NCBI GenBank assembly: GCA_028283145.1
Contig: JAPYNY010000012.1
Coordinates: 1-64,000, forward strand
Length of the DNA: 64,000 bases
DNA from: Candidatus Hopanoidivorans cymbastelae
Lineage (GTDB): Bacteria > Actinomycetota > Acidimicrobiia > Acidimicrobiales > Hopanoidiivorantaceae
Direction of reading: 5' to 3'
Under the pieces are notes generated by a model that was given only the letters and a program-made list of their open reading frames with translations, ran no database searches and was not told the DNA's origin. Below, piece after piece: positions 1 to 64,000 of this stretch. The number at the start of each line of letters is the position of its first letter. Positions within the stretch are counted from its first letter, which is position 1. A program made the translations under genes and the position numbers.

Positions 1-3000
1 ATAGTTATTGTCGGGGTGAAGTTGGTGGTGGTCGCCCAGTAGGTAGCCGACGCGGCCAAGGCGGTGGCGGACACGGTGGCGGTGGAGCCAGCTTGCAGGA
101 CCAGGCCGGTAGCGGAAGGGAACTCAACGTCGTATTGGCAGCGTGCGGTAACACCGGTCGGCCGGTCAACCAGTGAAACGGTGGTAGTTACCGAGGAGGT
201 GCCGTTGTCGCCGATGGTGACGGTGGCCGTAGCGGTTTGGGTGCAGCCGGCATCGGAGTCGGCTACGGGAGTGAAGGTTACGTCGAATTCAGTGCCGGTG
301 TAGTCGCTGGTGCCGGGTGTGGTGTCTTGGATGTCGGGCACACCGATGGTGATGGTCGGGGTGAAGTTGGTGGTACGCACGAAGTAGGTAGCCATAGCAG
401 TATCAGCGGCGGTGACAGTGGCGGTAGCACCGGGCTGCAGCAGCAAAGGTAAGAATCCCGACCTCACAACCCTGGCCGGGAACGTCACGTCATATTCACA
501 ACGCGCGGTTACCCCAGTAGGGCGATCAACCAAGGTTCCAGTGCTAGCTACCGACGACACGCCGTCGTCGCCGATTTCTATTGTGACGGCAGCCGATTGG
601 GTGCAACTCGTGTCAGCTCCAGACGTGCGAGCGAAAGTCACCCTGAAGGTGGCGCCTGAGTAGTCCTTGACGTTATTTCCGTCATCATCGAACTGAGGCA
701 CAGCAATCTCGATCGCCGGGCTGAAACTAGTGAGGGAGGCCCGATAGACAGCCGAAGCGGCCGCCGCCGTCGCTGTGACGGTGGCTGTGGAGCCAGCCTG
801 CAGCACAAACTCGGCAGGAGTGGAGAAAGTAACGTCATATTCGCAACGGTCGGTTATGCCGGTCGGCCGGTCAACCAGCGAAACAGCAGTGGTTACCGTG
901 GATTGGCCGTTGTCGCCGATAGTGACGGTGGCCGTAGCGGTCTGGGTGCACCCGGCATCGGAGTCGGCAACAGGAGTGAAAGCCACCATAAACTCGGTAT
1001 CGGAAAAATCGTTGATGTCGTTACTGTCATCGTCGAACTGTGGCACCGTGATAGTTATTGTCGGGGTGAAGTTGGTGGTGGTCGCCCAGTAGGTGGCTGT
1101 GGTTGCCAAGGCGGTGGCGGTGACTGTGGCGGTGGAGCCAGCCTGCAACACCAGCCCAGTCGCGGCGGGAAAGGCCACGTTGTATTGGCAGCGGGCGGTG
1201 ACTCCGGTGGGCCGATCCACTAGGGTGACGTCGGTGGCAGTGGATTGGCCGTTGTCGCCGATGGTGACATTGGATGTAGCGGTTTGGGTGCACCCGGCAT
1301 CAGAGTTGGCGACGGGGGTGAAGGTAACGTCAAAGGTAATGCCGGAGTAGTCGTTGGTGCCCGGGGTGTTGTCTTGGATGTCAGGCACCGTGATAGTTAT
1401 TGTCGGGGTGAAGTTGGTGGTAGGCGCGAAGTAGGTGGCTGTGGCGGCCAAGGCGGTGGCGGTGACTGTGGCGGTGGAGCCGGCTTGCATGACTAGGCCA
1501 GTCGCGGAGGGGAACGCGACGTCATACTCACAGCGTGCGGTTACACCGGTGGGCCGGTCCACTAGGGAGATAGTGGTGGCGGTGGATTGACCGTTGTCGC
1601 CGATAGTGACAGTGGATGTAGCGGTTTGGGTGCACCCGGCGTTGGCTCCGGAGACACGGGTGAAGGTAACGTCAAACTCAGTTCCGGAGTAGTCGTTAGT
1701 GCCAGCAGTGTCATCGTCTGTTTGGGGGACATTTATAGTAATCGTTGGCACGAACGAACTGAAGTAGGTGGCTGTGGCGGCCAAGGCGGTGGCGGTGACT
1801 GTGGCGGTGGAGCCGGCTTGCAGGACTAGGCCAGTGGCGGAGGGGAACGCGACGTCATACTCACAGCGTGCGGTTACACCGGTGGGCCGGTCCACCAGCA
1901 TCACATCGGTGGCAGTGGATTGACCGTTGTCGCCGATGGTGGCCGTGGATGTAGCGGTAGCGGTGCACCCGGCGTTGGCTCCGGAGACACGGGTGAAGGT
2001 AACGTCAAACTCAGTTCCGGAGTAGTCGTTAGTGCCAGCCACGTTATCGTCTGTTTGCGGCACGTTGATGGTAACCGTAGGGGTGAAGCTAGAGGCGGGC
2101 GCGAAATAGGTAGCGGTAGCTGCGAGGGATGTGGCTGTGACTGTGGCGGTGGAGCCGGTCTGCAACACCAGCCCAGCTACGTCCGGGAACGCCACATCAT
2201 ATTGGCAGCGGGCTGTAACCCCCGTGGGCCGATCCACCAGCATCACATCAGTGGCGGTGGATTGGCCGTTGTCGCCGATGGTGGCCGTGGAGGTAGCGGT
2301 CTGGGTGCAGCCGGCGTTGGCTCCCGAGACACGGGTGAAGGTAACGTCAAACTCAGTTCCGGAGTAGTCATTGGTGCCAGCAGTCGTGTCGTCAATGTCC
2401 GGCACCATGACGGTAACCGTAGGGGTGAAGCTAGAGGCGGGCGCGAAATAGGTAGCGGTGGCTGCGAGGGCAGTCGCGCTGACCGTAGCGGTGGAGCCGG
2501 TCTGCAACACCAGCCCAGCTACTTCCGGGAACGCCACGTCGTATTGGCAGCGGGCTGTAACCCCCGTGGGCCGGTCTACCAGCATGATAGTAGTGGCAGT
2601 GGTGCCTCCGTCATCGCCGATGGTGGCCGTGGAGGTAGCGGTCTGGGTGCAGCCGGCGTTGGCTCCGGAGACACGGGTGAAGGTAACGTCAAACTCAGTT
2701 CCGGAGTAGTCGTTAGTGCCAGCCACGTTGTCGTCAATGTCAGGCACCGTGATGGTAACCGTCGGGGTGAAGTTACTGGTGGGTGTGAAATAGGTGGCAG
2801 TAGCGGCCGGGGAGTCAGGGGATACTGTAGCGGTGAAGCCAGCCTGCAAAGTCAGCCCAGCTACATTCGGCGGGAAGAATACGTCGTATTGGCAGCGTGC
2901 GGTAACACCAGGCCTGCGGTCAGTTAAGGTTCCAGTACGAGTTATCGACGAGGTGCCGTCATCTCCAATTCTTGCGATAATGGTCCTCGAAGAGGTGCAA

Positions 3001-5200
3001 GCGCCATGTCCCGAGGCGCGTCTAAAGGTCACCCTGAAAGAGGTGCCAGAAAAATCGTTGATGTCGTTGCTGTCATCGTCAAACAGTGGCACAACAATGG
3101 TTACTGTCGGGGTGAACCTGGTGATGGACTCGAAGTAGGTAGCCGTTGCAGCCGGGGCTGCAGCACTGACAATGGCAGTCCAACCACGCTGCAACTCCAG
3201 CCCAGCTACAGTCGGGAACGTTAGAACGTATTGGCAGCGGGCGGTAACACCAATAGGCCGGTCGACCAGCGAAACGGGGGTAGTTACCGAGGATGCGCCG
3301 TCGTCGCCAATAGTAACGGTAGCCGTAGCGGTCTGGGTGCAGCCGGTGTTAGCCAGGAAAACACGAGTGAATGTCACGTCAAAGGTGGTGCTGGAAAAAT
3401 CGTTGATGTCGTTGCTGTCATCGTCAAACTGAGGTACAGCAATGGCAATTGTCGGGGTGAAACTGGAAGTGGACGCGAAATAAACAGCGCTAGCGTTCCG
3501 GGCTGTAGCACTGACCGTGGCGGTGGAGCCAGCCCGCAACTCCAGCCCAGTTACATCCGGGAACTCAACGTCATATTGGCAGCGGGCGGTAACACCAGTA
3601 GGCCGGTCAACCAGCGAAACGGGGGTAGTTACCGAGGAGGCGCCGTCGTCGCCGATAGTAACGGTAGCCGTAGCGGTTTGAGCGCAGCCCGCGTCAGAAC
3701 TAGCGACAGGGGTGAAGGTAACGTCAAACTCAGTTCCGGAGTAGTCGTTGGCATCATCTTCATCATCGTCAAACAGTGGCACTTCAATTCTGACTGTCGG
3801 GATGAAGACAGTGCCAGCGAGATAGGTAGCCGAAGCGGCTAGGGATGTGGCGGACACTGTGGCGGTGGCACCGAGCTGTATTGTCAGGCCAGCAGTGGTG
3901 GGGAAGGCTACGTCGTATTCACAGCGGGCGGTGACTCCGGTCGGCCGATCAACCAGCGAAACGGAAGTAGCGGTGGATTGGCCGTCATTGCCGATAGTAA
4001 CGGTGGAGGTGACGGTTACGGTGCAGCTTGAGTCAGATCCGGAGACCCGGGTGAAAACAACCATGAACTCAGTGCCGGTGTAGGCGTTGACGCCGACAGT
4101 GCTGCCGTCAATATCTGGGACATTGATAGTAATAGTTGGGGCAAATGTGCTGGTGGTTGGCAAGACATAGTTGGCTATAGCAGCCCGGACTGTGGCGGAC
4201 ACTGTAGCGGTGGAGCCGGCCAGCAACACCAGCCCAGCTACAGTCGGGAACGCCACATCATATTGGCAGCGTGCGGTAACACCAGAAGGCCGGTCGACCA
4301 GCGAAACGCTGGGGGCGGTGGATTGGCCATTGCTGCCGATAGTGGCGGTGGAGGTGGCGGTTTGGGTGCAGCCCGCGTCAGAACTGGCGACGGGGGTGAA
4401 CGTCACATCAAAGGTGTCTCCGGAGTAGTCATTGATGCCAGCGACGAGGTCTTGTGTCTGGGGGACGTTGATGGTGACTGTGGAGGTGAAGGTAGTCATG
4501 CGCGCGAAGTAGGTAGCCGTAGCAGTATCAGTGGCGGTGATCGTGGCGGTATGTCCAGGCTGCAACAGCAAAGGAGCTAATCTCGACCGAGGAACAAAGT
4601 CCGGGAACGTCACGTCATATTCACAACGCTCAGTTACTCCGGCAGGACGATCAAATAAGGTTACAGAACTAGTTACCGACGAGCTGCCGTCACCTCCGAT
4701 AGTTAAGGTAGATGTGGCTCTCTGGGTGCACATAGCGTGGGCACTTAAGACAGGGGTAAAGGTCACCCTGAAGGTGGTGCCTGAGTAGTCGTTGACGCCA
4801 GCAGTGTTGTCCTGCAGGTCGGGAACCGCAATAGTGACCATGGGCTGAAAAGTAGTGTTAAACAATCCATAGGTGGCAGAAGCAGTCGATGCTGTGGCGC
4901 TTATCAACCTGATAATTCGTGGTGACAGCAGCCGAAAGCCTGTTGGTAGAGGGAACGTAATATCGTAGTTGCAACGTTCAAGCTCGGGATTACCAATCGG
5001 ACTATCAACCAGCGAAACAGTATTGGGGGTGGATTGGCCGTCGTCGCCGATAGTAATGGTAGAAGTAACCCGCTGGGTGCACCCAGCGCCGGCGGCGGCA
5101 CTAGCGGCAAAGGTCACCTCAAATGCAGCACCAGAAAAATCGTTGATGTCGTTGCTGTCATCGTCAAACTGCGGCACCGTGATGGTGATTGTCGGGGTGA
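1..5200 (-). repeat. About 15 tandem repeats of roughly 345 bp inside the surface-protein gene
   Basis: The marker encoding FTPTI (plus strand around gtcggggtgaa) recurs near 1, 346, 712, 1050, 1392, 1735, 2068, 2410, 2751, 3096, 3443, 3788, 4125, 4470, 4830 and 5181. The mean spacing is about 345 bp and the frame never changes. Units near 1640-2730 share long identical blocks, while units near 700 and 4500-5100 are more diverged. Confidence 0.9.
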
Positions 5201-5348
5201 AGTGGGTGGCGGCAGCTGAAACTGTGCTCACTGCCACTCCAACTATCGCCAGCAGGGAAGCTATCAGCGCAAGAACGCAAACCAGACTGCCTGCCAGCAG
5301 TTTTCTAGGTGTTGTATGTTTTTTCTGCACTACAGGTTTTACCGTCAT
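1..5348 (-). CDS. Giant secreted tandem-repeat surface protein (3' end beyond window)
   Basis: One minus-strand frame is open from an ATG at 5348 to the left edge (over 1,780 codons). The N-terminus is basic (MTVKPVVQKKHTTPRK), followed by a hydrophobic stretch and an AAA-type end, so a Sec signal peptide of about 45 residues is likely. The rest is repeats of about 115 residues, each with FTPTITI near its start, an acidic DDD/ND loop, SGxxFxVTF, a GCTQ cysteine, a TVTIGDNG turn, SLVDRPTGVTARCQY with a second cysteine, and an Ala/Thr-rich end. The beta-rich pattern with two cysteines per unit suggests Ig-like domains with an internal disulfide. This is inference; I do not recognise a named family. 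An adhesin or surface-layer role is plausible. No membrane anchor or sorting signal is visible because the C-terminus is missing. AGGG lies about nine bases before the start. Confidence 0.88.
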   Translation of the reverse strand, partial: MTVKPVVQKKHTTPRKLLAGSLVCVLALIASLLAIVGVAVSTVSAAATHFTPTITITVPQFDDDSNDINDFSGAAFEVTFAASAAAGAGCTQRVTSTITIGDDGQSTPNTVSLVDSPIGNPELERCNYDITFPLPTGFRLLSPRIIRLISATASTASATYGLFNTTFQPMVTIAVPDLQDNTAGVNDYSGTTFRVTFTPVLSAHAMCTQRATSTLTIGGDGSSSVTSSVTLFDRPAGVTERCEYDVTFPDFVPRSRLAPLLLQPGHTATITATDTATATYFARMTTFTSTVTINVPQTQDLVAGINDYSGDTFDVTFTPVASSDAGCTQTATSTATIGSNGQSTAPSVSLVDRPSGVTARCQYDVAFPTVAGLVLLAGSTATVSATVRAAIANYVLPTTSTFAPTITINVPDIDGSTVGVNAYTGTEFMVVFTRVSGSDSSCTVTVTSTVTIGNDGQSTATSVSLVDRPTGVTARCEYDVAFPTTAGLTIQLGATATVSATSLAASATYLAGTVFIPTVRIEVPLFDDDEDDANDYSGTEFDVTFTPVASSDAGCAQTATATVTIGDDGASSVTTPVSLVDRPTGVTARCQYDVEFPDVTGLELRAGSTATVSATARNASAVYFASTSSFTPTIAIAVPQFDDDSNDINDFSSTTFDVTFTRVFLANTGCTQTATATVTIGDDGASSVTTPVSLVDRPIGVTARCQYVLTFPTVAGLELQRGWTAIVSAAAPAATATYFESITRFTPTVTIVVPLFDDDSNDINDFSGTSFRVTFRRASGHGACTSSRTIIARIGDDGTSSITRTGTLTDRRPGVTARCQYDVFFPPNVAGLTLQAGFTATVSPDSPAATATYFTPTSNFTPTVTITVPDIDDNVAGTNDYSGTEFDVTFTRVSGANAGCTQTATSTATIGDDGGTTATTIMLVDRPTGVTARCQYDVAFPEVAGLVLQTGSTATVSATALAATATYFAPASSFTPTVTVMVPDIDDTTAGTNDYSGTEFDVTFTRVSGANAGCTQTATSTATIGDNGQSTATDVMLVDRPTGVTARCQYDVAFPDVAGLVLQTGSTATVTATSLAATATYFAPASSFTPTVTINVPQTDDNVAGTNDYSGTEFDVTFTRVSGANAGCTATATSTATIGDNGQSTATDVMLVDRPTGVTARCEYDVAFPSATGLVLQAGSTATVTATALAATATYFSSFVPTITINVPQTDDDTAGTNDYSGTEFDVTFTRVSGANAGCTQTATSTVTIGDNGQSTATTISLVDRPTGVTARCEYDVAFPSATGLVMQAGSTATVTATALAATATYFAPTTNFTPTITITVPDIQDNTPGTNDYSGITFDVTFTPVANSDAGCTQTATSNVTIGDNGQSTATDVTLVDRPTGVTARCQYNVAFPAATGLVLQAGSTATVTATALATTATYWATTTNFTPTITITVPQFDDDSNDINDFSDTEFMVAFTPVADSDAGCTQTATATVTIGDNGQSTVTTAVSLVDRPTGITDRCEYDVTFSTPAEFVLQAGSTATVTATAAAASAVYRASLTSFSPAIEIAVPQFDDDGNNVKDYSGATFRVTFARTSGADTSCTQSAAVTIEIGDDGVSSVASTGTLVDRPTGVTARCEYDVTFPARVVRSGFLPLLLQPGATATVTAADTAMATYFVRTTNFTPTITIGVPDIQDTTPGTSDYTGTEFDVTFTPVADSDAGCTQTATATVTIGDNGTSSVTTTVSLVDRPTGVTARCQYDVEFPSATGLVLQAGSTATVSATALAASATYWATTTNFTPTIT

Positions 5349-5370
5349 TACATCTGACCCTGAATTTGAC

Positions 5371-5379
5371 GGGGGGGGG
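5371..5379 (-). promoter_or_regulatory. C9 homopolymer tract upstream of the surface-protein gene
   Basis: Nine consecutive G on the plus strand (C on the coding strand) lie 23-31 bases before the ATG at 5348, directly after TATATA read in the gene's direction. The tract sits in the leader or core promoter, where slippage could change expression. TATATA as a -10 element is only a guess, since no good -35 box is visible 17 bases further up. Confidence 0.5.
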
Positions 5380-5763
5380 TATATACCACTGGGCTATTCC
5401 TTTGCTTATCTAGTTATGTGGAAAAAATTATTTGGATAACTGCACATCAAGTTTACTTGAGCGGATGGTTGGTAGTCAATAGCCAATAATAGCGTGTTTT
5501 CAGGTTTTTGCTCTTGGATTTGGCGAGGTTGTGTCTGGCGGTTTTGGATGTGGCAATGTCTTCAGACCGGTGCTCACGAGAAGTTGCCCGTGATTTGCCA
5601 AACACTGCCCAAAGATACATCACATAGAAATCGGAGAAGTTCCTGGCAGATAACGTCTGGCCAAAAAACATTAATGTTCCCAAAATGTATCTTTAGATAA
5701 TCTGAAATATGGAGCAAACCTTGCGTCAGATAAACCTTCCATTCAAGTTGGAGTTCCTAGAAC
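5380..5763. other. Divergent intergenic region between the surface-protein gene and glpD
   Basis: About 385 bases without a convincing gene. Two overlapping antiparallel open frames (5453-5683 minus, 5494-5700 plus) have odd composition, no ribosome-binding site and no recognisable domain. The region should hold promoters for both flanking genes, but I see no element that stands out. Confidence 0.5.
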
Positions 5764-7542
5764 ATGGCTTCAAATCCTGAGTTCTCAAGGCAGAATTCCC
5801 TAAATCGTCTGGCTTCTGAACATTTTGATGTTGTGGTAGTCGGGGGTGGCATCACAGGTGCTGGTTGCGCTCTGGATGCAGCTGCCAGGGGCCTGTCGGT
5901 TGCCCTGATTGAGAAAAATGACTTTGCTTCAGGTACCTCATCCAAATCTTCAAAGCTGATCCACGGCGGTTTGCGCTATTTGCAACAACGCCGTGTTGTC
6001 CTAGTCTATGAAGCCCTGGCTGAACGACAACGCTTGTTGCGCAATGCCCCCCATTTGGTGAGCATTCTGCCTTTTCTGATACCGGTCTTCAACACAGACG
6101 GGATCATCAACCCCAAAGTTGCCCGTGCACTGGGAACAGCCTTGTGGGCCTATGATTTGACCGGAGGGTTTCGAATTGGCAAAAAACACAAGCGAGTTTC
6201 CAAGGAAGAGTCTTTGGAGCTCTTCCCCACTTTGCCCTCCGACCGGCTAGAGCACGGCTATATCTACTACGATTGCGAAGCCGATGATGCCCGCCTGACG
6301 CTAGCTATTTTACGCACAGCGGCCTTGGAATTTGGGGCAGCCATCGCCAATCGTGTAAGCGCCAAGGGCATCAAAAAGGACAGCTTCGGGCTGTGCCAAG
6401 GAGTGTTGGCCCAGTCAGCCGAAGAAGACAGCTTTGACATCAGCACTTCAGCCGTGATCAACGCTGCTGGAGTTTGGGCCGATGAAGTCCGTTTACTGGA
6501 TGACGAGACTTCTGCGAGACGGCTTCGCCCGGCCAAGGGCATACACATAGCTCTCCCCCGCCGCCTATTCGGAAACGAGGCAGCCGCAGTCGTGCCAACA
6601 GGTCAAGATGGGCGCAGCATTTTTGTAATACCTTGGGAGAACACCACCTACCTTGGGACGACTGACACCGATTACAACGGCAATATTGACACGCCCGAAT
6701 GCACTTTGGAAGATGTGGAATATCTTCTAGGGGCAGCTAGGGATAATACCACCGCCAAAGTGTCGCTGGATGATGTCCAAGGTGTGTGGGCCGGGCTCAG
6801 GCCGCTGGTGAAAGACACCAAGTCTTTGACTACAGCCGACCTGTCTCGCCGACATAGCGTTTCGGTCTCCAAATCAGGGGTGGTAACCATAGTAGGTGGC
6901 AAGCTCACGACATATCGTAAAATGGCAGCTGATGCGGTGGATGAAGCCGTTGATTTCCTGAACGATCTGAATGGCGACAAAAACAAGGAGAGCAAAGTCA
7001 CCAGCCCAACCTTGAAGCTGTCTTTGATCGGTGCGCCCGAGGAGTTAGAGGCCAGCCCGGTTGCTCCGGCTACGCCTTTTGCTCCGGTGGTGGAACCGGT
7101 GAAAAAATTCCTGAGTTCCCGTAAAGGTCTGAAAGATCCGCATCAGCCCCCAGAAGGCAAAACAGAATCAAATAATTTTGAGCCCTTATCCAAGGCAACT
7201 CTTGAGCACTTGTTTGACCGCTATGGCACTGAGACACCGCTGTTGTTGGAGTTAGTGAGCCAAAACCATGCCTTGGCAGAATCCTTGCACCCGGATTTGC
7301 CCTATCTTAAAGCTGAAGTCGTTTATGCTGTCCAGCGGGAAATGGCCACAACTTTAGATGATGTCCTGAGTCGTCGTTTGCGAGCCAGGCTGCTCAACGC
7401 CACAGCTACAGGTGAGATAGCCTCTGAGGTAGCCAGTTTGATGGCATCTGAACTCAGTTGGAGTGCTCAGCAAGCAACCCAAGAAGTTGACCAATACCGT
7501 CAAAGTGTAAAACATGAAATGCTGAGTTGGCGAAGCTTATGA
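5764..7542 (+). CDS. glpD: Aerobic glycerol-3-phosphate dehydrogenase
   Basis: Oxidises sn-glycerol-3-phosphate to dihydroxyacetone phosphate with FAD, passing electrons to the membrane quinone pool. The 592-residue protein has the N-terminal FAD-binding motif VVVGGGITGAG near residues 25-35, the GlpD signature SSKSSKLIHGGLRYLQQ near 60-76, and a C-terminal helical DAO_C domain (LFDRYGTETPLLLELV near 478). A GGAG sequence precedes the ATG. A linker of about 60 residues around 420-475, rich in Pro, Lys and Glu, separates the two domains. Its stop codon overlaps the start of the next gene, a glycerol-kinase-like protein, so the two steps of glycerol use are probably co-translated. Confidence 0.95.
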   Translation: MASNPEFSRQNSLNRLASEHFDVVVVGGGITGAGCALDAAARGLSVALIEKNDFASGTSSKSSKLIHGGLRYLQQRRVVLVYEALAERQRLLRNAPHLVSILPFLIPVFNTDGIINPKVARALGTALWAYDLTGGFRIGKKHKRVSKEESLELFPTLPSDRLEHGYIYYDCEADDARLTLAILRTAALEFGAAIANRVSAKGIKKDSFGLCQGVLAQSAEEDSFDISTSAVINAAGVWADEVRLLDDETSARRLRPAKGIHIALPRRLFGNEAAAVVPTGQDGRSIFVIPWENTTYLGTTDTDYNGNIDTPECTLEDVEYLLGAARDNTTAKVSLDDVQGVWAGLRPLVKDTKSLTTADLSRRHSVSVSKSGVVTIVGGKLTTYRKMAADAVDEAVDFLNDLNGDKNKESKVTSPTLKLSLIGAPEELEASPVAPATPFAPVVEPVKKFLSSRKGLKDPHQPPEGKTESNNFEPLSKATLEHLFDRYGTETPLLLELVSQNHALAESLHPDLPYLKAEVVYAVQREMATTLDDVLSRRLRARLLNATATGEIASEVASLMASELSWSAQQATQEVDQYRQSVKHEMLSWRSL

Positions 7543-8993
7543 GCATCCTGGTAATAGATGTCGGTACTAGCAGCCTGAGGGTTGCTGAAATCGCCAACGA
7601 AGGCACACTTGTAGCATTGGCAGCCAGGCCAGTGCCGCTGACTTGTCCAGCACCGGGTCTGGCTGAATTAGATGCCGAGGCGCTATATGCGCAAGTCCTG
7701 GATGCCTGTGCGGAAATCTATGCCGAAGCCAAGGCAGCTGGCCGAAAAATTGAAGGGGTCGGCATCGCCAATCAAAGAGCTACCACGGTGGTTTGGGAAA
7801 AGGAGACCTCAGCGACGGTGGGGCCAGCCCTGTCTTGGAATGACTTGCGCACTCTGGAGCAGTGCTTGAACCTGAAAGCAGAGGGTTTCACCTTGGCTCC
7901 TAATGAGTCCGCTACCAAGATAACGCACCTGCTGGAAAGCACTTCTCACAACCAGAGCGACCTGCTGGCTGGAACTTTGGATACTTGGCTGGTTTGGCGG
8001 CTAAGCGATGGGAAACACTATGTTACCGATCGTTCCAACGCCGGGCTGACTGGCTTGCTGCATCCTGATGCCACCAGTTGGGACATCGAGATTTCGAGAC
8101 ATCTGGGCTTGGAGTTGAGTCTTTTGCCAGAACTAGTTCCCTCAATCGGGATCATCGGTGAGGCTATAGCTCTGGAAGGCGCCCCGCCCATAGCTGCCAT
8201 TGTCGGTGATCAGCAATCGTCTTTGGTCGGTCAGGGATGCTTGGCGCCGGGGCTGGGCAAAGGCACTTTCGGAACTGGAGCAGCTATAGATATTTGCCTA
8301 GGCAACAGGCGGGTAGATTTTCAGCGCCGAGGCCCCAGAGGTTCCTTCCCGATTGTCTGCTGGACAGAGCAGGCTCAGATTAAATGGGGTGTTGAAGCCT
8401 TGGACTTGACTGCCGGCACATGTGTCAAATGGCTGTGTGAACAGCTTGAAATTATTGATTCTCCAAAAGATTCGCAAAACCTGGCTTTACAGTGCGAAGA
8501 TTCCGGAGGTGTGTTTTTTGTGCCGGCCTTAGAAGGTCTCGGAGCACCCGAATGGGATTTTGGAGCTAGAGGCACATTTTTAGGGCTTACACGTGGCACT
8601 CACCGAGCTCACATCGTCAGAGCAGTGCTGGAGGGGGTTGCCTATCGTGGAGCTGAGCTGGTTAGAACCGCAGAAGAAGATGCTGACATCGCTTTGAGCA
8701 GCGTACGGATTGACGGAGGCATGAGTCGTAATGAAGTTTTTGGGCAAGCTCTGGCCGATGCTTTGGGGCGTCCTGTGGAAGTAGCTGCCGAGTCGGAGAG
8801 TACGGTTCTGGGAGCGGGCTATATGGCAGGTTATGCTTTGGGGATTTGGCCTAGCTGGGAGGTCATCTCACTTTTCTGGCAGCCCAAAGCAGTGGTTGAA
8901 CCCCAGCAGACTGTGAACCATGAATGCTGGCGCAATGCAGTCTATTTATCCAGGCAGTGGGAAGAGGGGCTTTCTGAGATTTCATTTTGGTAG
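7539..8993 (+). CDS. glpK: FGGY-family kinase, probable glycerol kinase
   Basis: Would phosphorylate glycerol to glycerol-3-phosphate, the substrate of the preceding GlpD. The start ATG at 7539 overlaps the glpD stop (ATGA). The frame also opens a few codons earlier, but the family N-terminus is MSILVIDVGTSSLR. Visible FGGY landmarks: phosphate-1 motif DVGTSSLR, the GIANQRATTVVW segment, VGDQQSSLVGQG and GTFGTGAA mid-protein, and the C-terminal signature GLGAPEWDFGARGTF with RIDGGMSRN. Length is 484 residues, slightly shorter than typical GlpK. The substrate loop (GPALSWNDLRT) differs from the usual VWQDRRT, so a related polyol or sugar remains possible. The operon context favours glycerol. 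Confidence 0.8.
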   Translation: MSILVIDVGTSSLRVAEIANEGTLVALAARPVPLTCPAPGLAELDAEALYAQVLDACAEIYAEAKAAGRKIEGVGIANQRATTVVWEKETSATVGPALSWNDLRTLEQCLNLKAEGFTLAPNESATKITHLLESTSHNQSDLLAGTLDTWLVWRLSDGKHYVTDRSNAGLTGLLHPDATSWDIEISRHLGLELSLLPELVPSIGIIGEAIALEGAPPIAAIVGDQQSSLVGQGCLAPGLGKGTFGTGAAIDICLGNRRVDFQRRGPRGSFPIVCWTEQAQIKWGVEALDLTAGTCVKWLCEQLEIIDSPKDSQNLALQCEDSGGVFFVPALEGLGAPEWDFGARGTFLGLTRGTHRAHIVRAVLEGVAYRGAELVRTAEEDADIALSSVRIDGGMSRNEVFGQALADALGRPVEVAAESESTVLGAGYMAGYALGIWPSWEVISLFWQPKAVVEPQQTVNHECWRNAVYLSRQWEEGLSEISFW

Positions 8994-8994
8994 C

Positions 8995-9023
8995 TTGAAG
9001 CTCAACTTTTTTGGCTGTAGAAT
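8995..9023 (+). promoter_or_regulatory. Sigma-70-type promoter of the RNase P RNA gene
   Basis: TTGAAG at 8995-9000, a 17-base spacer and TAGAAT at 9018-9023, placed eight bases before the first base of the RNA helix P1. The spacing and position fit a housekeeping promoter. Confidence 0.7.
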
Positions 9024-9030
9024 AGTTATT

Positions 9031-9407
<377 letters not shown>

Positions 9408-9574
9408 AAAGTTTTACTGCATTGGGATTGGGCATTGAGGGGCAAGGCTAGAAAAGCCCAGGTGGTAAAAAGAATTTGTACACTTAGCAAACTCGACTCC
9501 CGTCCACCAAGCCAAAAACTTGCATCTAGGCAGTCCTTAAGTTTCCCAAACACTCCTTGGGGACTGCAAACTAG

Positions 9575-10402
9575 TTAGTTTGTTGCTTGGCGGGAGTCAA
9601 GTTTGATATCGTTTGTTTCGGTATCGTAGATAACGCATCCTTTTCCATCTGGTGTTACCTTGACCGACAAGGAAGAGCCTTCAGCAGCGGGTGGGGTATT
9701 TGTGCCTATTGCCTCAACCGCTTCGCCATAATGTGCCCCCCATGTCCAACCTGTATTAGTGCGATCACCGTCACGATCCGTATGCGTATCAGCTTTAAAA
9801 AACTTCCAAGCTCCATCAAAAAATCTGAGGTAGGTTACACCTATGCGGACTTCCCTGAAATGATCAGGATTACTTGAAAACATGGTAGTAGAATGGTGTT
9901 TTGGTTTGCGATTTGATCTGTCAAATTCAAGATCTTTGTAGTCGGCGTGAGGACTATCTATGAGTCGGTCAAGATAGAAGAAATCACCAACTGGCGTGTT
10001 TAGGTAGCAGGGGGCTAGGCAGCCTATGTTGCTGCTGGTGACTCCACCGTTGCCGGGCTTTTTAGGTGAGTGGGGCATTCGATTATCAAAAGCCGCCATG
10101 GTCATGAACTCCCTGGTGTCTGTGTATTCGCCGCCTCCGCCGGCGCCGGCTGCTTCTAGCTCGGGGTCGTGGATTTCCCAGGGGGCGCATTTGCCTGGGA
10201 TGTCTTGGGACTGCTCCTCAAGGTCGTCTGAGGCACTGCCTGTAATGGCTACTACAATCACCCCGGCTGCTACAGCCATCAACACCAGCACAGCCGTGAC
10301 AATCAGCGTCTGCAGGGTGATGCCTCGCTCGTCATGGGAAGGGCTGAAGAATGTTTTCTGGCTTGCTAATTGATGACGTGAAATTGTGTGATAACGATGC
10401 AT
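9575..10402 (-). CDS. Pilin/pseudopilin-like single-membrane-segment protein
   Basis: Start chosen at the ATG at 10402 because AAGGAG lies six bases upstream; the frame extends 18 codons further without such a site. The 275-residue protein has a short basic N-terminus, then ERGITLQTLIVTAVLVLMAV and more hydrophobic residues (about 27-55). This resembles a type IV prepilin: a Gly before a hydrophobic helix with a charged leader. It lacks the conserved Glu at mature position 5. The rest is a soluble, probably exported domain with a GAGGGG linker and a few cysteines (GKCAPWEIHDPE, GCLAPCYLNT). I do not recognise the domain. No pilus assembly genes are nearby. An alternative is a simple membrane-anchored extracytoplasmic protein. 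Confidence 0.7.
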   Translation of the reverse strand: MHRYHTISRHQLASQKTFFSPSHDERGITLQTLIVTAVLVLMAVAAGVIVVAITGSASDDLEEQSQDIPGKCAPWEIHDPELEAAGAGGGGEYTDTREFMTMAAFDNRMPHSPKKPGNGGVTSSNIGCLAPCYLNTPVGDFFYLDRLIDSPHADYKDLEFDRSNRKPKHHSTTMFSSNPDHFREVRIGVTYLRFFDGAWKFFKADTHTDRDGDRTNTGWTWGAHYGEAVEAIGTNTPPAAEGSSLSVKVTPDGKGCVIYDTETNDIKLDSRQATN

Positions 10403-10537
10403 TATCAACTCCTTTTTTGGCATGGAAAAGCTAGAGCGGACATTTAGGGAAAACAAGCGGTGAGTAGGGGTTGGGCAACCCGCGCTAAGAAAGCGCAGGG
10501 CTGCCCTGTAAGCACCAACTAGGTTGTTGACGTTGTT

Positions 10538-10615
10538 TTAAGCTGGGCCGTAGCTGTTGTCAGCAGTGTCCCAAGTTATGGGCACTGCTTCAAAGTTGCT
10601 GAGTTGAGAAGTCAT
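10538..10615 (-). CDS. Possible 25-residue peptide upstream of the pilin-like gene
   Basis: ATG at 10615 with AAGGGA five bases upstream, reading MTSQLSNFEAVPITWDTADN and five further residues to TAA. It lies about 135 bases before the pilin-like start on the same strand. It could be a leader peptide or a small secreted or regulatory peptide, or chance. No homologue is recognised; only the start context supports it. Confidence 0.3.
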   Translation of the reverse strand: MTSQLSNFEAVPITWDTADNSYGPA

Positions 10616-10750
10616 AGGAGTCCCTTATATTGTTATTAAATTGATTTATTGTCCTAACTAAGTATTGTATCATGACTATCTTAACTTTTGTGCATTTTAT
10701 CATTTTTACCAATTTATGGTATTCAACATTAATTTTTTGGCTTTGCCAGG

Positions 10751-10789
10751 TGCGAGCCTCTCTTTTCTGTGCGAGCCTCTCTTTATCTG
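10751..10789. repeat. Two-copy short tandem repeat
   Basis: TGCGAGCCTCTCTTT occurs twice with a 19-base period (from 10751 and 10770) in the intergenic region. It may be a simple duplication; no function is evident. Confidence 0.6.
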
Positions 10790-10871
10790 TTCTTGGCAAC
10801 AGGCTGAGACTCCGCGGCGTTTTTAGCTGAGTGGCCCCGAGTTGCTGCTGTCTTTGTTGACAGTGGCTCCG

Positions 10872-11645
10872 CTAGGCGACTATGACAATAATTCGACCGC
10901 ACTCTGAGCAGTCAATAGGGGTATCCGGGGGAGCTTGTCGCATTCGCTCCACCTCAGCTACAGGGTGCATAATATTCAAGTCGCAGCCAAAGCAGTGCTG
11001 GTCTGCCAGTGAAGCCACTCCCACCCCGCCAAATCGATCACGGCGTGATTCGTAGTCTTGCAACAATGCTTGAGGAATGCCCAAAATTTGGGCTTGGCGA
11101 GTCTCAGACAACTCCTTGAGCACAGCATCTATCTTGTCTTCTTCGGTTTTGAGGCTTTCAGTCTGCTGGGCTAACTGCTGTGTGATTTCTGAATGCTTGG
11201 CATCCACCAAATCCCTCTTTTCAACAGCCGAATCCCTACGACTGATCAGATCCAGCACTACTTCCTCTGCGACTTGCTTGCGCCTCTTCAAACCCGTAAT
11301 TTGTTCCTGCAGAGCTTCAATGGCACGCAATCCTGTGGTCTCACTGGAATACAGGCGGGCATTTGACTCCTTCAGACGTCTGTCCAACTCTTCAATTTCC
11401 TGCTCTGTTGTCTTTTGCTCGCTGTCAAGGGCGTCCATGTGGTCTTTGATTTTGGCTTGGAGCTGGCTGGCCTGCTGCAGCTTGGCTTCTGTAGCTGCGC
11501 AGGCAGCGCGCGCAGGCAAGCCTTGCCGTGTTTTCGTCAGCTGTGCAATCTCAATGTCTGTAGCTTGCACGGCCAATAGTTGCCGCAGAGGGGATTTGGT
11601 CTCCCGTTGTGTGGTTTCTTCGGGGTTGGTATGGGTAACAGTCAC
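10872..11645 (-). CDS. Coiled-coil protein with C-terminal C4 zinc ribbon (DUF164/zf-RING_7 type)
   Basis: The start is the GTG at 11645 because an AGGAGG sits six bases upstream; reading further upstream would run back into the previous gene. The 257-residue protein has a long alpha-helical coiled coil over about residues 15-190, rich in Gln, Glu and Lys. A C-terminal zinc ribbon follows with two pairs of cysteines: HCFGCDL and IDCSECGRI. Such proteins are widespread in actinobacteria and may bind nucleic acid, but their role is not established. It follows the PPOX gene eight bases after that gene's stop, so they are probably one operon. Confidence 0.82.
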   Translation of the reverse strand: MTVTHTNPEETTQRETKSPLRQLLAVQATDIEIAQLTKTRQGLPARAACAATEAKLQQASQLQAKIKDHMDALDSEQKTTEQEIEELDRRLKESNARLYSSETTGLRAIEALQEQITGLKRRKQVAEEVVLDLISRRDSAVEKRDLVDAKHSEITQQLAQQTESLKTEEDKIDAVLKELSETRQAQILGIPQALLQDYESRRDRFGGVGVASLADQHCFGCDLNIMHPVAEVERMRQAPPDTPIDCSECGRIIVIVA

Positions 11646-11653
11646 GAAACCTC

Positions 11654-12115
11654 CTAGTAGGTTCCACCCAGCTTGGTGTGGTCCCAACTCACAATTTTCT
11701 CAGGTTTCACCACCACGGCCGTCCGCTTTGAAGCCAAAGCCGCGGCTGCGTTGTGGGCGTCCCCTGTACTTATGCCATGATTGCGGGCTATGACAGCACC
11801 AGCGTATTTTTGCACGTCTTCGGGCTTTGAGTAAAGCTCGGCTGTGCCGTTGATGGTAACGCCGCGCAATTTTTCATAGACCACTCCGTCTTCTAACAGC
11901 ACCGAAATACGTGGGTCACGTTTCAGGTTCAAGATTTTTTGCGACTTGGTATAGGTCTCAAAAACTATTTCATCATCCACAATGCCAAACCACAAGGTGC
12001 TCAGATGGGCGCTGCCGTCGGAGTTGAGAGTTGCTACCTGCAGACTCTTCTGCTCGGAGATGAATTGCTTTATCTCCTCCGATGTCATTTTGATGGCATC
12101 TCGGCGCTTGGGCAT
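11654..12115 (-). CDS. PPOX-class (pyridoxamine-phosphate-oxidase-like) flavin/F420 oxidoreductase
   Basis: A 153-residue single-domain split-barrel protein. After a short N-terminus it shows the family pattern LQVATLNSDGSAHLSTLWFG near residues 26-45, with the strand FETYTKSQKILNLKRDPRIS and a GVTINGTAEL strand later. Many actinobacterial members bind F420 rather than FMN; this one cannot be assigned by eye. AAAGGAG lies upstream of the ATG. It is divergent from an LLM oxidoreductase, a family that also often uses F420, and is followed by the zinc-ribbon gene. Confidence 0.85.
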   Translation of the reverse strand: MPKRRDAIKMTSEEIKQFISEQKSLQVATLNSDGSAHLSTLWFGIVDDEIVFETYTKSQKILNLKRDPRISVLLEDGVVYEKLRGVTINGTAELYSKPEDVQKYAGAVIARNHGISTGDAHNAAAALASKRTAVVVKPEKIVSWDHTKLGGTY

Positions 12116-12196
12116 CTATGACTCCTTTGTTTGACGGATAGACATAAGTTTCAGCTTACTTAAAGAAACCTGCATGCCGACTTTGCTTGACTTAAA

Positions 12197-12215
12197 ATAG
12201 TTGTACCGCAACTAT
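12197..12215. promoter_or_regulatory. Inverted repeat in the PPOX/LLM divergent promoter region
   Basis: ATAGTTG at 12197-12203 and CAACTAT at 12209-12215, separated by five bases, lie immediately before the ribosome-binding site of the LLM gene. The position suits an operator or a leader hairpin. The binding factor is unknown. Confidence 0.35.
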
Positions 12216-12230
12216 AAAGGAAGGTAAACA

Positions 12231-13208
12231 ATGAAAATTTCTTGTGGCGTCCCGCCCTCTGCTGAAACAGCCCAGCAAGCAGCTTTGGCCGAAAAGTTGG
12301 GCTATGACCGCTTCTGGCTGTTTGATTCGCCCGCCATCTACGAAGATGTCTGGATGTGGATGGCACTCTGCGCCAAGCAGACCCAGACTATTGGCCTGGG
12401 CACAGCCGTCTTGGTGCCGCATTCGCGCCATGTGATGGTTACGGCCTCAGCTGTGGCTACCATGCAAAGTCTGGCCCCTGGCCGCTTGGCGCTGGGCTTT
12501 GGAACGGGGGCTTCAGCTCGCTGGTTTTTTGGGAAAAAGCCCCTCACTTGGGACTACATGCTCACCTATATCTCCCAGTTGCGAGGCTTGTTGGCGGGTG
12601 AAGTGGTAACCATTGACGGGCAGAAATGCCAGATGATGCACTTCAAGGACATAACGGCCAAACGGCCCATCGAAGTGCCAATCATTTTGAGTGCCATGGG
12701 TCCCAGAGGGCAAAAGCTAACCGAAGAAGTAGCCGATGGAATTATGACCATCGGAGGGGGGAAATTTGATTTGGATTGGCACGTGCAAATGGCTAACGGC
12801 ACGGTTTTGGAACCAGGCGAGACGCTGACGGATGAGCGGGTCAAGCAAGCTTTGGGTCCGTGGTATGTCTTGATGTATCACGGCGGTTGGCAGCATTCTC
12901 CTGAAGCTGTGGACAATCTGCCTATGGGAGCGCAGTGGCGGGCGGCTGTTGAAGTTGAACGTCCCGAAGATGAGCTCCACTTGATTGTGCATGAGGGCCA
13001 TGCGACTGAATTGACGCCCAGAGATCAAATTCTGATTGACCATGCTGGCGACATGATCGGAGCAATGGGCTGGGTAGGCAGCCCTGACGAAATTCGTGAG
13101 AAGGTTCAGGTAGCGGCCGATTCAGGAGCCACCGAAATCCTGTACACTCCAGCCGGCCCAGACATCGAGAGGGAATTAACAGCCTTTGCCCAAGCCACTA
13201 TTGGCTAG
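12231..13208 (+). CDS. LLM-class (luciferase-like) oxidoreductase, probably F420-dependent
   Basis: A TIM-barrel flavin/F420 oxidoreductase of 325 residues. AAGGAAGG precedes the ATG. The N-terminus MKISCGVPPS with AALAEKLGYDRFWLFDSPAI is typical of the family, followed by IGLGTAVLVPHSRHVMVTAS, LAPGRLALGFGTGAS and PIILSAMGPRGQKLTEEVADGI. The strand and helix order fits the 5,10-methylene-H4MPT-reductase-like subgroup. The substrate cannot be told from sequence. The divergent neighbour belongs to another F420/FMN family, so the pair may share regulation. Confidence 0.88.
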   Translation: MKISCGVPPSAETAQQAALAEKLGYDRFWLFDSPAIYEDVWMWMALCAKQTQTIGLGTAVLVPHSRHVMVTASAVATMQSLAPGRLALGFGTGASARWFFGKKPLTWDYMLTYISQLRGLLAGEVVTIDGQKCQMMHFKDITAKRPIEVPIILSAMGPRGQKLTEEVADGIMTIGGGKFDLDWHVQMANGTVLEPGETLTDERVKQALGPWYVLMYHGGWQHSPEAVDNLPMGAQWRAAVEVERPEDELHLIVHEGHATELTPRDQILIDHAGDMIGAMGWVGSPDEIREKVQVAADSGATEILYTPAGPDIERELTAFAQATIG

Positions 13209-13304
13209 CGTGGCTAGCGCATGAGCCAAGGCAGTTTAGAACATTGGGACTTTGCGGCGCAACTGCTAAGGCTCCGAAAACATCGCCTGTGGAAGCATCG
13301 TCTG

Positions 13305-13379
13305 TGGGCGCTGACGGATTTGAACCGCCGACTTCTTCCTTGTAAGGGAAGCGCTCTAACCGGACTGAGCTAAGCGCCC
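13305..13379 (-). tRNA. tRNA-Val (anticodon TAC)
   Basis: Cloverleaf read on the minus strand: acceptor GGGCGCT/AGCGCCC, D-stem GCTC/GAGC, anticodon stem CTTCC/GGAAG with loop CTTACAA (anticodon TAC), and T-arm GGCGG-TTCAAAT-CCGTC. The CCA end is not encoded. Confidence 0.95.
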
Positions 13380-13479
13380 CAATACCTAACTTCTACTACC
13401 AAATAACGCTACCCGATTTGCCGCTAGTTCAGGTAAAGCCAAGAGTTTCCAGTGAATTTTGGGAATTGATTTGGTGGGT

Positions 13480-14259
13480 TTATCTAATTTTGGCACAGAG
13501 GCTGTCAAGCAACTCGGGTGTACCAGCAGCTGCTGGACGGCGCCTGGCAGTGTCATCCAAAACCAACAAATCATCGCCATTTAGGTCTGTTACACAAGCT
13601 CCAGCTTGTTGACAGACAAATATCCCGCCCAGATAATCCCAAGGAGCCAATTCTCCTGGGCTGACGTCGGCAAAAGCGTCCAAGCAGCCTGAAGCTACCA
13701 GGCACAAATCCAACGCAGCCGACCCCAGACTGCGGTACTGCTTCCAACCCCAGTGGGCAGCTGGATATCCAGAGACTCCAAGCAGTGCTTCCGGCAAATG
13801 TGCAACCTTTGAAGGCTTGATGGGTTGAGGCTCCTCTTGTTGATGTGTGGCTTGTCGGCCTGTCTTGGCATAAACCCGCCGAGACAGGCAGGCTCCTTCA
13901 CCTGTTTTGGCTGTGAAGGTGGTGCCAGAGGTAAGGTCTTCAACGTGGGCAGCCAAGATGCCATTTCGGCCAACGGCACACAAACTGACGCAAAACCAGG
14001 GTATGCCAGACGCAGCGTTAGTTGAGCCGTCCACTGGGTCTAAGACCACAATGAGTTCCCTGTCTGGATGGTGCAAGCCAGTTTCCTCACTGAGCACCCC
14101 AACGCCTGCATCTAGCAACACTTCAAGCGCAGCGTCGTTGGCAGCCAAATCAGCCTGATACTGACCTTGCTTGGCACCGGTTGGCACCCAGTCAGCTTGA
14201 TCATCCAACCTTTGGCGCACGGCGCTGGCCGTTTCAGCCAGAAGTGAAGCAAGGTCCAT
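13480..14259 (-). CDS. Inositol-monophosphatase-family phosphatase
   Basis: Mg-dependent phosphatase fold of about 259 residues. Metal-binding motifs are visible: SEETG near residue 60, DPVDGSTNA near 77-85 and PWDYLGG near 210. Family members act on inositol-1-phosphate, fructose-1,6-bisphosphate, histidinol phosphate or PAP. In actinobacteria some IMPase-like proteins are histidinol-phosphate phosphatases, which matters because this window has most other his genes but no such enzyme; this is only a possibility. I chose the ATG at 14259; a TTG four codons upstream is also possible. No strong ribosome-binding site is seen. tRNA genes flank it. Confidence 0.85.
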   Translation of the reverse strand: MDLASLLAETASAVRQRLDDQADWVPTGAKQGQYQADLAANDAALEVLLDAGVGVLSEETGLHHPDRELIVVLDPVDGSTNAASGIPWFCVSLCAVGRNGILAAHVEDLTSGTTFTAKTGEGACLSRRVYAKTGRQATHQQEEPQPIKPSKVAHLPEALLGVSGYPAAHWGWKQYRSLGSAALDLCLVASGCLDAFADVSPGELAPWDYLGGIFVCQQAGACVTDLNGDDLLVLDDTARRRPAAAGTPELLDSLCAKIR

Positions 14260-14368
14260 GTTCAAACACAAAGATGGGGTGGGGCGAAAAGCAAACTAGT
14301 GGAGCAAAGTAGCCTAATGGGGTAACTTTAGATGCGGTGGCTGCGGAGCAAGTGAGATTGCTGAAGAA

Positions 14369-14443
<75 letters not shown>

Positions 14444-14448
14444 CAGTG

Positions 14449-14521
14449 CTCCGGGGGTGGGACTCGAACCCACAACCCCACGGTTAACAGCCGCGTGCTC
14501 TGCCAATTGAGCTACCCCGGA
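14449..14521 (-). tRNA. tRNA-Asn (anticodon GTT)
   Basis: Minus-strand cloverleaf: acceptor TCCGGGG/CCCCGGA, anticodon stem CGCGG/CCGTG with loop CTGTTAA (GTT), T-arm GTGGG-TTCGAGT-CCCAC. It lies five bases from the CAT tRNA, so both are likely cut from one transcript. Confidence 0.95.
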
Positions 14522-14642
14522 ATATGCTCTCTTTAGATTATCAACTGGCTAGTCTAGTATCAAGCAGGCCTTGAATTCCAACTCATTAATTATAACCTCA
14601 CAGCCAGCTTTAAACAACCAGCAAATCAAGCCTACAAAAGCC

Positions 14643-15737
14643 ATGAAAGGTATAGTCTTACATTCCGACGCCAAATCAAGTGGCAGCCAATGGGGAGAAA
14701 TTGAGATCACCGATGATGTGGAGCTTTTCGCTGCGGTGGGGCCACGCGATGTCAAGGTGCGCATTGAAGCTGCCGGCGTCTGTGGCAGCGATGTGGCTCT
14801 GGCGAGTGGCAAATTTGGCATTCCCACTCCCCTGGTCATGGGACATGAAGGTGCTGGGATCGTTATGGAAATAGGTGATGCAGTTACATCTTGCCAAGTG
14901 GGTGACCATGTGGTGCTTTCAACTTTGAACAGTTGCGGACATTGCTCGGTTTGTGAGCGTGGAGAGCCGACTTTGTGCGGTAACCCGCGTTCCGAATGGC
15001 GTATGCCTTTCAAGTTGCGAGGCGAAGAGCTTTATCAGTTCGCTCAAACTTCATGTTTTGCGCAAGAGACCATCGTTAGGGAACATCAGGCGGTCACCAT
15101 CCCCAAGGAAATCCCTTTTCCAGCAGCAGCCTTGATTGGATGCGGAGTCATCACGGGAGCAGGCGCTATCTTCAATCGTGCCAAGGTTGCCTTTGGCGAT
15201 ACGGTTGCGGTTATCGGAGCCGGCGGGGTTGGTTTAAGCGCCATTCAAGCAGCCCAATTGTCTGGGGCCAGTCGCATTGTGGCGATTGATGTTGTGCCTG
15301 AGAAGGAAGAGTTAGCCAAGAAATTCGGCGCTACCGACTTCATCTTGTCGCCGGCTGATCCTGCTCAAGCTGTTTTGGAAATCATCCCAGCTGGAGTCAA
15401 CCATGCTGTTGAAGCAGTCGGCAGCCCCCAGTTGCTTAGAGAGTGCATTGACATGGCAGCCAACGGTGGCAATATCGTCCAGTTGGGTATGGCTGATATA
15501 GATACTGAGGCTAGTTACACCATGTATTCGCTGTATCAGAACAAGACTTTGATGGGCTGCAGATATGGTGCAGCTCGTCCTAGGGCCGACTTTCCAATGC
15601 TGGCTGATCTGTATATGCAGGGCAAGCTCAACTTGGACGATCTTGTTTCACAAGTGGTAACTTTTGAGAGCTTATTTGATGCCTTTGAGGAGGTTGTTGC
15701 CGGCAAGGTAGCTAGGACTGTGCTGCAGCCGTATTAG
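14643..15737 (+). CDS. Zinc-dependent medium-chain alcohol dehydrogenase
   Basis: A 364-residue MDR-family dehydrogenase acting with NAD(P). Catalytic zinc motif: CGSD and GHEGAGIVMEIG. The structural zinc lobe has CGHCSVCERGEPTLC. The Rossmann motif is AVIGAGGVGLSAIQAA, followed by IVAIDV, where the Asp favours NAD. The overall form resembles class III-like or mycothiol-dependent formaldehyde/aldehyde dehydrogenases, but the substrate is not assignable. I placed the start at the ATG at 14643 (MKGIVLHS), where family similarity begins. A TTG at 14571 would add 24 residues. Neither start has a strong ribosome-binding site. The stop is two bases from the stop of the convergent gene. Confidence 0.87.
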   Translation: MKGIVLHSDAKSSGSQWGEIEITDDVELFAAVGPRDVKVRIEAAGVCGSDVALASGKFGIPTPLVMGHEGAGIVMEIGDAVTSCQVGDHVVLSTLNSCGHCSVCERGEPTLCGNPRSEWRMPFKLRGEELYQFAQTSCFAQETIVREHQAVTIPKEIPFPAAALIGCGVITGAGAIFNRAKVAFGDTVAVIGAGGVGLSAIQAAQLSGASRIVAIDVVPEKEELAKKFGATDFILSPADPAQAVLEIIPAGVNHAVEAVGSPQLLRECIDMAANGGNIVQLGMADIDTEASYTMYSLYQNKTLMGCRYGAARPRADFPMLADLYMQGKLNLDDLVSQVVTFESLFDAFEEVVAGKVARTVLQPY

Positions 15738-15739
15738 TT

Positions 15740-16756
15740 TTATTGAGTGGCCTTGTTGAGCTTGGCAAAAGCTGTTTGGTAGAACTCCAAAACAGCGTGA
15801 TATGAGGATGCGCTGGCGGATTGTAACAACTCCTCATACGACATAACGGCACCCATAAATGAGCTGGCGTTCCAAAAGTCGCTATTCTGCATGGCTTGGG
15901 GGTCCCACGGGCTGACGTACAGGTATGGCTGGGGGATCTCAGCTGTGTCTCCAGGAGAAGCCCCATAAGTTGCTCGAGCTGTTCGGTCCCCCAGTTCAAT
16001 GGCTATATCAAAATGGCCAGGCCATAGCTGGATTCGGGTTGAATCAGCATCATCGGAGTTGGCTCGTAGTTCTTCCAAAGCTGCGGTTGCGCAGCCGTAC
16101 CAACTGCCTAAGAAGTCATTGACCGCGACTGAGACTCCAAGGTCTTCATCCAAATCGCCAATAACCGGACTGTCGTGTTCCCGCTGAGATTCTGAAGGGG
16201 CGACGCCTAGAAATTCACTGGCTGCTCGCAGGGTAGTGATGGGTTGGCTGGTCTGCTGGTCTGCTTGCTGGAAGATTATCTCGCCGCCGGTTACCCGCAC
16301 TTGCTGGTCGGCATTAAAAAATGGCGTCCCAAAGCCACCTTTGACCCATCGCAGACCGAATTTTCCACCCGGAGCCAACCGCCTGACTTCTGAAATTAAA
16401 GCCAAGGCAAGACGATGAAAGTTAGTCCTCTGGGCTTCAAAACCAACTGGGATCTCAGGGAGTTTGCCCCAATTACCCAACCAGCGCTCAGCTATGAAAT
16501 CCTGGGCATCAGCGTTGTCGGAAAAACGGGTTCGGCAGAGTTCGTCCCAGGTTATATCGCCTTGGGAGGTTGGTGTAACTGACAGTTCGGTTTGGCTGGA
16601 TGAGTGTCCGCTGGCTGGCCTGGCAGGATCATCCGCAAACCATTTTGGATCTTTTGAAGCCGGAGGCGACGGCTCCAAGACAAATGCTAGATAGCCTTCA
16701 GGCAGCAGCGATTGAGCCTCCAAACGCGGAGAGTAAAAATTCGTGTCAGCTACCAT
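15740..16756 (-). CDS. Conserved hypothetical protein
   Basis: A 338-residue soluble acidic protein with no signal peptide or membrane segment. Recognisable stretches include GGKFGLRWVKGGFGTPFF in the middle and LWPGHFDIAIELG, YGASPGDTAEIPQPYLYVSP near the C-terminus. These look like conserved family blocks, but I cannot name a function. It starts 28 bases before the stop-distal side of dnaG's neighbourhood, upstream of dnaG on the opposite transcription end, and is read in the same direction as the dnaG-glyS-recO block, which lies upstream of it. It may be the last gene of that operon. Confidence 0.6.
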   Translation of the reverse strand: MVADTNFYSPRLEAQSLLPEGYLAFVLEPSPPASKDPKWFADDPARPASGHSSSQTELSVTPTSQGDITWDELCRTRFSDNADAQDFIAERWLGNWGKLPEIPVGFEAQRTNFHRLALALISEVRRLAPGGKFGLRWVKGGFGTPFFNADQQVRVTGGEIIFQQADQQTSQPITTLRAASEFLGVAPSESQREHDSPVIGDLDEDLGVSVAVNDFLGSWYGCATAALEELRANSDDADSTRIQLWPGHFDIAIELGDRTARATYGASPGDTAEIPQPYLYVSPWDPQAMQNSDFWNASSFMGAVMSYEELLQSASASSYHAVLEFYQTAFAKLNKATQ

Positions 16757-16783
16757 AGCTCGATTCAGTTTTCATAGCTCGGT

Positions 16784-18787
16784 TCAGTTTTCATGGATCA
16801 GCAGCGACACCAGATTTTCTTCAGCGCTTTTCAAGGAGTAAAAATGACTGCGGACAACTTCAAGGGCATTCTTGAGTTTTTTATGTTCTTGGAACAGTTG
16901 CGATAAATCACTGTGTTGTCCTGCTGGGCTAGGCTGACTTTCTTGGCTCGCCGATGTATCAGGTGACTCCAAAGAAGCTCTTTGGATTTGGCGGTCAAGC
17001 TCACGAGAACGGCGATCAGCTTTACTCACCAACAGGTAGACAATTAACGATTCTGGATCCTCATCGCCTGGTTCAGGCCAGTAGGAAGGCGGTTCCATCA
17101 CACGCAGCTTGGCAATTGCATTGTAGATCTCTTCAGATTCACCAAGTGCTATGTCTTCGTAAGTCTCATAGTTCAACAAAGCCCTGCAAATTTCCCTGTG
17201 TTTTTTATATTCAAAGAGCCACTCGTCAACATAATCAGGCACAGCCTCTGGGAAATGGCATAGTAGAAGCAAAGCTCTTTCTTCATTTCGCTGCCAACTG
17301 GCTTGTTCTCGTGAGGGTTTTGCCTCCGCCTTGGCAGCGCCGTTGTCGCCAAGCTCCGGATAGTTGGCAAAGCCAGCATCATGAGTTTGATTCGCCCAAT
17401 GACTTCGCCCTCCTCGCCCGGAAGATTTGGATTGCTCAAATTTCAGGAGTTCTTGTCTAAGGCGACTTTCATCCACATCAAATCTGAGGGAAATTCTCTG
17501 CAGGTACTTGTTTTTGATGTCTCGTTCTGGATGGTCGCCGATTACTTTAGTAGCCTTCAAAGCCACCTTTTGCCGTTCTTCTTGGGTATCAATTGTGCTG
17601 GCATTGACTTCTGCTTCGGTGCCACCTGCTGCCCTGTCCACACGAAATTGCAGGTATTGCTGGGTGTGGGTAAACAACCCCCGCAACTCAGCTAGCTGGT
17701 GTTCGGTATCGGCAGTATGCTGATGCTCCTCCAACTGCTTTTCCAGTTGCCAAAACTTTTGGGAGATTTCACCGGGGTCGCCGTGGTCGGCCAGGTCGGC
17801 AATCGTGATATGCAGCCCCAATTCGGTCTCCCATTGGTGGATTCGCTCAGCAGCTGCCTGGCCTGAAGTATCCGGATCAAATGCCAGCACGATATTGGGA
17901 GAAAAACGCTTGAGACCTTCCAGATGGTCTCGCGTGAGAGCCGTGCCACAAGTGGCTACTGTATTTGCAAATCCCATCTCGTGAAGCCCGATAACATCGG
18001 TATAGCCCTCGGTGATTATGGAGCTTCGGAGTCTGACTATTTCGGATTTAGCTCGGTTTAGACCGAACAGAACTCGGCTTTTCTTGTAGAGCGGAGTTTC
18101 AGGTGAGTTGATATATTTGGGAGCCTTGTCTCGGCCAGGCAGAGCTCGGCCGCCAAAAGCTATGACTTCTCCTTTGTGGTCCCAGATCGGAAATATGATC
18201 CGGGCTTGTTGAACGTCCCGCAGCTCATTTTCAGGGGTACGTTTCAGCAGGCCAGCTTGGAGAAGAATATCGGTGGGATGTGACAGGGCTCCCTGTAAGC
18301 CCATTTTAGCGTTGCTCCAACTGCCAGGCGCCCAGCCCAGCATCCAGCGTTTGGCAATCTCGGAGTTATAGCCTCGTTCCCGCAAATAGCTCCGTGCTTC
18401 TCGCGCATCAGCACCAAAAAGCAAGCTGTGATACCAGTTGCAAGCATCCTTGAGAGCCGCCAGCATTTTCTTTCTGGAAGTATCCTTGGCACCGGAAATG
18501 CGAGTCAGACGCACTCCGGCTCTGTCAGCTAGCCACTCCACAGCCTCAGTGAAGTCAAGGTTTTCAGTTTTTTGGACGAAGGTGAAGCAGTCACCACTTT
18601 CCTTGCAGCCAAAGCAATGAAAAAAACATTCCTGTTCGTTGACTGTGAAGGACGGAGTTTTTTCTGCATGAAAGGGGCACAGACCGACCAGGCGAGTTCC
18701 GCTGCGTCGCAGCTGTGTGTAAGCCGAGACAAGATTGGCCATATCCGTAGCTGCCCGTATTGCGTCTATGTCTTCTCGGGAGTACAT
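16784..18787 (-). CDS. dnaG: DNA primase
   Basis: Synthesises RNA primers at the replication fork. The 667-residue protein begins with the CHC2 zinc-binding domain (LCPFHAEKTPSF and FHCFGC, residues about 36-62). The primase catalytic core and Toprim domain follow, with VIAFGGRALPG, EGYTDVIGLHEMG near 265 and the acidic AFDPDTSGQAA near 305. The C-terminal third, less conserved, should be the helicase-binding domain. Position beside glyS and recO is the usual actinobacterial arrangement. Confidence 0.96.
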   Translation of the reverse strand: MYSREDIDAIRAATDMANLVSAYTQLRRSGTRLVGLCPFHAEKTPSFTVNEQECFFHCFGCKESGDCFTFVQKTENLDFTEAVEWLADRAGVRLTRISGAKDTSRKKMLAALKDACNWYHSLLFGADAREARSYLRERGYNSEIAKRWMLGWAPGSWSNAKMGLQGALSHPTDILLQAGLLKRTPENELRDVQQARIIFPIWDHKGEVIAFGGRALPGRDKAPKYINSPETPLYKKSRVLFGLNRAKSEIVRLRSSIITEGYTDVIGLHEMGFANTVATCGTALTRDHLEGLKRFSPNIVLAFDPDTSGQAAAERIHQWETELGLHITIADLADHGDPGEISQKFWQLEKQLEEHQHTADTEHQLAELRGLFTHTQQYLQFRVDRAAGGTEAEVNASTIDTQEERQKVALKATKVIGDHPERDIKNKYLQRISLRFDVDESRLRQELLKFEQSKSSGRGGRSHWANQTHDAGFANYPELGDNGAAKAEAKPSREQASWQRNEERALLLLCHFPEAVPDYVDEWLFEYKKHREICRALLNYETYEDIALGESEEIYNAIAKLRVMEPPSYWPEPGDEDPESLIVYLLVSKADRRSRELDRQIQRASLESPDTSASQESQPSPAGQHSDLSQLFQEHKKLKNALEVVRSHFYSLKSAEENLVSLLIHEN

Positions 18788-18842
18788 TTATGCACTGTCT
18801 CTAGCTTTGCTTGGATTGGGTTTTCTTGGGCAAATGGCGTTC

Positions 18843-20177
18843 TCAAATAGCAAGTTGGTTGCGTAAATTCTCCAACAAGGTGTCAATGGGAACTCGTTGC
18901 TGATCCATGGTGTCACGCTCTCTGATGGTCACGCACTTATCCTCCAGTGTCTCAAAATCTATGGTCACACAAAACGGGGTGCCGAGTTCGTCCTGTCGTC
19001 GGTAGCGCCGCCCTATGGACTGTGTCTCATCATAGTCAATCATCAGGTAGGGTCTCAAAGTCTTGGCTATCTCCTGGGAGCAGTGCGCCAATGCTTCCTT
19101 GCGAGACAACGGCAAAATAGCTGCCTGGAAAGGCGCCAGATGTGGATTCAAGCGCAAGACTGTGCGAGTTTCACCTCGCACGTCTTCCTCGTCATAAGCA
19201 GCTAGCAAAAAAGCCAGCATGGCTCTGGTAGCGCCGGCAGCCGGTTCAATTACATGAGGCACATACCGATCTCCGCTGGCCTGGTCAAAATACTCCAACT
19301 TGTGGCCCGAATGCTGGGAATGTGCCGTCAGATCATAGTCACCGCGGTTGGCAATGCCTTCCAACTCTCCCCACCCCCAAGGATAGAGAAACTCCACATC
19401 ACTGGTCTGGGAAGAGTAATGGCTCAATTCGTCTGCCTCATGTGCGCGCAGGCGGATTAAATCTGAGGGAATACCTAGGTCTTGATACCAACTAAGCCGT
19501 TCCTCACACCAATAGCTGTGCCATTGGCTGCTCTGTGACGGGGGCACAAAATACTCCATTTCCATCTGCTCAAATTCTCTGGTCCTGAAGATGAAGTTGC
19601 CGGGGGTGATCTCATTGCGGAATGACTTACCAATTTGAGCGATGCCAAAGGGCGGTTTTTTGCGAGCAGCGCCCATGACCAGAGCAAAATTCACAAACAT
19701 GCCTTGGGCGGTTTCAGGACGTAGGTACACTGCCGCCCCTTCCTCTGCTACAGGACCAGCATGGGTCTTGAACATGAGATTGAATTCCCTAGCGTCGGTA
19801 AGTTCTCCGGATTTGCCACACGCCGGGCAAGTATTCAGATCGGGCAAATCGTCTTCACGATGTCGCAGACCGCAAGCCTTGCAGTCAACCAATGGGTCGG
19901 AAAAACTTTCCAAGTGGCCTGAAGCTTTCCAAACGGCAGGCGGCGCCAGAATTGAAGCATCCAGCCCAACTATGTCATCACGCAACTGCACCATATTGCG
20001 CCACCAAGCCTGCTTGACATTTCGCAGCATCAGCACCCCTGTTGGGCCAAAATCATAAGCTGAGCGAAAACCTCCATAAATTTCAGCTGACTGGAAAACA
20101 AAGCCCCGCCTTTTGGCCAGATTGGTGATTTTTTCCATGAGGTCGGATGCTGGGAGGTCGGATGTTGGCTTGGCCAT
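18843..20177 (-). CDS. glyS: Glycyl-tRNA synthetase (class II, single-chain type)
   Basis: Charges tRNA-Gly. The 444-residue length fits the alpha-2 archaeal/actinobacterial type. Class II motifs are visible: the N-terminal FQSAEIYGGFRSAYDFGP, motif 2 around GKSFRNEITPGNFIFRTREF, the ELEGIANRGDYDLTAH segment and motif 3 EPAAGATRAMLAFLL. The C-terminal anticodon-binding domain ends with the TVRERDTM-like segment (here CVTIRERDTMDQQRVP). A CxxC-type lobe (DCKACGL, TCPACGKSGEL) near residues 98-125 is a zinc-binding insertion. It sits between recO and dnaG on the same strand. Confidence 0.96.
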   Translation of the reverse strand: MAKPTSDLPASDLMEKITNLAKRRGFVFQSAEIYGGFRSAYDFGPTGVLMLRNVKQAWWRNMVQLRDDIVGLDASILAPPAVWKASGHLESFSDPLVDCKACGLRHREDDLPDLNTCPACGKSGELTDAREFNLMFKTHAGPVAEEGAAVYLRPETAQGMFVNFALVMGAARKKPPFGIAQIGKSFRNEITPGNFIFRTREFEQMEMEYFVPPSQSSQWHSYWCEERLSWYQDLGIPSDLIRLRAHEADELSHYSSQTSDVEFLYPWGWGELEGIANRGDYDLTAHSQHSGHKLEYFDQASGDRYVPHVIEPAAGATRAMLAFLLAAYDEEDVRGETRTVLRLNPHLAPFQAAILPLSRKEALAHCSQEIAKTLRPYLMIDYDETQSIGRRYRRQDELGTPFCVTIDFETLEDKCVTIRERDTMDQQRVPIDTLLENLRNQLAI

Positions 20178-20205
20178 AAGACAAGTCTAAAAGTGTTGAT
20201 TGCAG

Positions 20206-20949
20206 CTACAAACTTTGTGCTGGGTGGGTGGCTTTCAACGATTTCAGGGAGCGCTCAGAATGGCTTTGCAGCACTTTTTCTGCCAGCCACTCCAGTTCGT
20301 TGGCTGCAGTTTTATCTGCTCGGTTCAAAGCCTGGCGCAGCTTCCCCCCAAGTATTTCTTGCAACACAATTAGGGCTTGTGGGCTGATAGCTGTGCCTTT
20401 AGGATGCTGAGCGCAGGTCAGCCCGCCATCACGCAAATCGTAGTTGACCAGGTTTGACTCCGACCCGCAAATGGAGCACTCTTCGTGGTGGGGCGCCATC
20501 CCCTCATTTTGCAAGACTCGCCAGAGGAACCCAGCTAGCAGCATTTCAGAATCACCAGCTTCCAAGGTTTCCAAAGCGCCTTTTAAAATCTGATAGAGAC
20601 CCGGATGTGGCACATCGTCCAAGGTTATGCTGTCGACAATTTCAAGCATTCTGGAGACTTTCAGAAGCCGTGTCAAATCCTCGCGAATATTGCGGTAATG
20701 AGATATGGCTTCGGCGCCAACTATGGTGTATAGCTCACCTTGGCCGCGATACAGCTCTGCTTTGATGCAGCTGCTCGGTTCAAGTCTGGCTCCAAAGCGG
20801 CTCTTGCCTTTCCTCACTCCTTTAGCTACGGCGCGAAGTTTGCCGCCCTCTTCAGACAGCAAAACTACAATTCGGTCGGCTTCACCAAATTTGTAAGTAC
20901 GAAGAACTATGGCAGAATCAGTGCGTCCTCGCAGGCGGTTTGCAGACAC
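20206..20949 (-). CDS. recO: DNA repair protein RecO
   Basis: Loads RecA onto SSB-coated single-stranded DNA in the RecFOR pathway. The frame is open far upstream inside uppS, but the family start (TDSAIVLRTYKFGEADRIVV, the OB-fold) lies just after the uppS stop. I therefore place the start at the GTG at 20949, with AAAGGGTGGG upstream, giving 247 residues, normal for RecO. A zinc-knuckle-like CSICGSESNLVNYD segment lies near residue 155. It is 17 bases downstream of uppS. Confidence 0.88.
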   Translation of the reverse strand: MSANRLRGRTDSAIVLRTYKFGEADRIVVLLSEEGGKLRAVAKGVRKGKSRFGARLEPSSCIKAELYRGQGELYTIVGAEAISHYRNIREDLTRLLKVSRMLEIVDSITLDDVPHPGLYQILKGALETLEAGDSEMLLAGFLWRVLQNEGMAPHHEECSICGSESNLVNYDLRDGGLTCAQHPKGTAISPQALIVLQEILGGKLRQALNRADKTAANELEWLAEKVLQSHSERSLKSLKATHPAQSL

Positions 20950-20965
20950 AGGCGGTGCCCACCCT

Positions 20966-21742
20966 TTAGCGCCCGCCGTAGCGGCGCTCGCGACGCTGGT
21001 ATTCTGCGACAGCTTCAAAAAGATGTCGGCGGCGAAAATCAGGCCACAGAACATCAAAAAATACCAGTTCGCTATAGGCAATTTGCCATAAAAGGAAATT
21101 GGAAATTCGGCTTTCTCCCGAAGTGCGAATGACCAAGTCTGGATCGGGCATATCAGGAGAGTAGAGGTATTTGGAGATATCTTCTTCAGTAATCCGGAGG
21201 TCTTGGCAAGCTGTGGCAGAGTTGTCAGACCGCCCATCGGCATTGGAAAACTCGTTGAGGATAGATCTCAAAGCGTCCACGATCTCAGCTCTGCCACCGT
21301 AATTGAAGGCTACGGACAAGGTCATTTTGGAGTTGTCCCTAGTCAGTTCTTCAGCTTCTTGCATCTCTTTAATCAGGCCGGAGTTCACTGGCTGTTCACG
21401 GCGCCCGATAAAGCGAATCCGGACGTTGCGTTCATGCAGTTCGTTCAGCCGTTTGCGCAATAAATTACGTGAAAAACCAAGCAGGTAGTCAACCTCTTCT
21501 TGGGGCCGCCTCCAATTTTCAGTGGAGAAGGCATAGACAGTAAGCCAAGAAATTCCTAGATCCAATACGCCCTCTATGGTGTCAAAAAGTGCTTCCTCTC
21601 CAGCGTTGTGCCCTTCTGTACGGGGCAAGCCCCGTTTGGCAGCCCAGCGGCCGTTGCCGTCCATGACACAAGCCACGTGCTTTGGAATAGCTCCTTGTGA
21701 AACATCTGGAAAAGGAGCTTTTGTCTGAGACTTGGCTGACAC
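20966..21742 (-). CDS. uppS: Isoprenyl (polyprenyl) diphosphate synthase, UppS family
   Basis: Makes cis-polyprenyl diphosphate, the lipid carrier for peptidoglycan and other wall polymers. The 258-residue protein has the catalytic HVACVMDGNGRWAAKRGLPR segment (Asp in MDGNGRW), GHNAGEEAL, the TVYAFSTENWRRP strand and the C-terminal PDLVIRTSGESRISNFLLWQ and FFDVLWPDF motifs. All are canonical. It lies between corC-like and recO genes, as in other actinobacteria. Confidence 0.95.
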   Translation of the reverse strand: MSAKSQTKAPFPDVSQGAIPKHVACVMDGNGRWAAKRGLPRTEGHNAGEEALFDTIEGVLDLGISWLTVYAFSTENWRRPQEEVDYLLGFSRNLLRKRLNELHERNVRIRFIGRREQPVNSGLIKEMQEAEELTRDNSKMTLSVAFNYGGRAEIVDALRSILNEFSNADGRSDNSATACQDLRITEEDISKYLYSPDMPDPDLVIRTSGESRISNFLLWQIAYSELVFFDVLWPDFRRRHLFEAVAEYQRRERRYGGR

Positions 21743-21757
21743 TATGTTTTAGCGTAG

Positions 21758-23107
21758 CTAGGGAGTTGTAATCTTAACCCTGGCTATCCGCTGGCCAACT
21801 ATGCGTTCAACATGAAACAGACATCCCCCTATGGACAAGCTCTCCCCCTCCTGTGGCAGATGTCCGACGTGGGTAAAAATCAATCCGCCTATCGTTGCCC
21901 AATCTCCCTGGGGAAGTTCCTGATTCAAGACTTGCTCTATATCTTCTTGCGGAGCTCGCCCATTGACTCTGATACCACCTTCAGGCAGGCGTTCAATCAG
22001 CGGCTCCTCAATATCAAATTCATCAGTGATTTCCCCAACTAGCTCCTCGATTAAATCTTCCAAAGTTACCAGTCCGGCAGTTCCACCGAATTCGTCAATC
22101 AGCACTGCCAGATGCACACGCTTTTCCTGCATTTCACGCAACAGATCGCCAGCGGGTTTGGTATCGGGAATTAAAATCACAGGTCGCAGCACCGTGCCAA
22201 CGGTGAGTTCGCTGGCCAACTCGGCTGCCGTCTCCCTGTCCAACTCGGCTGTGGTCTCTCCACCCGTCTCCCTGTCCAACTCGTCAGCCAACTCGTGATT
22301 TGGAGTTTTGAATTTTCCATTTTGAGTAGCCTGCTGCCGCACGGCCAGCATTAAATCCCGGGTGTGGACCACTCCGATTACGTGGTCGGCGCCTTTGTCC
22401 ACCACAGGAAAGCGGCTGAACGCAGTTTTAAGCGAATCCTCCAAGGCATCTTCAATGGTCTGATCCTTATTCAAGGTAACCATATCGGTGCGTGGCACCA
22501 TAACTTCGCGAGCTGTTACGTCCCCAAAACGCAAGATGGCTTGAATCAAGTCTCTTTCCTCTGTCCCGATCGAAGCATCGGCTTCGGCTTGTTCAGCTAG
22601 AGCAAGAAGTTCCTCTTCGGAGACAATAGGTTTGGCATTGGAATTCCCGTTACCTGCATAAATTCGGCTCAGTTTGGCCACCCAACCAAACATCGGAGCT
22701 TTTGAAACGAACTTCAAGGGAGCAGCTAAAAACAGCGGCAGCATTTTTGGGTTGCGCAGAGCAGCCAGCTTGGGCAATAGCGAGGTAAGCAGATAAGACA
22801 CCAGCACAGCGATGCCCATAGCTAGCCAAAAACCTCCAACTCCCCAGCGGTCAAAAGCAAAATACCCAACCAGTGCTATGGCCGAAATACGATTGAACAC
22901 CGTAAATAGCAGAACTCCGGCCAAAGCCTGAGAACGGTTGGCCAGCACTTCGTTGAGCTTTTGAGCCCGCTTATGGCCCTCATCGGCCAGAGCTTCAATT
23001 TTGGCTTTGCTGACGGAAGTCAGCCCTGTCTCCAAAGCCGCCGACAAAGCTGCCAAGCCAGCTAGGAAAACGGTGCCAATTACAACAGCAAGTGCCTCAA
23101 GACTCAA
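21758..23107 (-). CDS. CNNM/CorC-family membrane protein with CBS domains
   Basis: A hemolysin-C/CorC-type protein: N-terminal CNNM membrane domain with several hydrophobic segments (residues about 1-150), two CBS domains (VMVPRTDMVTLN near 205; a second near 310 with IDEFGGTAGLVTLEDLIEELVGEI), and a C-terminal CorC/HlyC domain. The family is linked to Mg/Co efflux or magnesium homeostasis. Between the CBS motifs is an unusual acidic insert repeating ELDRET (about residues 272-295), encoded by a short DNA duplication near 22210-22290. The first four bases overlap the ybeY stop. Transport substrate is not proven from sequence. Confidence 0.9.
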   Translation of the reverse strand: MSLEALAVVIGTVFLAGLAALSAALETGLTSVSKAKIEALADEGHKRAQKLNEVLANRSQALAGVLLFTVFNRISAIALVGYFAFDRWGVGGFWLAMGIAVLVSYLLTSLLPKLAALRNPKMLPLFLAAPLKFVSKAPMFGWVAKLSRIYAGNGNSNAKPIVSEEELLALAEQAEADASIGTEERDLIQAILRFGDVTAREVMVPRTDMVTLNKDQTIEDALEDSLKTAFSRFPVVDKGADHVIGVVHTRDLMLAVRQQATQNGKFKTPNHELADELDRETGGETTAELDRETAAELASELTVGTVLRPVILIPDTKPAGDLLREMQEKRVHLAVLIDEFGGTAGLVTLEDLIEELVGEITDEFDIEEPLIERLPEGGIRVNGRAPQEDIEQVLNQELPQGDWATIGGLIFTHVGHLPQEGESLSIGGCLFHVERIVGQRIARVKITTP

Positions 23108-23721
23108 GGTTTTCGCTTGCTCCCTTGGGTTGCCAGCGGCAACTGTCTCGTGTCGCCAAAGTAGTTGGCCAGGTAGGTTTGTTGAAGTTCAAACATCAGG
23201 TCGTGAGCTTCAGTAGTGTCGTGGTCGTATCCGCAGACATGAAGGGTTCCATGCACAACCAATAGGGCAATCTCTGCTGAGGTTTCATCAAAATCGGGTT
23301 GGCTAAGGCGGACTGGTCGGCTCAGGGAATTGGGGCTGTGCCTATATTTTATGGCATTATGATAAGCCACTTCAGGACTTATGACCACATCTCCAAGCAG
23401 ACAGGGAGCGGGCCGTGGTGGATGGGGAGCGGGCCGTGCCGACTGGTTGCCTGACAGCCAACTGTCATCGATAGGGAAGGCCAGCACATCTGTAGGTTCG
23501 TTGTGTCCCATGTGTGTCAGGTTCAGTTCAGCTATTTTCTGCTTGCTGACGAAAGTCAAACACATTTCCGATGCTTTGGGCGCCATTTCCCAAGACAAGA
23601 CTCGTCTGGCTAAGTCCGCCCACAGTGGCTCCTCGATGCGCCAAAAAGATTGCTGATTTGCGACTGTAACAAGATAGTCGTCAAGTGAGCAACTGTTGTC
23701 AGCGGAATGGGACAACTTCAT
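23104..23721 (-). CDS. ybeY: Endoribonuclease YbeY (rRNA maturation factor)
   Basis: Zinc-dependent endoribonuclease of 16S rRNA maturation and ribosome quality control. The metal motif HGTLHVCGYDH is present near residues 158-168, as is the NEPTDVLAFP motif near 80. At 205 residues it is longer than usual, mainly from an N-terminal extension and a Pro/Arg-rich insert (SARPAPHPPRPAP), encoded by a 13-base direct repeat (ggagcgggccgtg) near 23405-23437. It overlaps both phoH and the CorC-like gene by four bases, so translation is coupled. Confidence 0.94.
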   Translation of the reverse strand: MKLSHSADNSCSLDDYLVTVANQQSFWRIEEPLWADLARRVLSWEMAPKASEMCLTFVSKQKIAELNLTHMGHNEPTDVLAFPIDDSWLSGNQSARPAPHPPRPAPCLLGDVVISPEVAYHNAIKYRHSPNSLSRPVRLSQPDFDETSAEIALLVVHGTLHVCGYDHDTTEAHDLMFELQQTYLANYFGDTRQLPLATQGSKRKP

Positions 23722-24674
23722 TTTTGCCTTTGGGTTGACTTTTTGGAGTATTGCTCATAGGCGCCAATGATGCGCTCCACCACAGGATGTCGCACCACAT
23801 CACCCCTGCCAAGGCTGATGAAAGCCAACTCATCTATCCCGCTCAGGATTTTATCCAGTCCCACCAAGCCGCTTTTACCACCGGGAACATCAATTTGAGT
23901 GATATCCCCCGTTATGACAGCCTTGGATTTGAAACCGATTCGAGTCAGAAACATCTTCATCTGCTGAGGTGTGGTGTTTTGGGCTTCGTCTAGGATAATA
24001 AAGCTGTTGTTCAGGGTTCTGCCGCGCATGAAAGCCAGCGGAGCTACCTCCACGGTCTCCTGATCCAGCCAGCGCTGGGCCAACTCGCGATCTACCATGT
24101 CAAATAGGGCGTCTTTGAGAGGCCTCAGGTAGGGATCTACTTTTGAAATCATGTCGCCGGGCAAAAAACCCAACCGCTCCCCTGCTTCCACAGCTGGACG
24201 GGTCAAAATGATGCGCTCTACTTCCTTGGCAGACAGGGCTGCCACAGCCAAAGCCACAGCCAGCCAGGTCTTGCCCGTACCAGCTGGCCCGATGGCAAAA
24301 GTGATGACGTTGCTGCGGACTGTGTCCACGTAGCGTTTTTGCCCCCTGGACAAGGGATAGACTGGCTTGCCTTTGCGAGTCCGGGTGATCTCAGCAGTCA
24401 AAACCTGGCTGGGTCGCTCTTGCAAGCCGACCATGTCAATGGTTTGAGAAATGCTGCGGGTATCCGGATTATGCCCGCTTTGGATCAGAGATATCAACTC
24501 TTCAAAGACATTGGCTACCTGAGCGGCTCTATTGCCGTTGACTTCTACTTGGTTGCCGCGAACGTCTATATCGGTGTCGGGAAAAGCAGCTTGAATCTGG
24601 CGAAGGTTCTCGTCCCGCTCACCTAAAAGCCCTGCCATCAGGGTGTTGCCGGGTACAACTATTTTGGTAGCCAA
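23718..24674 (-). CDS. phoH: PhoH-family ATPase
   Basis: Predicted ATP-binding, RNA-linked P-loop protein that commonly sits with YbeY. The 318-residue protein has Walker A GPAGTGKTWLA near residue 133, a Walker B ILDEAQNTTPQQMKMFLTR near 222 and an SGLVGLDKILSGI segment. A short N-terminal KH-like region comes first. The exact role is not settled, though the association with YbeY suggests RNA metabolism. Confidence 0.94.
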   Translation of the reverse strand: MATKIVVPGNTLMAGLLGERDENLRQIQAAFPDTDIDVRGNQVEVNGNRAAQVANVFEELISLIQSGHNPDTRSISQTIDMVGLQERPSQVLTAEITRTRKGKPVYPLSRGQKRYVDTVRSNVITFAIGPAGTGKTWLAVALAVAALSAKEVERIILTRPAVEAGERLGFLPGDMISKVDPYLRPLKDALFDMVDRELAQRWLDQETVEVAPLAFMRGRTLNNSFIILDEAQNTTPQQMKMFLTRIGFKSKAVITGDITQIDVPGGKSGLVGLDKILSGIDELAFISLGRGDVVRHPVVERIIGAYEQYSKKSTQRQK

Positions 24675-24682
24675 ACTTGCTC

Positions 24683-25594
24683 TCAGTTAGGGTCTTGAAT
24701 TGGGTCGGGCAGGTTTTTCAGTGGCTTAGCCAGATTTTCTGCAGGAACAACTGAGTTCTCTACAAGCGTTGAGTTTTCTGCCAGCTCAACCGGATTAACT
24801 TCGTGTGGCGTCATCTTGAAGGCTCGCTGCAACATCCGCGTAGCTATCAACAACAGCAGTATTCCGAAAAGCACCTGGCCAAGGGTTTCGCTCAGCCAAC
24901 TGGATACCCAAGCGCCTACCAGAGCTAGGGGTATGCCTCCCAGTCCAGCTGCTGTGCCTATCCTAAAGTCTATGTTTTCAAGTTTGTAGTTGCGATATGT
25001 ACCAATCAGGGCGGTTGGTACAATCACCAGCAGGGAAGTGCCTTTGGCTACCACCGATGAAAAATCTAGCAAGAGGATAAAGACAGGCACCATAACCACT
25101 CCCCCGCCAATGCCTAGCAAGCCAGACAGCGTGCCGACGAAAATTCCCGTCAACACAAAGGTGAGCGCTACTAGAAAACTAAAGTCATAGCCGTCGGCGA
25201 CATTGACACTGCCCAGAATTAGTCGCCCAGCGCCCAGCAACATCACCAAGACAAAAACAAACATCAGCAATCGCAGGTTGATTTTTGACAACAACTTGGT
25301 GCCCAGCAGCACGCCCCAAAAAGAGCCGGCAAAAACCAGCGGGGAGGCCACCCAGTTGACAGATCCATCCAGAATATAAATCAGAACCCCTGAAGACGCC
25401 AAGAAGACATTGGGCAACAGTGAAGTGCCATGTGCCAACCGCTGCGGAAGCTTGGCAAACAGTATGAAGGCCGGCACTAGTAAAACCCCTCCCCCAATGC
25501 CAAAGAGACCTGAAAGAAAACCGACAAAAAACCCAGTCAGAACGGCTAGACCGTCAGTTTTGGTGAGGTTAGGTAACTTTGAGCTAAGAGACAA
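24683..25594 (-). CDS. TauE/SafE-family membrane transporter
   Basis: A 303-residue integral membrane protein with about eight hydrophobic segments and the repeated glycine motif of the family: GLFGIGGGVLLVPAF near residue 30 and GLLGIGGGVVMVPVF near 160. Members export or import small organic or sulfur anions such as sulfite or sulfoacetate; the substrate here is unknown. A polar tail of about 35 residues ends the protein. It lies one base from the end of the acyl-CoA synthetase gene, on the same strand. Confidence 0.88.
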   Translation of the reverse strand: MSLSSKLPNLTKTDGLAVLTGFFVGFLSGLFGIGGGVLLVPAFILFAKLPQRLAHGTSLLPNVFLASSGVLIYILDGSVNWVASPLVFAGSFWGVLLGTKLLSKINLRLLMFVFVLVMLLGAGRLILGSVNVADGYDFSFLVALTFVLTGIFVGTLSGLLGIGGGVVMVPVFILLLDFSSVVAKGTSLLVIVPTALIGTYRNYKLENIDFRIGTAAGLGGIPLALVGAWVSSWLSETLGQVLFGILLLLIATRMLQRAFKMTPHEVNPVELAENSTLVENSVVPAENLAKPLKNLPDPIQDPN

Positions 25595-27259
25595 TTAGCT
25601 CACCATTTCGCGCAACTGAAATTTCAGTACCTTGCCTGAAGCGTTAGTCGGAAGCTCGGGTAAAAAGATTACTTTTTTGGGAACTTTGTAGTTGGCCATC
25701 TGCGTTTTGCACCAGTCTAGGAAATCTTGGTCATTAATTTGATGGGGTTCCCCGCTTGAGTGCAATTTGGGAACCACAAAGGCTGCGCAAACTTCACCCA
25801 TCCGCTCATCCGGCGTTCCCACTACAGCCACTTGGGCCACGCTTTCGTGTGCCAAAATCAGATTTTCTATTTCAGCGGGATAGGCGTTGAAACCACCGAC
25901 TATGAACATATCCTTCTTTCGGTCGGTTATGGCAATGTAGCCTTGGGCGTTCATGACGCCTATATCACCTGTGTGCAACCAGCCTTCAGAATCAATGGCC
26001 TGTAGGGTAGCTTCTGGGTCACCGAAATAACCTTGCATTACGTTATAGCCTCTGACCAGCACCTCACCAGCTTGGCCCCTTGGCAACTCAAAGCCGTCAT
26101 CGTCGGCGATACGCACTTCAACGCCAGCAATGGCGCACCCAGATGTGGTGGCTATGGTTTCAGGATCGTCATCGTGGCGACACATCGTGGCAATAGCTGA
26201 ACTTTCTGTCAAGCCGTAGCCGGTTACCACCGTCTCAAAGCCGAGATGGTCCCGCATTTGGCGAATCAACTCAACTGGAATAACGGCTGCTCCGGTTACC
26301 GCCAGACGCAAAGAAGTCAAGTCAAAGTCGGGCAGTTGCGGGTGGTTGAGGATGCTTTGGTACAAGGTGGGTGGCCCAGGCATCACGCTGATGCGGTGGA
26401 TAGCAACCTTGCGCATGACCTTTTCAACGTCAAAGACGGCATGCGGGTAGATGGCACATCCCGCCATTATAGAAGCCAACCAACCCGCCTTATAGCCGAA
26501 GCCATGGAAAAAAGGGTTGACGACGAGATAGCGGTCAGAACTGGTCAAGCCCACTAGATCGCTCCAGACCTTATAACCTCTGAGTGACTGGGCATGGGTG
26601 GTCATAACCCCTTTGGGCATGCCAGTAGTGCCTGAAGTAAACAAGATATCTGAAAGATCCTGGCTGCGGCGAGCGTTGATGCGGGCTTGGAGTTCAGCAT
26701 CTGAAACACGTTCGGCACGAGACAAAAAATCTTGCCAACTTGTAAGCGCCCCGATCACCTGGGCAACTCCGCTAGGTGTTGCATCCAAAGACACAATCTC
26801 TGCTAACTCTGAGAGTCCTTTGACTGGAAGGTCAGCCGTAGCTGGGCCGTGAGCTTGCCCCAACAGATCCACGTAGTCGGTGTCAAGGAAGTTTTGAGTG
26901 CATAGCAGCATTGAAGCACCGCTTTTTTGAATGACAAAACCGGCCTCACGCCCTTTGAAACGAGTATTCAATGGCACTAGTACGGCACCAGCAGCTTGCA
27001 ACCCTATGGCCGCTATGATCCATTCCGCCATGTTGGGCGCCCAGACAGCCACGCGATCATCTGGCTCAATGCCCGAAGCGATGAAGGCTTTGCCAGCTCG
27101 TTCCACCGCAGCTTGAAGTTGGTTGTAACTGAGTTGCTTATCTCTATCAGTGTCGGCTATGGCCACAGCATCTGGCTGTTCTTGCGCCTTGGTTTGCACC
27201 AGCTTGGGAATGGTTTCCCAGAGCAGGTCTCCACGAGTTGTATCAGCTGAGTTCGTCAT
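25595..27259 (-). CDS. AMP-dependent acyl-CoA synthetase/ligase
   Basis: Activates a carboxylic acid to acyl-CoA via an acyl-adenylate. From the ATG at 27259 it has 554 residues. Motifs: phosphate loop DILFTSGTTGMPKGVMTTHA near 215, VVTGYGLTESSAIATMCRH near 340, GWLHTGDIGVMNAQGYIAITDRKKDMFIVGGFNAYP split over A5-A8, and the catalytic lysine in PTNASGKVLK near the C-terminus. The chain length or aromatic preference cannot be told. The frame extends upstream into the preceding gene, so the later ATG is preferred. It follows the formate dehydrogenase genes by 22 bases, but a functional link is not obvious. Confidence 0.9.
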   Translation of the reverse strand: MTNSADTTRGDLLWETIPKLVQTKAQEQPDAVAIADTDRDKQLSYNQLQAAVERAGKAFIASGIEPDDRVAVWAPNMAEWIIAAIGLQAAGAVLVPLNTRFKGREAGFVIQKSGASMLLCTQNFLDTDYVDLLGQAHGPATADLPVKGLSELAEIVSLDATPSGVAQVIGALTSWQDFLSRAERVSDAELQARINARRSQDLSDILFTSGTTGMPKGVMTTHAQSLRGYKVWSDLVGLTSSDRYLVVNPFFHGFGYKAGWLASIMAGCAIYPHAVFDVEKVMRKVAIHRISVMPGPPTLYQSILNHPQLPDFDLTSLRLAVTGAAVIPVELIRQMRDHLGFETVVTGYGLTESSAIATMCRHDDDPETIATTSGCAIAGVEVRIADDDGFELPRGQAGEVLVRGYNVMQGYFGDPEATLQAIDSEGWLHTGDIGVMNAQGYIAITDRKKDMFIVGGFNAYPAEIENLILAHESVAQVAVVGTPDERMGEVCAAFVVPKLHSSGEPHQINDQDFLDWCKTQMANYKVPKKVIFLPELPTNASGKVLKFQLREMVS

Positions 27260-27281
27260 GGCAATGCCAGGCTCAATTTGC

Positions 27282-28145
27282 CTAGTTGGGTTCAGGAGCC
27301 GATACGGGAGCAGCTCCGGTGCCAAAACGTCCTTTGATGCAAAGATGACCGTGCGAAACTTCGTGGTCGGCAGGTGAAGTTACCCTGACCACCGTTTCAT
27401 CTTGGGCCAAAATCTCAAGGTTGCAACCCACCCCGCAATATGGGCAGACAGTTCGGGTAGTAGCTTGTCTGGACTCGTCCCACTCCCCCGATTCCCGCAT
27501 TTCAAACTCGATATTAAAAATGAGCGCGCCAGTCGGGCAGACGCCAATACAGTTGCCGCAATAGACACATGCGGAGTCGGGCAAAGGAATGTCAAACTCA
27601 GTTGCGATTGTGGCGTCGAAACCGCGGTTGGCCACGGTAATGGCAAATGAATGCTGAGCTTCCACGCCACAGGCCTGAACGCATTTATAGCACAGCACAC
27701 ACCGGGCATAATCACGCACGTAGAGAGTATCTTGCAGTTTAGCGGCTTGAGACACGGTGGCAGCGGCTGGGCCGTGTCTGGATGGGTCAGCTTCATAGTC
27801 AGTCAGCCAGGCTTGCATATCTGTATCAGCTCTGGCAAGATCTACCGAGGAACTAAGCAGCTCCAACACCATTTTTCGGCTGGTGAGCACTCTGGCGCTG
27901 TTGGTGGAAATGGTCATGCCCTCTGAAACTTTTCTGGAACAAGCTGGTACTAGCGCTCTGGAACCCTCCAACTCCACAACACAAATCCGGCAGGTATTTG
28001 CGGGGGTGAGATTTGAGGCAAAGCAGATGGTGGGCAAGTTGATGCCACTAGCCTGACAGACCGACAAAATGGTATCGTCTGGCGTAGCTTCACATTGGGC
28101 GCCATCAATCTCCAGCGAGATTTTCGAGTTGCTCTGGGGATTCAT
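27282..28145 (-). CDS. Formate dehydrogenase N-terminal iron-sulfur module, encoded separately
   Basis: This 287-residue protein corresponds to the N-terminal half of NAD-type FdhA. It has a [2Fe-2S] ferredoxin domain (ICFASNLTPANTCRICVVEL, residues about 42-60), a segment with paired cysteine clusters CVLCYKCVQAC and CVYCGNCIGVCPTGAL for two [4Fe-4S] clusters, then the molybdopterin-oxidoreductase Fe4S4 motif CPYCGVGCNLE near 233. It ends soon after GHLCIKGRFGTG. In typical FdhA the chain would continue straight into RLTTPLVR, which here begins a different gene at 31911. The protein should wire electrons from the catalytic subunit to the diaphorase. It is the last fdh gene of the cluster. 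Confidence 0.9.
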   Translation of the reverse strand: MNPQSNSKISLEIDGAQCEATPDDTILSVCQASGINLPTICFASNLTPANTCRICVVELEGSRALVPACSRKVSEGMTISTNSARVLTSRKMVLELLSSSVDLARADTDMQAWLTDYEADPSRHGPAAATVSQAAKLQDTLYVRDYARCVLCYKCVQACGVEAQHSFAITVANRGFDATIATEFDIPLPDSACVYCGNCIGVCPTGALIFNIEFEMRESGEWDESRQATTRTVCPYCGVGCNLEILAQDETVVRVTSPADHEVSHGHLCIKGRFGTGAAPVSAPEPN

Positions 28146-28167
28146 GGTTGGCTAATCTTAGCTGGTC

Positions 28168-30009
28168 TCAGACCTTCAGCAAATTCAGCTGGATAGCTGA
28201 GCGAACAGCAGCGGCGGCAGTTTGCCCCAACCCGCAAATGGATGCATCGGTCATCACCGCATCCAGGTCGGCCAAGATATCTCGCTCATGGCTTTGCGCA
28301 GGGTTATCTCCTGGGGCAGGGTTGTCATTTTCAGCAACTGCTCTGAGCCGCTCCAAGGATTCTTTTTGGCGCACAGTGCCAACTCTGCAGGGCACGCACT
28401 GTCCGCAGGATTCATCCACAAAGAACTCCACGATATTAGCCATTAAATCAGCTATGTCAGCAGAATCAGGCACCACTATGACTGCGCCGGAGCCCAGGGT
28501 CAAGTTGACTGCGCCGGTGTCTTCAAAGCTGAGGGGCACCGCAAGCTGTTCTGGGCCGACAAAAGCTCCAGCTGCCCCGCCCAACAGCACCAAGGGTTCA
28601 GCTTCGGCACCAGCTAGTTGCAGCAATTCCGAAAGAGTGGTCCCCAGCGGAACTTCATAAAGCCCTGGTTTGGCGCAAGCACCTGAAAGGCAGAACAGTC
28701 GCGTACCCTTGGAAGCTTCAGTGCCGACCTGAGCGAAAGCTTCACTGCCTTCAGTCAGGATTGGCAAAATATTGGCAAATGTCTCAACGTTGTTGATCAG
28801 AGTCGGCTTGCCGAAAAGGCCGACTTCGGTTGGGAAAGGAGGTTTGCTTCTGGGTTCGCCTCGATAACCTTCAATGGAGTTGAACAAGGCAGTCTCTTCA
28901 CCGCAGATGTAGGCCCCGGCGCCTCGTCGCAACTCCAGACTGAAGCTGAAGTCTGCCCCAGCAATATCGGATCCCAAAAGCTTTGCTTCACTAGCTTCCA
29001 GACAAGCTTGAGCCAGAATTTGCATAGCAGCAGGATACTCGCTGCGGACGTAGATGTAACCTCGCTGTGCTCCTGTGACGTAGCCGGCAATGGTCATGGC
29101 TTCAATCAGCGCGAACGGGTCGTTTTCCAATAGAACTCTGTCCTTGAAGGTGCCTGGTTCTGACTCATCGGCGTTAGCTACCACATAGCGTTCGGTCTGG
29201 TCTGCTTGAGCTACCGCACGCCACTTTATGGCAGTCGGGAAAGCTGCTCCCCCCCGCCCGCGCAACTGAGATTTTTCCAATTCGCCTAGAACCCACTCAG
29301 GGCCGCGTTGGATAGCCAACTCAAGAGCGTGGTAGCCTCCACTGGCTCGATAGCTGTCTAGAGTTGTTGGCGTGCTGTCCAGAATCCGCTTGAGGAGTTT
29401 AGGTTTCCCAAGGCTGTAGGCCAACGGAATCGAAGCTGGGCTATGCTCCGAGGGAGTTTTTTGCGCCAACTCGGGTGCTTCAACTGCTGTTTCAAGTCTG
29501 GCGGGATTGGCTTCAGGCACGCAAAACCGTTGCGCAACAGAACCGGCGCATTCCACAAAAGCCATTGGAGCCAACTCGCACTGACCCAGACACGGGCTTG
29601 CATGGACTGCGACTTCCGAAGACTCCAAGTTGGCACTGGTCTGTTCAAGCAGTTCTTCGGCACCCATAAAACGACAGGCCATGTTGGTGCAAATGTGGAT
29701 AGCTTTGTCGGGCTGTGGAGTGGTTGGCAGCAGCGCGTAAAAGGTTGCCACACCATAGATGTCGGCGCGAGGAATTAAAAGCTGTTCGGACAACTCCTCA
29801 ACGGCCCCTTGGCTGATCCAACCCATTTGGTCTTTAAGAGCGTTCAGGGCTGGTAGCAACAGCGTGCGACGAGAGGCGCCTCTTCTGATGATGCGTTCAG
29901 ACCCGTTTCCGGCAAAACTGCCACTAGTTGGCGCATGTGCCTTCAGTGCCTTGGCTATGGCAGCCAATTCTTGCTGAGTTGCCTCAACTGTGCGCTTAGT
30001 CAGTTCCAC
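28168..30009 (-). CDS. Fused NuoE-NuoF-type NADH-binding diaphorase subunit of formate dehydrogenase
   Basis: A 613-residue fusion. The N-terminal 170 residues are NuoE/FdsG-like with a thioredoxin-fold [2Fe-2S] site (ICTNMACRFMGA and SPCLGQCELAP). The rest is NuoF/FdsB-like: NADH/FMN-binding GRGGAAFPTAIKW near 243, NADESEPGTFKDR near 268, GAGAYICGEETALFNSIEGY near 348 and the [4Fe-4S] ESCGQCVPCRVGT near 560. It would pass electrons from formate oxidation to NAD. It starts four bases after the stop of the catalytic subunit gene and ends 22 bases before the iron-sulfur module gene. Fusion of the E and F parts is known in some formate dehydrogenases and hydrogenases. Confidence 0.92.
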   Translation of the reverse strand: MELTKRTVEATQQELAAIAKALKAHAPTSGSFAGNGSERIIRRGASRRTLLLPALNALKDQMGWISQGAVEELSEQLLIPRADIYGVATFYALLPTTPQPDKAIHICTNMACRFMGAEELLEQTSANLESSEVAVHASPCLGQCELAPMAFVECAGSVAQRFCVPEANPARLETAVEAPELAQKTPSEHSPASIPLAYSLGKPKLLKRILDSTPTTLDSYRASGGYHALELAIQRGPEWVLGELEKSQLRGRGGAAFPTAIKWRAVAQADQTERYVVANADESEPGTFKDRVLLENDPFALIEAMTIAGYVTGAQRGYIYVRSEYPAAMQILAQACLEASEAKLLGSDIAGADFSFSLELRRGAGAYICGEETALFNSIEGYRGEPRSKPPFPTEVGLFGKPTLINNVETFANILPILTEGSEAFAQVGTEASKGTRLFCLSGACAKPGLYEVPLGTTLSELLQLAGAEAEPLVLLGGAAGAFVGPEQLAVPLSFEDTGAVNLTLGSGAVIVVPDSADIADLMANIVEFFVDESCGQCVPCRVGTVRQKESLERLRAVAENDNPAPGDNPAQSHERDILADLDAVMTDASICGLGQTAAAAVRSAIQLNLLKV

Positions 30010-30012
30010 TGA

Positions 30013-31911
30013 TTATCCAACAGAATTGCTTGGCAGTTTGTCAATGCGAATAGCTGTGGCCTTGAATTCCGAAGTCCCCGACAGCGGGTCCCAATCGTCA
30101 GGCACCAAAACATTGGTGTCAACTTGGTCGGCAAAGTGCAAAGTCAAAAAAGCCAGTCCCGCCCTCAAACTGCCTGCAACCCGCACAGGAGCCGTAATGC
30201 TGCCCCGCCTGGAAGTAACCCGCACGCACTCCCCGTCTGACAGATTCAATTGCTCAGCATCAAAGGAACTGATCTCCAAAGCTTCATCCAGCCGGAAAGG
30301 CGAACTATAGTTGCTTGACTGGACGCCTGTGTTATAAGAATCCAGTCTTCGCCCTGTAGTCAAGCGAATGGGGAACTCCTCATTGAGCTCATCTACCGGC
30401 GGGCGCCACTTTACAGCATTGAAAGGAGCTTTGGGCCCCGTAAAAGGTCGCTCCCAAAGCCGGCCATGCAAGAATTGGCTGCCTGGGTGATCTTCGCTGG
30501 GACAGGGCCAGCGGATACCGCCTAGTTCTTCCAAGCGTTGGTAGCTCATGCCCCGATGCATGCCAGACACCTGCCTGAGTTCGTCCCAGATAGCTTCAGC
30601 ATCAGGCAAACCCCAGTTGGCTCCAAGTGCATCAGCTAGCCGGCACACAATGGTGATGTCGTCCAGAGCCTCTCCGGGGGGCAAAAGGGCCGGCCGCATA
30701 AGCTGGACACGGCGCTCACTGTTGGTGACCGTTCCAGCTGTTTCCGCAAAACTGGCAGCAGCCGGCAGCACCACGTCGGCCATTGCGGCTGTGCGCGTCA
30801 GGTGAATGTCTTGCACTACGAGATGGTCCAGCCCCTCCAGCAGCTTGCGTGCGTGGGACACGTTGGCTTCTGAGTTGGCTGGGTTCTCCCCTATCACATA
30901 AAGGCAGCGCAACTCCCGGCGTTCCATGGCTTCAAACATCTCCGAGAGATGCCAACCAGGCTTTGGGGGGATGTGTGCGCCCCAGATGCCTTCAACTCGT
31001 TGGCGAATTTGTTCGTCTTGGAGATCTTGAAAGCCTGGCAGTCGGTTGGGCAGGGCGCCCATGTCGCCACCGCCTTGAACGTTGTTTTGTCCCCGCAGAG
31101 GACACAGCCCCGACCCATAGCGCCCCACATGGCCGCAGAGCAAAGCCAAATTTATGAGCGAGAATACATTTTCCACTGCCGTGTGGTGCTCTGTGATGCC
31201 CAAGGTCCAACAAAGTTGAGCCTTGTGGGATGTGGCGTAGTCATGTGCCAGCTCAACTATGCCTTCAGCAGGTACGCCGGTGATGTTCTCGGCTGCCTGC
31301 GGTGTATAGGAGGCAACCGATTCAGAGTAAGCCTCAAATCCTTCAGTTGCGTGGTTGATGAATTCTTCGTTGTAGAGTTTCTGGCGTATGATTTCATGCC
31401 CGACAGCGTTGGCCAAGGCAATGTCTGAGCCAACGTCCAACCCCAGCCATAAATCGGCAAAAACAGCAGTGGGTGAGAATCTAGGATCAACCACAATGAG
31501 CTTGGCGCCGCGCCTTTGGGCTGCCAGCATGTGATGAAACATGATCGGGTGGGCTTCTCTGGCATTTGAACCCCACAGGATTATCAGATCGGCGCAGCCG
31601 AGTTCTTCATATGAACTAGTGCCTCCCCCAGCTCCAAATACTGTCGCCAGACCGACGACGCTAGGGGCATGTCAAGTTCGGTTGCAGCTGTCTATATTGT
31701 TGGAGCCAACCACCGTGCGAGCAAATTTTTGGGCAATGTAGTTCAACTCGTTGGAAGCCTTGGAACATGAAAACATGCCAAAGCTCTTGGGGTCGGCTTG
31801 GCGAGCCTGATGTATACCCGTTGCAGCTCTATCCAGTGCCTCATCCCAGCTAGCTGGACGCAAGCCGTCTGCATCGCGTACTAGAGGAGTTGTGAGGCGT
31901 TGCTTGGACAC
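30013..31911 (-). CDS. fdhA: Selenocysteine-containing formate dehydrogenase catalytic subunit (Mo/W-bisPGD)
   Basis: Oxidises formate to CO2 at a molybdenum or tungsten bis-pterin cofactor. Two open frames, 31911-31675 and the one ending at 30013, are in the same frame and separated only by TGA (31674-31672). The text before it, GSNNIDSCNRT, and after it, HAPSVVGLATVFGAGGG, match FdhA around its catalytic Cys/Sec, so TGA is codon 80 read as selenocysteine. A SECIS-like hairpin follows. The product has 632 residues. Further landmarks: ILWGSNAREAHPIMFHH, IVVDPR, LRGQNNVQGGGDMGALP, IGENPANSEAN and the C-terminal molydopterin-dinucleotide domain (RLTTGRRLDSYNTGVQS). It lacks the N-terminal Fe-S domains, which a separate gene supplies. 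Confidence 0.95.
31626..31667 (-). promoter_or_regulatory. Bacterial SECIS element of the formate dehydrogenase gene
   Basis: Read on the minus strand just after the TGA, GUCGUC (31659-31654) pairs with GGCGAC (31648-31643), leaving a GGUCU loop. A lower stem of CCCC and AGC (31667-31660) pairs with GCU and GGGG (31632-31626). The GGUCU apical loop is, from memory, the same as in Escherichia coli fdhF. Confidence 0.82.
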
Positions 31912-31920
31912 TCTTTTAGT

Positions 31921-32874
31921 TTACGAAACATTTGAATTTGTAAAAGGCAGCGAGCATATTTGAGCTTCGGCGCCCGCGGCGGTAAACAACACGTCAGAGG
32001 GACTGACGGAGCGATGAGCCAGCACCAGACCGCTATATCCAAAACGGGGTGAACAAACCAGGCTTGTGAGCTGAGCTTGAGGCTTGGGCAGCTCTTGGAC
32101 ACCTTGGGGGTTTGAGCCGTATAGCTGTGAGCCGGCTTCACAAAAAATCTCGTCTGAGAAGTTCACGCCCAAAAGCCTCCTAGGAGCCCCGCTGCCACGA
32201 GAGTGCATTCGCTCGACCAACTCTTGGCCCACGTAGCAACCCTTGGTAAAGCTGACGGCTTCTTCCAAAAGGGCAGTGCCAATTTCAGATGGAATCGCCT
32301 CGGGCAGTATTTCTCGCCCCAACTGGGGGATGCCAGCTTCGACACGCAGAATGTCCAGCGCAGCTGGACTGCATTGGGGCATGTCAGCAGGTAGGGTCAG
32401 TTGCCGGCCTAAAAAATCAAAGCCTATGACATCGCCCCATTGAACTTGAGCTTTCAATATTTCAGGCTGGGTGCTTTCCGGCTGACAATCAGCAGGCAGC
32501 TTGGCTCCTCTATAGGAGTGCAAAACCCAGCTATCCTGTGAGATTTCGCATTTGACCCTCAGCAGAAAACGTTCCAGCCTTCTGTGGATGGCATCCCCCC
32601 AACCCGCTGGCACTTCCAACACAAAATGCTCGTCGGAGGCTCTGAAGATTCTGCCATAGGCCTCAACTTTGCCGGTGGGCTGGAGCAGAAAAGTCCAAAC
32701 AGCTTCCCCAGGCTCAAGGCTGGCTATATCTTGTGAGAGTTGCCCATTCAAGTATTCCGAGGCATCCGGGCCCGCTATGTTGACCACATCTCGGCTCTGC
32801 CTCACGTAACCAGCTTGGTCACGCAAGATAGCGTAGTGCTGGTGAAGTTCAGCAATCTCTTGAGCAGACGTCAC
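31921..32874 (-). CDS. ygfZ: YgfZ/GcvT-like folate-binding protein
   Basis: A tetrahydrofolate-binding aminomethyltransferase-fold protein of 317 residues that, in studied bacteria, helps maintain iron-sulfur enzymes. The diagnostic motif KGCYVGQELVERMHSRG is present near residue 220, with the cysteine intact, and the N-terminal fold shows LNGQLSQDI. It starts overlapping the trpE stop by four bases and ends ten bases before the formate dehydrogenase gene. Co-location with an iron-sulfur-rich enzyme set fits its role, though its first partner in the operon is trpE. Confidence 0.9.
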   Translation of the reverse strand: MTSAQEIAELHQHYAILRDQAGYVRQSRDVVNIAGPDASEYLNGQLSQDIASLEPGEAVWTFLLQPTGKVEAYGRIFRASDEHFVLEVPAGWGDAIHRRLERFLLRVKCEISQDSWVLHSYRGAKLPADCQPESTQPEILKAQVQWGDVIGFDFLGRQLTLPADMPQCSPAALDILRVEAGIPQLGREILPEAIPSEIGTALLEEAVSFTKGCYVGQELVERMHSRGSGAPRRLLGVNFSDEIFCEAGSQLYGSNPQGVQELPKPQAQLTSLVCSPRFGYSGLVLAHRSVSPSDVLFTAAGAEAQICSLPFTNSNVS

Positions 32875-34430
32875 CGCGACCTCCGCAGGGCAGACATCCG
32901 TCTGGCAGCTGGAACAGCTAGTAAAAGCGCTTTGGCCTTGTTACGGCACTCAAGCTCTTCGTCTTGAGGCACGCTGTCGGCCACGATACCGGCACCTGCC
33001 TGGACGCTGGCTTGGTTGCCTCTGACAATCATGGTTCTGATGGTGATGGCGGCATCTATGTTGCCCGAAAGATCGATGTAACCCACTGTGCCGGCGTAGG
33101 GGCCTCGGCTATGCTGTTCCAGAGAATCGATGATCTCCATAGCCCTGACTTTGGGCGCACCTGAAACCGTGCCGGCTGGGATTGTAGCCCGCAGTACATC
33201 CACGGCATTTTTGCCCTGCTGCAAATTTCCAGACACTTGGGAGGTCATGTGCATGACGTGGCTGTAGCGCTCCAGGGTCATCAACTCATCCAAGTGGAGC
33301 GTATTGAAATCAATGACTCGGCTGATGTCGTTGCGCGCCAGGTCGACCAGCATCACATGTTCGGCTTTTTCTTTGGGATGTTCCAGCAACTCTGCAGCCA
33401 TGCGGGCATCATCCAAATCGGTGCGCCCCCTTCGGCGGGTGCCCGCAATCGGACGCGAGATGACCTTGCCATCTGCAACTTGCACCAACGGCTCAGGGGA
33501 TGAACCAATGATAAACGTCTCTGGATCAAGCTCGGGAAACGAAAAATAATACATATATGGACTGGGATTTATTTGGCGCAGAACTCGATAGACATCCAGC
33601 GGCTGCGCATCCAGTTCAAAGTCAAAACGCTCAGACAGCACCACTTGAAAAATATCGCCTTCCAAGATGAACTCCTTGGCCGCTTCCACCGCGGTGTGAT
33701 ACTGCTCAGGTGTAACTGAAGTCTGAGTCTGAGGCAGCCCAAGATCCAAATCAGGCGGTGCGAACAGGGGCTCATGGTGGGCTTGCGCCCCGCTCAGCGC
33801 AAAGGCATCCAGCTGTTGGACGTGGGCATCATAAAGTTGGTCGAGTTCGTCTTCCGACGCAGCCGGCGGAATTAGCGCATTGCTGACAAGCGTGACGTTT
33901 TGCCTCCAATGGTCAAAAGCAGCTACCTCACCCACCAGCGAAAGGTATGAATCGGCAAGCTGGTAATGGTCTTGTGGGCGACTGGGCAGGTGTTCCACCT
34001 CGCGAACTATGTCATAACCCAAATAGCCCACCAAACCTGAACCAAAACTTGTCAACTCAGGGATTTGCGGAGCTCGTAGTTGAGACAGCAGCGCATCTAG
34101 GGCCACCAGCATGCCTTGGTCTGTTGGAATCGAAGCCAACACCGGGTGCAGCGATGGGCAGTTGTTGCCAGCAGCAGTTGGCTGGGGGGCTAACTCAACC
34201 TTCAAGCCGTGGGATTGCAAGATAGCCAGCGGACGTCGGCCCAAAAACGAATGGCGCCCCCAACGTTCGCCCCGCTCTACAGATTCCAGCAAAAACCCAT
34301 GTTCAGCTTGAACAACCCTTTGGTAAGCTGCGACGGGAGTTGTCTGGTCGGCTAATAATTCCTGCCAAACGGGAACGACGGAATAGTCAGTCGCAAAGCT
34401 ATGGAACTGTTCGCGACTGGGATGGATCAT
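32871..34430 (-). CDS. trpE: Anthranilate synthase component I
   Basis: Converts chorismate to anthranilate with ammonia or glutamine nitrogen from TrpG, the first step of tryptophan synthesis. From the ATG at 34430 it has about 519 residues. The N-terminal feedback site [18 protein letters not shown] is intact, so tryptophan inhibition is likely. Catalytic motifs follow: [43 protein letters not shown], and [19 protein letters not shown] near the C-terminus. The start lies 32 bases inside hisI, so the two are translationally coupled. No other trp gene is in the window. Confidence 0.95.
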
Positions 34431-34791
34431 CGTAGCTGGCTTTGATGTCAAAATTCCTGAAAAAACACGACCGCTCACCTAAGTGGCAAGCCCCTTTGCC
34501 CGCTTGGTCAACTTTGAACAACAACGTGTCGCCGTCGCAGTCATAGAAGGCCTCCCTCAGATATTGTCGGTCGCCGGAGGTTTCACCTTTGCACCAGTAC
34601 TGTTGCCTAGAACGGCTCCAATACCACATGCGCCCTGAGGTGAGCGTGCGGCGCAGGGCCTCTGGGTTCATCCAGGCCATCATCAACACGATGCCCGTGT
34701 CGGCTTCTTGTACTATGGCAGGCACTAGGCCATCTGAGTTGTAGCTGATTGCCTGCAGTTGCTCAGGATTTAGAAACTCTTGGTCATCCAT
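34399..34791 (-). CDS. hisI: Phosphoribosyl-AMP cyclohydrolase
   Basis: Third step of histidine synthesis: opens the purine ring of phosphoribosyl-AMP. The 130-residue monofunctional protein has the zinc and metal motifs [22 protein letters not shown] and [10 protein letters not shown], and the [10 protein letters not shown] segment near residue 37. No HisE domain is attached. A short gap of about 120 bases separates it from hisF upstream. Confidence 0.95.
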
Positions 34792-34912
34792 GATTCAATT
34801 GAAAATTTTTATTTACCCGGGGATTTGCTTTTTTCGGGCTTGGTGTTCGCTTAGGGCTTGGTATTCAGGTTAACTGCAGCTATGCAGTCTGCTGCCGTGC
34901 ATCGCCGTGCCT

Positions 34913-35746
34913 CTATGCAAGCGGTGGCCTGACACGGATATTCAAGCTCAACAAGTGCTCCTTGGCCTGCGCTATGCTGAATTGCCCGTAGTGGAAAATG
35001 GATGCAGCCAAAACGGCCTGAGCACCCCCCAGCGTAACTGCTTCAGCTAAATGCTCCAGAGCACCGGCGCCTCCGCTGGCGATGGTCGGAATGTTGACTT
35101 TGGAAGTGATGCCCTGAGTCAGTGCAATGTCATAGCCGTCCTTGGTGCCGTCGGTATCCATTGATGTGAGCAGTATCTCCCCAGCACCTCTAGCTTCGGC
35201 TTCCTGTGCCCAAGCTATGGCATCCAAACCTGTTGGGGTGCGGCCGCCATGGGTGGTTACCTCAAAGAAATCAGCTGGCATACTTGGCTTGGCATTTGCC
35301 CCAGTTGGCTTGGCTCGTCGTGCGTCTATCGCCACAACGGTGCATTGAGTGCCGAATTCAGCGGAGACTTCATTGATCAACTCGGGACGCTCCACCGCAG
35401 CTGTATTCAAAGATACTTTATCGGCACCGGCCTTGAGCAAGCTGCGAGCATCTTCGACTGAACGTATGCCACCGCCAACTGTGAAAGGAATATGAACTTC
35501 GTCGGCTGTTCGGCGCGCCAACTGCAAGATAGTATCCCTGGCTTCAGACGACGCGGTGATATCCAAAAAGACCAGTTCGTCAGCTCCCTGAGCGCTGTAG
35601 AACTCAGCCAACTCCAGCGGGTCCCCAGCATCGCGCAATGACACGAAATTGGTGCCCTTGACCACCCTACCCTTATCCACGTCCAAACAGGGTATTATCC
35701 TCACAACCGTTGGGGAGTGCAGGTTTGCTGGGGGGTGTTGAGTCAT
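34913..35746 (-). CDS. hisF: Imidazole glycerol phosphate synthase, cyclase subunit
   Basis: Uses ammonia from HisH to convert PRFAR into imidazole glycerol phosphate and AICAR. TIM-barrel landmarks are intact: [16 protein letters not shown] (catalytic Asp), [38 protein letters not shown] (second catalytic Asp) and IASGGAG. The start is uncertain: ATG at 35746 gives 277 residues, a GTG at 35773 would add nine, and a GTG just before RIIPCLDV would remove about 21. The usual family length is near 255. The enzyme looks complete although its partner HisH is truncated here. Confidence 0.93.
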
Positions 35747-35816
35747 TGAAGAGCACAAGTCTTTGGGGAGCACTGAGTTGCTGCGTGGTGCTGGGGTTGT
35801 ATGACAGAAGTTGATT

Positions 35817-36554
35817 TCATTTTGACAGCTTCAGGGCTTGCTGCAACTCAACTTTGCCTTCGTATAGAGCTTTACCGACAATGACCCCGCTGAGTGAGAC
35901 GGTATCTGTGGTGGTGGAGTCCAACTTCAAGTCGGCAAGTTGGTGCAGGTGAGCCAAGGTGCCCACCCCGCCTGAAGCAATGACCGGCAGGCCAGTGGTT
36001 TCCAAGGCAGTGCGGTAGAGCAGCAAATTCGGCCCCGATAACATTCCATCTTGAGCTATATCGGTAATGATGACCGCATCCAAAGGCACCTCCTCAAAAT
36101 CCCGCAATAACTGGATGAAACCCACTGCGGTTGTCTGCTGCCAGCCATGAGTTGAGACTTTGCCTGAGCGCACATCAAGCCCCAAAGCTACCGACATCCC
36201 AGCTGCCAACTCAACGACCAAATCTGGATTTTCAATAGCAGCGGTGCCCACCACGACTCGGTCAACGCCGACGTCCGTCAATCTTTGAGCGGCTTGCTTG
36301 GAGCGCACTCCCCCGCCAACTTGGATATAGAGCTTAGTTTGAGCACAAATGGCTTCAATCACAGCTAGGTTTTTTAGCTGCCCAGTTTTGGCTGCGTCCA
36401 AGTCAACTATGTGCAGACAGTCAGCCCCCAACTCTTCAAAAACGACAGCCTGAGCTAGCGGAGAAGGGTTGTAAATGGTTTCCTGCTGGTAGTCGCCCTG
36501 AGCCAGACGCACGCAGCGACCGTCAAGAATGTCAATAGCCGGATAAATATCCAT
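35817..36554 (-). CDS. hisA: ProFAR isomerase (HisA, possibly PriA)
   Basis: Isomerises ProFAR to PRFAR in histidine synthesis. The 245-residue barrel starts [20 protein letters not shown] with the catalytic Asp (AIDI), has VGGGVRS near 78, [21 protein letters not shown] with the second Asp near 170, and IASGGVG. Many actinobacteria use this gene as bifunctional PriA, which also isomerises phosphoribosylanthranilate when trpF is absent. Whether that applies here cannot be judged. It begins 21 bases after the truncated hisH. Confidence 0.94.
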
Positions 36555-36575
36555 CGTCCAACAAGCGAATCGTGG

Positions 36576-36920
36576 CTAGCGCAGCGATTGGACGAAGTTT
36601 TGCAACAGCAGTTGGCCGTGCGGGCCTGACTTTTCTGGGTGGAACTGGGTGGCCCAGAGGTTGTCTTGCGCCACCGCAGCTGTAATGGCAGTCGGATAGT
36701 AGCAGACGGCAACCCGGTGCGTTTCATCGCTGGGAGCATAGGAGTGTACAAAATACATCCAGGCCCTGTCCAGTCCCTCAAGCATAGGAGTTGGCCGCAC
36801 AACTTCAAGCTGGTTCCACTGCATATGAGGCAACTTGACGCCAGTCGGAAGATTGCTGGAGGATGTCTGGGTGCTGGTTTGGCCGGCAGGTTTGCCCTGG
36901 GTTTCAGAACCCTGGCTCAC
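36576..36920 (-). CDS. hisH: Truncated HisH: C-terminal half of the histidine glutamine amidotransferase
   Basis: Only 114 residues against about 200 in normal HisH. From residue 29 it matches the HisH C-terminal half: LPHMQWNQLEVV (normally PHMGWNQ), YFVHSYA and FHPEKSGPHGQLLLQNF, which holds the catalytic His and Glu. The N-terminal half with the nucleophile elbow (GxCxGMQ) is absent. The first 28 residues are Ser/Thr/Gln-rich and unlike HisH. The GTG at 36920 overlaps the hisB stop (GTGA), so the start looks native and an internal deletion is likely. The protein should lack glutaminase activity. HisF would then need free ammonia or another glutaminase, or the gene is decaying. Confidence 0.85.
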   Translation of the reverse strand: MSQGSETQGKPAGQTSTQTSSSNLPTGVKLPHMQWNQLEVVRPTPMLEGLDRAWMYFVHSYAPSDETHRVAVCYYPTAITAAVAQDNLWATQFHPEKSGPHGQLLLQNFVQSLR

Positions 36921-37522
36921 AAGAGCCCCTTAGTCGAGGGAAGCTGGCTGTCTTCTATCCGCACGGCATCACGCAAAGCTCTGGCAACGCTTTTGAAGGA
37001 TGACTCAATGATGTGGTGCGTATTGCGTCCGCGCACCAGCACGATATGCAAGCAAAGTGCCGCCGAAGTTGCAAAAGCCCGCCAAAACTCCTCCATGAGC
37101 TGCGGGTCAAACGGCGGGTCGCCTAGGATTTTCTCACCTGGAGGGTCAACCTCATAATGTAGAAAAGGGCGACCTGATAAATCCAAGGACACCTCCACCA
37201 GAGCTTCATCCAGCGGTGCCCCAGCATTGCCAAAGCGTCGCACGCCGACCTTTTCCCCCAAGGCCTGGGCCAAGCTCTGCCCTAGCACGATGCCAACATC
37301 TTCCACCGTGTGATGCGCATCTATTTCGGTATCACCCTGGGCCTGAACAGACAAAGTCCAGCCGCAGTGTTTGCCCAGCTGATTGAGCATGTGATCAAAG
37401 AAAGGCAAACCAGTTTCAGCGGCAACTTGCCCCGGGTTGTCCAAGTCAATGGAGACGGCTACTTGAGTTTCCTTGGTAGTGCGTTCAATATCGGCACGAC
37501 GAGAATTTGAGCTAACTGTCAT
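36917..37522 (-). CDS. hisB: Imidazoleglycerol-phosphate dehydratase
   Basis: Mn-dependent dehydration of imidazole glycerol phosphate. The 201-residue protein has the metal-binding histidines in LPFFDHMLNQLGKH and DTEIDAHHTVEDVGI, then the second half-repeat GRNTHHIIESSFKSVARALR. It ends with the typical STKG-type tail. It is monofunctional, with no phosphatase domain, and lies between the hisD-hisC fusion and truncated hisH. Confidence 0.96.
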   Translation of the reverse strand: MTVSSNSRRADIERTTKETQVAVSIDLDNPGQVAAETGLPFFDHMLNQLGKHCGWTLSVQAQGDTEIDAHHTVEDVGIVLGQSLAQALGEKVGVRRFGNAGAPLDEALVEVSLDLSGRPFLHYEVDPPGEKILGDPPFDPQLMEEFWRAFATSAALCLHIVLVRGRNTHHIIESSFKSVARALRDAVRIEDSQLPSTKGLL

Positions 37523-37532
37523 GATTTAATTT

Positions 37533-39935
37533 TTACAGCTGAAGTGCTTCTTCCAGTGCTTTCAGGAATAAGTTGTTCTCCTGCGGGGTGCCTATGGTAA
37601 CCCGCAAACAGCCTTGCAGCCTGGGCCAAGCAGAGCAGTCCCTGACCAGCACTGACCGCTCCAGCAATTTGTCCCAGACTGAATCGGCAGTCTCAGGCTT
37701 GATCAGCACAAAGTTGGCTTCAGAAGGCCAGACTTTTACTCCCATCTGGGCTAGAGTTTCACAGACCCGCTCGCGTTCAGCCACGATAGACCGCACTCGC
37801 TGCTCCATATCGTCTTGAAAATCCAAAGCCAGCTTGCCAATAGTTTGAGTCATCTGGTTCAATCGGTATGGCAGAGCAACTTTTTCCAACTCAGCATTTA
37901 TCCAGCTGGGGGCTATGAGATACCCTAGACGGGCTGCTGCCATCGCCCAGGTCTTGGAGTAGGTGCGGGTTATAGCCATAGGAGCATTTTCACTGAATAG
38001 CTCCAAAGCGCTATGAGGCGAAAATTCCACATAGGCTTCGTCAACTACCAGCAGCGCTCCTGCTATACGTGAAAGCTCCAGCACCCTAGCTGTGACTTCA
38101 ATGGGCTCAGACATACCGGTGGGATTATTGGGAGAGCAGAGAAATATCACGCTGGGGCGTTGTTCCAAGATGAGTTGCTCCACTTGGTCTAGCGCCAAAG
38201 AGAAGTCCTGCCGGCGCTGTCCTTGGATGACAACACATCCCAAGCTTCGGGCAATGTGGTAGTGCAACATGTAGGTGGGCTGGAACACCAACACTTTCCG
38301 TCCCGCGGCGCCATAGCACATCAGCAGAGTCTGGATGACTTCGTTGGAACCATTGGCAACGAAAATTTGAGAGGCTGCCAGCTTGTGAATTCCAGCTAGC
38401 TTTTCGCGAAGACTTTGAGCATCGCGTTCCGGGTAAAGCTGCCAAGCGACCTCTGATGCGGCGCGGGATACAGCTTCCTGAAAGGCTCGGGGCGGCGGAA
38501 ATGGAGACTCGTTAGTGTTGAGTCGCGCGGCGACCTCAACTTGGGGTGAGTGGTAACGTTCCAGCCCCTCAATATAGGAGCGGGGCGATACCATCTCGCC
38601 CAAGACTGGTTGGCTGGTCGCGTCTTGGCCGGCTGGTTGGGTAGATATTTCCCGCGTCAAAACTGCGTCTCTGTGGGCCAATAGACCTTCCTGGTGGGCT
38701 ATGGTAGCCGCGGCGTCTGAAACAGCCGCAAAACCTTCCTCAGAAACAGCAATCGTATGAATAGTTTTTTGGAAATCACTCACCTGCAGACCACTGGCAA
38801 ATCTGGCAGCGCCGCCTGTGGGCAACACGTGAGAAGGCCCGGCTATGTAATCGCCTAGCACGACCGAAGCCAACTGTCCGCAAAAAACCGCCCCGGCATT
38901 TTTTACCTTGGCGGCTAGTTTCGGCGCCTCGGTGCACATCAGCTGAAGATGCTCGGGGGCTATGGCATCAGACAACTCTAGGGCTGCTGGCAAATCCTCC
39001 ACCAGAACGGCAAAGCCCCCGGTTTTCAAGGTGGCCAGGATTTCAGCTTGGCGCGCGCTGGCATTGACTCTGGCTTCCAGTTCCAGGCAAATCTCATCCA
39101 AGACTTTCTCGGAGGCAGAAATCAACACGATACGTCCATCGGGCCCGTGTTCGGATTGGGTCAACAAGTCGGCTGCGGCATACTTTACATTGGTGGTCTC
39201 ATCGGCTATCACCACTACCTCAGATGGGCCGGCATAGGGAGTAGCCACAGCAACTTGCCCGGCAACCTCACGCTGCGCCAGCGAAACGTAGATATTGCCA
39301 GGCCCGGCTATGACATCCACTGGCGACAGGCTTTTTGTTCCATAAGCCATGGCAGCAATAGCGCCTGCTCCGCCCAAAGCATAGACCTCATCTACCTCTG
39401 CTATAGCTGCCGCAGCCAAAGTCACCGGCGGGATTTTCCCGTCTGGGCCAGGTGGTACACACATGACTATGCGTTCCACCCCAGCTACTCGGGCGACAAT
39501 GGCGGTCATCAACACCGTTGACGGATATGAGGCTTTGCCTCCAGGCACATACAGCCCGGCTGCCTGGATTGGCTGAGTGCGTTGGGCAACAGCTATGCCA
39601 GCACGGCTATGTGTGTGGGCGCTGATGAGTTGAGATCGGTGGAAAGCCTCAATCCGTCCAGCTGCCTGACGCAGCGCCTTCAAAATATCAGGCGCCAGCT
39701 GCGTATGGGCCTGGGCTACCTCTTGGGGCGAAACGACAAAGCTGTCCAGCTTGACCTGGTCAAATCGCAGTGCCAGCTCCAGCAAAGCAAGATCGCCTCT
39801 AGCCCTGACGTCAGCAATGATCTCCCTGACGGCTTCAAGTTGGCGGTCTGACTTGGAGTGGTCTTGCGCTGGGGAAGCCAACGGGTAACTTTGGCTGACC
39901 TGGCTGGAGCCCCTGAAATCCAATCTTGTCAGCAT
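37533..39935 (-). CDS. hisDC: Fused histidinol dehydrogenase - histidinol-phosphate aminotransferase
   Basis: One 800-residue chain. The N-terminal 430 residues are HisD: GLYVPGGKASYPSTVLMTAI, VDVIAGPGNIYV, TQSEHGPDGRIVL, APEHLQL (catalytic Glu-His) and SHVLPTGGAARF. A low-complexity linker near residues 430-450 leads to HisC: RLNTNESPFPPP, VANGSNEVIQ, CSPNNPTG, VVDEAYVEF and the PLP lysine in TYSKTWAMAAARLGY. It would do the seventh and the last two steps of histidine synthesis. In most genomes hisD and hisC are separate adjacent genes. The ATG at 39935, one base after the nth stop, is chosen over an upstream TTG. Confidence 0.93.
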   Translation of the reverse strand: MLTRLDFRGSSQVSQSYPLASPAQDHSKSDRQLEAVREIIADVRARGDLALLELALRFDQVKLDSFVVSPQEVAQAHTQLAPDILKALRQAAGRIEAFHRSQLISAHTHSRAGIAVAQRTQPIQAAGLYVPGGKASYPSTVLMTAIVARVAGVERIVMCVPPGPDGKIPPVTLAAAAIAEVDEVYALGGAGAIAAMAYGTKSLSPVDVIAGPGNIYVSLAQREVAGQVAVATPYAGPSEVVVIADETTNVKYAAADLLTQSEHGPDGRIVLISASEKVLDEICLELEARVNASARQAEILATLKTGGFAVLVEDLPAALELSDAIAPEHLQLMCTEAPKLAAKVKNAGAVFCGQLASVVLGDYIAGPSHVLPTGGAARFASGLQVSDFQKTIHTIAVSEEGFAAVSDAAATIAHQEGLLAHRDAVLTREISTQPAGQDATSQPVLGEMVSPRSYIEGLERYHSPQVEVAARLNTNESPFPPPRAFQEAVSRAASEVAWQLYPERDAQSLREKLAGIHKLAASQIFVANGSNEVIQTLLMCYGAAGRKVLVFQPTYMLHYHIARSLGCVVIQGQRRQDFSLALDQVEQLILEQRPSVIFLCSPNNPTGMSEPIEVTARVLELSRIAGALLVVDEAYVEFSPHSALELFSENAPMAITRTYSKTWAMAAARLGYLIAPSWINAELEKVALPYRLNQMTQTIGKLALDFQDDMEQRVRSIVAERERVCETLAQMGVKVWPSEANFVLIKPETADSVWDKLLERSVLVRDCSAWPRLQGCLRVTIGTPQENNLFLKALEEALQL

Positions 39936-39936
39936 G

Positions 39937-40614
39937 TCAGGAAGCAACTTTGGCTACTGGTTTCACAGTCTCAAACTCAAAGGCCGAAGGGCAAAAATCA
40001 ACGCAAAGACAGTCGGAGCAACGCGGCTTGCGGGCACTGCAAACCTGGCGTCCATGATCTATCAGCAACAGGCTGAAGTCGCCACGCAAATCGGCTGGAA
40101 TCATGGGGTTCAAAGCGAACTCAATCTTGACAGGGTCGGTCTCCTCTGTCAAACCCAGACGCCTAGACAGGCGGGTAACGTGCGTATCAACTGGCAAACC
40201 CGGCAAGCCCAAACCAACGCTTCGCACAACGTTGGCGGTCTTGCGCCCCACCCCGGCCAAGCCAGTCAGCTCCTTGTGTGAACTGGGAACTTGGCCGTTG
40301 TGATGTTCCACTAGACGTTGTGACATGGCCAGTAAATTACGGGTCTTAGCTTGATAAAAGCCGGTGGAGTGGATGATGGTTTCTACTTCCACTGGGTCGG
40401 CTTCGGCCAAAGCCGCCGGCGTCGGAAAACGTTTGAACAACTCAGGTGTAACCATATTGACACGTTTGTCGGTGCATTGGGCCGATAAGATTGTGGCAAC
40501 CAACAATTCAAAAGCACTCTTGTGGTCTAGAGCGCACTTGACATCTGGGTATTCCTTTTGCAAACGAGCTAAGGTCTCCCGTGCTCTGCCTTTGGGACTT
40601 CTAGGTTTACCCAT
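39937..40614 (-). CDS. nth: Endonuclease III (base-excision DNA glycosylase/AP lyase)
   Basis: Removes oxidised pyrimidines. The 225-residue protein has the helix-hairpin-helix motif LTGLAGVGRKTANVV near residue 118 (catalytic Lys), DTHVTRLSRRLGL with the catalytic Asp, and the C-terminal [4Fe-4S] loop CSARKPRCSDCLCVDFC. ILSAQCTDKRVNMV is also canonical. It is the first gene of a minus-strand run into the his genes. Confidence 0.95.
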   Translation of the reverse strand: MGKPRSPKGRARETLARLQKEYPDVKCALDHKSAFELLVATILSAQCTDKRVNMVTPELFKRFPTPAALAEADPVEVETIIHSTGFYQAKTRNLLAMSQRLVEHHNGQVPSSHKELTGLAGVGRKTANVVRSVGLGLPGLPVDTHVTRLSRRLGLTEETDPVKIEFALNPMIPADLRGDFSLLLIDHGRQVCSARKPRCSDCLCVDFCPSAFEFETVKPVAKVAS

Positions 40615-40679
40615 AAAATTACCCTACTGAAAACAGCCAAGTCTTTAGATTATGTCACCTCAACAATAGGTTGGAATTG

Positions 40680-41366
40680 ATGCCCATTCAAACAGAACCC
40701 CCAAGTCAAGAAATTGTCATTGCCGCAGACCGAAGAGACGCTTTGCGGGGCGAAGCTCTGGTGCAATTCCTACAGCAGGAGTCGATCGAAGAAGTCTCAC
40801 AAGTTTGGCTTGAAGCAGTGGAGACAGGTGACGACCAGCGACTCAGCGTATTCGGTCTAGCACCCCAACGTGACCTGTGGCAGCTTCGAGTGAATTTGCC
40901 GTGTGAGTTGCCTGAGATCTATTCGCCCGTAGAGGTAAGGCCGTTTCAAGCCAGCGACCAGCAGGCTTTTTTGGAGGTCAACCAGGCTGCATTTGCTTGG
41001 CATCCCGAACAGGGACACCTGGATGCCCAGCAATTTCACACCAGAACACAAGAGGCTTGGTATAACCCAGCGGGCTTTCTGATTTTGGAAATTGGCAACC
41101 AGCTGGCTGGTTTTTGCTGGACCAAAATCCACCGGGACAACGAAACTCCCCTAGGCGAGATCTATGCCATTGCCGTTGCCCCTGATTTCTCAGGACAACG
41201 CCTGGGCGCTCCCCTGACCCATGCAGGCTTGGACTTTTTAGCCAACTCAGGCATCCAAGTCGGGATGTTGTATGTAGAAGCCGATAACGCTCCAGCACAA
41301 AAAATTTATCGCAAGCTTGGCTTTTGGCTGCATCAAGTTAATCGCGCCTATCGAAAGGGGCGTTGA
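40680..41366 (+). CDS. GNAT acetyltransferase resembling mycothiol synthase MshD
   Basis: A 228-residue protein. The C-terminal half is MshD-like: LEVNQAAFAWHPEQGHLDAQ, GFCWTKIHRDNETPLGEIYAI, FSGQRLGAPLTHAGL and MLYVEADNAPAQKIYRKLGF (acetyl-CoA fold). MshD acetylates Cys-GlcN-inositol to finish mycothiol. True MshD has two GNAT domains over about 300 residues; here the N-terminal domain is much reduced. It may be a shortened MshD or a relative with another substrate. AGGTTGGA precedes the ATG at 40680; a TTG three codons earlier is less likely. It is divergent from nth. Confidence 0.75.
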   Translation: MPIQTEPPSQEIVIAADRRDALRGEALVQFLQQESIEEVSQVWLEAVETGDDQRLSVFGLAPQRDLWQLRVNLPCELPEIYSPVEVRPFQASDQQAFLEVNQAAFAWHPEQGHLDAQQFHTRTQEAWYNPAGFLILEIGNQLAGFCWTKIHRDNETPLGEIYAIAVAPDFSGQRLGAPLTHAGLDFLANSGIQVGMLYVEADNAPAQKIYRKLGFWLHQVNRAYRKGR

Positions 41367-41367
41367 G

Positions 41368-41715
41368 GTGGCACGTTTCCGTTTCTTCAATCGCACGCTG
41401 CCCCAGACGCTGCTGGTTGCTACTTACCTGCTCTACATCAATATTGTCTTTGACATCCTGTTTGGCCGCATCAGACACCCGATTTCGGGCATTTTGACCC
41501 TGGCTTTCATAGTGGGCGTCTTGGGTATTGTCAATGAGCGCAGGTTTGGCTATATCACAGCTGTGGTGGCAGCCGGGGTGAACATGCTATGGGAGGCTTT
41601 GCTGGTGATTACCGTGGCTTTCTTGCTGGTTTTGAATTTGATTTTCGCCATAGCTCTGTTTGCCCTGCTGATTCATCCTATGAGCCGGGATTATCAGCGG
41701 ATCTGGTTTCATTGA
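41368..41715 (+). CDS. Small multi-pass membrane protein of unknown function
   Basis: From the GTG at 41368 (AAAGGGG upstream, in the end of the previous gene) it encodes 115 residues with three or four hydrophobic segments. The N-terminus is basic (VARFRFFNRTLPQT), the last residues are polar (RDYQRIWFH). The start overlaps or abuts the mshD-like stop, so the two are translationally coupled. I do not recognise a family. Confidence 0.75.
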   Translation: MARFRFFNRTLPQTLLVATYLLYINIVFDILFGRIRHPISGILTLAFIVGVLGIVNERRFGYITAVVAAGVNMLWEALLVITVAFLLVLNLIFAIALFALLIHPMSRDYQRIWFH

Positions 41716-41722
41716 GCCCATC

Positions 41723-42454
41723 ATGGCAGAGAGTGAATCCCAGGCAAAGCGCACCCGCAATGTGCGCCAGATGTTCAACCAAATAGCGGTTCGTTATGAC
41801 TTGTTGAACACTGTCGTCAGCTTGGGGCTTGATCGAGGCTGGCGTAAAAAAACCGCCAAGGAACTACAACTTGCCCCTGGCGGAGTTGTGTTGGATTTAG
41901 CTTGTGGCACTTCTCCCTTGGCTAAAGACTTGGATGCCGCTGGGCTGGCCACAGTCGGGCTTGACATTTCAGAGCAGATGATGCAGCAATCGCCGTCCGA
42001 GCTTCCCCATGTGCTAGGAGATTGCCTGTCTCTTCCCATCAGGGACAGATCAGTGGAGGGCATAGTTTGTGGATTTGCACTGCGGCACTTCATCTCTGTG
42101 GCGCCGTTGCTGGCCGAAGCCACACGGGTGCTTCAGCCTTACGGACGCATTGCTTTGCTGGAGTTGGACATTCCCCGCTCGCCGTGGCTCAAGTTCGGTC
42201 ACCGCATCTATTGTCATACGTTCATTCCCTTGGCCGGTTGGCTGCTGGCCGAAAAGTCAGCCTACAAGTATTTGGCCGACTCTTTGACTATGCTGCCCCC
42301 GCACGAGCTTCTGGAACGTTGTCTCCAAGAAGCAGGCTTTGGAGATGTGCAGAGATTTTCCCTGAGTTTGGGCATAGCACAGCTGGTAACGGCCACCAAA
42401 CTGAGCACCGCTAGCCCACAACTTGAGGCAGCCAAAGACCAGCCCCCAGCGTAA
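41723..42454 (+). CDS. menG: Demethylmenaquinone methyltransferase
   Basis: SAM-dependent C-methylation of demethylmenaquinone (UbiE/MenG family). The 243-residue protein has VRQMFNQIAVRYDLLNTVVSLGLDRGWRKK split at the N-terminus, the SAM motif LDLACGTSPLAKDL, VGLDISEQMM, DCLSLPIRDRSVEGIVCGFALRHF and LLELDIPRSPWL. All are typical. The menA gene, the previous step in the pathway, is convergent and overlaps its 3' end by 44 bases. Confidence 0.94.
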   Translation: MAESESQAKRTRNVRQMFNQIAVRYDLLNTVVSLGLDRGWRKKTAKELQLAPGGVVLDLACGTSPLAKDLDAAGLATVGLDISEQMMQQSPSELPHVLGDCLSLPIRDRSVEGIVCGFALRHFISVAPLLAEATRVLQPYGRIALLELDIPRSPWLKFGHRIYCHTFIPLAGWLLAEKSAYKYLADSLTMLPPHELLERCLQEAGFGDVQRFSLSLGIAQLVTATKLSTASPQLEAAKDQPPA

Positions 42455-43388
42455 CCCCATAAACCAGCAAGAGTTTGCCCGTTGTGGCCAGCACGCCCAG
42501 CAGCTGCCTAGTGGCTGTCTCTGCCGCAGAATCGTGAGCCTCCAGAATGAACGGAGCTCTCAACGTCACCAATATAGGCTTTACCGCCAGCAAAGGGGCT
42601 GTCAGCCCTAATAGCACCCAAAGTTGATTTACCTCCCCTATGGACAGCGCTACAACTGCCACGCCAGCACCCAGCCAAGCAGCCGGATAAAGCCGCCTAG
42701 CCCAAATTTCTCCAAATCTGTCGGCTATGACTACTGCCAGGGTTTGTTTTTTAACTGCCTTGTCGGATTTCACGTCACGCAAATTGTTGGCTATCAGCAG
42801 CGCACAAGCCACTAAGCCAACTCCTGCTCCGGCAACAATTGCATCTCCAGCAATTTCAGAGGTTTGGAGATAGACAGTTCCAGCTGTGGGAACCAACCCG
42901 AAGAAGATAAAAACAGATACTTCGCCAAGCGCATAGTAGCCGTAGGGACGTGGCCCACCTGTATAGAACCAGGCTGCCGCAATGGCTGCCACCACAACCG
43001 GCAGCACTTCCCAACCTATCCAAAACGACAAAATTATCCCCAAGGCACCAGCAGCCGAAAAGCACAACCAGGTTGCCAGCAGAACTTGGCCGGGCTGGGC
43101 TGTCTCCGAAGCCACTAGGCGCATGGGGCCTTGACGGTTTTGGTCGCTGCCTTTGACGCCATCGCTGTAGTCATTGGCGTAGTTGACCCCAACTTGAAGC
43201 AACAGCGCCAGCAGCAAAGTCAGGCAGAACCTTGAGGCGCTGAGGTCGCCAGTCCAGCTATTGCTGCTGTCCAAATCACCCTCTTGTGAAACAGTCACTG
43301 CCAGCGTCGTGCCCACCAATACCGGTACTACCGAAGCCGTCAAAGTACGCGGCCGTGTTCCAGCCAGCCATTGCTCAAAAGTTGCCAT
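42411..43388 (-). CDS. menA: 1,4-dihydroxy-2-naphthoate polyprenyltransferase
   Basis: Prenylates dihydroxynaphthoate to give demethylmenaquinone. The 325-residue UbiA-family membrane protein has [19 protein letters not shown] at the N-terminus, the first Asp-rich motif [26 protein letters not shown]-like sequence, and the second motif [17 protein letters not shown]. It has about eight membrane segments. Together with menG it supports menaquinone as the respiratory quinone. Confidence 0.94.
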
Positions 43389-43416
43389 ATCAAATAAAGC
43401 TATACGCTTTGAAATA

Positions 43417-45633
43417 GTGAACCAACTATCTGAAGAACTAAGTCCCTATCTGCGCCAACACGCCGACAACCCGGTCGACTGGTTTCCTTGGGGAGAATCA
43501 GCTTTCCAAGCTGCCAAAGATCTGAACAAGCCAATTTTGCTTTCGGTGGGCTATTCAGCCTGCCACTGGTGTCACGTAATGGCACATGAATCCTTTGAGG
43601 ATGAAGCCACAGCTGCCGTGATGAACGAGCTTTTTGTGAATGTGAAGGTCGACCGTGAAGAACGCCCCGACGTGGATGCCATCTACATGGCCGCCGTTAC
43701 AGCCATGACTGGACACGGCGGTTGGCCCATGACAGTTTTTCTGACTCCAGATGGCGCTCCTTTTTTTGCCGGTACTTATTTTCCGCCCAAAGCCCAGGGC
43801 AATCGTCCCTCCTTCAAGGACGTCATGGAGCAAGTCAATCGGGTTTGGCATGAGCGACAAGCCGATGTGCTGACGCAATCAAAACAAATTGTGGCCGCGC
43901 TGAAGTCCTCCATCGAGCTGACATCTGAAGCTGCGCCGAGCAGTCCTCATCTGGGCTACCCTGCCAAGCAGGCCCTGTTGGATCAAGCTGTGTCCTCACT
44001 TAAAGCTCGCTATGACCCGGCTTGGGGCGGCTTTGGCATGGCACCCAAGTTTCCCCAGACGATGAACTTGGAATTGCTGCTGCGTCAGTATTGGCACCTT
44101 GGCGATACCGACTTGTTGCACATGGTGGAGAATTCCTTTGATTGCATGTCTTCGGGTGGGATTTACGACCATCTGGGGGGTGGCTTTGCCCGTTATAGTG
44201 TCGACCGCCAATGGTTGGTGCCGCATTTTGAGAAGATGCTCTACGACAACGCCCTGCTGGCGCGGCTGGCTTTGCACTTGTGGCAGATAACCCACAAGCC
44301 ACGTTACCTCCAAGTGCTGGAAGAAACAATTAGCTATGTGCTGAGCGAACTGCACCATCCGGCTGGCGGCTTTTATAGTGCCCAAGATGCCGATTCGGAA
44401 GGCGAAGAAGGCAAGTACTATGTTTGGTCGGCATCGGAATTCACGCACCTTGCTACTGCTGCTTTAGGCGGCGGAAGTCAGGGGCTGGACGGCGAAGGTC
44501 AGAAACTGATTTTGCCGGCCGGCTCGCAAGCCGCCAACTCTCAGGACAGCTTGGCTCACGACTTGGCAGTTGCCACACGGTGGTATGGGGTAACCGAGGA
44601 GGGCAACTTTGAGAGCCACAACATTTTGTGGCGTCCACAGCGGGGCGACCTGCTGCGACCAGAAAAAATTGAAACCGTCAGACAGGCCCTGTTGGAAGCC
44701 AGAAGCCAACGTGTACCACCCGGACTGGATGACAAAGTGCTGACCGAGTGGAACGCCTTGATGCTGTCGACTCTGGCTGAAGCAGCTGCTGCCACGCAAA
44801 ACCAGAGCTGGCTAGCCGCAGCAGTTGCCAACGCGGAATTCTTGTGTGACAACTTGAAAGACCCGCAGGGAAGATGGCTGCGAGTGTGGCAGGACAGCCA
44901 AAACAGCGCGCATTCCCCAAGCGGTGCCGGAGCTGCCCACAGCACTAGGGCTGCCGGCGGTACTGAGACTTCCGCAGGCGCTGCGAATTTTGGCCGCGCC
45001 GGCCGCGCCAGATATTTGGCTTATGCCGCTGACTATGCCGCGCTGCTGGATGCTTTCACGCGTGTCTATGAAGCTACTGGCCGAAAAAAGTGGCTGACTG
45101 AAGCTTGTCTGGTGGCCGACCAGATGTTGGATTTGTTCTGGGATTCTGCAGATGGGAGCCTTTTCACTGTTGGCTCAGACGCTGAACAACTGATTGTCCG
45201 TGCCAAAGACTTCATGGACAACTCACAGCCGTCAGCCAACAGCGCAGCCTGTTTCGGGCTACTGAGGCTAGGCTCGCTGACCAGCAATGAAAACTATCGG
45301 CAAAAGGCAGCCAGGATTCTGGAAAACAGCTTGGAGACAGCCGAAAAAGCTCCCTCGGCTTTCGGACATCTGCTTGGGGCATTGGATTTCAGTTTGCAAA
45401 CGACGCAGGAAATAGTTATTTCAGGTGACCTCCCCGACCTAGTCAACACTATCCAACAGCGCTACCTGCCAAACAGCGTCCTCAGTTGGGGCGAGCCAAC
45501 AAGTTTTGCCCTCTGGGAGGGGCGTCAAGACACTGCCGCGGCCTATGTCTGTTCTTTTGGAGTTTGCCAGGCTCCAGCCACAACTGCGGCCGAACTGGAA
45601 GCAGCCTTGGAAGCAGCCTTAACTGCCAGCTAG
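43417..45633 (+). CDS. YyaL/SSP411-family protein with N-terminal thioredoxin-like domain
   Basis: About 738 residues. The N-terminal DUF255 thioredoxin-fold domain has [21 protein letters not shown] and [16 protein letters not shown] (CxxC-type CHWC), [14 protein letters not shown] and [13 protein letters not shown]. The long C-terminal part is an alpha/alpha-barrel glycosidase-like domain ([34 protein letters not shown]). The biochemical role is not established. The frame extends upstream over the menA start. I chose the GTG at 43417 where the conserved sequence begins; it has no ribosome-binding site, so a leaderless start is possible. The 3' end overlaps the UGSC gene by 15 bases. Confidence 0.9.
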
Positions 45634-46146
45634 CAACGCTGCCAGAACCTGATCGCAAGCCTGCGCTCCCCAGTCTTGCACAACCTCTGAGGGAGTTCCG
45701 CCCAAGGGGTGTGGTACTACCACAATCCGAGCGCCTTGGGGAGCTGAGTGAGCCGCAACCTGCCGGGTTAATTCTTCAAAGGCGGTCGTGGCAAACACCA
45801 CTGTCGGTATGCCTCGTTGCTCTAATTCAGCTAAGTCATGGACACTCCACGACGTGCAAGAACCTCAATCGGCAGAGCCGACTAGAACAGCATCCACATC
45901 CTGACTGAGTCGTTCAATTACCTCTTCAGGCGCTGGCAAGGCAGCATTTTTGGGTTCAACTGCCATGAGTTGGGCACCAGTGCGCTCAAGCAGTTGGTCG
46001 CCCACAGCTTGCAGCAGCACATCGGCGTTGGGCTTGCTGTTGGCAAACAAGGCAATGGTCTTGCCGCTCAGGGAACCCAAAGACGGCGCGAGTGATTTAG
46101 CAGGTGAACCTACCGACCCCCGCGGATCATGAATTTGCAGACCCAT
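45619..46146 (-). CDS. UGSC-family selenoprotein
   Basis: A 175-residue protein read through an in-frame TGA at 45867-45865 (codon 94). Before it comes DAVLVGSAD and after it [20 protein letters not shown], so the motif is Sec-Gly-Ser-Cys, the signature after which the UGSC family is named. That family is known as selenoprotein-or-cysteine proteins. Both halves are in one frame; the second half ends [11 protein letters not shown] and [10 protein letters not shown], and neither half stands alone as a gene. A hairpin follows the TGA. Sec94 and Cys97 are spaced like a CxxC redox site. The function is unknown. The start lies two bases after the stop of the thiolase gene, so they are co-transcribed. 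Confidence 0.92.
45835..45853 (-). promoter_or_regulatory. SECIS-like hairpin of the UGSC gene
   Basis: On the minus strand, GUCGUGGA (45853-45846) pairs with UCCAUGAC (45842-45835), eight pairs including one G-U, with a GUG loop. Eleven bases separate the UGA and the stem, placing the loop about 19 bases downstream, in the range expected of bacterial SECIS. Confidence 0.72.
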
Positions 46147-46148
46147 AG

Positions 46149-47351
46149 CTAGTTAGCCGCAGCCTCCAAAATGTGAACCCCACAGGAGGAACCCAAGCCT
46201 ATGACATGCGTCAAACCAACCTTGGCGTCTTCAATTTGACGATCCCCTGCTTCGCCCCGCAAGTGAGTGGAAACTTCATAGACATTGGCTATGCCGGTGG
46301 CTCCAATAGGGTGCCCCTTGGAGATGAGACCGCCTGATACATTCACCGGAGTGCTGCCGTCTCGAAAGGGAACTCCTGAGTCGATAAAGTCCCCGGCCCC
46401 GCCTGGCTCGCAGAGTCGCAGATTATCGTAGTGAATCAGCTCGGCTGTGGCAAAGCAATCGTGCAACTCGACTAAATCCAAGTCGTCCGGAGCAACTCCA
46501 GCCTCTTCATAAGCCGCATCAACGGCATTGCGTGTCAAGGTGTTGACATCGCTTTGGATTTGACCGCTTTCCACATAGGGATCGGAAGTAAGCACGGAAG
46601 CTGAAATCTTGACGGCCCGCTGCTGCTGCTCTTTGGAAAGTGACCGCAGCATTTCCTCTCCGATCACAACCGCTGCTGCTGCTCCATCTCCGGTTGGACA
46701 GCACATCAGCAAAGTATTGGGATAGGAGGTCATGGGCGAAGCCATGACCTCCTCCAGAGAGAATTCCTTCTGGTACTGCGCCAAGGGGTTGAGAGTGGAA
46801 TGAGCATGGTTCTTTTGAGCTACCTTGGCAAACTGCTCAAACCCTACCCCGTCGTTTTCATAGGCATATTTCATGCCGGCTTGGGCAAAAACGCCTGGCA
46901 TGGTTTCCGTGCCCAAGATGCCATCCACCGACATGACCGAGCCGTAACGTCCCGAAGGCTGATAGACATTCTCTTCGGCTTTACGGCTGCCGCCAGCCAG
47001 CAAACCCATCTTGCCCATCTGTTCCACACCGACCGCCAGGCCCATCTCAGCCTCCCCCGCCTTGATCGACATAATCACAGTGCGCAGGGCTGTAGCTCCA
47101 GTTGCGCAAGCGTTGGAAACGTTATAGACAGGTATTCCAGTTTGTCCAATTTGGTGCTGGAGTTGCTGGCCCATGCCTGCGTTGGCTTGAAACAAGGTGC
47201 CGCTAGCCAAAATATCCATGTCATGAATCGTGACTCCCCCGTCAGCTAGGGCTCCAAGGGCAGCTTCAGATGCCAAATCAAGCGCATCCTTATCCGCATA
47301 ACGGGTAAATTTCGTCATATGTGTGCCAAGAATCCAAACTGATTCGCTCAT
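46149..47351 (-). CDS. SCP-x-type thiolase family protein
   Basis: A 400-residue thiolase-fold protein of the lipid-transfer (SCP-x/KS-like) group. The nucleophile is Cys82 in SNACATGATALR. The other catalytic motifs are VELHDCFATAE and GGLISKGHPIGATG (His), with GLGSSCGVHIL near the C-terminus. Such proteins act in beta-oxidation-like or sterol/side-chain degradation and usually pair with an OB-fold zinc-ribbon protein, found here 80 bases upstream. AAAGG lies before the ATG. The exact substrate is unknown. Confidence 0.88.
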   Translation of the reverse strand: MSESVWILGTHMTKFTRYADKDALDLASEAALGALADGGVTIHDMDILASGTLFQANAGMGQQLQHQIGQTGIPVYNVSNACATGATALRTVIMSIKAGEAEMGLAVGVEQMGKMGLLAGGSRKAEENVYQPSGRYGSVMSVDGILGTETMPGVFAQAGMKYAYENDGVGFEQFAKVAQKNHAHSTLNPLAQYQKEFSLEEVMASPMTSYPNTLLMCCPTGDGAAAAVVIGEEMLRSLSKEQQQRAVKISASVLTSDPYVESGQIQSDVNTLTRNAVDAAYEEAGVAPDDLDLVELHDCFATAELIHYDNLRLCEPGGAGDFIDSGVPFRDGSTPVNVSGGLISKGHPIGATGIANVYEVSTHLRGEAGDRQIEDAKVGLTHVIGLGSSCGVHILEAAAN

Positions 47352-47432
47352 GGTGGTTGCCTTTCTGACTGATTAGTTGTTATTGAGGTAAATTTTACTA
47401 CAGCTTGCGGTGGAGTTGATGGCTATGGCAGA

Positions 47433-47855
47433 TTACTGATCAACTGGTTCATAGCCAAAAGCTATGCATCTTGTACCACGGTCGTCCTGACCAACTTCGT
47501 AGGTGGTAAGCGATACCTGCATTCCCAACTTCACGTGCTCAGGGTCGGCTGGAGTATTGACCACATTGGAGCGCACCGAGGTGCCGTCTTGAGTCTTGAC
47601 TATGGCTGAGACATAGGGCACCGGTATGGTGGGAGCAGCGCGATAGACGATGGAAAAAGCTTCCAGCACCCCTTGGTTGGCAACTGTGGCCTTCTCAAAA
47701 TTTGTGCCGCCGCAGTGGGCGCAGGCATTTCGCCTGTTGAAAAATCTGGCCCCACAGTTGGTGCACTGGTTGGCAACTAAATGAGGATCATCTCCTAGGA
47801 CTAGGTAGTCGACGATGGGTATCTCTGTGGGAGCTGGGGCAGAATCTTGGTTCAA
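47433..47855 (-). CDS. Zn-ribbon OB-fold protein (DUF35 type)
   Basis: A 140-residue protein with an N-terminal rubredoxin-like zinc ribbon (CTNCGARFFNRRNACAHCGG, four cysteines, residues about 27-46) and a C-terminal OB-fold (VSAIVKTQDGTSVRSNVV). DUF35 proteins form complexes with SCP-x thiolases and assist acyl-CoA binding or channeling. It is the first gene of the cluster with the thiolase and UGSC protein. Confidence 0.88.
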   Translation of the reverse strand: MNQDSAPAPTEIPIVDYLVLGDDPHLVANQCTNCGARFFNRRNACAHCGGTNFEKATVANQGVLEAFSIVYRAAPTIPVPYVSAIVKTQDGTSVRSNVVNTPADPEHVKLGMQVSLTTYEVGQDDRGTRCIAFGYEPVDQ

Positions 47856-47985
47856 TGTCTTGGCCTCTCGTTGTTTTTAGCGGTGCTTTTCAAGTGGTGG
47901 TATTAATTATCGCAAATAAATTTTAGCTACTCAAGTCGTAGACGAGTGTCTTGGGCAGCTAATTAGCCACAGCCAGCCACAGTGG

Positions 47986-48585
47986 CTACCAGCTTCCAAA
48001 CCGCACTACTTCATCAATGTGCCGCCTGGGGAGTTTAGCCGACTGACTGCGGGTGTAGCTATTGGGGTATCCCAAGGCAACTGCTCCCAGCGGCCAGATG
48101 TCAACTGGCAACTTCAGCAACTCTGAAACCTGCTCTGTGTGCTGAAATAATCCAAAGAACAAGGCGCCCAAACCGCTTTGGTGGGCTAGCAGCAATAAAT
48201 TCTGCACCGCAAAAGCGCAGTCCACATACCAGTAGGGCACCCCCCATGCTGCAATGCTTTCCCCGAGCTTGGTGTGAATTTTATCGGCTTGTTGATAGCG
48301 GGTCAAATAACTGGTTGCATCAGCTAAAGGAATGACGATGACAGGCGCTGAAAGCAAACCAGGCCAAGGAAACCCTGAACGGTTGGCTTCAGGCAGAGTT
48401 GTGTTCCAGAAGTCGGCAACCCTGTCATCGCTTAGCACTACAAATTCAACTCCTTGGGCGTTGCCGGCACTAGGTGCGTGACGGGCTGTGTCCAACAAGT
48501 CAACTATCAACTCAAGCGGTAGGGGATCGCCTTTGAAGTCCCTGACCATTTTACGGGACTTGATGGTCGCTTTGAGTTGCGCCAA
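47986..48585 (-). CDS. Nitroreductase-family flavoprotein
   Basis: An FMN-dependent NAD(P)H oxidoreductase fold of 199 residues. Family marks are SRKMVRDFKGDPLPLELI, ARHAPSAGNAQGVEFVVL, QNLLLLAHQSGLGALFFG and PLGAVALGYPNSY. The substrate is unknown; actinobacterial members include F420-linked and ring-reducing enzymes. The start is uncertain: a TTG at 48585 gives the usual N-terminus, while an ATG at 48549 would cut part of the first helix. Confidence 0.83.
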   Translation of the reverse strand: MAQLKATIKSRKMVRDFKGDPLPLELIVDLLDTARHAPSAGNAQGVEFVVLSDDRVADFWNTTLPEANRSGFPWPGLLSAPVIVIPLADATSYLTRYQQADKIHTKLGESIAAWGVPYWYVDCAFAVQNLLLLAHQSGLGALFFGLFQHTEQVSELLKLPVDIWPLGAVALGYPNSYTRSQSAKLPRRHIDEVVRFGSW

Positions 48586-48608
48586 GTGGTCTTGGTTTGA
48601 AATTTGGC

Positions 48609-49313
48609 TCAGCTCGGAAATTTAGTCAGATCTTCTTTGCGCACCCAACCGTGGACGATCAAGCTGTCGCCTTGGTTTGCATCTATTTTTTTAAACAGAC
48701 GTTTAAGCTCGGCTCGGGTCATCTTGCAGCCAACTCCGCCAGTCTTGCGGGTGTCTGAATTATCAGCCGCGTTATAGCACCAAACCGGGGATGGCTCACC
48801 TCCGCCCGTTACTTTGAACTCTCTGGCATCATAGGCAGAGTTGTCCACGCCGAAACGCTTGGCTAGACGTCTCCCCCAAGCACGGTCTTCGCCGTTGGCA
48901 GCATAATGCGGGCGCGGGATGATGTCGTGCAGCTGCCAGAAGATGTCATAGGCAGAAATATCATCAACTCGCGTGCCTACAATCACATCTTCTTCGGGAA
49001 ATGAAATCAGAGCTCGCTTGAATTGCTCAATCATGAGCCCACGCATGACGGTTTTGCGCTTGCTGAAACAAGCCACCAAACTCAAGCCAACCACAATGCC
49101 AGGAGTTCCGCCAATGCGGTCCAAAGTGAAAAAAGAAAAACCCCGTAGCGTATCCCCTTCAAAACCCATCGCCACCAAAACCCAGTTATCGCCCTCAGAT
49201 TCCAACAACTCTCGGCAACGGGGATTCGGGCCCTGGGCACATAGGTACGCCATAGCATCATAATCTTGCTCAGTCAGAGCTATGCAATCTTTAGTTTCGA
49301 AGGTAATGGCCAT
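48609..49313 (-). CDS. Conserved hypothetical protein, possibly acyltransferase-like
   Basis: A 234-residue protein without signal or membrane segment. The middle (FFTLDRIGGTPGIVVGLSLV, MRGLMIEQFKRALI) suggests an alternating alpha/beta fold that could be a distant GNAT-like domain, but I cannot confirm this. The C-terminal part is Lys-rich and ends HGWVRKEDLTKFPS. Function unknown. It lies 23 bases upstream of the nitroreductase gene. Confidence 0.6.
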   Translation of the reverse strand: MAITFETKDCIALTEQDYDAMAYLCAQGPNPRCRELLESEGDNWVLVAMGFEGDTLRGFSFFTLDRIGGTPGIVVGLSLVACFSKRKTVMRGLMIEQFKRALISFPEEDVIVGTRVDDISAYDIFWQLHDIIPRPHYAANGEDRAWGRRLAKRFGVDNSAYDAREFKVTGGGEPSPVWCYNAADNSDTRKTGGVGCKMTRAELKRLFKKIDANQGDSLIVHGWVRKEDLTKFPS

Positions 49314-49404
49314 TGTCGTTTAAGTTTAGCAGGAGATAGCCCAAATTACCCAGCCCACAGGTCGTTCTTGGCTCAGGTCAAAAACATCCATCCAACTCAA
49401 CCAA

Positions 49405-52400
49405 CTAGGTCAAAATCGCAGTCGTGCCAAATTTTTCACGAAGAAACTTCAAAACTTGGGCGTTAGCCTCAATACTGCAATCCAAAGCCAAAGCCTTTGT
49501 GCCTTCAAAGTCAAACCATAATTCGCGCTCCTTCAGATGGCCTCGGTCCACGCGATGTTCCCAAAGGAATTTGATTAAATCATCCAACAGGGATTCCTCA
49601 CGCACCTTTGTTTCAGAGCAACTGATCACCACCGGCCTGACCCGCGCCCGCAACGCTCCTGCTTCTTCAACTATGAGTTGGAGGGCATCTCGACTGCTGT
49701 CAGTTCGGCCTTTTGCATAGATGACTGAGTCCTCTTTGAAAACTGAAAAATAGTTATCCAAGGTTTTAGGAAAAGCCACCAAGTCAATAGTGTGTTCATA
49801 GTCTTCTAAGACCGCTGTGAGCATATTCTTGCCGTTGCGGGTGGGACGAATTTTCATATTGGTGAGGATGCCACAGACTGTGCGGGTGCTCTTGTCCGGG
49901 ATTTCAGCCAGCTCATCTATGGAAAAAGGATTGAGCTCCTCCATTGCCTGCTGATAATCATCCAGCGGATGGTGGCTGATATAGAGCCCAAGCATTTCAC
50001 GTTCATCTTGCAGACTTTGTTTGAAATCGCTTTCGACATCTGGAATGGCTGGGCGCAGATCTTCATTGGTTTCCCCAAACATAGAGACAAATCCCTGCTC
50101 ACTGCGCTGTCTTGACGTCAATGCAACATCCACAATTTCAGCAAAACCCGCCAGCAAGCCCTCACGTTGATGGCCACTGTGGTCAAAGCAACCTGCCTTA
50201 ATCAGCGATTCGATGGATTTTTTAGTTAAGCACTCTCTGGGCATGCGATTGACAAAATCGTAAAAATCGGTAAAGTTGCCGTCTGAGTTGCGTTCCTCAA
50301 TCAGCCTTTCAGCATAAGCTGTGCCGATATTGCGAATGGCAGAGAGGCCAAAGGAAATAACCCGTGAACCATCTGGCCCAGACAAGACTGAAAAATCTTT
50401 TCTTGAGGAATTTACGTCGGGCAGCCGCACTTCTAACTTTTTTTGGCGACACTCGGCCAAGTAAATTTTCTGTCGATCTTGGTCGTTCTTGCTGCTTGTC
50501 AACAGGCCAGCCATGAACTCAACTGGATAATTGGCTTTGAGCCAGGCAGTCTGGTAAGCCACCATGGCATAGGAATATGAGTGGCTCTTGTTGAAGGCAT
50601 AATCGGCAAAGGGCTCAATGATCTCCCACCACTGTCTTCCAAGTGCCGCCCCGTATCCTGTGGCCTCGCAACCACTGATAAACTTTTCTCTCTCCTGAGC
50701 CATGATTTCACGTATTTTTTTGCCACAGGCCTTGCGAAGATTATCGGCTTCTTCAAGGGAGTAGCCGGCAAATTTCTGTGCGATACGCATCATGGATTCC
50801 TGATAGATCATCAAACCGTAGGTCTCAGACAAAATTTCCTCGGCTTCGGGATGCAAATATTTCACTTGCGTGCGCCCGTTCTTGCGGTCGGCATAGTCTT
50901 GGGGCATATTGGCTTCCATCGGACCGGGGCGATACAGCGCCACCAACGCAGCAATGTCTTCAAATTCGGTCGGACGCAGAGCCCGCATGAGACTGCGCAT
51001 AGGGCCGCTCTCAAGTTGGAATACGCCGGTGGTGTCTCCCTGCTGCAGCAGGCTGTAAGTCTTGGCATCGTCAAGTGGGATGTCTTCAATGACGATGCCA
51101 AGACCTTGGGTGTCGGCTATCAACTCCAAGGTGTCTGAGATTATGTCCAGGTTTCGCAAACCCAGCAAGTCCATCTTGAGCAAGCCCAGCTCCTCCACGG
51201 CACCCATTTCGTACTGTGTAACTATGGGAGCATCGTCAGGTGAACCTCCATCGGCAGGCTTGCGCTGAATGGGCATATAGGAGGTGATGGGTTCCTGGGT
51301 CAGCACCACAGCTGCCGCATGGATGCTGTCTTGTCGGCATAAGCCCTCTAATCCCCTAGCTGCGTCAATGATTGTATGAGCTTCAGCGTCATTTTGGTAG
51401 AGTTCGCGCAGTTCGCCAGCGCGCTGGTAGCCGCTCTCATGCCCCGGAGTTTTGTCTAGGCAAGCATACAGTGGTGTGTCTCGCCCCAAAATGAGTCCTG
51501 GAATGGCTTTGGCGATTTTGTCTCCCAAACCGTAGGGGAAGTCAAGCACTCTGGCAGCATCTCTGACAGCTTGACGAGCCTTGATACGGGCAAAGGTGAT
51601 TATCTGGGCAACTTGTTCCCGCCCGAAGCGGTCCGACAGATAGCGGATCAACTCATCACGATAGCGGGAGTCAAAGTCAATGTCAATGTCTGGCATTTGG
51701 CGACGACCAGGATTCAAAAAGCGCTCAAACAGCAAGTCGTAGCGAATGGGGTCTAAGTCGGTGATGCCCAAACAATAGGAAACTGCGCTGCCGGCAGCGC
51801 TTCCCCGCCCTGGCCCCACGCGAATATGGCGCTCCTTGGCGTAACGCACCAAGTCCCAGACAATTAAAAAGTACGCTGAAAAGCCCATGTTGGAGATGAT
51901 CTTCAACTCATAGCTGAGTCGGGAAGCTATGTCGTCAGGCAATGGGTCGCCCCAGCGTTTCTTAGCTCCTTGCAAAGTCAACTCGGTCAGATAATCGTCC
52001 TGTGAACCATGACCTGGTGGCAGTGGAAAGTCGGGAAGTTGCGGGGAGCCAAACTCAATTTCCACATTGCTGCGCTCGGCTATTTCCAAGGTGCTGTCGC
52101 AGGCATCCGGCAGTTCATTAAAAAGTTGGCGCATTTCCCGAGCTGTCTTCAAGTAGTGCTGATCGCCGTGAAATTTGAGACGGTTGCTGTCTTTGACCAA
52201 AGCCCCGGTTTGGACGCAGAGCAGAACATCATGGGAGACCGCATCGCTTTGGTGGGTGTAATGAGTATCGTTGGTGGCCAGCAGTGGCAGATTGAGTCGC
52301 TTGGAAATCTCCAGCAGTTGCTGGAGGTTGTCGTGCTGGGCTGGAATGCCGTGGTCTTGCAGCTCCACATAAAAATTATCCGGCCCGAAAATGTCTCGGA

Positions 52401-52932
52401 ATTTTCCGGCCAGCTCCTCGGCTTTGGCATAGTTGCTTTGCATTAGAGCTTGGTTGACATGGCTTCCCAAACAGCCTGTGGTGGCAATCAGCCCTTCGCT
52501 ATGATCGCTTAACACCTCCCAGTCAACTCTGGGCTTGTAGTAGTACCCTTCCAGAAATGCCCGTGAGGCAACTTGGATCAAGTTCTTGTAGCCAATGTTA
52601 TTTTCAGCCAGCAAGGTGAGATGGTAGTATAGCTTGGCGCCTTGTTCGGTGTTGCCGCCGGTGTCGTCCAGTTGACCACGACGAATTGGCCGTTCATTGC
52701 GGTGCTCATAGGCCATATATGCTTCGGTGCCGATAATCGGCTTGACACCATGCTTGCGACAGGTTTTATAGAAGTCAATGATTCCATACATATTGCCATG
52801 GTCGGTAATGCCCAAGGCAGGCTGCCCGTCGGCTGCGGCAGCAGTTATCAGATCGTCAAGCTTGGAGGCTCCGTCCAGAAGCGAATATTCAGTGTGGACA
52901 TGCAGGTGGACAAATGAATCTGCTGCGGACAT
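49405..52932 (-). CDS. dnaE: DNA polymerase III alpha subunit
   Basis: Replicative polymerase, 1175 residues. The N-terminal PHP domain starts FVHLHVHTEYSLLDGASKLD and has GITDHGNMYGI. The polymerase core has GPGRGSAAGSAVSYCLGITD and PDIDIDFDSRYRDELI (catalytic aspartates), followed by the tandem HhH region, the OB domain (VCGILTNMKIRPTRNGKNML) and a C-terminal tau-binding region. Length and order are those of DnaE1. The bpa gene lies upstream by 41 bases. Confidence 0.97.
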   Translation of the reverse strand: MSAADSFVHLHVHTEYSLLDGASKLDDLITAAAADGQPALGITDHGNMYGIIDFYKTCRKHGVKPIIGTEAYMAYEHRNERPIRRGQLDDTGGNTEQGAKLYYHLTLLAENNIGYKNLIQVASRAFLEGYYYKPRVDWEVLSDHSEGLIATTGCLGSHVNQALMQSNYAKAEELAGKFRDIFGPDNFYVELQDHGIPAQHDNLQQLLEISKRLNLPLLATNDTHYTHQSDAVSHDVLLCVQTGALVKDSNRLKFHGDQHYLKTAREMRQLFNELPDACDSTLEIAERSNVEIEFGSPQLPDFPLPPGHGSQDDYLTELTLQGAKKRWGDPLPDDIASRLSYELKIISNMGFSAYFLIVWDLVRYAKERHIRVGPGRGSAAGSAVSYCLGITDLDPIRYDLLFERFLNPGRRQMPDIDIDFDSRYRDELIRYLSDRFGREQVAQIITFARIKARQAVRDAARVLDFPYGLGDKIAKAIPGLILGRDTPLYACLDKTPGHESGYQRAGELRELYQNDAEAHTIIDAARGLEGLCRQDSIHAAAVVLTQEPITSYMPIQRKPADGGSPDDAPIVTQYEMGAVEELGLLKMDLLGLRNLDIISDTLELIADTQGLGIVIEDIPLDDAKTYSLLQQGDTTGVFQLESGPMRSLMRALRPTEFEDIAALVALYRPGPMEANMPQDYADRKNGRTQVKYLHPEAEEILSETYGLMIYQESMMRIAQKFAGYSLEEADNLRKACGKKIREIMAQEREKFISGCEATGYGAALGRQWWEIIEPFADYAFNKSHSYSYAMVAYQTAWLKANYPVEFMAGLLTSSKNDQDRQKIYLAECRQKKLEVRLPDVNSSRKDFSVLSGPDGSRVISFGLSAIRNIGTAYAERLIEERNSDGNFTDFYDFVNRMPRECLTKKSIESLIKAGCFDHSGHQREGLLAGFAEIVDVALTSRQRSEQGFVSMFGETNEDLRPAIPDVESDFKQSLQDEREMLGLYISHHPLDDYQQAMEELNPFSIDELAEIPDKSTRTVCGILTNMKIRPTRNGKNMLTAVLEDYEHTIDLVAFPKTLDNYFSVFKEDSVIYAKGRTDSSRDALQLIVEEAGALRARVRPVVISCSETKVREESLLDDLIKFLWEHRVDRGHLKERELWFDFEGTKALALDCSIEANAQVLKFLREKFGTTAILT

Positions 52933-52973
52933 GAGTTGATCTTTTGACTATTTCACTCAAGTTGCAGCTGGAC

Positions 52974-53477
52974 TTATAGATAAGTGCCACTGCGAGGCTG
53001 AGGTTGAGACCGGCCTGGAGGAAGTGGTGCGTGGGTATTGGCCAGTTGACTCTGGGCGGCAACTTGACGCGCAAACAAGGTTGCCTGAATGCCCTGAATC
53101 AAACCTTCCAGCCAGCCTACAAGCTGGGCTTTAACTACTCTCAGTTCGTCTTGGGTTGGAGCTTGGTCGTCATCCAAGGGCAAGGTTAATCGTCCCAACT
53201 CCTCCCGCAAGTCACCAGAAACTGCCTCCCCTAATTCAGTGAGCGAAGCTTCATAAATCTCTTTTAGTCGGTTACGGCTCAACTCATCCAAGGAGTCGGC
53301 TCGAATTTCAGCCAACAGTTGACGCAACATAGCGCCCATGCGCATTATTTTGGCAGGCTGCTCGATGGTGTCTGTCTGGTCAGCAGCAAGCAACGCCCCC
53401 TCCTGGGTGCTTTGGCTGGGGTCAACTACCAACTCTGGCGTGAGATTGTCAGCTTCAGGGGTTATCTTGTCTGGCAT
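52974..53477 (-). CDS. bpa: Bacterial proteasome activator Bpa (DUF2587)
   Basis: ATP-independent ring activator of the actinobacterial 20S proteasome. From the ATG at 53477 the protein has 167 residues. The helical core matches the family: AKIMRMGAMLRQLLAEIRAD, DELSRNRLKEIYEASLTEL, LRVVKAQLVGWLEGLIQGIQ and LFARQVAAQSQLA. A low-complexity Pro/Gln tail ends in SGTYL, the place of the family's GQYL tail that docks into proteasome pockets. The frame continues upstream through a 24-base duplication, giving a non-family N-terminus, so the later ATG is chosen. The proteasome itself is not in the window. Confidence 0.88.
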   Translation of the reverse strand: MPDKITPEADNLTPELVVDPSQSTQEGALLAADQTDTIEQPAKIMRMGAMLRQLLAEIRADSLDELSRNRLKEIYEASLTELGEAVSGDLREELGRLTLPLDDDQAPTQDELRVVKAQLVGWLEGLIQGIQATLFARQVAAQSQLANTHAPLPPGRSQPQPRSGTYL

Positions 53478-53537
53478 TTTGGCTTTCAGGGAGTGGTGTG
53501 TCCTGTGTGTTCCATCGCTATTAATTGAGAATACTTT

Positions 53538-53585
53538 GAATTCAAGCCGCTCAGATTTCAAGAATTCAAGCCGCTCAGATTTCAA
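53538..53585. repeat. Perfect 24-bp tandem duplication upstream of bpa
   Basis: The unit beginning gaattcaagccgctcagatt occurs at 53538-53561 and 53562-53585 with no difference. It lies between bpa and the Rrf2 gene, 60-110 bases upstream of the bpa start, and could be in its promoter. Confidence 0.85.
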
Positions 53586-53640
53586 TGCTAGTTTGCTTTG
53601 TGTGGGCAGGCATCGTATTTTCTGCTAGCAGCTGTGAAAA

Positions 53641-53667
53641 GCCCTTCCGATATGTCCTTCCGATATA
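53641..53667. promoter_or_regulatory. Direct repeat in the Rrf2 regulator's promoter region
   Basis: CCTTCCGATAT is repeated 13 bases apart (near 53643 and 53656), followed by AT-rich TATATAGCTAGCATA. It is about 90-115 bases before the Rrf2 start, a fitting place for an autoregulatory operator. Binding is not shown. Confidence 0.35.
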
Positions 53668-53730
53668 TATAGCTAGCATAAGCTGAAGAGTATCCTTGCT
53701 CATGCTCCAAAACACATAAATCAACCCACC

Positions 53731-53760
53731 ATGACAAAACGCCAACGAACGGCACGATGA
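53731..53760 (+). CDS. Possible nine-residue leader peptide before the Rrf2 gene
   Basis: ATG at 53731 reads MTKRQRTAR then TGA, whose bases overlap the Rrf2 ATG (ATGA). Such a coupling could set translation of the regulator. No ribosome-binding site is seen, so chance is quite possible. Confidence 0.25.
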   Translation: MTKRQRTAR

Positions 53761-54191
53761 AAGTTTCTACCCGGGCCGACTATGCTTGTCGGGCCTTGCT
53801 TTCCTTGGCGCTGAATGATGATAAATGTCCTGTCGCAACCAGAGACTTGGCGGAGCGCACAGGGTTGCCACAGCCATATTTGGAACAGATTTTTTTAGCT
53901 TTGAAGGGTGCCGGTCTGGTGGCTTCCAAACGCGGAGTTGGAGGTGGCCATTTGCTGGCCCGCCCCGCCAGCCAAATTGCTCTGAGCGACATCGTCGGCG
54001 CCGTGGATGGGCCGATTTTGGCTGGAGATTTTGCCGAGCCTCACACCGACGGGGCCTGTAATCACGAGGGTCAATGCGTCTTGCTGTCTGTTTGGGCCCA
54101 TGTCGGCGACCGCATGCGTGCTCTGCTGAGCTCAATCACTTTAGCCGACGTGGCGGAGATGGCCCGTGGTGAAAAACCCTGGCTGTCGTAA
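53757..54191 (+). CDS. Rrf2-family transcriptional regulator
   Basis: A 144-residue winged-helix regulator: MKVSTRADYACRALLSLAL, ATRDLAERTGLPQPYLEQIF and KRGVGGGHLLARPASQIALS form the DNA-binding domain. Only two cysteines occur in the sensor loop (DGACNHEGQC), one fewer than the three iron-sulfur ligands of IscR. It could bind a cluster with another ligand, or sense redox or another signal, like NsrR/CymR relatives. The 3' end overlaps the convergent rluD gene by 51 bases. Confidence 0.9.
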   Translation: MKVSTRADYACRALLSLALNDDKCPVATRDLAERTGLPQPYLEQIFLALKGAGLVASKRGVGGGHLLARPASQIALSDIVGAVDGPILAGDFAEPHTDGACNHEGQCVLLSVWAHVGDRMRALLSSITLADVAEMARGEKPWLS

Positions 54192-55205
54192 AGCTTCTAT
54201 CAGACCTTTCATGTCCGGGGGCAGTGTGCTGGAAAATGACATTTCTTGTTTAGTTGCCGGGTGCCGACAAGACAAAAAACAACTGTGAAGAGCTGGACGC
54301 TCAGAAAACTTTGCTTGCAGCTCTTGGGTCATTGCCCGTAGCATCTCAGTCATAGCCTGGGGCTCCTCAATCTTGGCTGACGGGGACTGGCTCGGAGGCT
54401 GTGGCTCTTGTAGTTCCAAGATTGCGTAGGGATGGGGGTTATAAGCAACATCCCCTAGCAGAGGATGCCCAATGGCAGCTAAATGAACGCGAATTTGATG
54501 AGTTCGCCCTGTTTCAAGCTGGCACAGCACTAATGTAATGCCTCTAAAACGCTCTTTCACTTGATAAAATGTTTTGGCTGCCCTACCGGAGGCCATAATT
54601 TGCATCAATGTCGGATTTCGGGTGGATTTGCCAATAGGTGCATCCACTAGGCCTCTCTCATTTTCAAATTCGCCGACACAAATTGCCAGATAATGCCGCT
54701 GAATTTTTCTGTTGGCTAGCTCATCTTTAAGAAATTCGTAAGCCCTCATGGATCGAGCCACGGCCATCAAACCGCTGGTGCCCTTGTCAAGGCGGTGAAC
54801 GATACCGGGTCTGCCTGGCTCTCCCACTACTTGAATTTCTGGAAACCTGGCCAGCAATCCCGCAGCTAATGTACCCTTGGCGTGTCTTGCACCGGGATGG
54901 ACAACTAGCCCAGAAGGCTTGTTGATTACTATAAGGTCGTCATCTTCGTGGACTAAATCTATCTTCACTTCAGGCTCAGGCACCAATTGCGGTCGCAAGT
55001 CCTGCAAAGAAGAAGCAGTAACGCAGATTTTGTCACCTGAATGCAACTGCTTTGAAGCAGAAGCAGCTAGTTTGCGGTTTAAACTCACTGAGCCAGCTGA
55101 GATCAATCGAGCTGCCTGTGAACGACTCAAGTTATACAGCAGTGCCAGACTGCGGTCTAAACGTTCTCCTTCCAGTGCTGGCGGAACTGTGATAGCTTCA
55201 TCCAC
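54141..55205 (-). CDS. RluA/RluD-family 23S rRNA pseudouridine synthase
   Basis: A 354-residue pseudouridine synthase with an N-terminal S4 RNA-binding domain (ERLDRSLALLYNLSRSQAARLI) and the catalytic domain: KPSGLVVHPGARHAKGTL, GRPGIVHRLDKGTSGLMAVA (catalytic Asp in HRLDKGTSG), ETGRTHQIRVHLAAIGHPLLGD. A poorly conserved Pro/Gln/Glu insert of about 45 residues (QEPQPPSQSPSAK onwards) separates the catalytic core from the C-terminal beta region. The start lies one base from the lspA stop, the standard actinobacterial order lspA-rluD. Confidence 0.93.
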   Translation of the reverse strand: MDEAITVPPALEGERLDRSLALLYNLSRSQAARLISAGSVSLNRKLAASASKQLHSGDKICVTASSLQDLRPQLVPEPEVKIDLVHEDDDLIVINKPSGLVVHPGARHAKGTLAAGLLARFPEIQVVGEPGRPGIVHRLDKGTSGLMAVARSMRAYEFLKDELANRKIQRHYLAICVGEFENERGLVDAPIGKSTRNPTLMQIMASGRAAKTFYQVKERFRGITLVLCQLETGRTHQIRVHLAAIGHPLLGDVAYNPHPYAILELQEPQPPSQSPSAKIEEPQAMTEMLRAMTQELQAKFSERPALHSCFLSCRHPATKQEMSFSSTLPPDMKGLIEALRQPGFFTTGHLRHVG

Positions 55206-55206
55206 T

Positions 55207-55707
55207 TCAAGCCGCCTTTTCCATTTCGACCTCTTTGGCTGAGGTTCTGGAATGATGCATGATCATCATTGTGGCTATGCCCAATAGCCCAACAACTATG
55301 CCCATATCTGCAAAGTTAAAGATGGGCCACCAAGTCAGATCTATAAAATCCACTACTTTTCCCGACAAAAAACCATCTTCAGCCCGAAAGAGGCGGTCGG
55401 CCAGGTTGCCTATGGCTCCTCCCATGATCAGCCCCGTCAGCACAAGGCTGGCTTTGCTCTGAAATTGTCTGGCAATTGCGAAAGTTGCGATCAAAATCGC
55501 AAACCCTAACAAACCTATCCAGACTCCATAGTTGCTGGCTATTCCAAAAGCTGAGCCACTGTTGCGAGCAAGTCGCAACCAGAGAGGTCCCAAAATATGC
55601 TTAGGCTCATCTTCCAGGGTTGCTAGCGCCCACTGCTTAGTCACTAGATCAATGGCTAGCCAAACAGAAGTAACTAGCAGCAGTAGGCCAAATTTTTTTT
55701 CAGACAT
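55207..55707 (-). CDS. lspA: Lipoprotein signal peptidase
   Basis: Signal peptidase II, cleaving prolipoproteins in the membrane. From the ATG at 55707 it has 166 residues and four membrane segments. Motifs are intact: NSGSAFGI, GGAIGNLADRLF and VVDFIDLTWWPIFNFADMGI, with both catalytic Asp residues. An open frame extends 25 codons further upstream, but the sequence there is not family-like. Confidence 0.94.
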   Translation of the reverse strand: MSEKKFGLLLLVTSVWLAIDLVTKQWALATLEDEPKHILGPLWLRLARNSGSAFGIASNYGVWIGLLGFAILIATFAIARQFQSKASLVLTGLIMGGAIGNLADRLFRAEDGFLSGKVVDFIDLTWWPIFNFADMGIVVGLLGIATMMIMHHSRTSAKEVEMEKAA

Positions 55708-55810
55708 GACTGTTGTATAGCGGCAGTTAAGGGCACTTAGGTTGGGGGCGTCGGAGTTTAGCCCGTATAGCCTGGCCGACAAAGCCTCATGGCGTCAGCC
55801 AACAAGCTGG

Positions 55811-56647
55811 CTACCGCAACAACAATCCGTGAGTCTTCTTCCCAACGGTCTCGGTGGCCCACGGTATGGCCTTCAGGCGAGCCTTGGGGATTGGTTTGCC
55901 AGTGCGCTCACAAATTCCATAAGTTCCATCTCTTATGCGCAGCAGGGCTTGATCAATTTTTTCAACTGTGGCACGAGCGTCAGCGCTAAGAGCCAGATCC
56001 TGTTCGCGCACGATAGCCCAGCTATCTCCTTCAGCCGATTCTTCATCAAATTGCACATCCCCTTGCTCACGGGTCTCAAGCAACTGCTGGGCTTCACTTT
56101 CCAGCGAAACTGACGAGTTCAAGTATTTTTCTCTTTCCAGTTTTAGCAACTTGACCTGCTGGTCCAGAAATTTTTTGTCAAAAACGGGCTTAGCCTTTTT
56201 GGCTTTGGAAGCTGATTTCGTCTTGGGTCGCGAAGCCTCCTTGGCTTTTTTGGCTTTGGCCGGCTGCTTTGTGCCCACCGACTTGGTGGTGGCTGTTGTC
56301 TTAGAAGCCACCGGCTCGGCAGTGGCTGTTTTCTTGGAAGCAGCTTTTTTGCCAGTAGTTGTTTTTTTGGCACCCTTCTTGGCAGCAGGAGTCTTAGCAG
56401 CAGCTTTCTTAGCGGTAGCTTTCTTGGAAGCAGTCGGCTTGGGGACAGCCTTTTTGGCAGTGGACTTCTTGGCAGCGGTTTTGTTAGCAGCAACCCTTTT
56501 GGTAGTTGAGACACTGGGCTTGGCTGCTTTCTTACTGGTGCTAGTCTTGCCACCAGAGGTCGCCTTGGAAGCTGGTTTAGCTTTCTTGGTGCTCTTGGTG
56601 GCAGCTTTGGACGTTGTTTTTGGGGCGGTGCTCTTAGTGGTAGCCAT
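55811..56647 (-). CDS. DksA/TraR-type protein with long histone-H1-like Lys/Ala tail
   Basis: 278 residues. Residues 1-155 are a Lys-Ala-Thr-Ser-rich tail with many KKA/AKK-type steps, like histone H1 or HU tails, suggesting nucleic-acid binding. The C-terminal 115 residues match the TraR/DksA region that precedes lspA in actinobacteria: coiled coil (DQQVKLLKLEREKYLN), then ALLRIRDGTYGICERTGKPI. Only one cysteine of the usual four zinc ligands remains (CERTG instead of CxxC, no second pair), so zinc binding is probably lost. The PIPKARLKAIPWAT segment is kept. It likely modulates RNA polymerase or DNA compaction, but that is inference. Confidence 0.85.
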   Translation of the reverse strand: MATTKSTAPKTTSKAATKSTKKAKPASKATSGGKTSTSKKAAKPSVSTTKRVAANKTAAKKSTAKKAVPKPTASKKATAKKAAAKTPAAKKGAKKTTTGKKAASKKTATAEPVASKTTATTKSVGTKQPAKAKKAKEASRPKTKSASKAKKAKPVFDKKFLDQQVKLLKLEREKYLNSSVSLESEAQQLLETREQGDVQFDEESAEGDSWAIVREQDLALSADARATVEKIDQALLRIRDGTYGICERTGKPIPKARLKAIPWATETVGKKTHGLLLR

Positions 56648-56804
56648 CTTGACTTCTGCTGTGTTGTTTTGCTATTGCTCTGCTTCCAAACCTATTGCTA
56701 GAAATACGGCACCCTTTTAGGGTGTATTAAAATTTAGCAAAGGTTGCTGGAAATTTGGAGAATAGTTGCATTTTGCTAGGTTAGCTTTCTAGCCTGCAAA
56801 TTTG

Positions 56805-59800
56805 ATGTCAGAAATGCCAAGAGATGCAAAAGATTCCTCGTCGGGAGACTCGCCACAGCACTACCCGGCCGTAGAGCCCAAGCCTGACTTCGCCCAGATT
56901 GAGCAAAAAATACTTGCTTTCTGGAAAGAAAACCAGACTTTTGAACGCTCAGTAGAACAGCGGGCCGGCGGAGGCAACGAATATGTTTTCTATGATGGCC
57001 CACCTTTTGCCAACGGGCTGCCTCACTACGGACATCTGCTGACAGGTTATGTCAAGGATGTTGTTCCAAGGTATCAGACTATGCGTGGAAGGCGTGTGGA
57101 GCGAAGGTTCGGCTGGGACTGTCATGGCTTGCCTCCCGAGATGGAAGTTGAAAAGGAGTTGGGATTGCAAGGGCGCAGAAGCATCGAAGACTTCGGAGTG
57201 GAGCAATTCAATGAGTTTTGCCGAAAATCTGTCATGCGTTATACCGCAGAGTGGGAACACTATGTGGGACGTCAAGCTCGATGGGTGGATTTCCATAACG
57301 ACTACAAGACCATGGATCTTACCTACATGGAGAGCGTCATCTGGGCCTTCAAAGAACTTTGGAACAAGGGCTTGATTTACGAAGCTTACAGGGTCATGCC
57401 GTATTCCTGGGGAGCTCAGACGCCGCTGTCAAATTTTGAAATTCGCCTAGACGACTCCACCAGAAGCCGACAAGACCCGGCCATCACAGTTGCCTTTCAG
57501 CTGACTCCTCAGCCTGGTGATCCCGGCCCGCTCAATTTATTGGCTTGGACCACCACGCCTTGGACTCTGCCCAGCAATCTGGCCCTTGCAGTGCACCCTG
57601 AGATGGCCTATGACATCTGGGAATGTCCCAGGCTGCGCCGCGCCGGTGAAGCTTTTGGCAACTCTGCCGCCGGGGGCCCTGCCACAGGCACAGAACCTAC
57701 GGAGGACACAGAGTTCTTCGTGATGGCGTCTGAAACCTCAGAACAAGTCCTAAGACAAGTCAACTCCAGCCGCAAGGTTGGGACCATGCTGGGTTCTGCT
57801 CTGCTGGGGCGCACTTATCAGCCTATGTTTGAGTATTTTGCTGAAACTCAAGGGGCCTTCAAAATTCTTTCAGGTGATTTCGTAACAGCTGCAGAAGGCA
57901 CCGGCATTGTGCATATGGCTCCAGGCTTTGGGGAAGATGATCAAGTTGCCTGTGAAGCCGCTGGTATCGGGGTTGTTGTGCCGGTTGATGACGAAGGCAA
58001 TTTCACCAGTCAAGTGTCTGACTGGGCGGGGCGAAACGTGTTTGAGGCCAACAGTGAAATTATTGCTGAGCTGCGCCGAAAAGGTCTGCTGTGGCGACAC
58101 GACTCAATCGAGCACAACTATCCATATTGCTGGCGCACAGATAAGCCGATCATCTACCGGGCTATGAACTCTTGGTATGTGAAGGTAACAGCCATCAGAG
58201 ACCGCATGATGCAGCTCAACCAGCAGATCAACTGGATTCCGCCCCATGTAAGAGATGGCAGATTCGGCAATTGGCTGGAAGGGGTCAGGGACTGGGCCAT
58301 TAGCCGCAACAGATTTTGGGGGGCTCCTCTGCCAGTATGGCGTTCAGACGACCCAAGCTATCCACGAATTGACGTCTATGGCAGCCTAAAAGAGTTGGAA
58401 ACGGACTTTGGGGTTCGTCCTTCAGATTTGCATCGCCCTGCCATTGACCAACTGACCCGCCCCAACCCTGATGACCCAACTGGCAAATCCACCATGTGCC
58501 GGGTTCCGGAGGTTTTGGATTGCTGGTTTGAGTCGGGTTCAATGCCTTTTGCGCAGGTGCACTATCCGTTTGAAAACAAGGAGTGGTTTGACCATCACTT
58601 CCCCGCAGATTTCATTGTGGAATACATCAACCAAACAAGGGGTTGGTTCTACACACTCCATGTTTTGGGCACAGCTTTGTTTGACGCCCCCCCATTCAAG
58701 AACGCCATCGGACATGGAATTGTGCTGGCAGCTGACGGAAGCAAACTGTCCAAGCGGCTCAAAAACTATCCCGATCCTGAAGAAATCTTCCAAAGCCAAG
58801 GGTCGGATGCCTTGCGCTGGTATTTGATGTCATCTCCCGTGGTACGCGGGGGCGACCTTCGCATCAGCAAGGACGACATGACAGCTGTAACACGCTTGCT
58901 GCTTTACCCCGTCTGGAATGCCTATAGTTTTTTCTGTCTGTATGCCAACGCAGATGACATACAGGCAGCCCAAGATGCTTCTTCCACCCATGTGCTGGAT
59001 AGATATATCTTGGCCAAAACCGGCCAGCTGGCAGCCAACGTAACTGCTGCCCTAGACGAATATGACCTGCCTCAAGGCTGTGCCCACATCTCAGAGTTCA
59101 TAGATGCTCTGAACAACTGGTACATCCGTCGTAGCCGAGACAGATTTTGGGCACCCAAAGAGGTCAATACGCCTGAAGCCTTGCTTGCGAAGCAGCAGGC
59201 TTACAATACCTTGTACACAGTGCTGATGACATTTGCCAAGCTGCTGGCTCCGCTGCTGCCCCTGATTGCTGAGGAGATTTATTTGGGGTTGGTTTTAGGC
59301 ACCACTGACTTAGCTGACTCAAAGCTGGCTGATCAGGATTCAGCATCCATTAGCGTCCATCTCACAGACTGGCCCAAAGCTGAAGACCTGCCCAAAGACC
59401 CGCAGCTTGTAGTGGCTATGGACAGAGCACGTGAAGTTTGCTCGGCAGCATTGCGGCTCAGGGAAAATGCTAAAGTTCCAGTTCGCATACCTTTGGGCGA
59501 GTTGACCATTGCTGGCCCAGGCGCCGGGATTTTAGATGAATACGTGGCTCTGGTAGCTGAAGAGGTGAACGTCAAGACAGTCCGACTTGTCAATGAAGCG
59601 CCTGGGCATTTAGCTGTGGTTTTGAAGCCCAACGGCAAAAAACTGGGCCCCAGACTAAAGGGCAAAATGCAAGCAGTCATTGCTGCGGCCAAGGCTGGAG
59701 ACTGGCAACTAGTTGACGAAGACAGGGTTGAAATTTGTGGGATCACCCTGGAAGCCGATGAATTTGCCATTTCCTTGGAAACCGATTCTGCCAACCAATC

Positions 59801-60152
59801 AGAAATGGCAGCCATAGCCAATGCCGTCTTGAGTGACGGACTTACAGTGGTGAGCTTAGACCTTGAAGTTACACCTGAACTTAAGCGTGAAGGTCAAGCC
59901 AGACATCTAGTTCGGATCATCCAACAGGGCCGAAGAGACCTAGGCTTGGATATTTCCGACCGTATCAACCTCAGCTTGAGCTTGCCTGCCGAGTTGGAAG
60001 AAGTGGTGAAGGAGCACGAGGCTTATGTGGCTGCGCAGGTCCTAGCAGTGTCTGTCAGCTATGTTTCCAGTGCCTTGCTTCAGGCAGAAATTGTGCAAGC
60101 AGCAGTTGAAGGCCAGCAGGTAGCTTTCCAGATTGTCAAAGTTGACTCTTAA
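56805..60152 (+). CDS. ileS: Isoleucyl-tRNA synthetase
   Basis: Class I synthetase of 1115 residues, charging tRNA-Ile. The catalytic domain has the HIGH-type motif PPFANGLPHYGHLLTGYVKD near residue 68. The editing domain shows WTTTPWTLPSNLALAV. The KMSKS-type loop is DGSKLSKRLKNYPDPEE near 645, and WFESGSMPFAQ is present. The C-terminal DALRWYLMSSPVVRGGD and anticodon-binding regions follow. It is of the long, archaeal/eukaryotic-like IleS2 kind rather than the ~930-residue IleS1. A TTG just upstream is in frame but the ATG at 56805 is preferred. The gene is convergent with yggT, overlapping it by four bases. Confidence 0.96.
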   Translation: MSEMPRDAKDSSSGDSPQHYPAVEPKPDFAQIEQKILAFWKENQTFERSVEQRAGGGNEYVFYDGPPFANGLPHYGHLLTGYVKDVVPRYQTMRGRRVERRFGWDCHGLPPEMEVEKELGLQGRRSIEDFGVEQFNEFCRKSVMRYTAEWEHYVGRQARWVDFHNDYKTMDLTYMESVIWAFKELWNKGLIYEAYRVMPYSWGAQTPLSNFEIRLDDSTRSRQDPAITVAFQLTPQPGDPGPLNLLAWTTTPWTLPSNLALAVHPEMAYDIWECPRLRRAGEAFGNSAAGGPATGTEPTEDTEFFVMASETSEQVLRQVNSSRKVGTMLGSALLGRTYQPMFEYFAETQGAFKILSGDFVTAAEGTGIVHMAPGFGEDDQVACEAAGIGVVVPVDDEGNFTSQVSDWAGRNVFEANSEIIAELRRKGLLWRHDSIEHNYPYCWRTDKPIIYRAMNSWYVKVTAIRDRMMQLNQQINWIPPHVRDGRFGNWLEGVRDWAISRNRFWGAPLPVWRSDDPSYPRIDVYGSLKELETDFGVRPSDLHRPAIDQLTRPNPDDPTGKSTMCRVPEVLDCWFESGSMPFAQVHYPFENKEWFDHHFPADFIVEYINQTRGWFYTLHVLGTALFDAPPFKNAIGHGIVLAADGSKLSKRLKNYPDPEEIFQSQGSDALRWYLMSSPVVRGGDLRISKDDMTAVTRLLLYPVWNAYSFFCLYANADDIQAAQDASSTHVLDRYILAKTGQLAANVTAALDEYDLPQGCAHISEFIDALNNWYIRRSRDRFWAPKEVNTPEALLAKQQAYNTLYTVLMTFAKLLAPLLPLIAEEIYLGLVLGTTDLADSKLADQDSASISVHLTDWPKAEDLPKDPQLVVAMDRAREVCSAALRLRENAKVPVRIPLGELTIAGPGAGILDEYVALVAEEVNVKTVRLVNEAPGHLAVVLKPNGKKLGPRLKGKMQAVIAAAKAGDWQLVDEDRVEICGITLEADEFAISLETDSANQSEMAAIANAVLSDGLTVVSLDLEVTPELKREGQARHLVRIIQQGRRDLGLDISDRINLSLSLPAELEEVVKEHEAYVAAQVLAVSVSYVSSALLQAEIVQAAVEGQQVAFQIVKVDS

Positions 60153-60409
60153 CACAAAAAACCAATGATGAAAAAAAGCGCAAAGATGACGATCATCGCA
60201 CTGAAATCAATGGCAGCCCCACCAACTCTGACTGGAGGGATAACCCGCCTGAGGGTGCCTAGAACAGGTTCGGTAACTCTGAAAAGCCCATAAATTAAAC
60301 TGCTCAACCTAGAGGCTGGGCTAATGGGAAACCAGCTTAAAATCGCTCTAAGAAAAATTATTATCAAAAAGAGCCATAGCAGCAAGCACAGCAGCGACAG
60401 CAAAAACAC
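60149..60409 (-). CDS. yggT: YggT-family membrane protein
   Basis: An 86-residue integral membrane protein with two hydrophobic segments, the usual RAILSWFP motif and the GLFRVTEPVLGTLRRVIPPV region before the second helix. It is part of the division cluster with sepF and ftsZ and is linked to osmotic tolerance or divisome function, though its role is unclear. It starts with GTG at 60409. Confidence 0.9.
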   Translation of the reverse strand: MFLLSLLCLLLWLFLIIIFLRAILSWFPISPASRLSSLIYGLFRVTEPVLGTLRRVIPPVRVGGAAIDFSAMIVIFALFFIIGFLC

Positions 60410-60429
60410 ATTCTTGGACGGCTAATGCA

Positions 60430-60945
60430 TTAGAAGTGCTGATGGTCTTCCGGGTTGATTTCAACGTCAGGCGGTGCCAATAAATACACCAAATCGGCAA
60501 CTCGTTCCATTTGCCCGCCTAAAGCAAAGCACACGCCACTGGCAAAATCCACAATCCGCCTAGAAATATCCTGCTGAGTTTCTTGCAGGTTGATGATTAT
60601 TGGCTGCTCCCGTCTGAGATTTTCACCAATCTCCTTGACCTCCTGAAAAGAATGGGGAGTCAGGACTTGAACTTTTGGAGTTTGACCTTGTGGCATTGGA
60701 CGAACCGTTGGGGAGTTGGGGGATAGGGGGTGAAAGCCTGTGGAATCGCTCTTGGGAGTAATGCCTCCCCCACCAGCGCCACCCACGTTATAGGTGGGAG
60801 GGGCAAGCGACAGCGGTTCCATGTCTGAAGGCTCATTTTCATAGGTAAACCCTTCAGTTGGAGGCTCTATGGTTTCCTCGTAGCTTGCGTATTCTTCATC
60901 GGCGCTGAGACCGAGGTAATACATGACCCTCTTGAATCTAGTCAT
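60430..60945 (-). CDS. sepF: Cell division protein SepF
   Basis: Membrane-binding FtsZ partner, 171 residues. The N-terminus MTRFKRVMYYLGL is an amphipathic membrane helix. A disordered region, rich in Pro, Gly and Ser, includes a run of glycines near residue 57. The SepF core has VLTPHSFQEVKEIGENLRRE, IINLQETQQDISRRIVDFAS and FALGGQMERVADLVYLLAPP. In actinobacteria that lack FtsA, SepF is the main FtsZ anchor. It precedes yggT by 20 bases. Confidence 0.95.
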   Translation of the reverse strand: MTRFKRVMYYLGLSADEEYASYEETIEPPTEGFTYENEPSDMEPLSLAPPTYNVGGAGGGGITPKSDSTGFHPLSPNSPTVRPMPQGQTPKVQVLTPHSFQEVKEIGENLRREQPIIINLQETQQDISRRIVDFASGVCFALGGQMERVADLVYLLAPPDVEINPEDHQHF

Positions 60946-61005
60946 TAGTCATTCTTGTCTTATTGGTAGTTGGGGTGGTTTGGTTGCATCAGTTTGGCTA
61001 CAGAT

Positions 61006-61019
61006 AGTTTAGCTAAACT
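61006..61019. promoter_or_regulatory. 14-bp perfect palindrome upstream of sepF
   Basis: AGTTTAGCTAAACT lies about 60 bases before the sepF start in the gap after yggS. It could be an operator for sepF-yggT or a short hairpin. A related AAGTTTAG string occurs near ftsZ, but I would not call it a motif. Confidence 0.3.
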
Positions 61020-61055
61020 TTTTGCACTATTTTGTATTTACGGAATTTGCAGAAT

Positions 61056-61745
61056 TCAAATTGAATAATTGGGGTCAAACAAAATCCTTCCCAGACGAAT
61101 CGTTGTGGCACCGTGTTGGACAGCCAACTCAAAATCGCTTGACATGCCCATGCTCAGCTCATCTAGCCCGGCTATGTCACGCAGCTGGTTGCACAGCTTG
61201 AAATCAGCTTCAGCCAAATTTTGCGATCCCGACCTAGCCACACACATAAGCCCTCTGACATCCAACTCAAATTTACGACAACTGACCGCAAAATCAGCAA
61301 CCTCAGCGGGCGGCACGCCAGGTCGGTTCGGATCTTGGTTCATTAGGATTTCAATGAAGACGCTAGCTCCTGGGCTATATCTAGCTAGCTTTTCAGCTGC
61401 TTTCAGGCTGTCCAGAGTTTGCCAGACGGAGACAACTTTGCTCAACCGCTTAACCTTGTTGGACTGCAGCTTGCCCTGAAAATGCCAGCGAATAGGCCCT
61501 AAATTCAGCTGACTGGCAGATTCAGATTTTGTCTTTAGATCGCTGGCATAGTTCTCGCCTAAATCATAAAGTCCATTAGCCAGCGCAGCCTTCAGGTGTT
61601 CTATGGTGCCGCCCTTGGTTACAGCCACAATTTTGATGTTCTGGTCGGGTGCGGCAGCGGATGCCAAGCGCCGCCTGACATAGGCCAGTCGCTGTGCCAC
61701 CAGTTGTGATAAATCTTCAGTTTTCACGCCAGACAACCATGGCAT
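61056..61745 (-). CDS. yggS: YggS/PROSC-family PLP-homeostasis protein
   Basis: PLP-binding protein that maintains vitamin B6 balance, 229 residues. The lysine in IKIVAVTKGG, LGENYASDLKTKS, WHFQGKLQSNK, MNQDPNRPGVP and DELSMGMSSDFELAVQHGAT are all typical. The start is uncertain: the ATG at 61745 overlaps pgeF by 29 bases, while a GTG at 61727 overlaps by 11. Confidence 0.92.
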   Translation of the reverse strand: MPWLSGVKTEDLSQLVAQRLAYVRRRLASAAAPDQNIKIVAVTKGGTIEHLKAALANGLYDLGENYASDLKTKSESASQLNLGPIRWHFQGKLQSNKVKRLSKVVSVWQTLDSLKAAEKLARYSPGASVFIEILMNQDPNRPGVPPAEVADFAVSCRKFELDVRGLMCVARSGSQNLAEADFKLCNQLRDIAGLDELSMGMSSDFELAVQHGATTIRLGRILFDPNYSI

Positions 61746-62445
61746 TCCTGGCTAGCTCGCCTCTGGCTCGATGGGAGAACCAACTGTCTGGATTGCAACT
61801 TGTGCAAGAGCCATGCGTATGAATCTGGGTGACTCCGGCATGCTTCAGCGCCTTTTGGGTGATCAACCCTAGATCTAGTTTCAACTCAGGCTGCCCTTGA
61901 TCGCTTTGAGACCTAGTCAGAATATCTGAGCCCCACTTGCGTTGCAATTCAACCGCATCGGCAGGTGAAAAGTCATAACAGCCGGCACAAATATGTGGGC
62001 CGACTAAAGCGACCAGCGAAGAAGAACCACCGGTCGACTGGGAGTCTAAATCTCGCAATTGTTTGACTGCTTCAGCAATAACCCCACCTTGCAGTCCGCG
62101 CCAACCGGCATGGATGGCTGCTAAAGCACCCTTGTTGGACCAGACCGCAATGGGAGCGCAGTCAGCTACTGTAATGCTGAGAGCAACATTGGGTTCGGCA
62201 GCTATGAGAGCATCAGCGATAGAACCCGAAGCCATTTGACCTGCGACTGCTACCTTGCTTCCATGAACTTGACGACACCACACCCATGGAACTGGAGCTA
62301 TTTGAATTCTTTGTTGCTGAAGTTCTGCTGTAGCCAAGGTATCATTTACGGCAAAATCTCCGTCCTGGCGCTCTGTAAAGGCGACTACGATGCGGCCAGC
62401 TTCTCCGAGACCAGCTTCTCCTAGTGGAAATTCATATCTCTGCAT
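61717..62445 (-). CDS. pgeF: Polyphenol-oxidase/laccase-domain peptidoglycan editing factor PgeF
   Basis: YfiH/PgeF family, 242 residues, zinc- or copper-binding laccase-like domain. Motifs: VPWVWCRQVHGSKVA, VADCAPIAVWSNKGALAAIHAGWRGL and GPHICAGCYDFSP. In Escherichia coli the homologue corrects misincorporated amino acids in peptidoglycan. The position directly after ftsZ is the rule in actinobacteria. Confidence 0.92.
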   Translation of the reverse strand: MQRYEFPLGEAGLGEAGRIVVAFTERQDGDFAVNDTLATAELQQQRIQIAPVPWVWCRQVHGSKVAVAGQMASGSIADALIAAEPNVALSITVADCAPIAVWSNKGALAAIHAGWRGLQGGVIAEAVKQLRDLDSQSTGGSSSLVALVGPHICAGCYDFSPADAVELQRKWGSDILTRSQSDQGQPELKLDLGLITQKALKHAGVTQIHTHGSCTSCNPDSWFSHRARGELARNAMVVWREN

Positions 62446-62514
62446 GCCGCAGAAGTAGTAGTGCCGTCAACTGGATCAAAGAGTCGGGAAACGAGAAAGT
62501 AGGAGCCGCGCATT

Positions 62515-63597
62515 TCACTGCAGAAAGTCTGGCACCGCCCACTCGTCCTCCCCGTCATCTTCCACCTCTAAGACTTCCATTCCAGGGTCTGCGGGAGGCA
62601 TCTCCACTATCACAGCATCGGTTGCCTCGGCAGTGCTGGGTGGTGATTTTGCGGTTCGGTCAAAGCCAGCTGCCAAAACAGTGACCCTGATTTCATTTTC
62701 CAGCTCACTGTCCAAGTACATTCCCATGATGATGTTTGCATCGTTGTGGGCAACTTCTTTGACAATGTTAGCTGCCCGCTCCAGGTCGGTGATGGTCATG
62801 TCTTCATCGCCGCTGATGGACAGCAAGATACCATGAGCTTGTTCCACAGCATCTTCCAGTAGCGGACTTTGAAGAGCTTTTCTGGCAGCAGCTATGGCTC
62901 GTTCTTCACCGCTTGCATGGCCGATGCCCATCATGGCTGAGCCAGCTTCTGTCATGATGGTTTTGACGTCGGCAAAGTCGGTATTGATCAACCCGGGTCG
63001 CGTGATTATGTCTGAGATGCCTCTGACGCCCTGCAATAAAACATCGTCAGCCATGGCAAAGGCTTGCATTATGGGCATATTTTGGTCGGCCTGGTCTAGT
63101 AATCGATCGTTGGGAATCACAATTAAGGTATCCACCTTCTCACGTAGATGCTTGATGCCCTCTTCAGCCTTGACAGACCGAGAACGCCCTTCAAACGAAA
63201 ACGGCCTGGTTACCACAGCAACGGTCAGAGCCCCGGAGCCCTTGGCTATTTCAGCTACTATGGGGGCAGCGCCGGTACCCGTTCCACCGCCCTCCCCAGC
63301 GGTGATGAAAATCATGTCGGCACCCTGAAGTGCTTCTTCAATCTCTCGCCTGCTGGACTCGGCTGCCTCATTACCAATCTCAGGGTTGCCGCCGGCTCCC
63401 AAGCCCTTGGTCTTCTCACCACCAATTGAGATCTTCATATCGGCGTCGCTGGTCAGCAGTGCCTGGGCATCAGTATTGATAGTGATAAATTCAACTCCAC
63501 GCAGTCCGGTAACGATCATCCTATTAACTGCATTGCCACCACCTCCTCCGACTCCAATTACTTTGATGACAGCAAGATAATTACTTTGTTCTGGCAT
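62515..63597 (-). CDS. ftsZ: Cell division protein FtsZ
   Basis: Tubulin-like GTPase forming the Z-ring. The 360-residue protein has [13 protein letters not shown], the tubulin signature [16 protein letters not shown] near residue 103, the T7 loop [11 protein letters not shown] and the C-terminal peptide EWAVPDFLQ for SepF and other partners. AAAGGAG precedes the ATG. The C-terminal linker is short (about 30 residues), shorter than in many actinobacteria. Confidence 0.97.
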
Positions 63598-63662
63598 GTT
63601 TGACTCCTTTAGTTTTTACCAAGCCTATAGCTTAGCTTAATGTTTAATCAAAGTCAATAGGC

Positions 63663-63695
63663 AAACACTAAGGGTAAAGTTTAGCCTTAGTGTTT
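63663..63695. terminator. Inverted repeat between ftsQ and ftsZ
   Basis: AAACACTAAGG (63663-63673) and CCTTAGTGTTT (63685-63695) are perfect complements around an 11-base loop. The hairpin begins on the ftsQ stop and ends about 65 bases before ftsZ. The downstream tract is only moderately T-rich, so it may be a partial terminator, an mRNA stabiliser or an operator. Confidence 0.5.
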
Positions 63696-64000
63696 AAATT
63701 GGAAGACAGTCATGGCTGTCTGTCACTACCGGCGAAAGCGGAGAATTGACATCCAGAATTTCAGTGCAACTAATTGGGACTTGGCTTAGGACAGCCTCTA
63801 TTGAACGTATTTTGGAATCAAGTTCTCTAGTGTCGTTCAGATAAACCCAGCCGCCAGTTTTCAGCCTCAAAAAAAGCTTGTCATTGCCTTGCAGTGTGAT
63901 GGAGTCAACTTTTGAGAAAACTTGTGGGTTTTTAACAAGCTCTTCAGCCACAGCCAACGCGGGTATGGCACCCTCATACCACCCTGTAGTTGTCTTTGTC
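63694..64000 (-). CDS. ftsQ: Cell division protein FtsQ, C-terminal fragment (5' end beyond window)
   Basis: A frame open to the right edge, 101 residues visible. The text ALAVAEELVKNPQVFSKVDS, then LFLRLKTGGWVYLND and IRSIEAVLSQV, ending in a ILDVNSP segment, resembles the periplasmic beta domain of FtsQ. Position immediately before ftsZ on the same strand supports this. The N-terminal POTRA and membrane segment are not in the window. Confidence 0.75.
   Translation of the reverse strand, partial: TKTTTGWYEGAIPALAVAEELVKNPQVFSKVDSITLQGNDKLFLRLKTGGWVYLNDTRELDSKIRSIEAVLSQVPISCTEILDVNSPLSPVVTDSHDCLPI

Follow-up and report, generated by a model that had tools for sequence, protein, structure and literature searches.

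Three genes on the minus strand of the window, a 64,000-nucleotide stretch of a contig from Candidatus Hopanoidivorans cymbastelae, very probably encode a bis-MGD formate dehydrogenase that is cytoplasmic and contains selenocysteine (31911..27282; Table 1). Formate electrons would be delivered to NAD(P)+, an in-frame UGA would be decoded via a SECIS hairpin and the Fe4S4 domain would be provided in trans. We base this assignment on the conserved UGA, the covarying hairpin with its loop GGT codon, the sel genes and fdhD of the host, co-occurrence with SelB, cysteine homologues that lack the hairpin, catalytic residues that align with those of FdhF, adjoining matches to FdsA and a conserved gene order. 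It also draws on a matching complex of Actinomycetospora chiangmaiensis with selenite-dependent formate removal (PMC7176365). An apparently broken gene in a little-studied Acidimicrobiales lineage can be resolved in this way as one for a predicted selenoprotein. The earlier note, made from the DNA letters, had recognized the selenocysteine codon and overlooked that fdhA is without an Fe4S4 domain, which is carried by another protein encoded in the operon.

Table 1. Positions of the formate dehydrogenase genes and their elements in the window.
Feature	Position	Strand	Description or basis
fdhA, formate dehydrogenase catalytic chain	30013..31911	minus	632 residues, Sec at 80, GTG start, without Fe4S4 domain
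UGA codon 80, read as selenocysteine	31672..31674	minus	aligns with Sec of E. coli FdhF and with TGA in relatives
SECIS apical hairpin, GUCGUC-GGUCU-GGCGAC	31643..31659	minus	pairing across 99 sequences; lost in Cys homologues
fdhB, NuoE-NuoF fusion, FMN/NAD(P) diaphorase subunit	28168..30009	minus	613 aa; Pfam and TIGR01959
Iron-sulfur subunit, N-terminal part of the usual FDH alpha subunit as its own protein	27282..28145	minus	287 aa; Pfam and FdsA match
Fe4S4 domain, molybdopterin oxidoreductase type, CPYCGVGC...CIKGRFG	27318..27461	minus	residues 229-276 of the 287-aa protein

The two open frames of fdhA had been described as lying in one frame and joined by a TGA at codon 80, and this proved correct. 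Counted from the GTG at 31911, that codon is the sole interruption of the frame and stands between the open frame 31911..31672 and the remainder to 30013. The gene had been placed at 31626-31911; it is indeed there but runs far past that interval, to 30013. The residues around the UGA (DSCNRT-U-HAPSVVGLATVFG), together with the alignment to E. coli FdhF (FDH-H, 1aa6), bear out the proposed FdhA-like flanks of a catalytic Cys/Sec. U80 aligns with the X of that structure (Sec140), the following residue is His in both proteins, and PLRGQNNVQG aligns with PVRGQNNVQG, such that the active-site Sec, the adjoining His and the Arg of RGQNNVQG are all present. In profile searches the fdhA product matched TIGR01591 over model positions 50-672 (E=1.1e-191), although on its own it scores 638.4 bits, below the curated cut-off of 666.25; the domains PF00384 and PF01568 were matched as well. 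A motif search across related loci, in which either TGA or TGC/TGT was permitted at the Sec site, gave TGA in all 104 distinct matches. The homologous frame is continuous on both sides of the site: Sec lineages have UGA there, and the one lineage with Cys has no SelB match that passes the cut-off. The homologue alignment that the earlier note had named as a possible refutation gave none. Formate dehydrogenase alpha subunits and SelD have been named the most widespread bacterial selenoproteins (PMC5029168). Selenocysteine is expected in this class of enzyme; the division of its main subunit into two proteins is less so.

Downstream of the UGA, the predicted hairpin with a GGUCU apical loop is present as described, and its distance, given before as about 12 bases, is exactly 12 nt. 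Its six base pairs are paired in 99.7% of cells among 99 distinct related sequences, two pairs vary on both sides, and no slid control exceeds 83%; thus, the apical hairpin is beyond chance. The compensatory changes are synonymous (e.g., GTC..GCG to GTG..GCC). Of 127 genes, 126 use GGT for the Gly of the loop, a codon that makes up 12% of the Gly codons farther along the same genes. The SECIS loop of E. coli FdhF is likewise GGUCU. A second, lower stem also forms part of the fold predicted for the window sequence. In the form drawn, however, just 61.8% of its cells are paired across relatives, and we therefore reject it as a conserved part of the SECIS.

Homologues with cysteine in the same operon offer a view of what becomes of the hairpin after loss of selenocysteine. 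Four such homologues, from one genus in the host's phylum (family f84; L182-L185), have the same split operon with a Cys codon (TGC/TGT) at the Sec site. Both the GGUCU loop and the stem are absent from their DNA, and no SelB match in these four genomes passes the cut-off (the one in G472 falls short of it at 228 bits).

The host genome (2.33 Mb, draft, 89% complete) carries all four sel genes, selA, selB, selC and selD, as had been predicted; their absence, which would have spoken against decoding, was not what we found. The tRNA-Sec (selC) has the anticodon UCA, the SelA and SelB genes are adjacent, and an fdhD gene is also present. Among 118 related genomes, nearly all from the host's order, SelB passed the cut-off in all 29 that carry a Sec fdhA vs. 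32 of the 89 that do not (Fisher p = 7e-11). The suggestion that such machinery is uncommon in actinobacteria is overstated here: SelB exceeds the curated cut-off in 61 of these 118 genomes, and selenocysteine is not rare in the host's order. Taken with the conserved UGA and the hairpin, these observations constitute strong sequence evidence that codon 80 is decoded as selenocysteine. The host selD has an in-frame TGA of its own within the motif SSGAGUAAKLG (contig C56 of the host genome; locus L193, 1620-1622), and host SelD is probably itself a selenoprotein, which is a known arrangement.

Neither TIGR01591 nor the Pfam profiles matched an Fe4S4 domain on the fdhA product, which begins with RLTTPLVR, past the place of that domain in FdhF-type enzymes. 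In the host and the relatives that were read, no such domain occurs in frame upstream of fdhA. Truncation of the gene by misassembly was ruled out, as relatives from many phyla show the identical start. The domain is found instead at the C-terminus of the 287-aa protein encoded downstream of fdhB, which matches PF13510, Fer4 and PF04879 (the last with E=8.9e-18). Positions 1-46 of TIGR01591 are matched by this protein and not by the fdhA product. At its front are 2Fe-2S and 4Fe-4S motifs, and the stretch that separates them, where NuoG has its extra cluster, contains no cysteine. On R. capsulatus FdsA (6tg9_A), the 287-aa protein matches residues 22-303 and the fdhA product residues 307-931; the two matches adjoin and together cover FdsA. 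Between the two genes lies fdhB, whose product matches PF01257, PF01512, PF10531 and PF10589, as well as TIGR01959 (E=1.8e-121). Thus, the operon runs from the catalytic part to the NuoE-NuoF diaphorase to the N-terminal iron-sulfur part, and a diaphorase of NuoE and NuoF type is kept alongside fdhA in relatives.

The subunits of FdsABG and of Methylorubrum extorquens FDH1 comprise an iron-sulfur N-terminal part with a catalytic part, plus NuoE/NuoF-type subunits. Both complexes (6tg9 and 7vw6, respectively) have the same domain total as the host trio, but in both the alpha subunit is a single chain of 958-989 aa whereas it is split in the host; FDH1 moreover has Cys at the site where the host has Sec. 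E. coli FdhF keeps the Fe4S4 domain on the same chain and has no NuoE-NuoF partner. Fused Sec FdhA proteins of six loci (family f77; L186, L187, L190, L202, L203, and L205) are 51-53% identical. Their UGA occupies the equivalent site, with a GGUCU sequence after it in the three that were read, but they retain the Fe4S4 domain on the catalytic chain and branch outside the split clade. In three of these loci (L186, L187, and L190) an open frame with an FdhD-like N-terminus, recognized by eye, lies directly upstream of the fused Sec fdhA.

FDH3 of A. chiangmaiensis DSM 45062 is reported to consist of FdhA3 (640 aa, with Sec), FdhB3 (614 aa) and FdhC3 (316 aa), vs. 632, 613 and 287 aa in the host, with Sec in the alpha subunit of both. 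The FDH3 proteins have the accessions WP_084681743.1, WP_018332443.1 and WP_018332444.1. The enzyme is described as cytoplasmic and NAD+-dependent, its proteins were detected, and formate removal was selenite-dependent (PMC7176365). Because these subunit sizes closely fit the operon, the enzyme is of a known kind: a three-subunit Sec formate dehydrogenase of matching sizes has already been reported. Judging from sizes, Sec and cofactor, FDH3 and the host operon may belong to the same family. A split of the alpha subunit is not mentioned in the searched portions of the main text on FDH3 (PMC7176365), and open-access texts yielded no description of a split formate dehydrogenase alpha subunit.

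The split extends well beyond the host. Among the best 80 related loci of a genome collection, all have the UGA and none has the CxxC...C motif in the upstream frame (one locus starts inside the gene), and in most of the sufficiently long loci NuoEF and then the iron-sulfur gene follow downstream. Record labels of split loci include Actinomycetota, Chloroflexota, Acidobacteriota, Planctomycetota, Gemmatimonadota, Dormibacterota and others, although metagenome-assembled genomes are sometimes mislabelled. A genus represented by two genomes (G057 and G098; loci L051, L052, and L188) shows that the two parts of the alpha subunit can also be encoded at a distance: about 13 kb separate fdhA from the iron-sulfur gene, with both genes on one contig and strand. 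In G098 the NuoEF gene is beside the iron-sulfur gene. A tree with 58 rows places all 44 split rows, whether Sec or Cys, in a single group (support 100/100) that adjoins the fused Sec relatives of family f77; branching inside this group is poorly resolved. The remaining rows are fused outgroups after correction of four (L195, L196, L199, and L200), which we classed as such by eye, overriding the automatic label "split"; the residues upstream show a CCFCGQQCG...LCPKG motif in L195, L196 and L200 and end in an LCKKG stretch in L199. Given one split group beyond fused relatives, the split looks like a derived trait with a single origin in the sampled tree. These loci likely represent a clade of soluble, Sec-containing formate dehydrogenases that is widespread and has the alpha subunit divided in two; in it, the Fe4S4 cluster and the Lys beside bis-MGD would come from another polypeptide. 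Such enzymes might offer a naturally two-part version of an enzyme relevant to CO2 reduction, and the split would make questions of assembly directly testable, including which chain holds the first cluster and when the cofactor is inserted.

In the proposed enzyme, SelB and tRNA-Sec would decode UGA codon 80 at the downstream hairpin, and formate would be oxidized at the Mo or W of the catalytic chain. The C-terminal domain of the 287-aa subunit would act in trans, contributing the first cluster, next to the molybdopterin, and the Lys that goes with it. From there electrons might pass through the other clusters of that subunit to the NuoE/NuoF clusters, then to FMN and NAD(P)+. NAD(P) is a putative acceptor, its basis being the domain matches.

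Could the UGA instead be a genuine stop, arising by nonsense mutation or sequencing error, and fdhA a pseudogene? TGA is a stop in Table 11 and the genome is an incomplete draft, but this reading is hardly credible against more than 100 relatives with the same UGA and intact frames, a hairpin that covaries and complete sel machinery in the host. Thus, the conserved UGA, the hairpin, the sel genes and the co-occurrence with SelB identify fdhA as a predicted selenoprotein gene rather than a pseudogene, in agreement with the functional reading of the earlier note. A selenoprotein might nevertheless have truly lost the Fe4S4 domain, with the 287-aa protein acting as a HoxU-like electron carrier and the catalytic chain left without a proximal cluster; the front of that protein does resemble HoxU and the N-termini of FeFe hydrogenases. 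We consider this very improbable: the 287-aa protein ends in a complete Fe4S4 domain of the molybdopterin type (CxxCxxxC and CIKG) that is kept in the members read, and on FdsA the protein stops where fdhA starts.

The direction of the reaction is a separate matter. Enzymes of the hydrogen-dependent CO2 reductase type can run reversibly. The FdhF of such a reductase (7qv7) is the best sequence match among solved structures, which could suggest that in vivo the complex is mainly a CO2 reductase or uses an acceptor other than NAD(P). This seems unlikely, as NAD(P) is the acceptor suggested by the NuoE-NuoF subunit and the matching A. chiangmaiensis complex is assigned to formate oxidation (PMC7176365). 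Oxidation of formate with transfer of electrons to NAD(P)+ is the reading that we favor.

The genes around the operon were also noted. A YgfZ/CAF17-like Fe-S cluster assembly protein is encoded at 31921-32874 on the minus strand and ends 9 bases before the fdhA start; the same neighbor lies upstream of fdhA in G001, a genome from the host's genus. Past the formate dehydrogenase genes, on the same strand, are genes for a FadD3-like acyl-CoA ligase (25595-27325) and a TauE/SafE family transporter (24683-25594), and this pair recurs in that order in G001.
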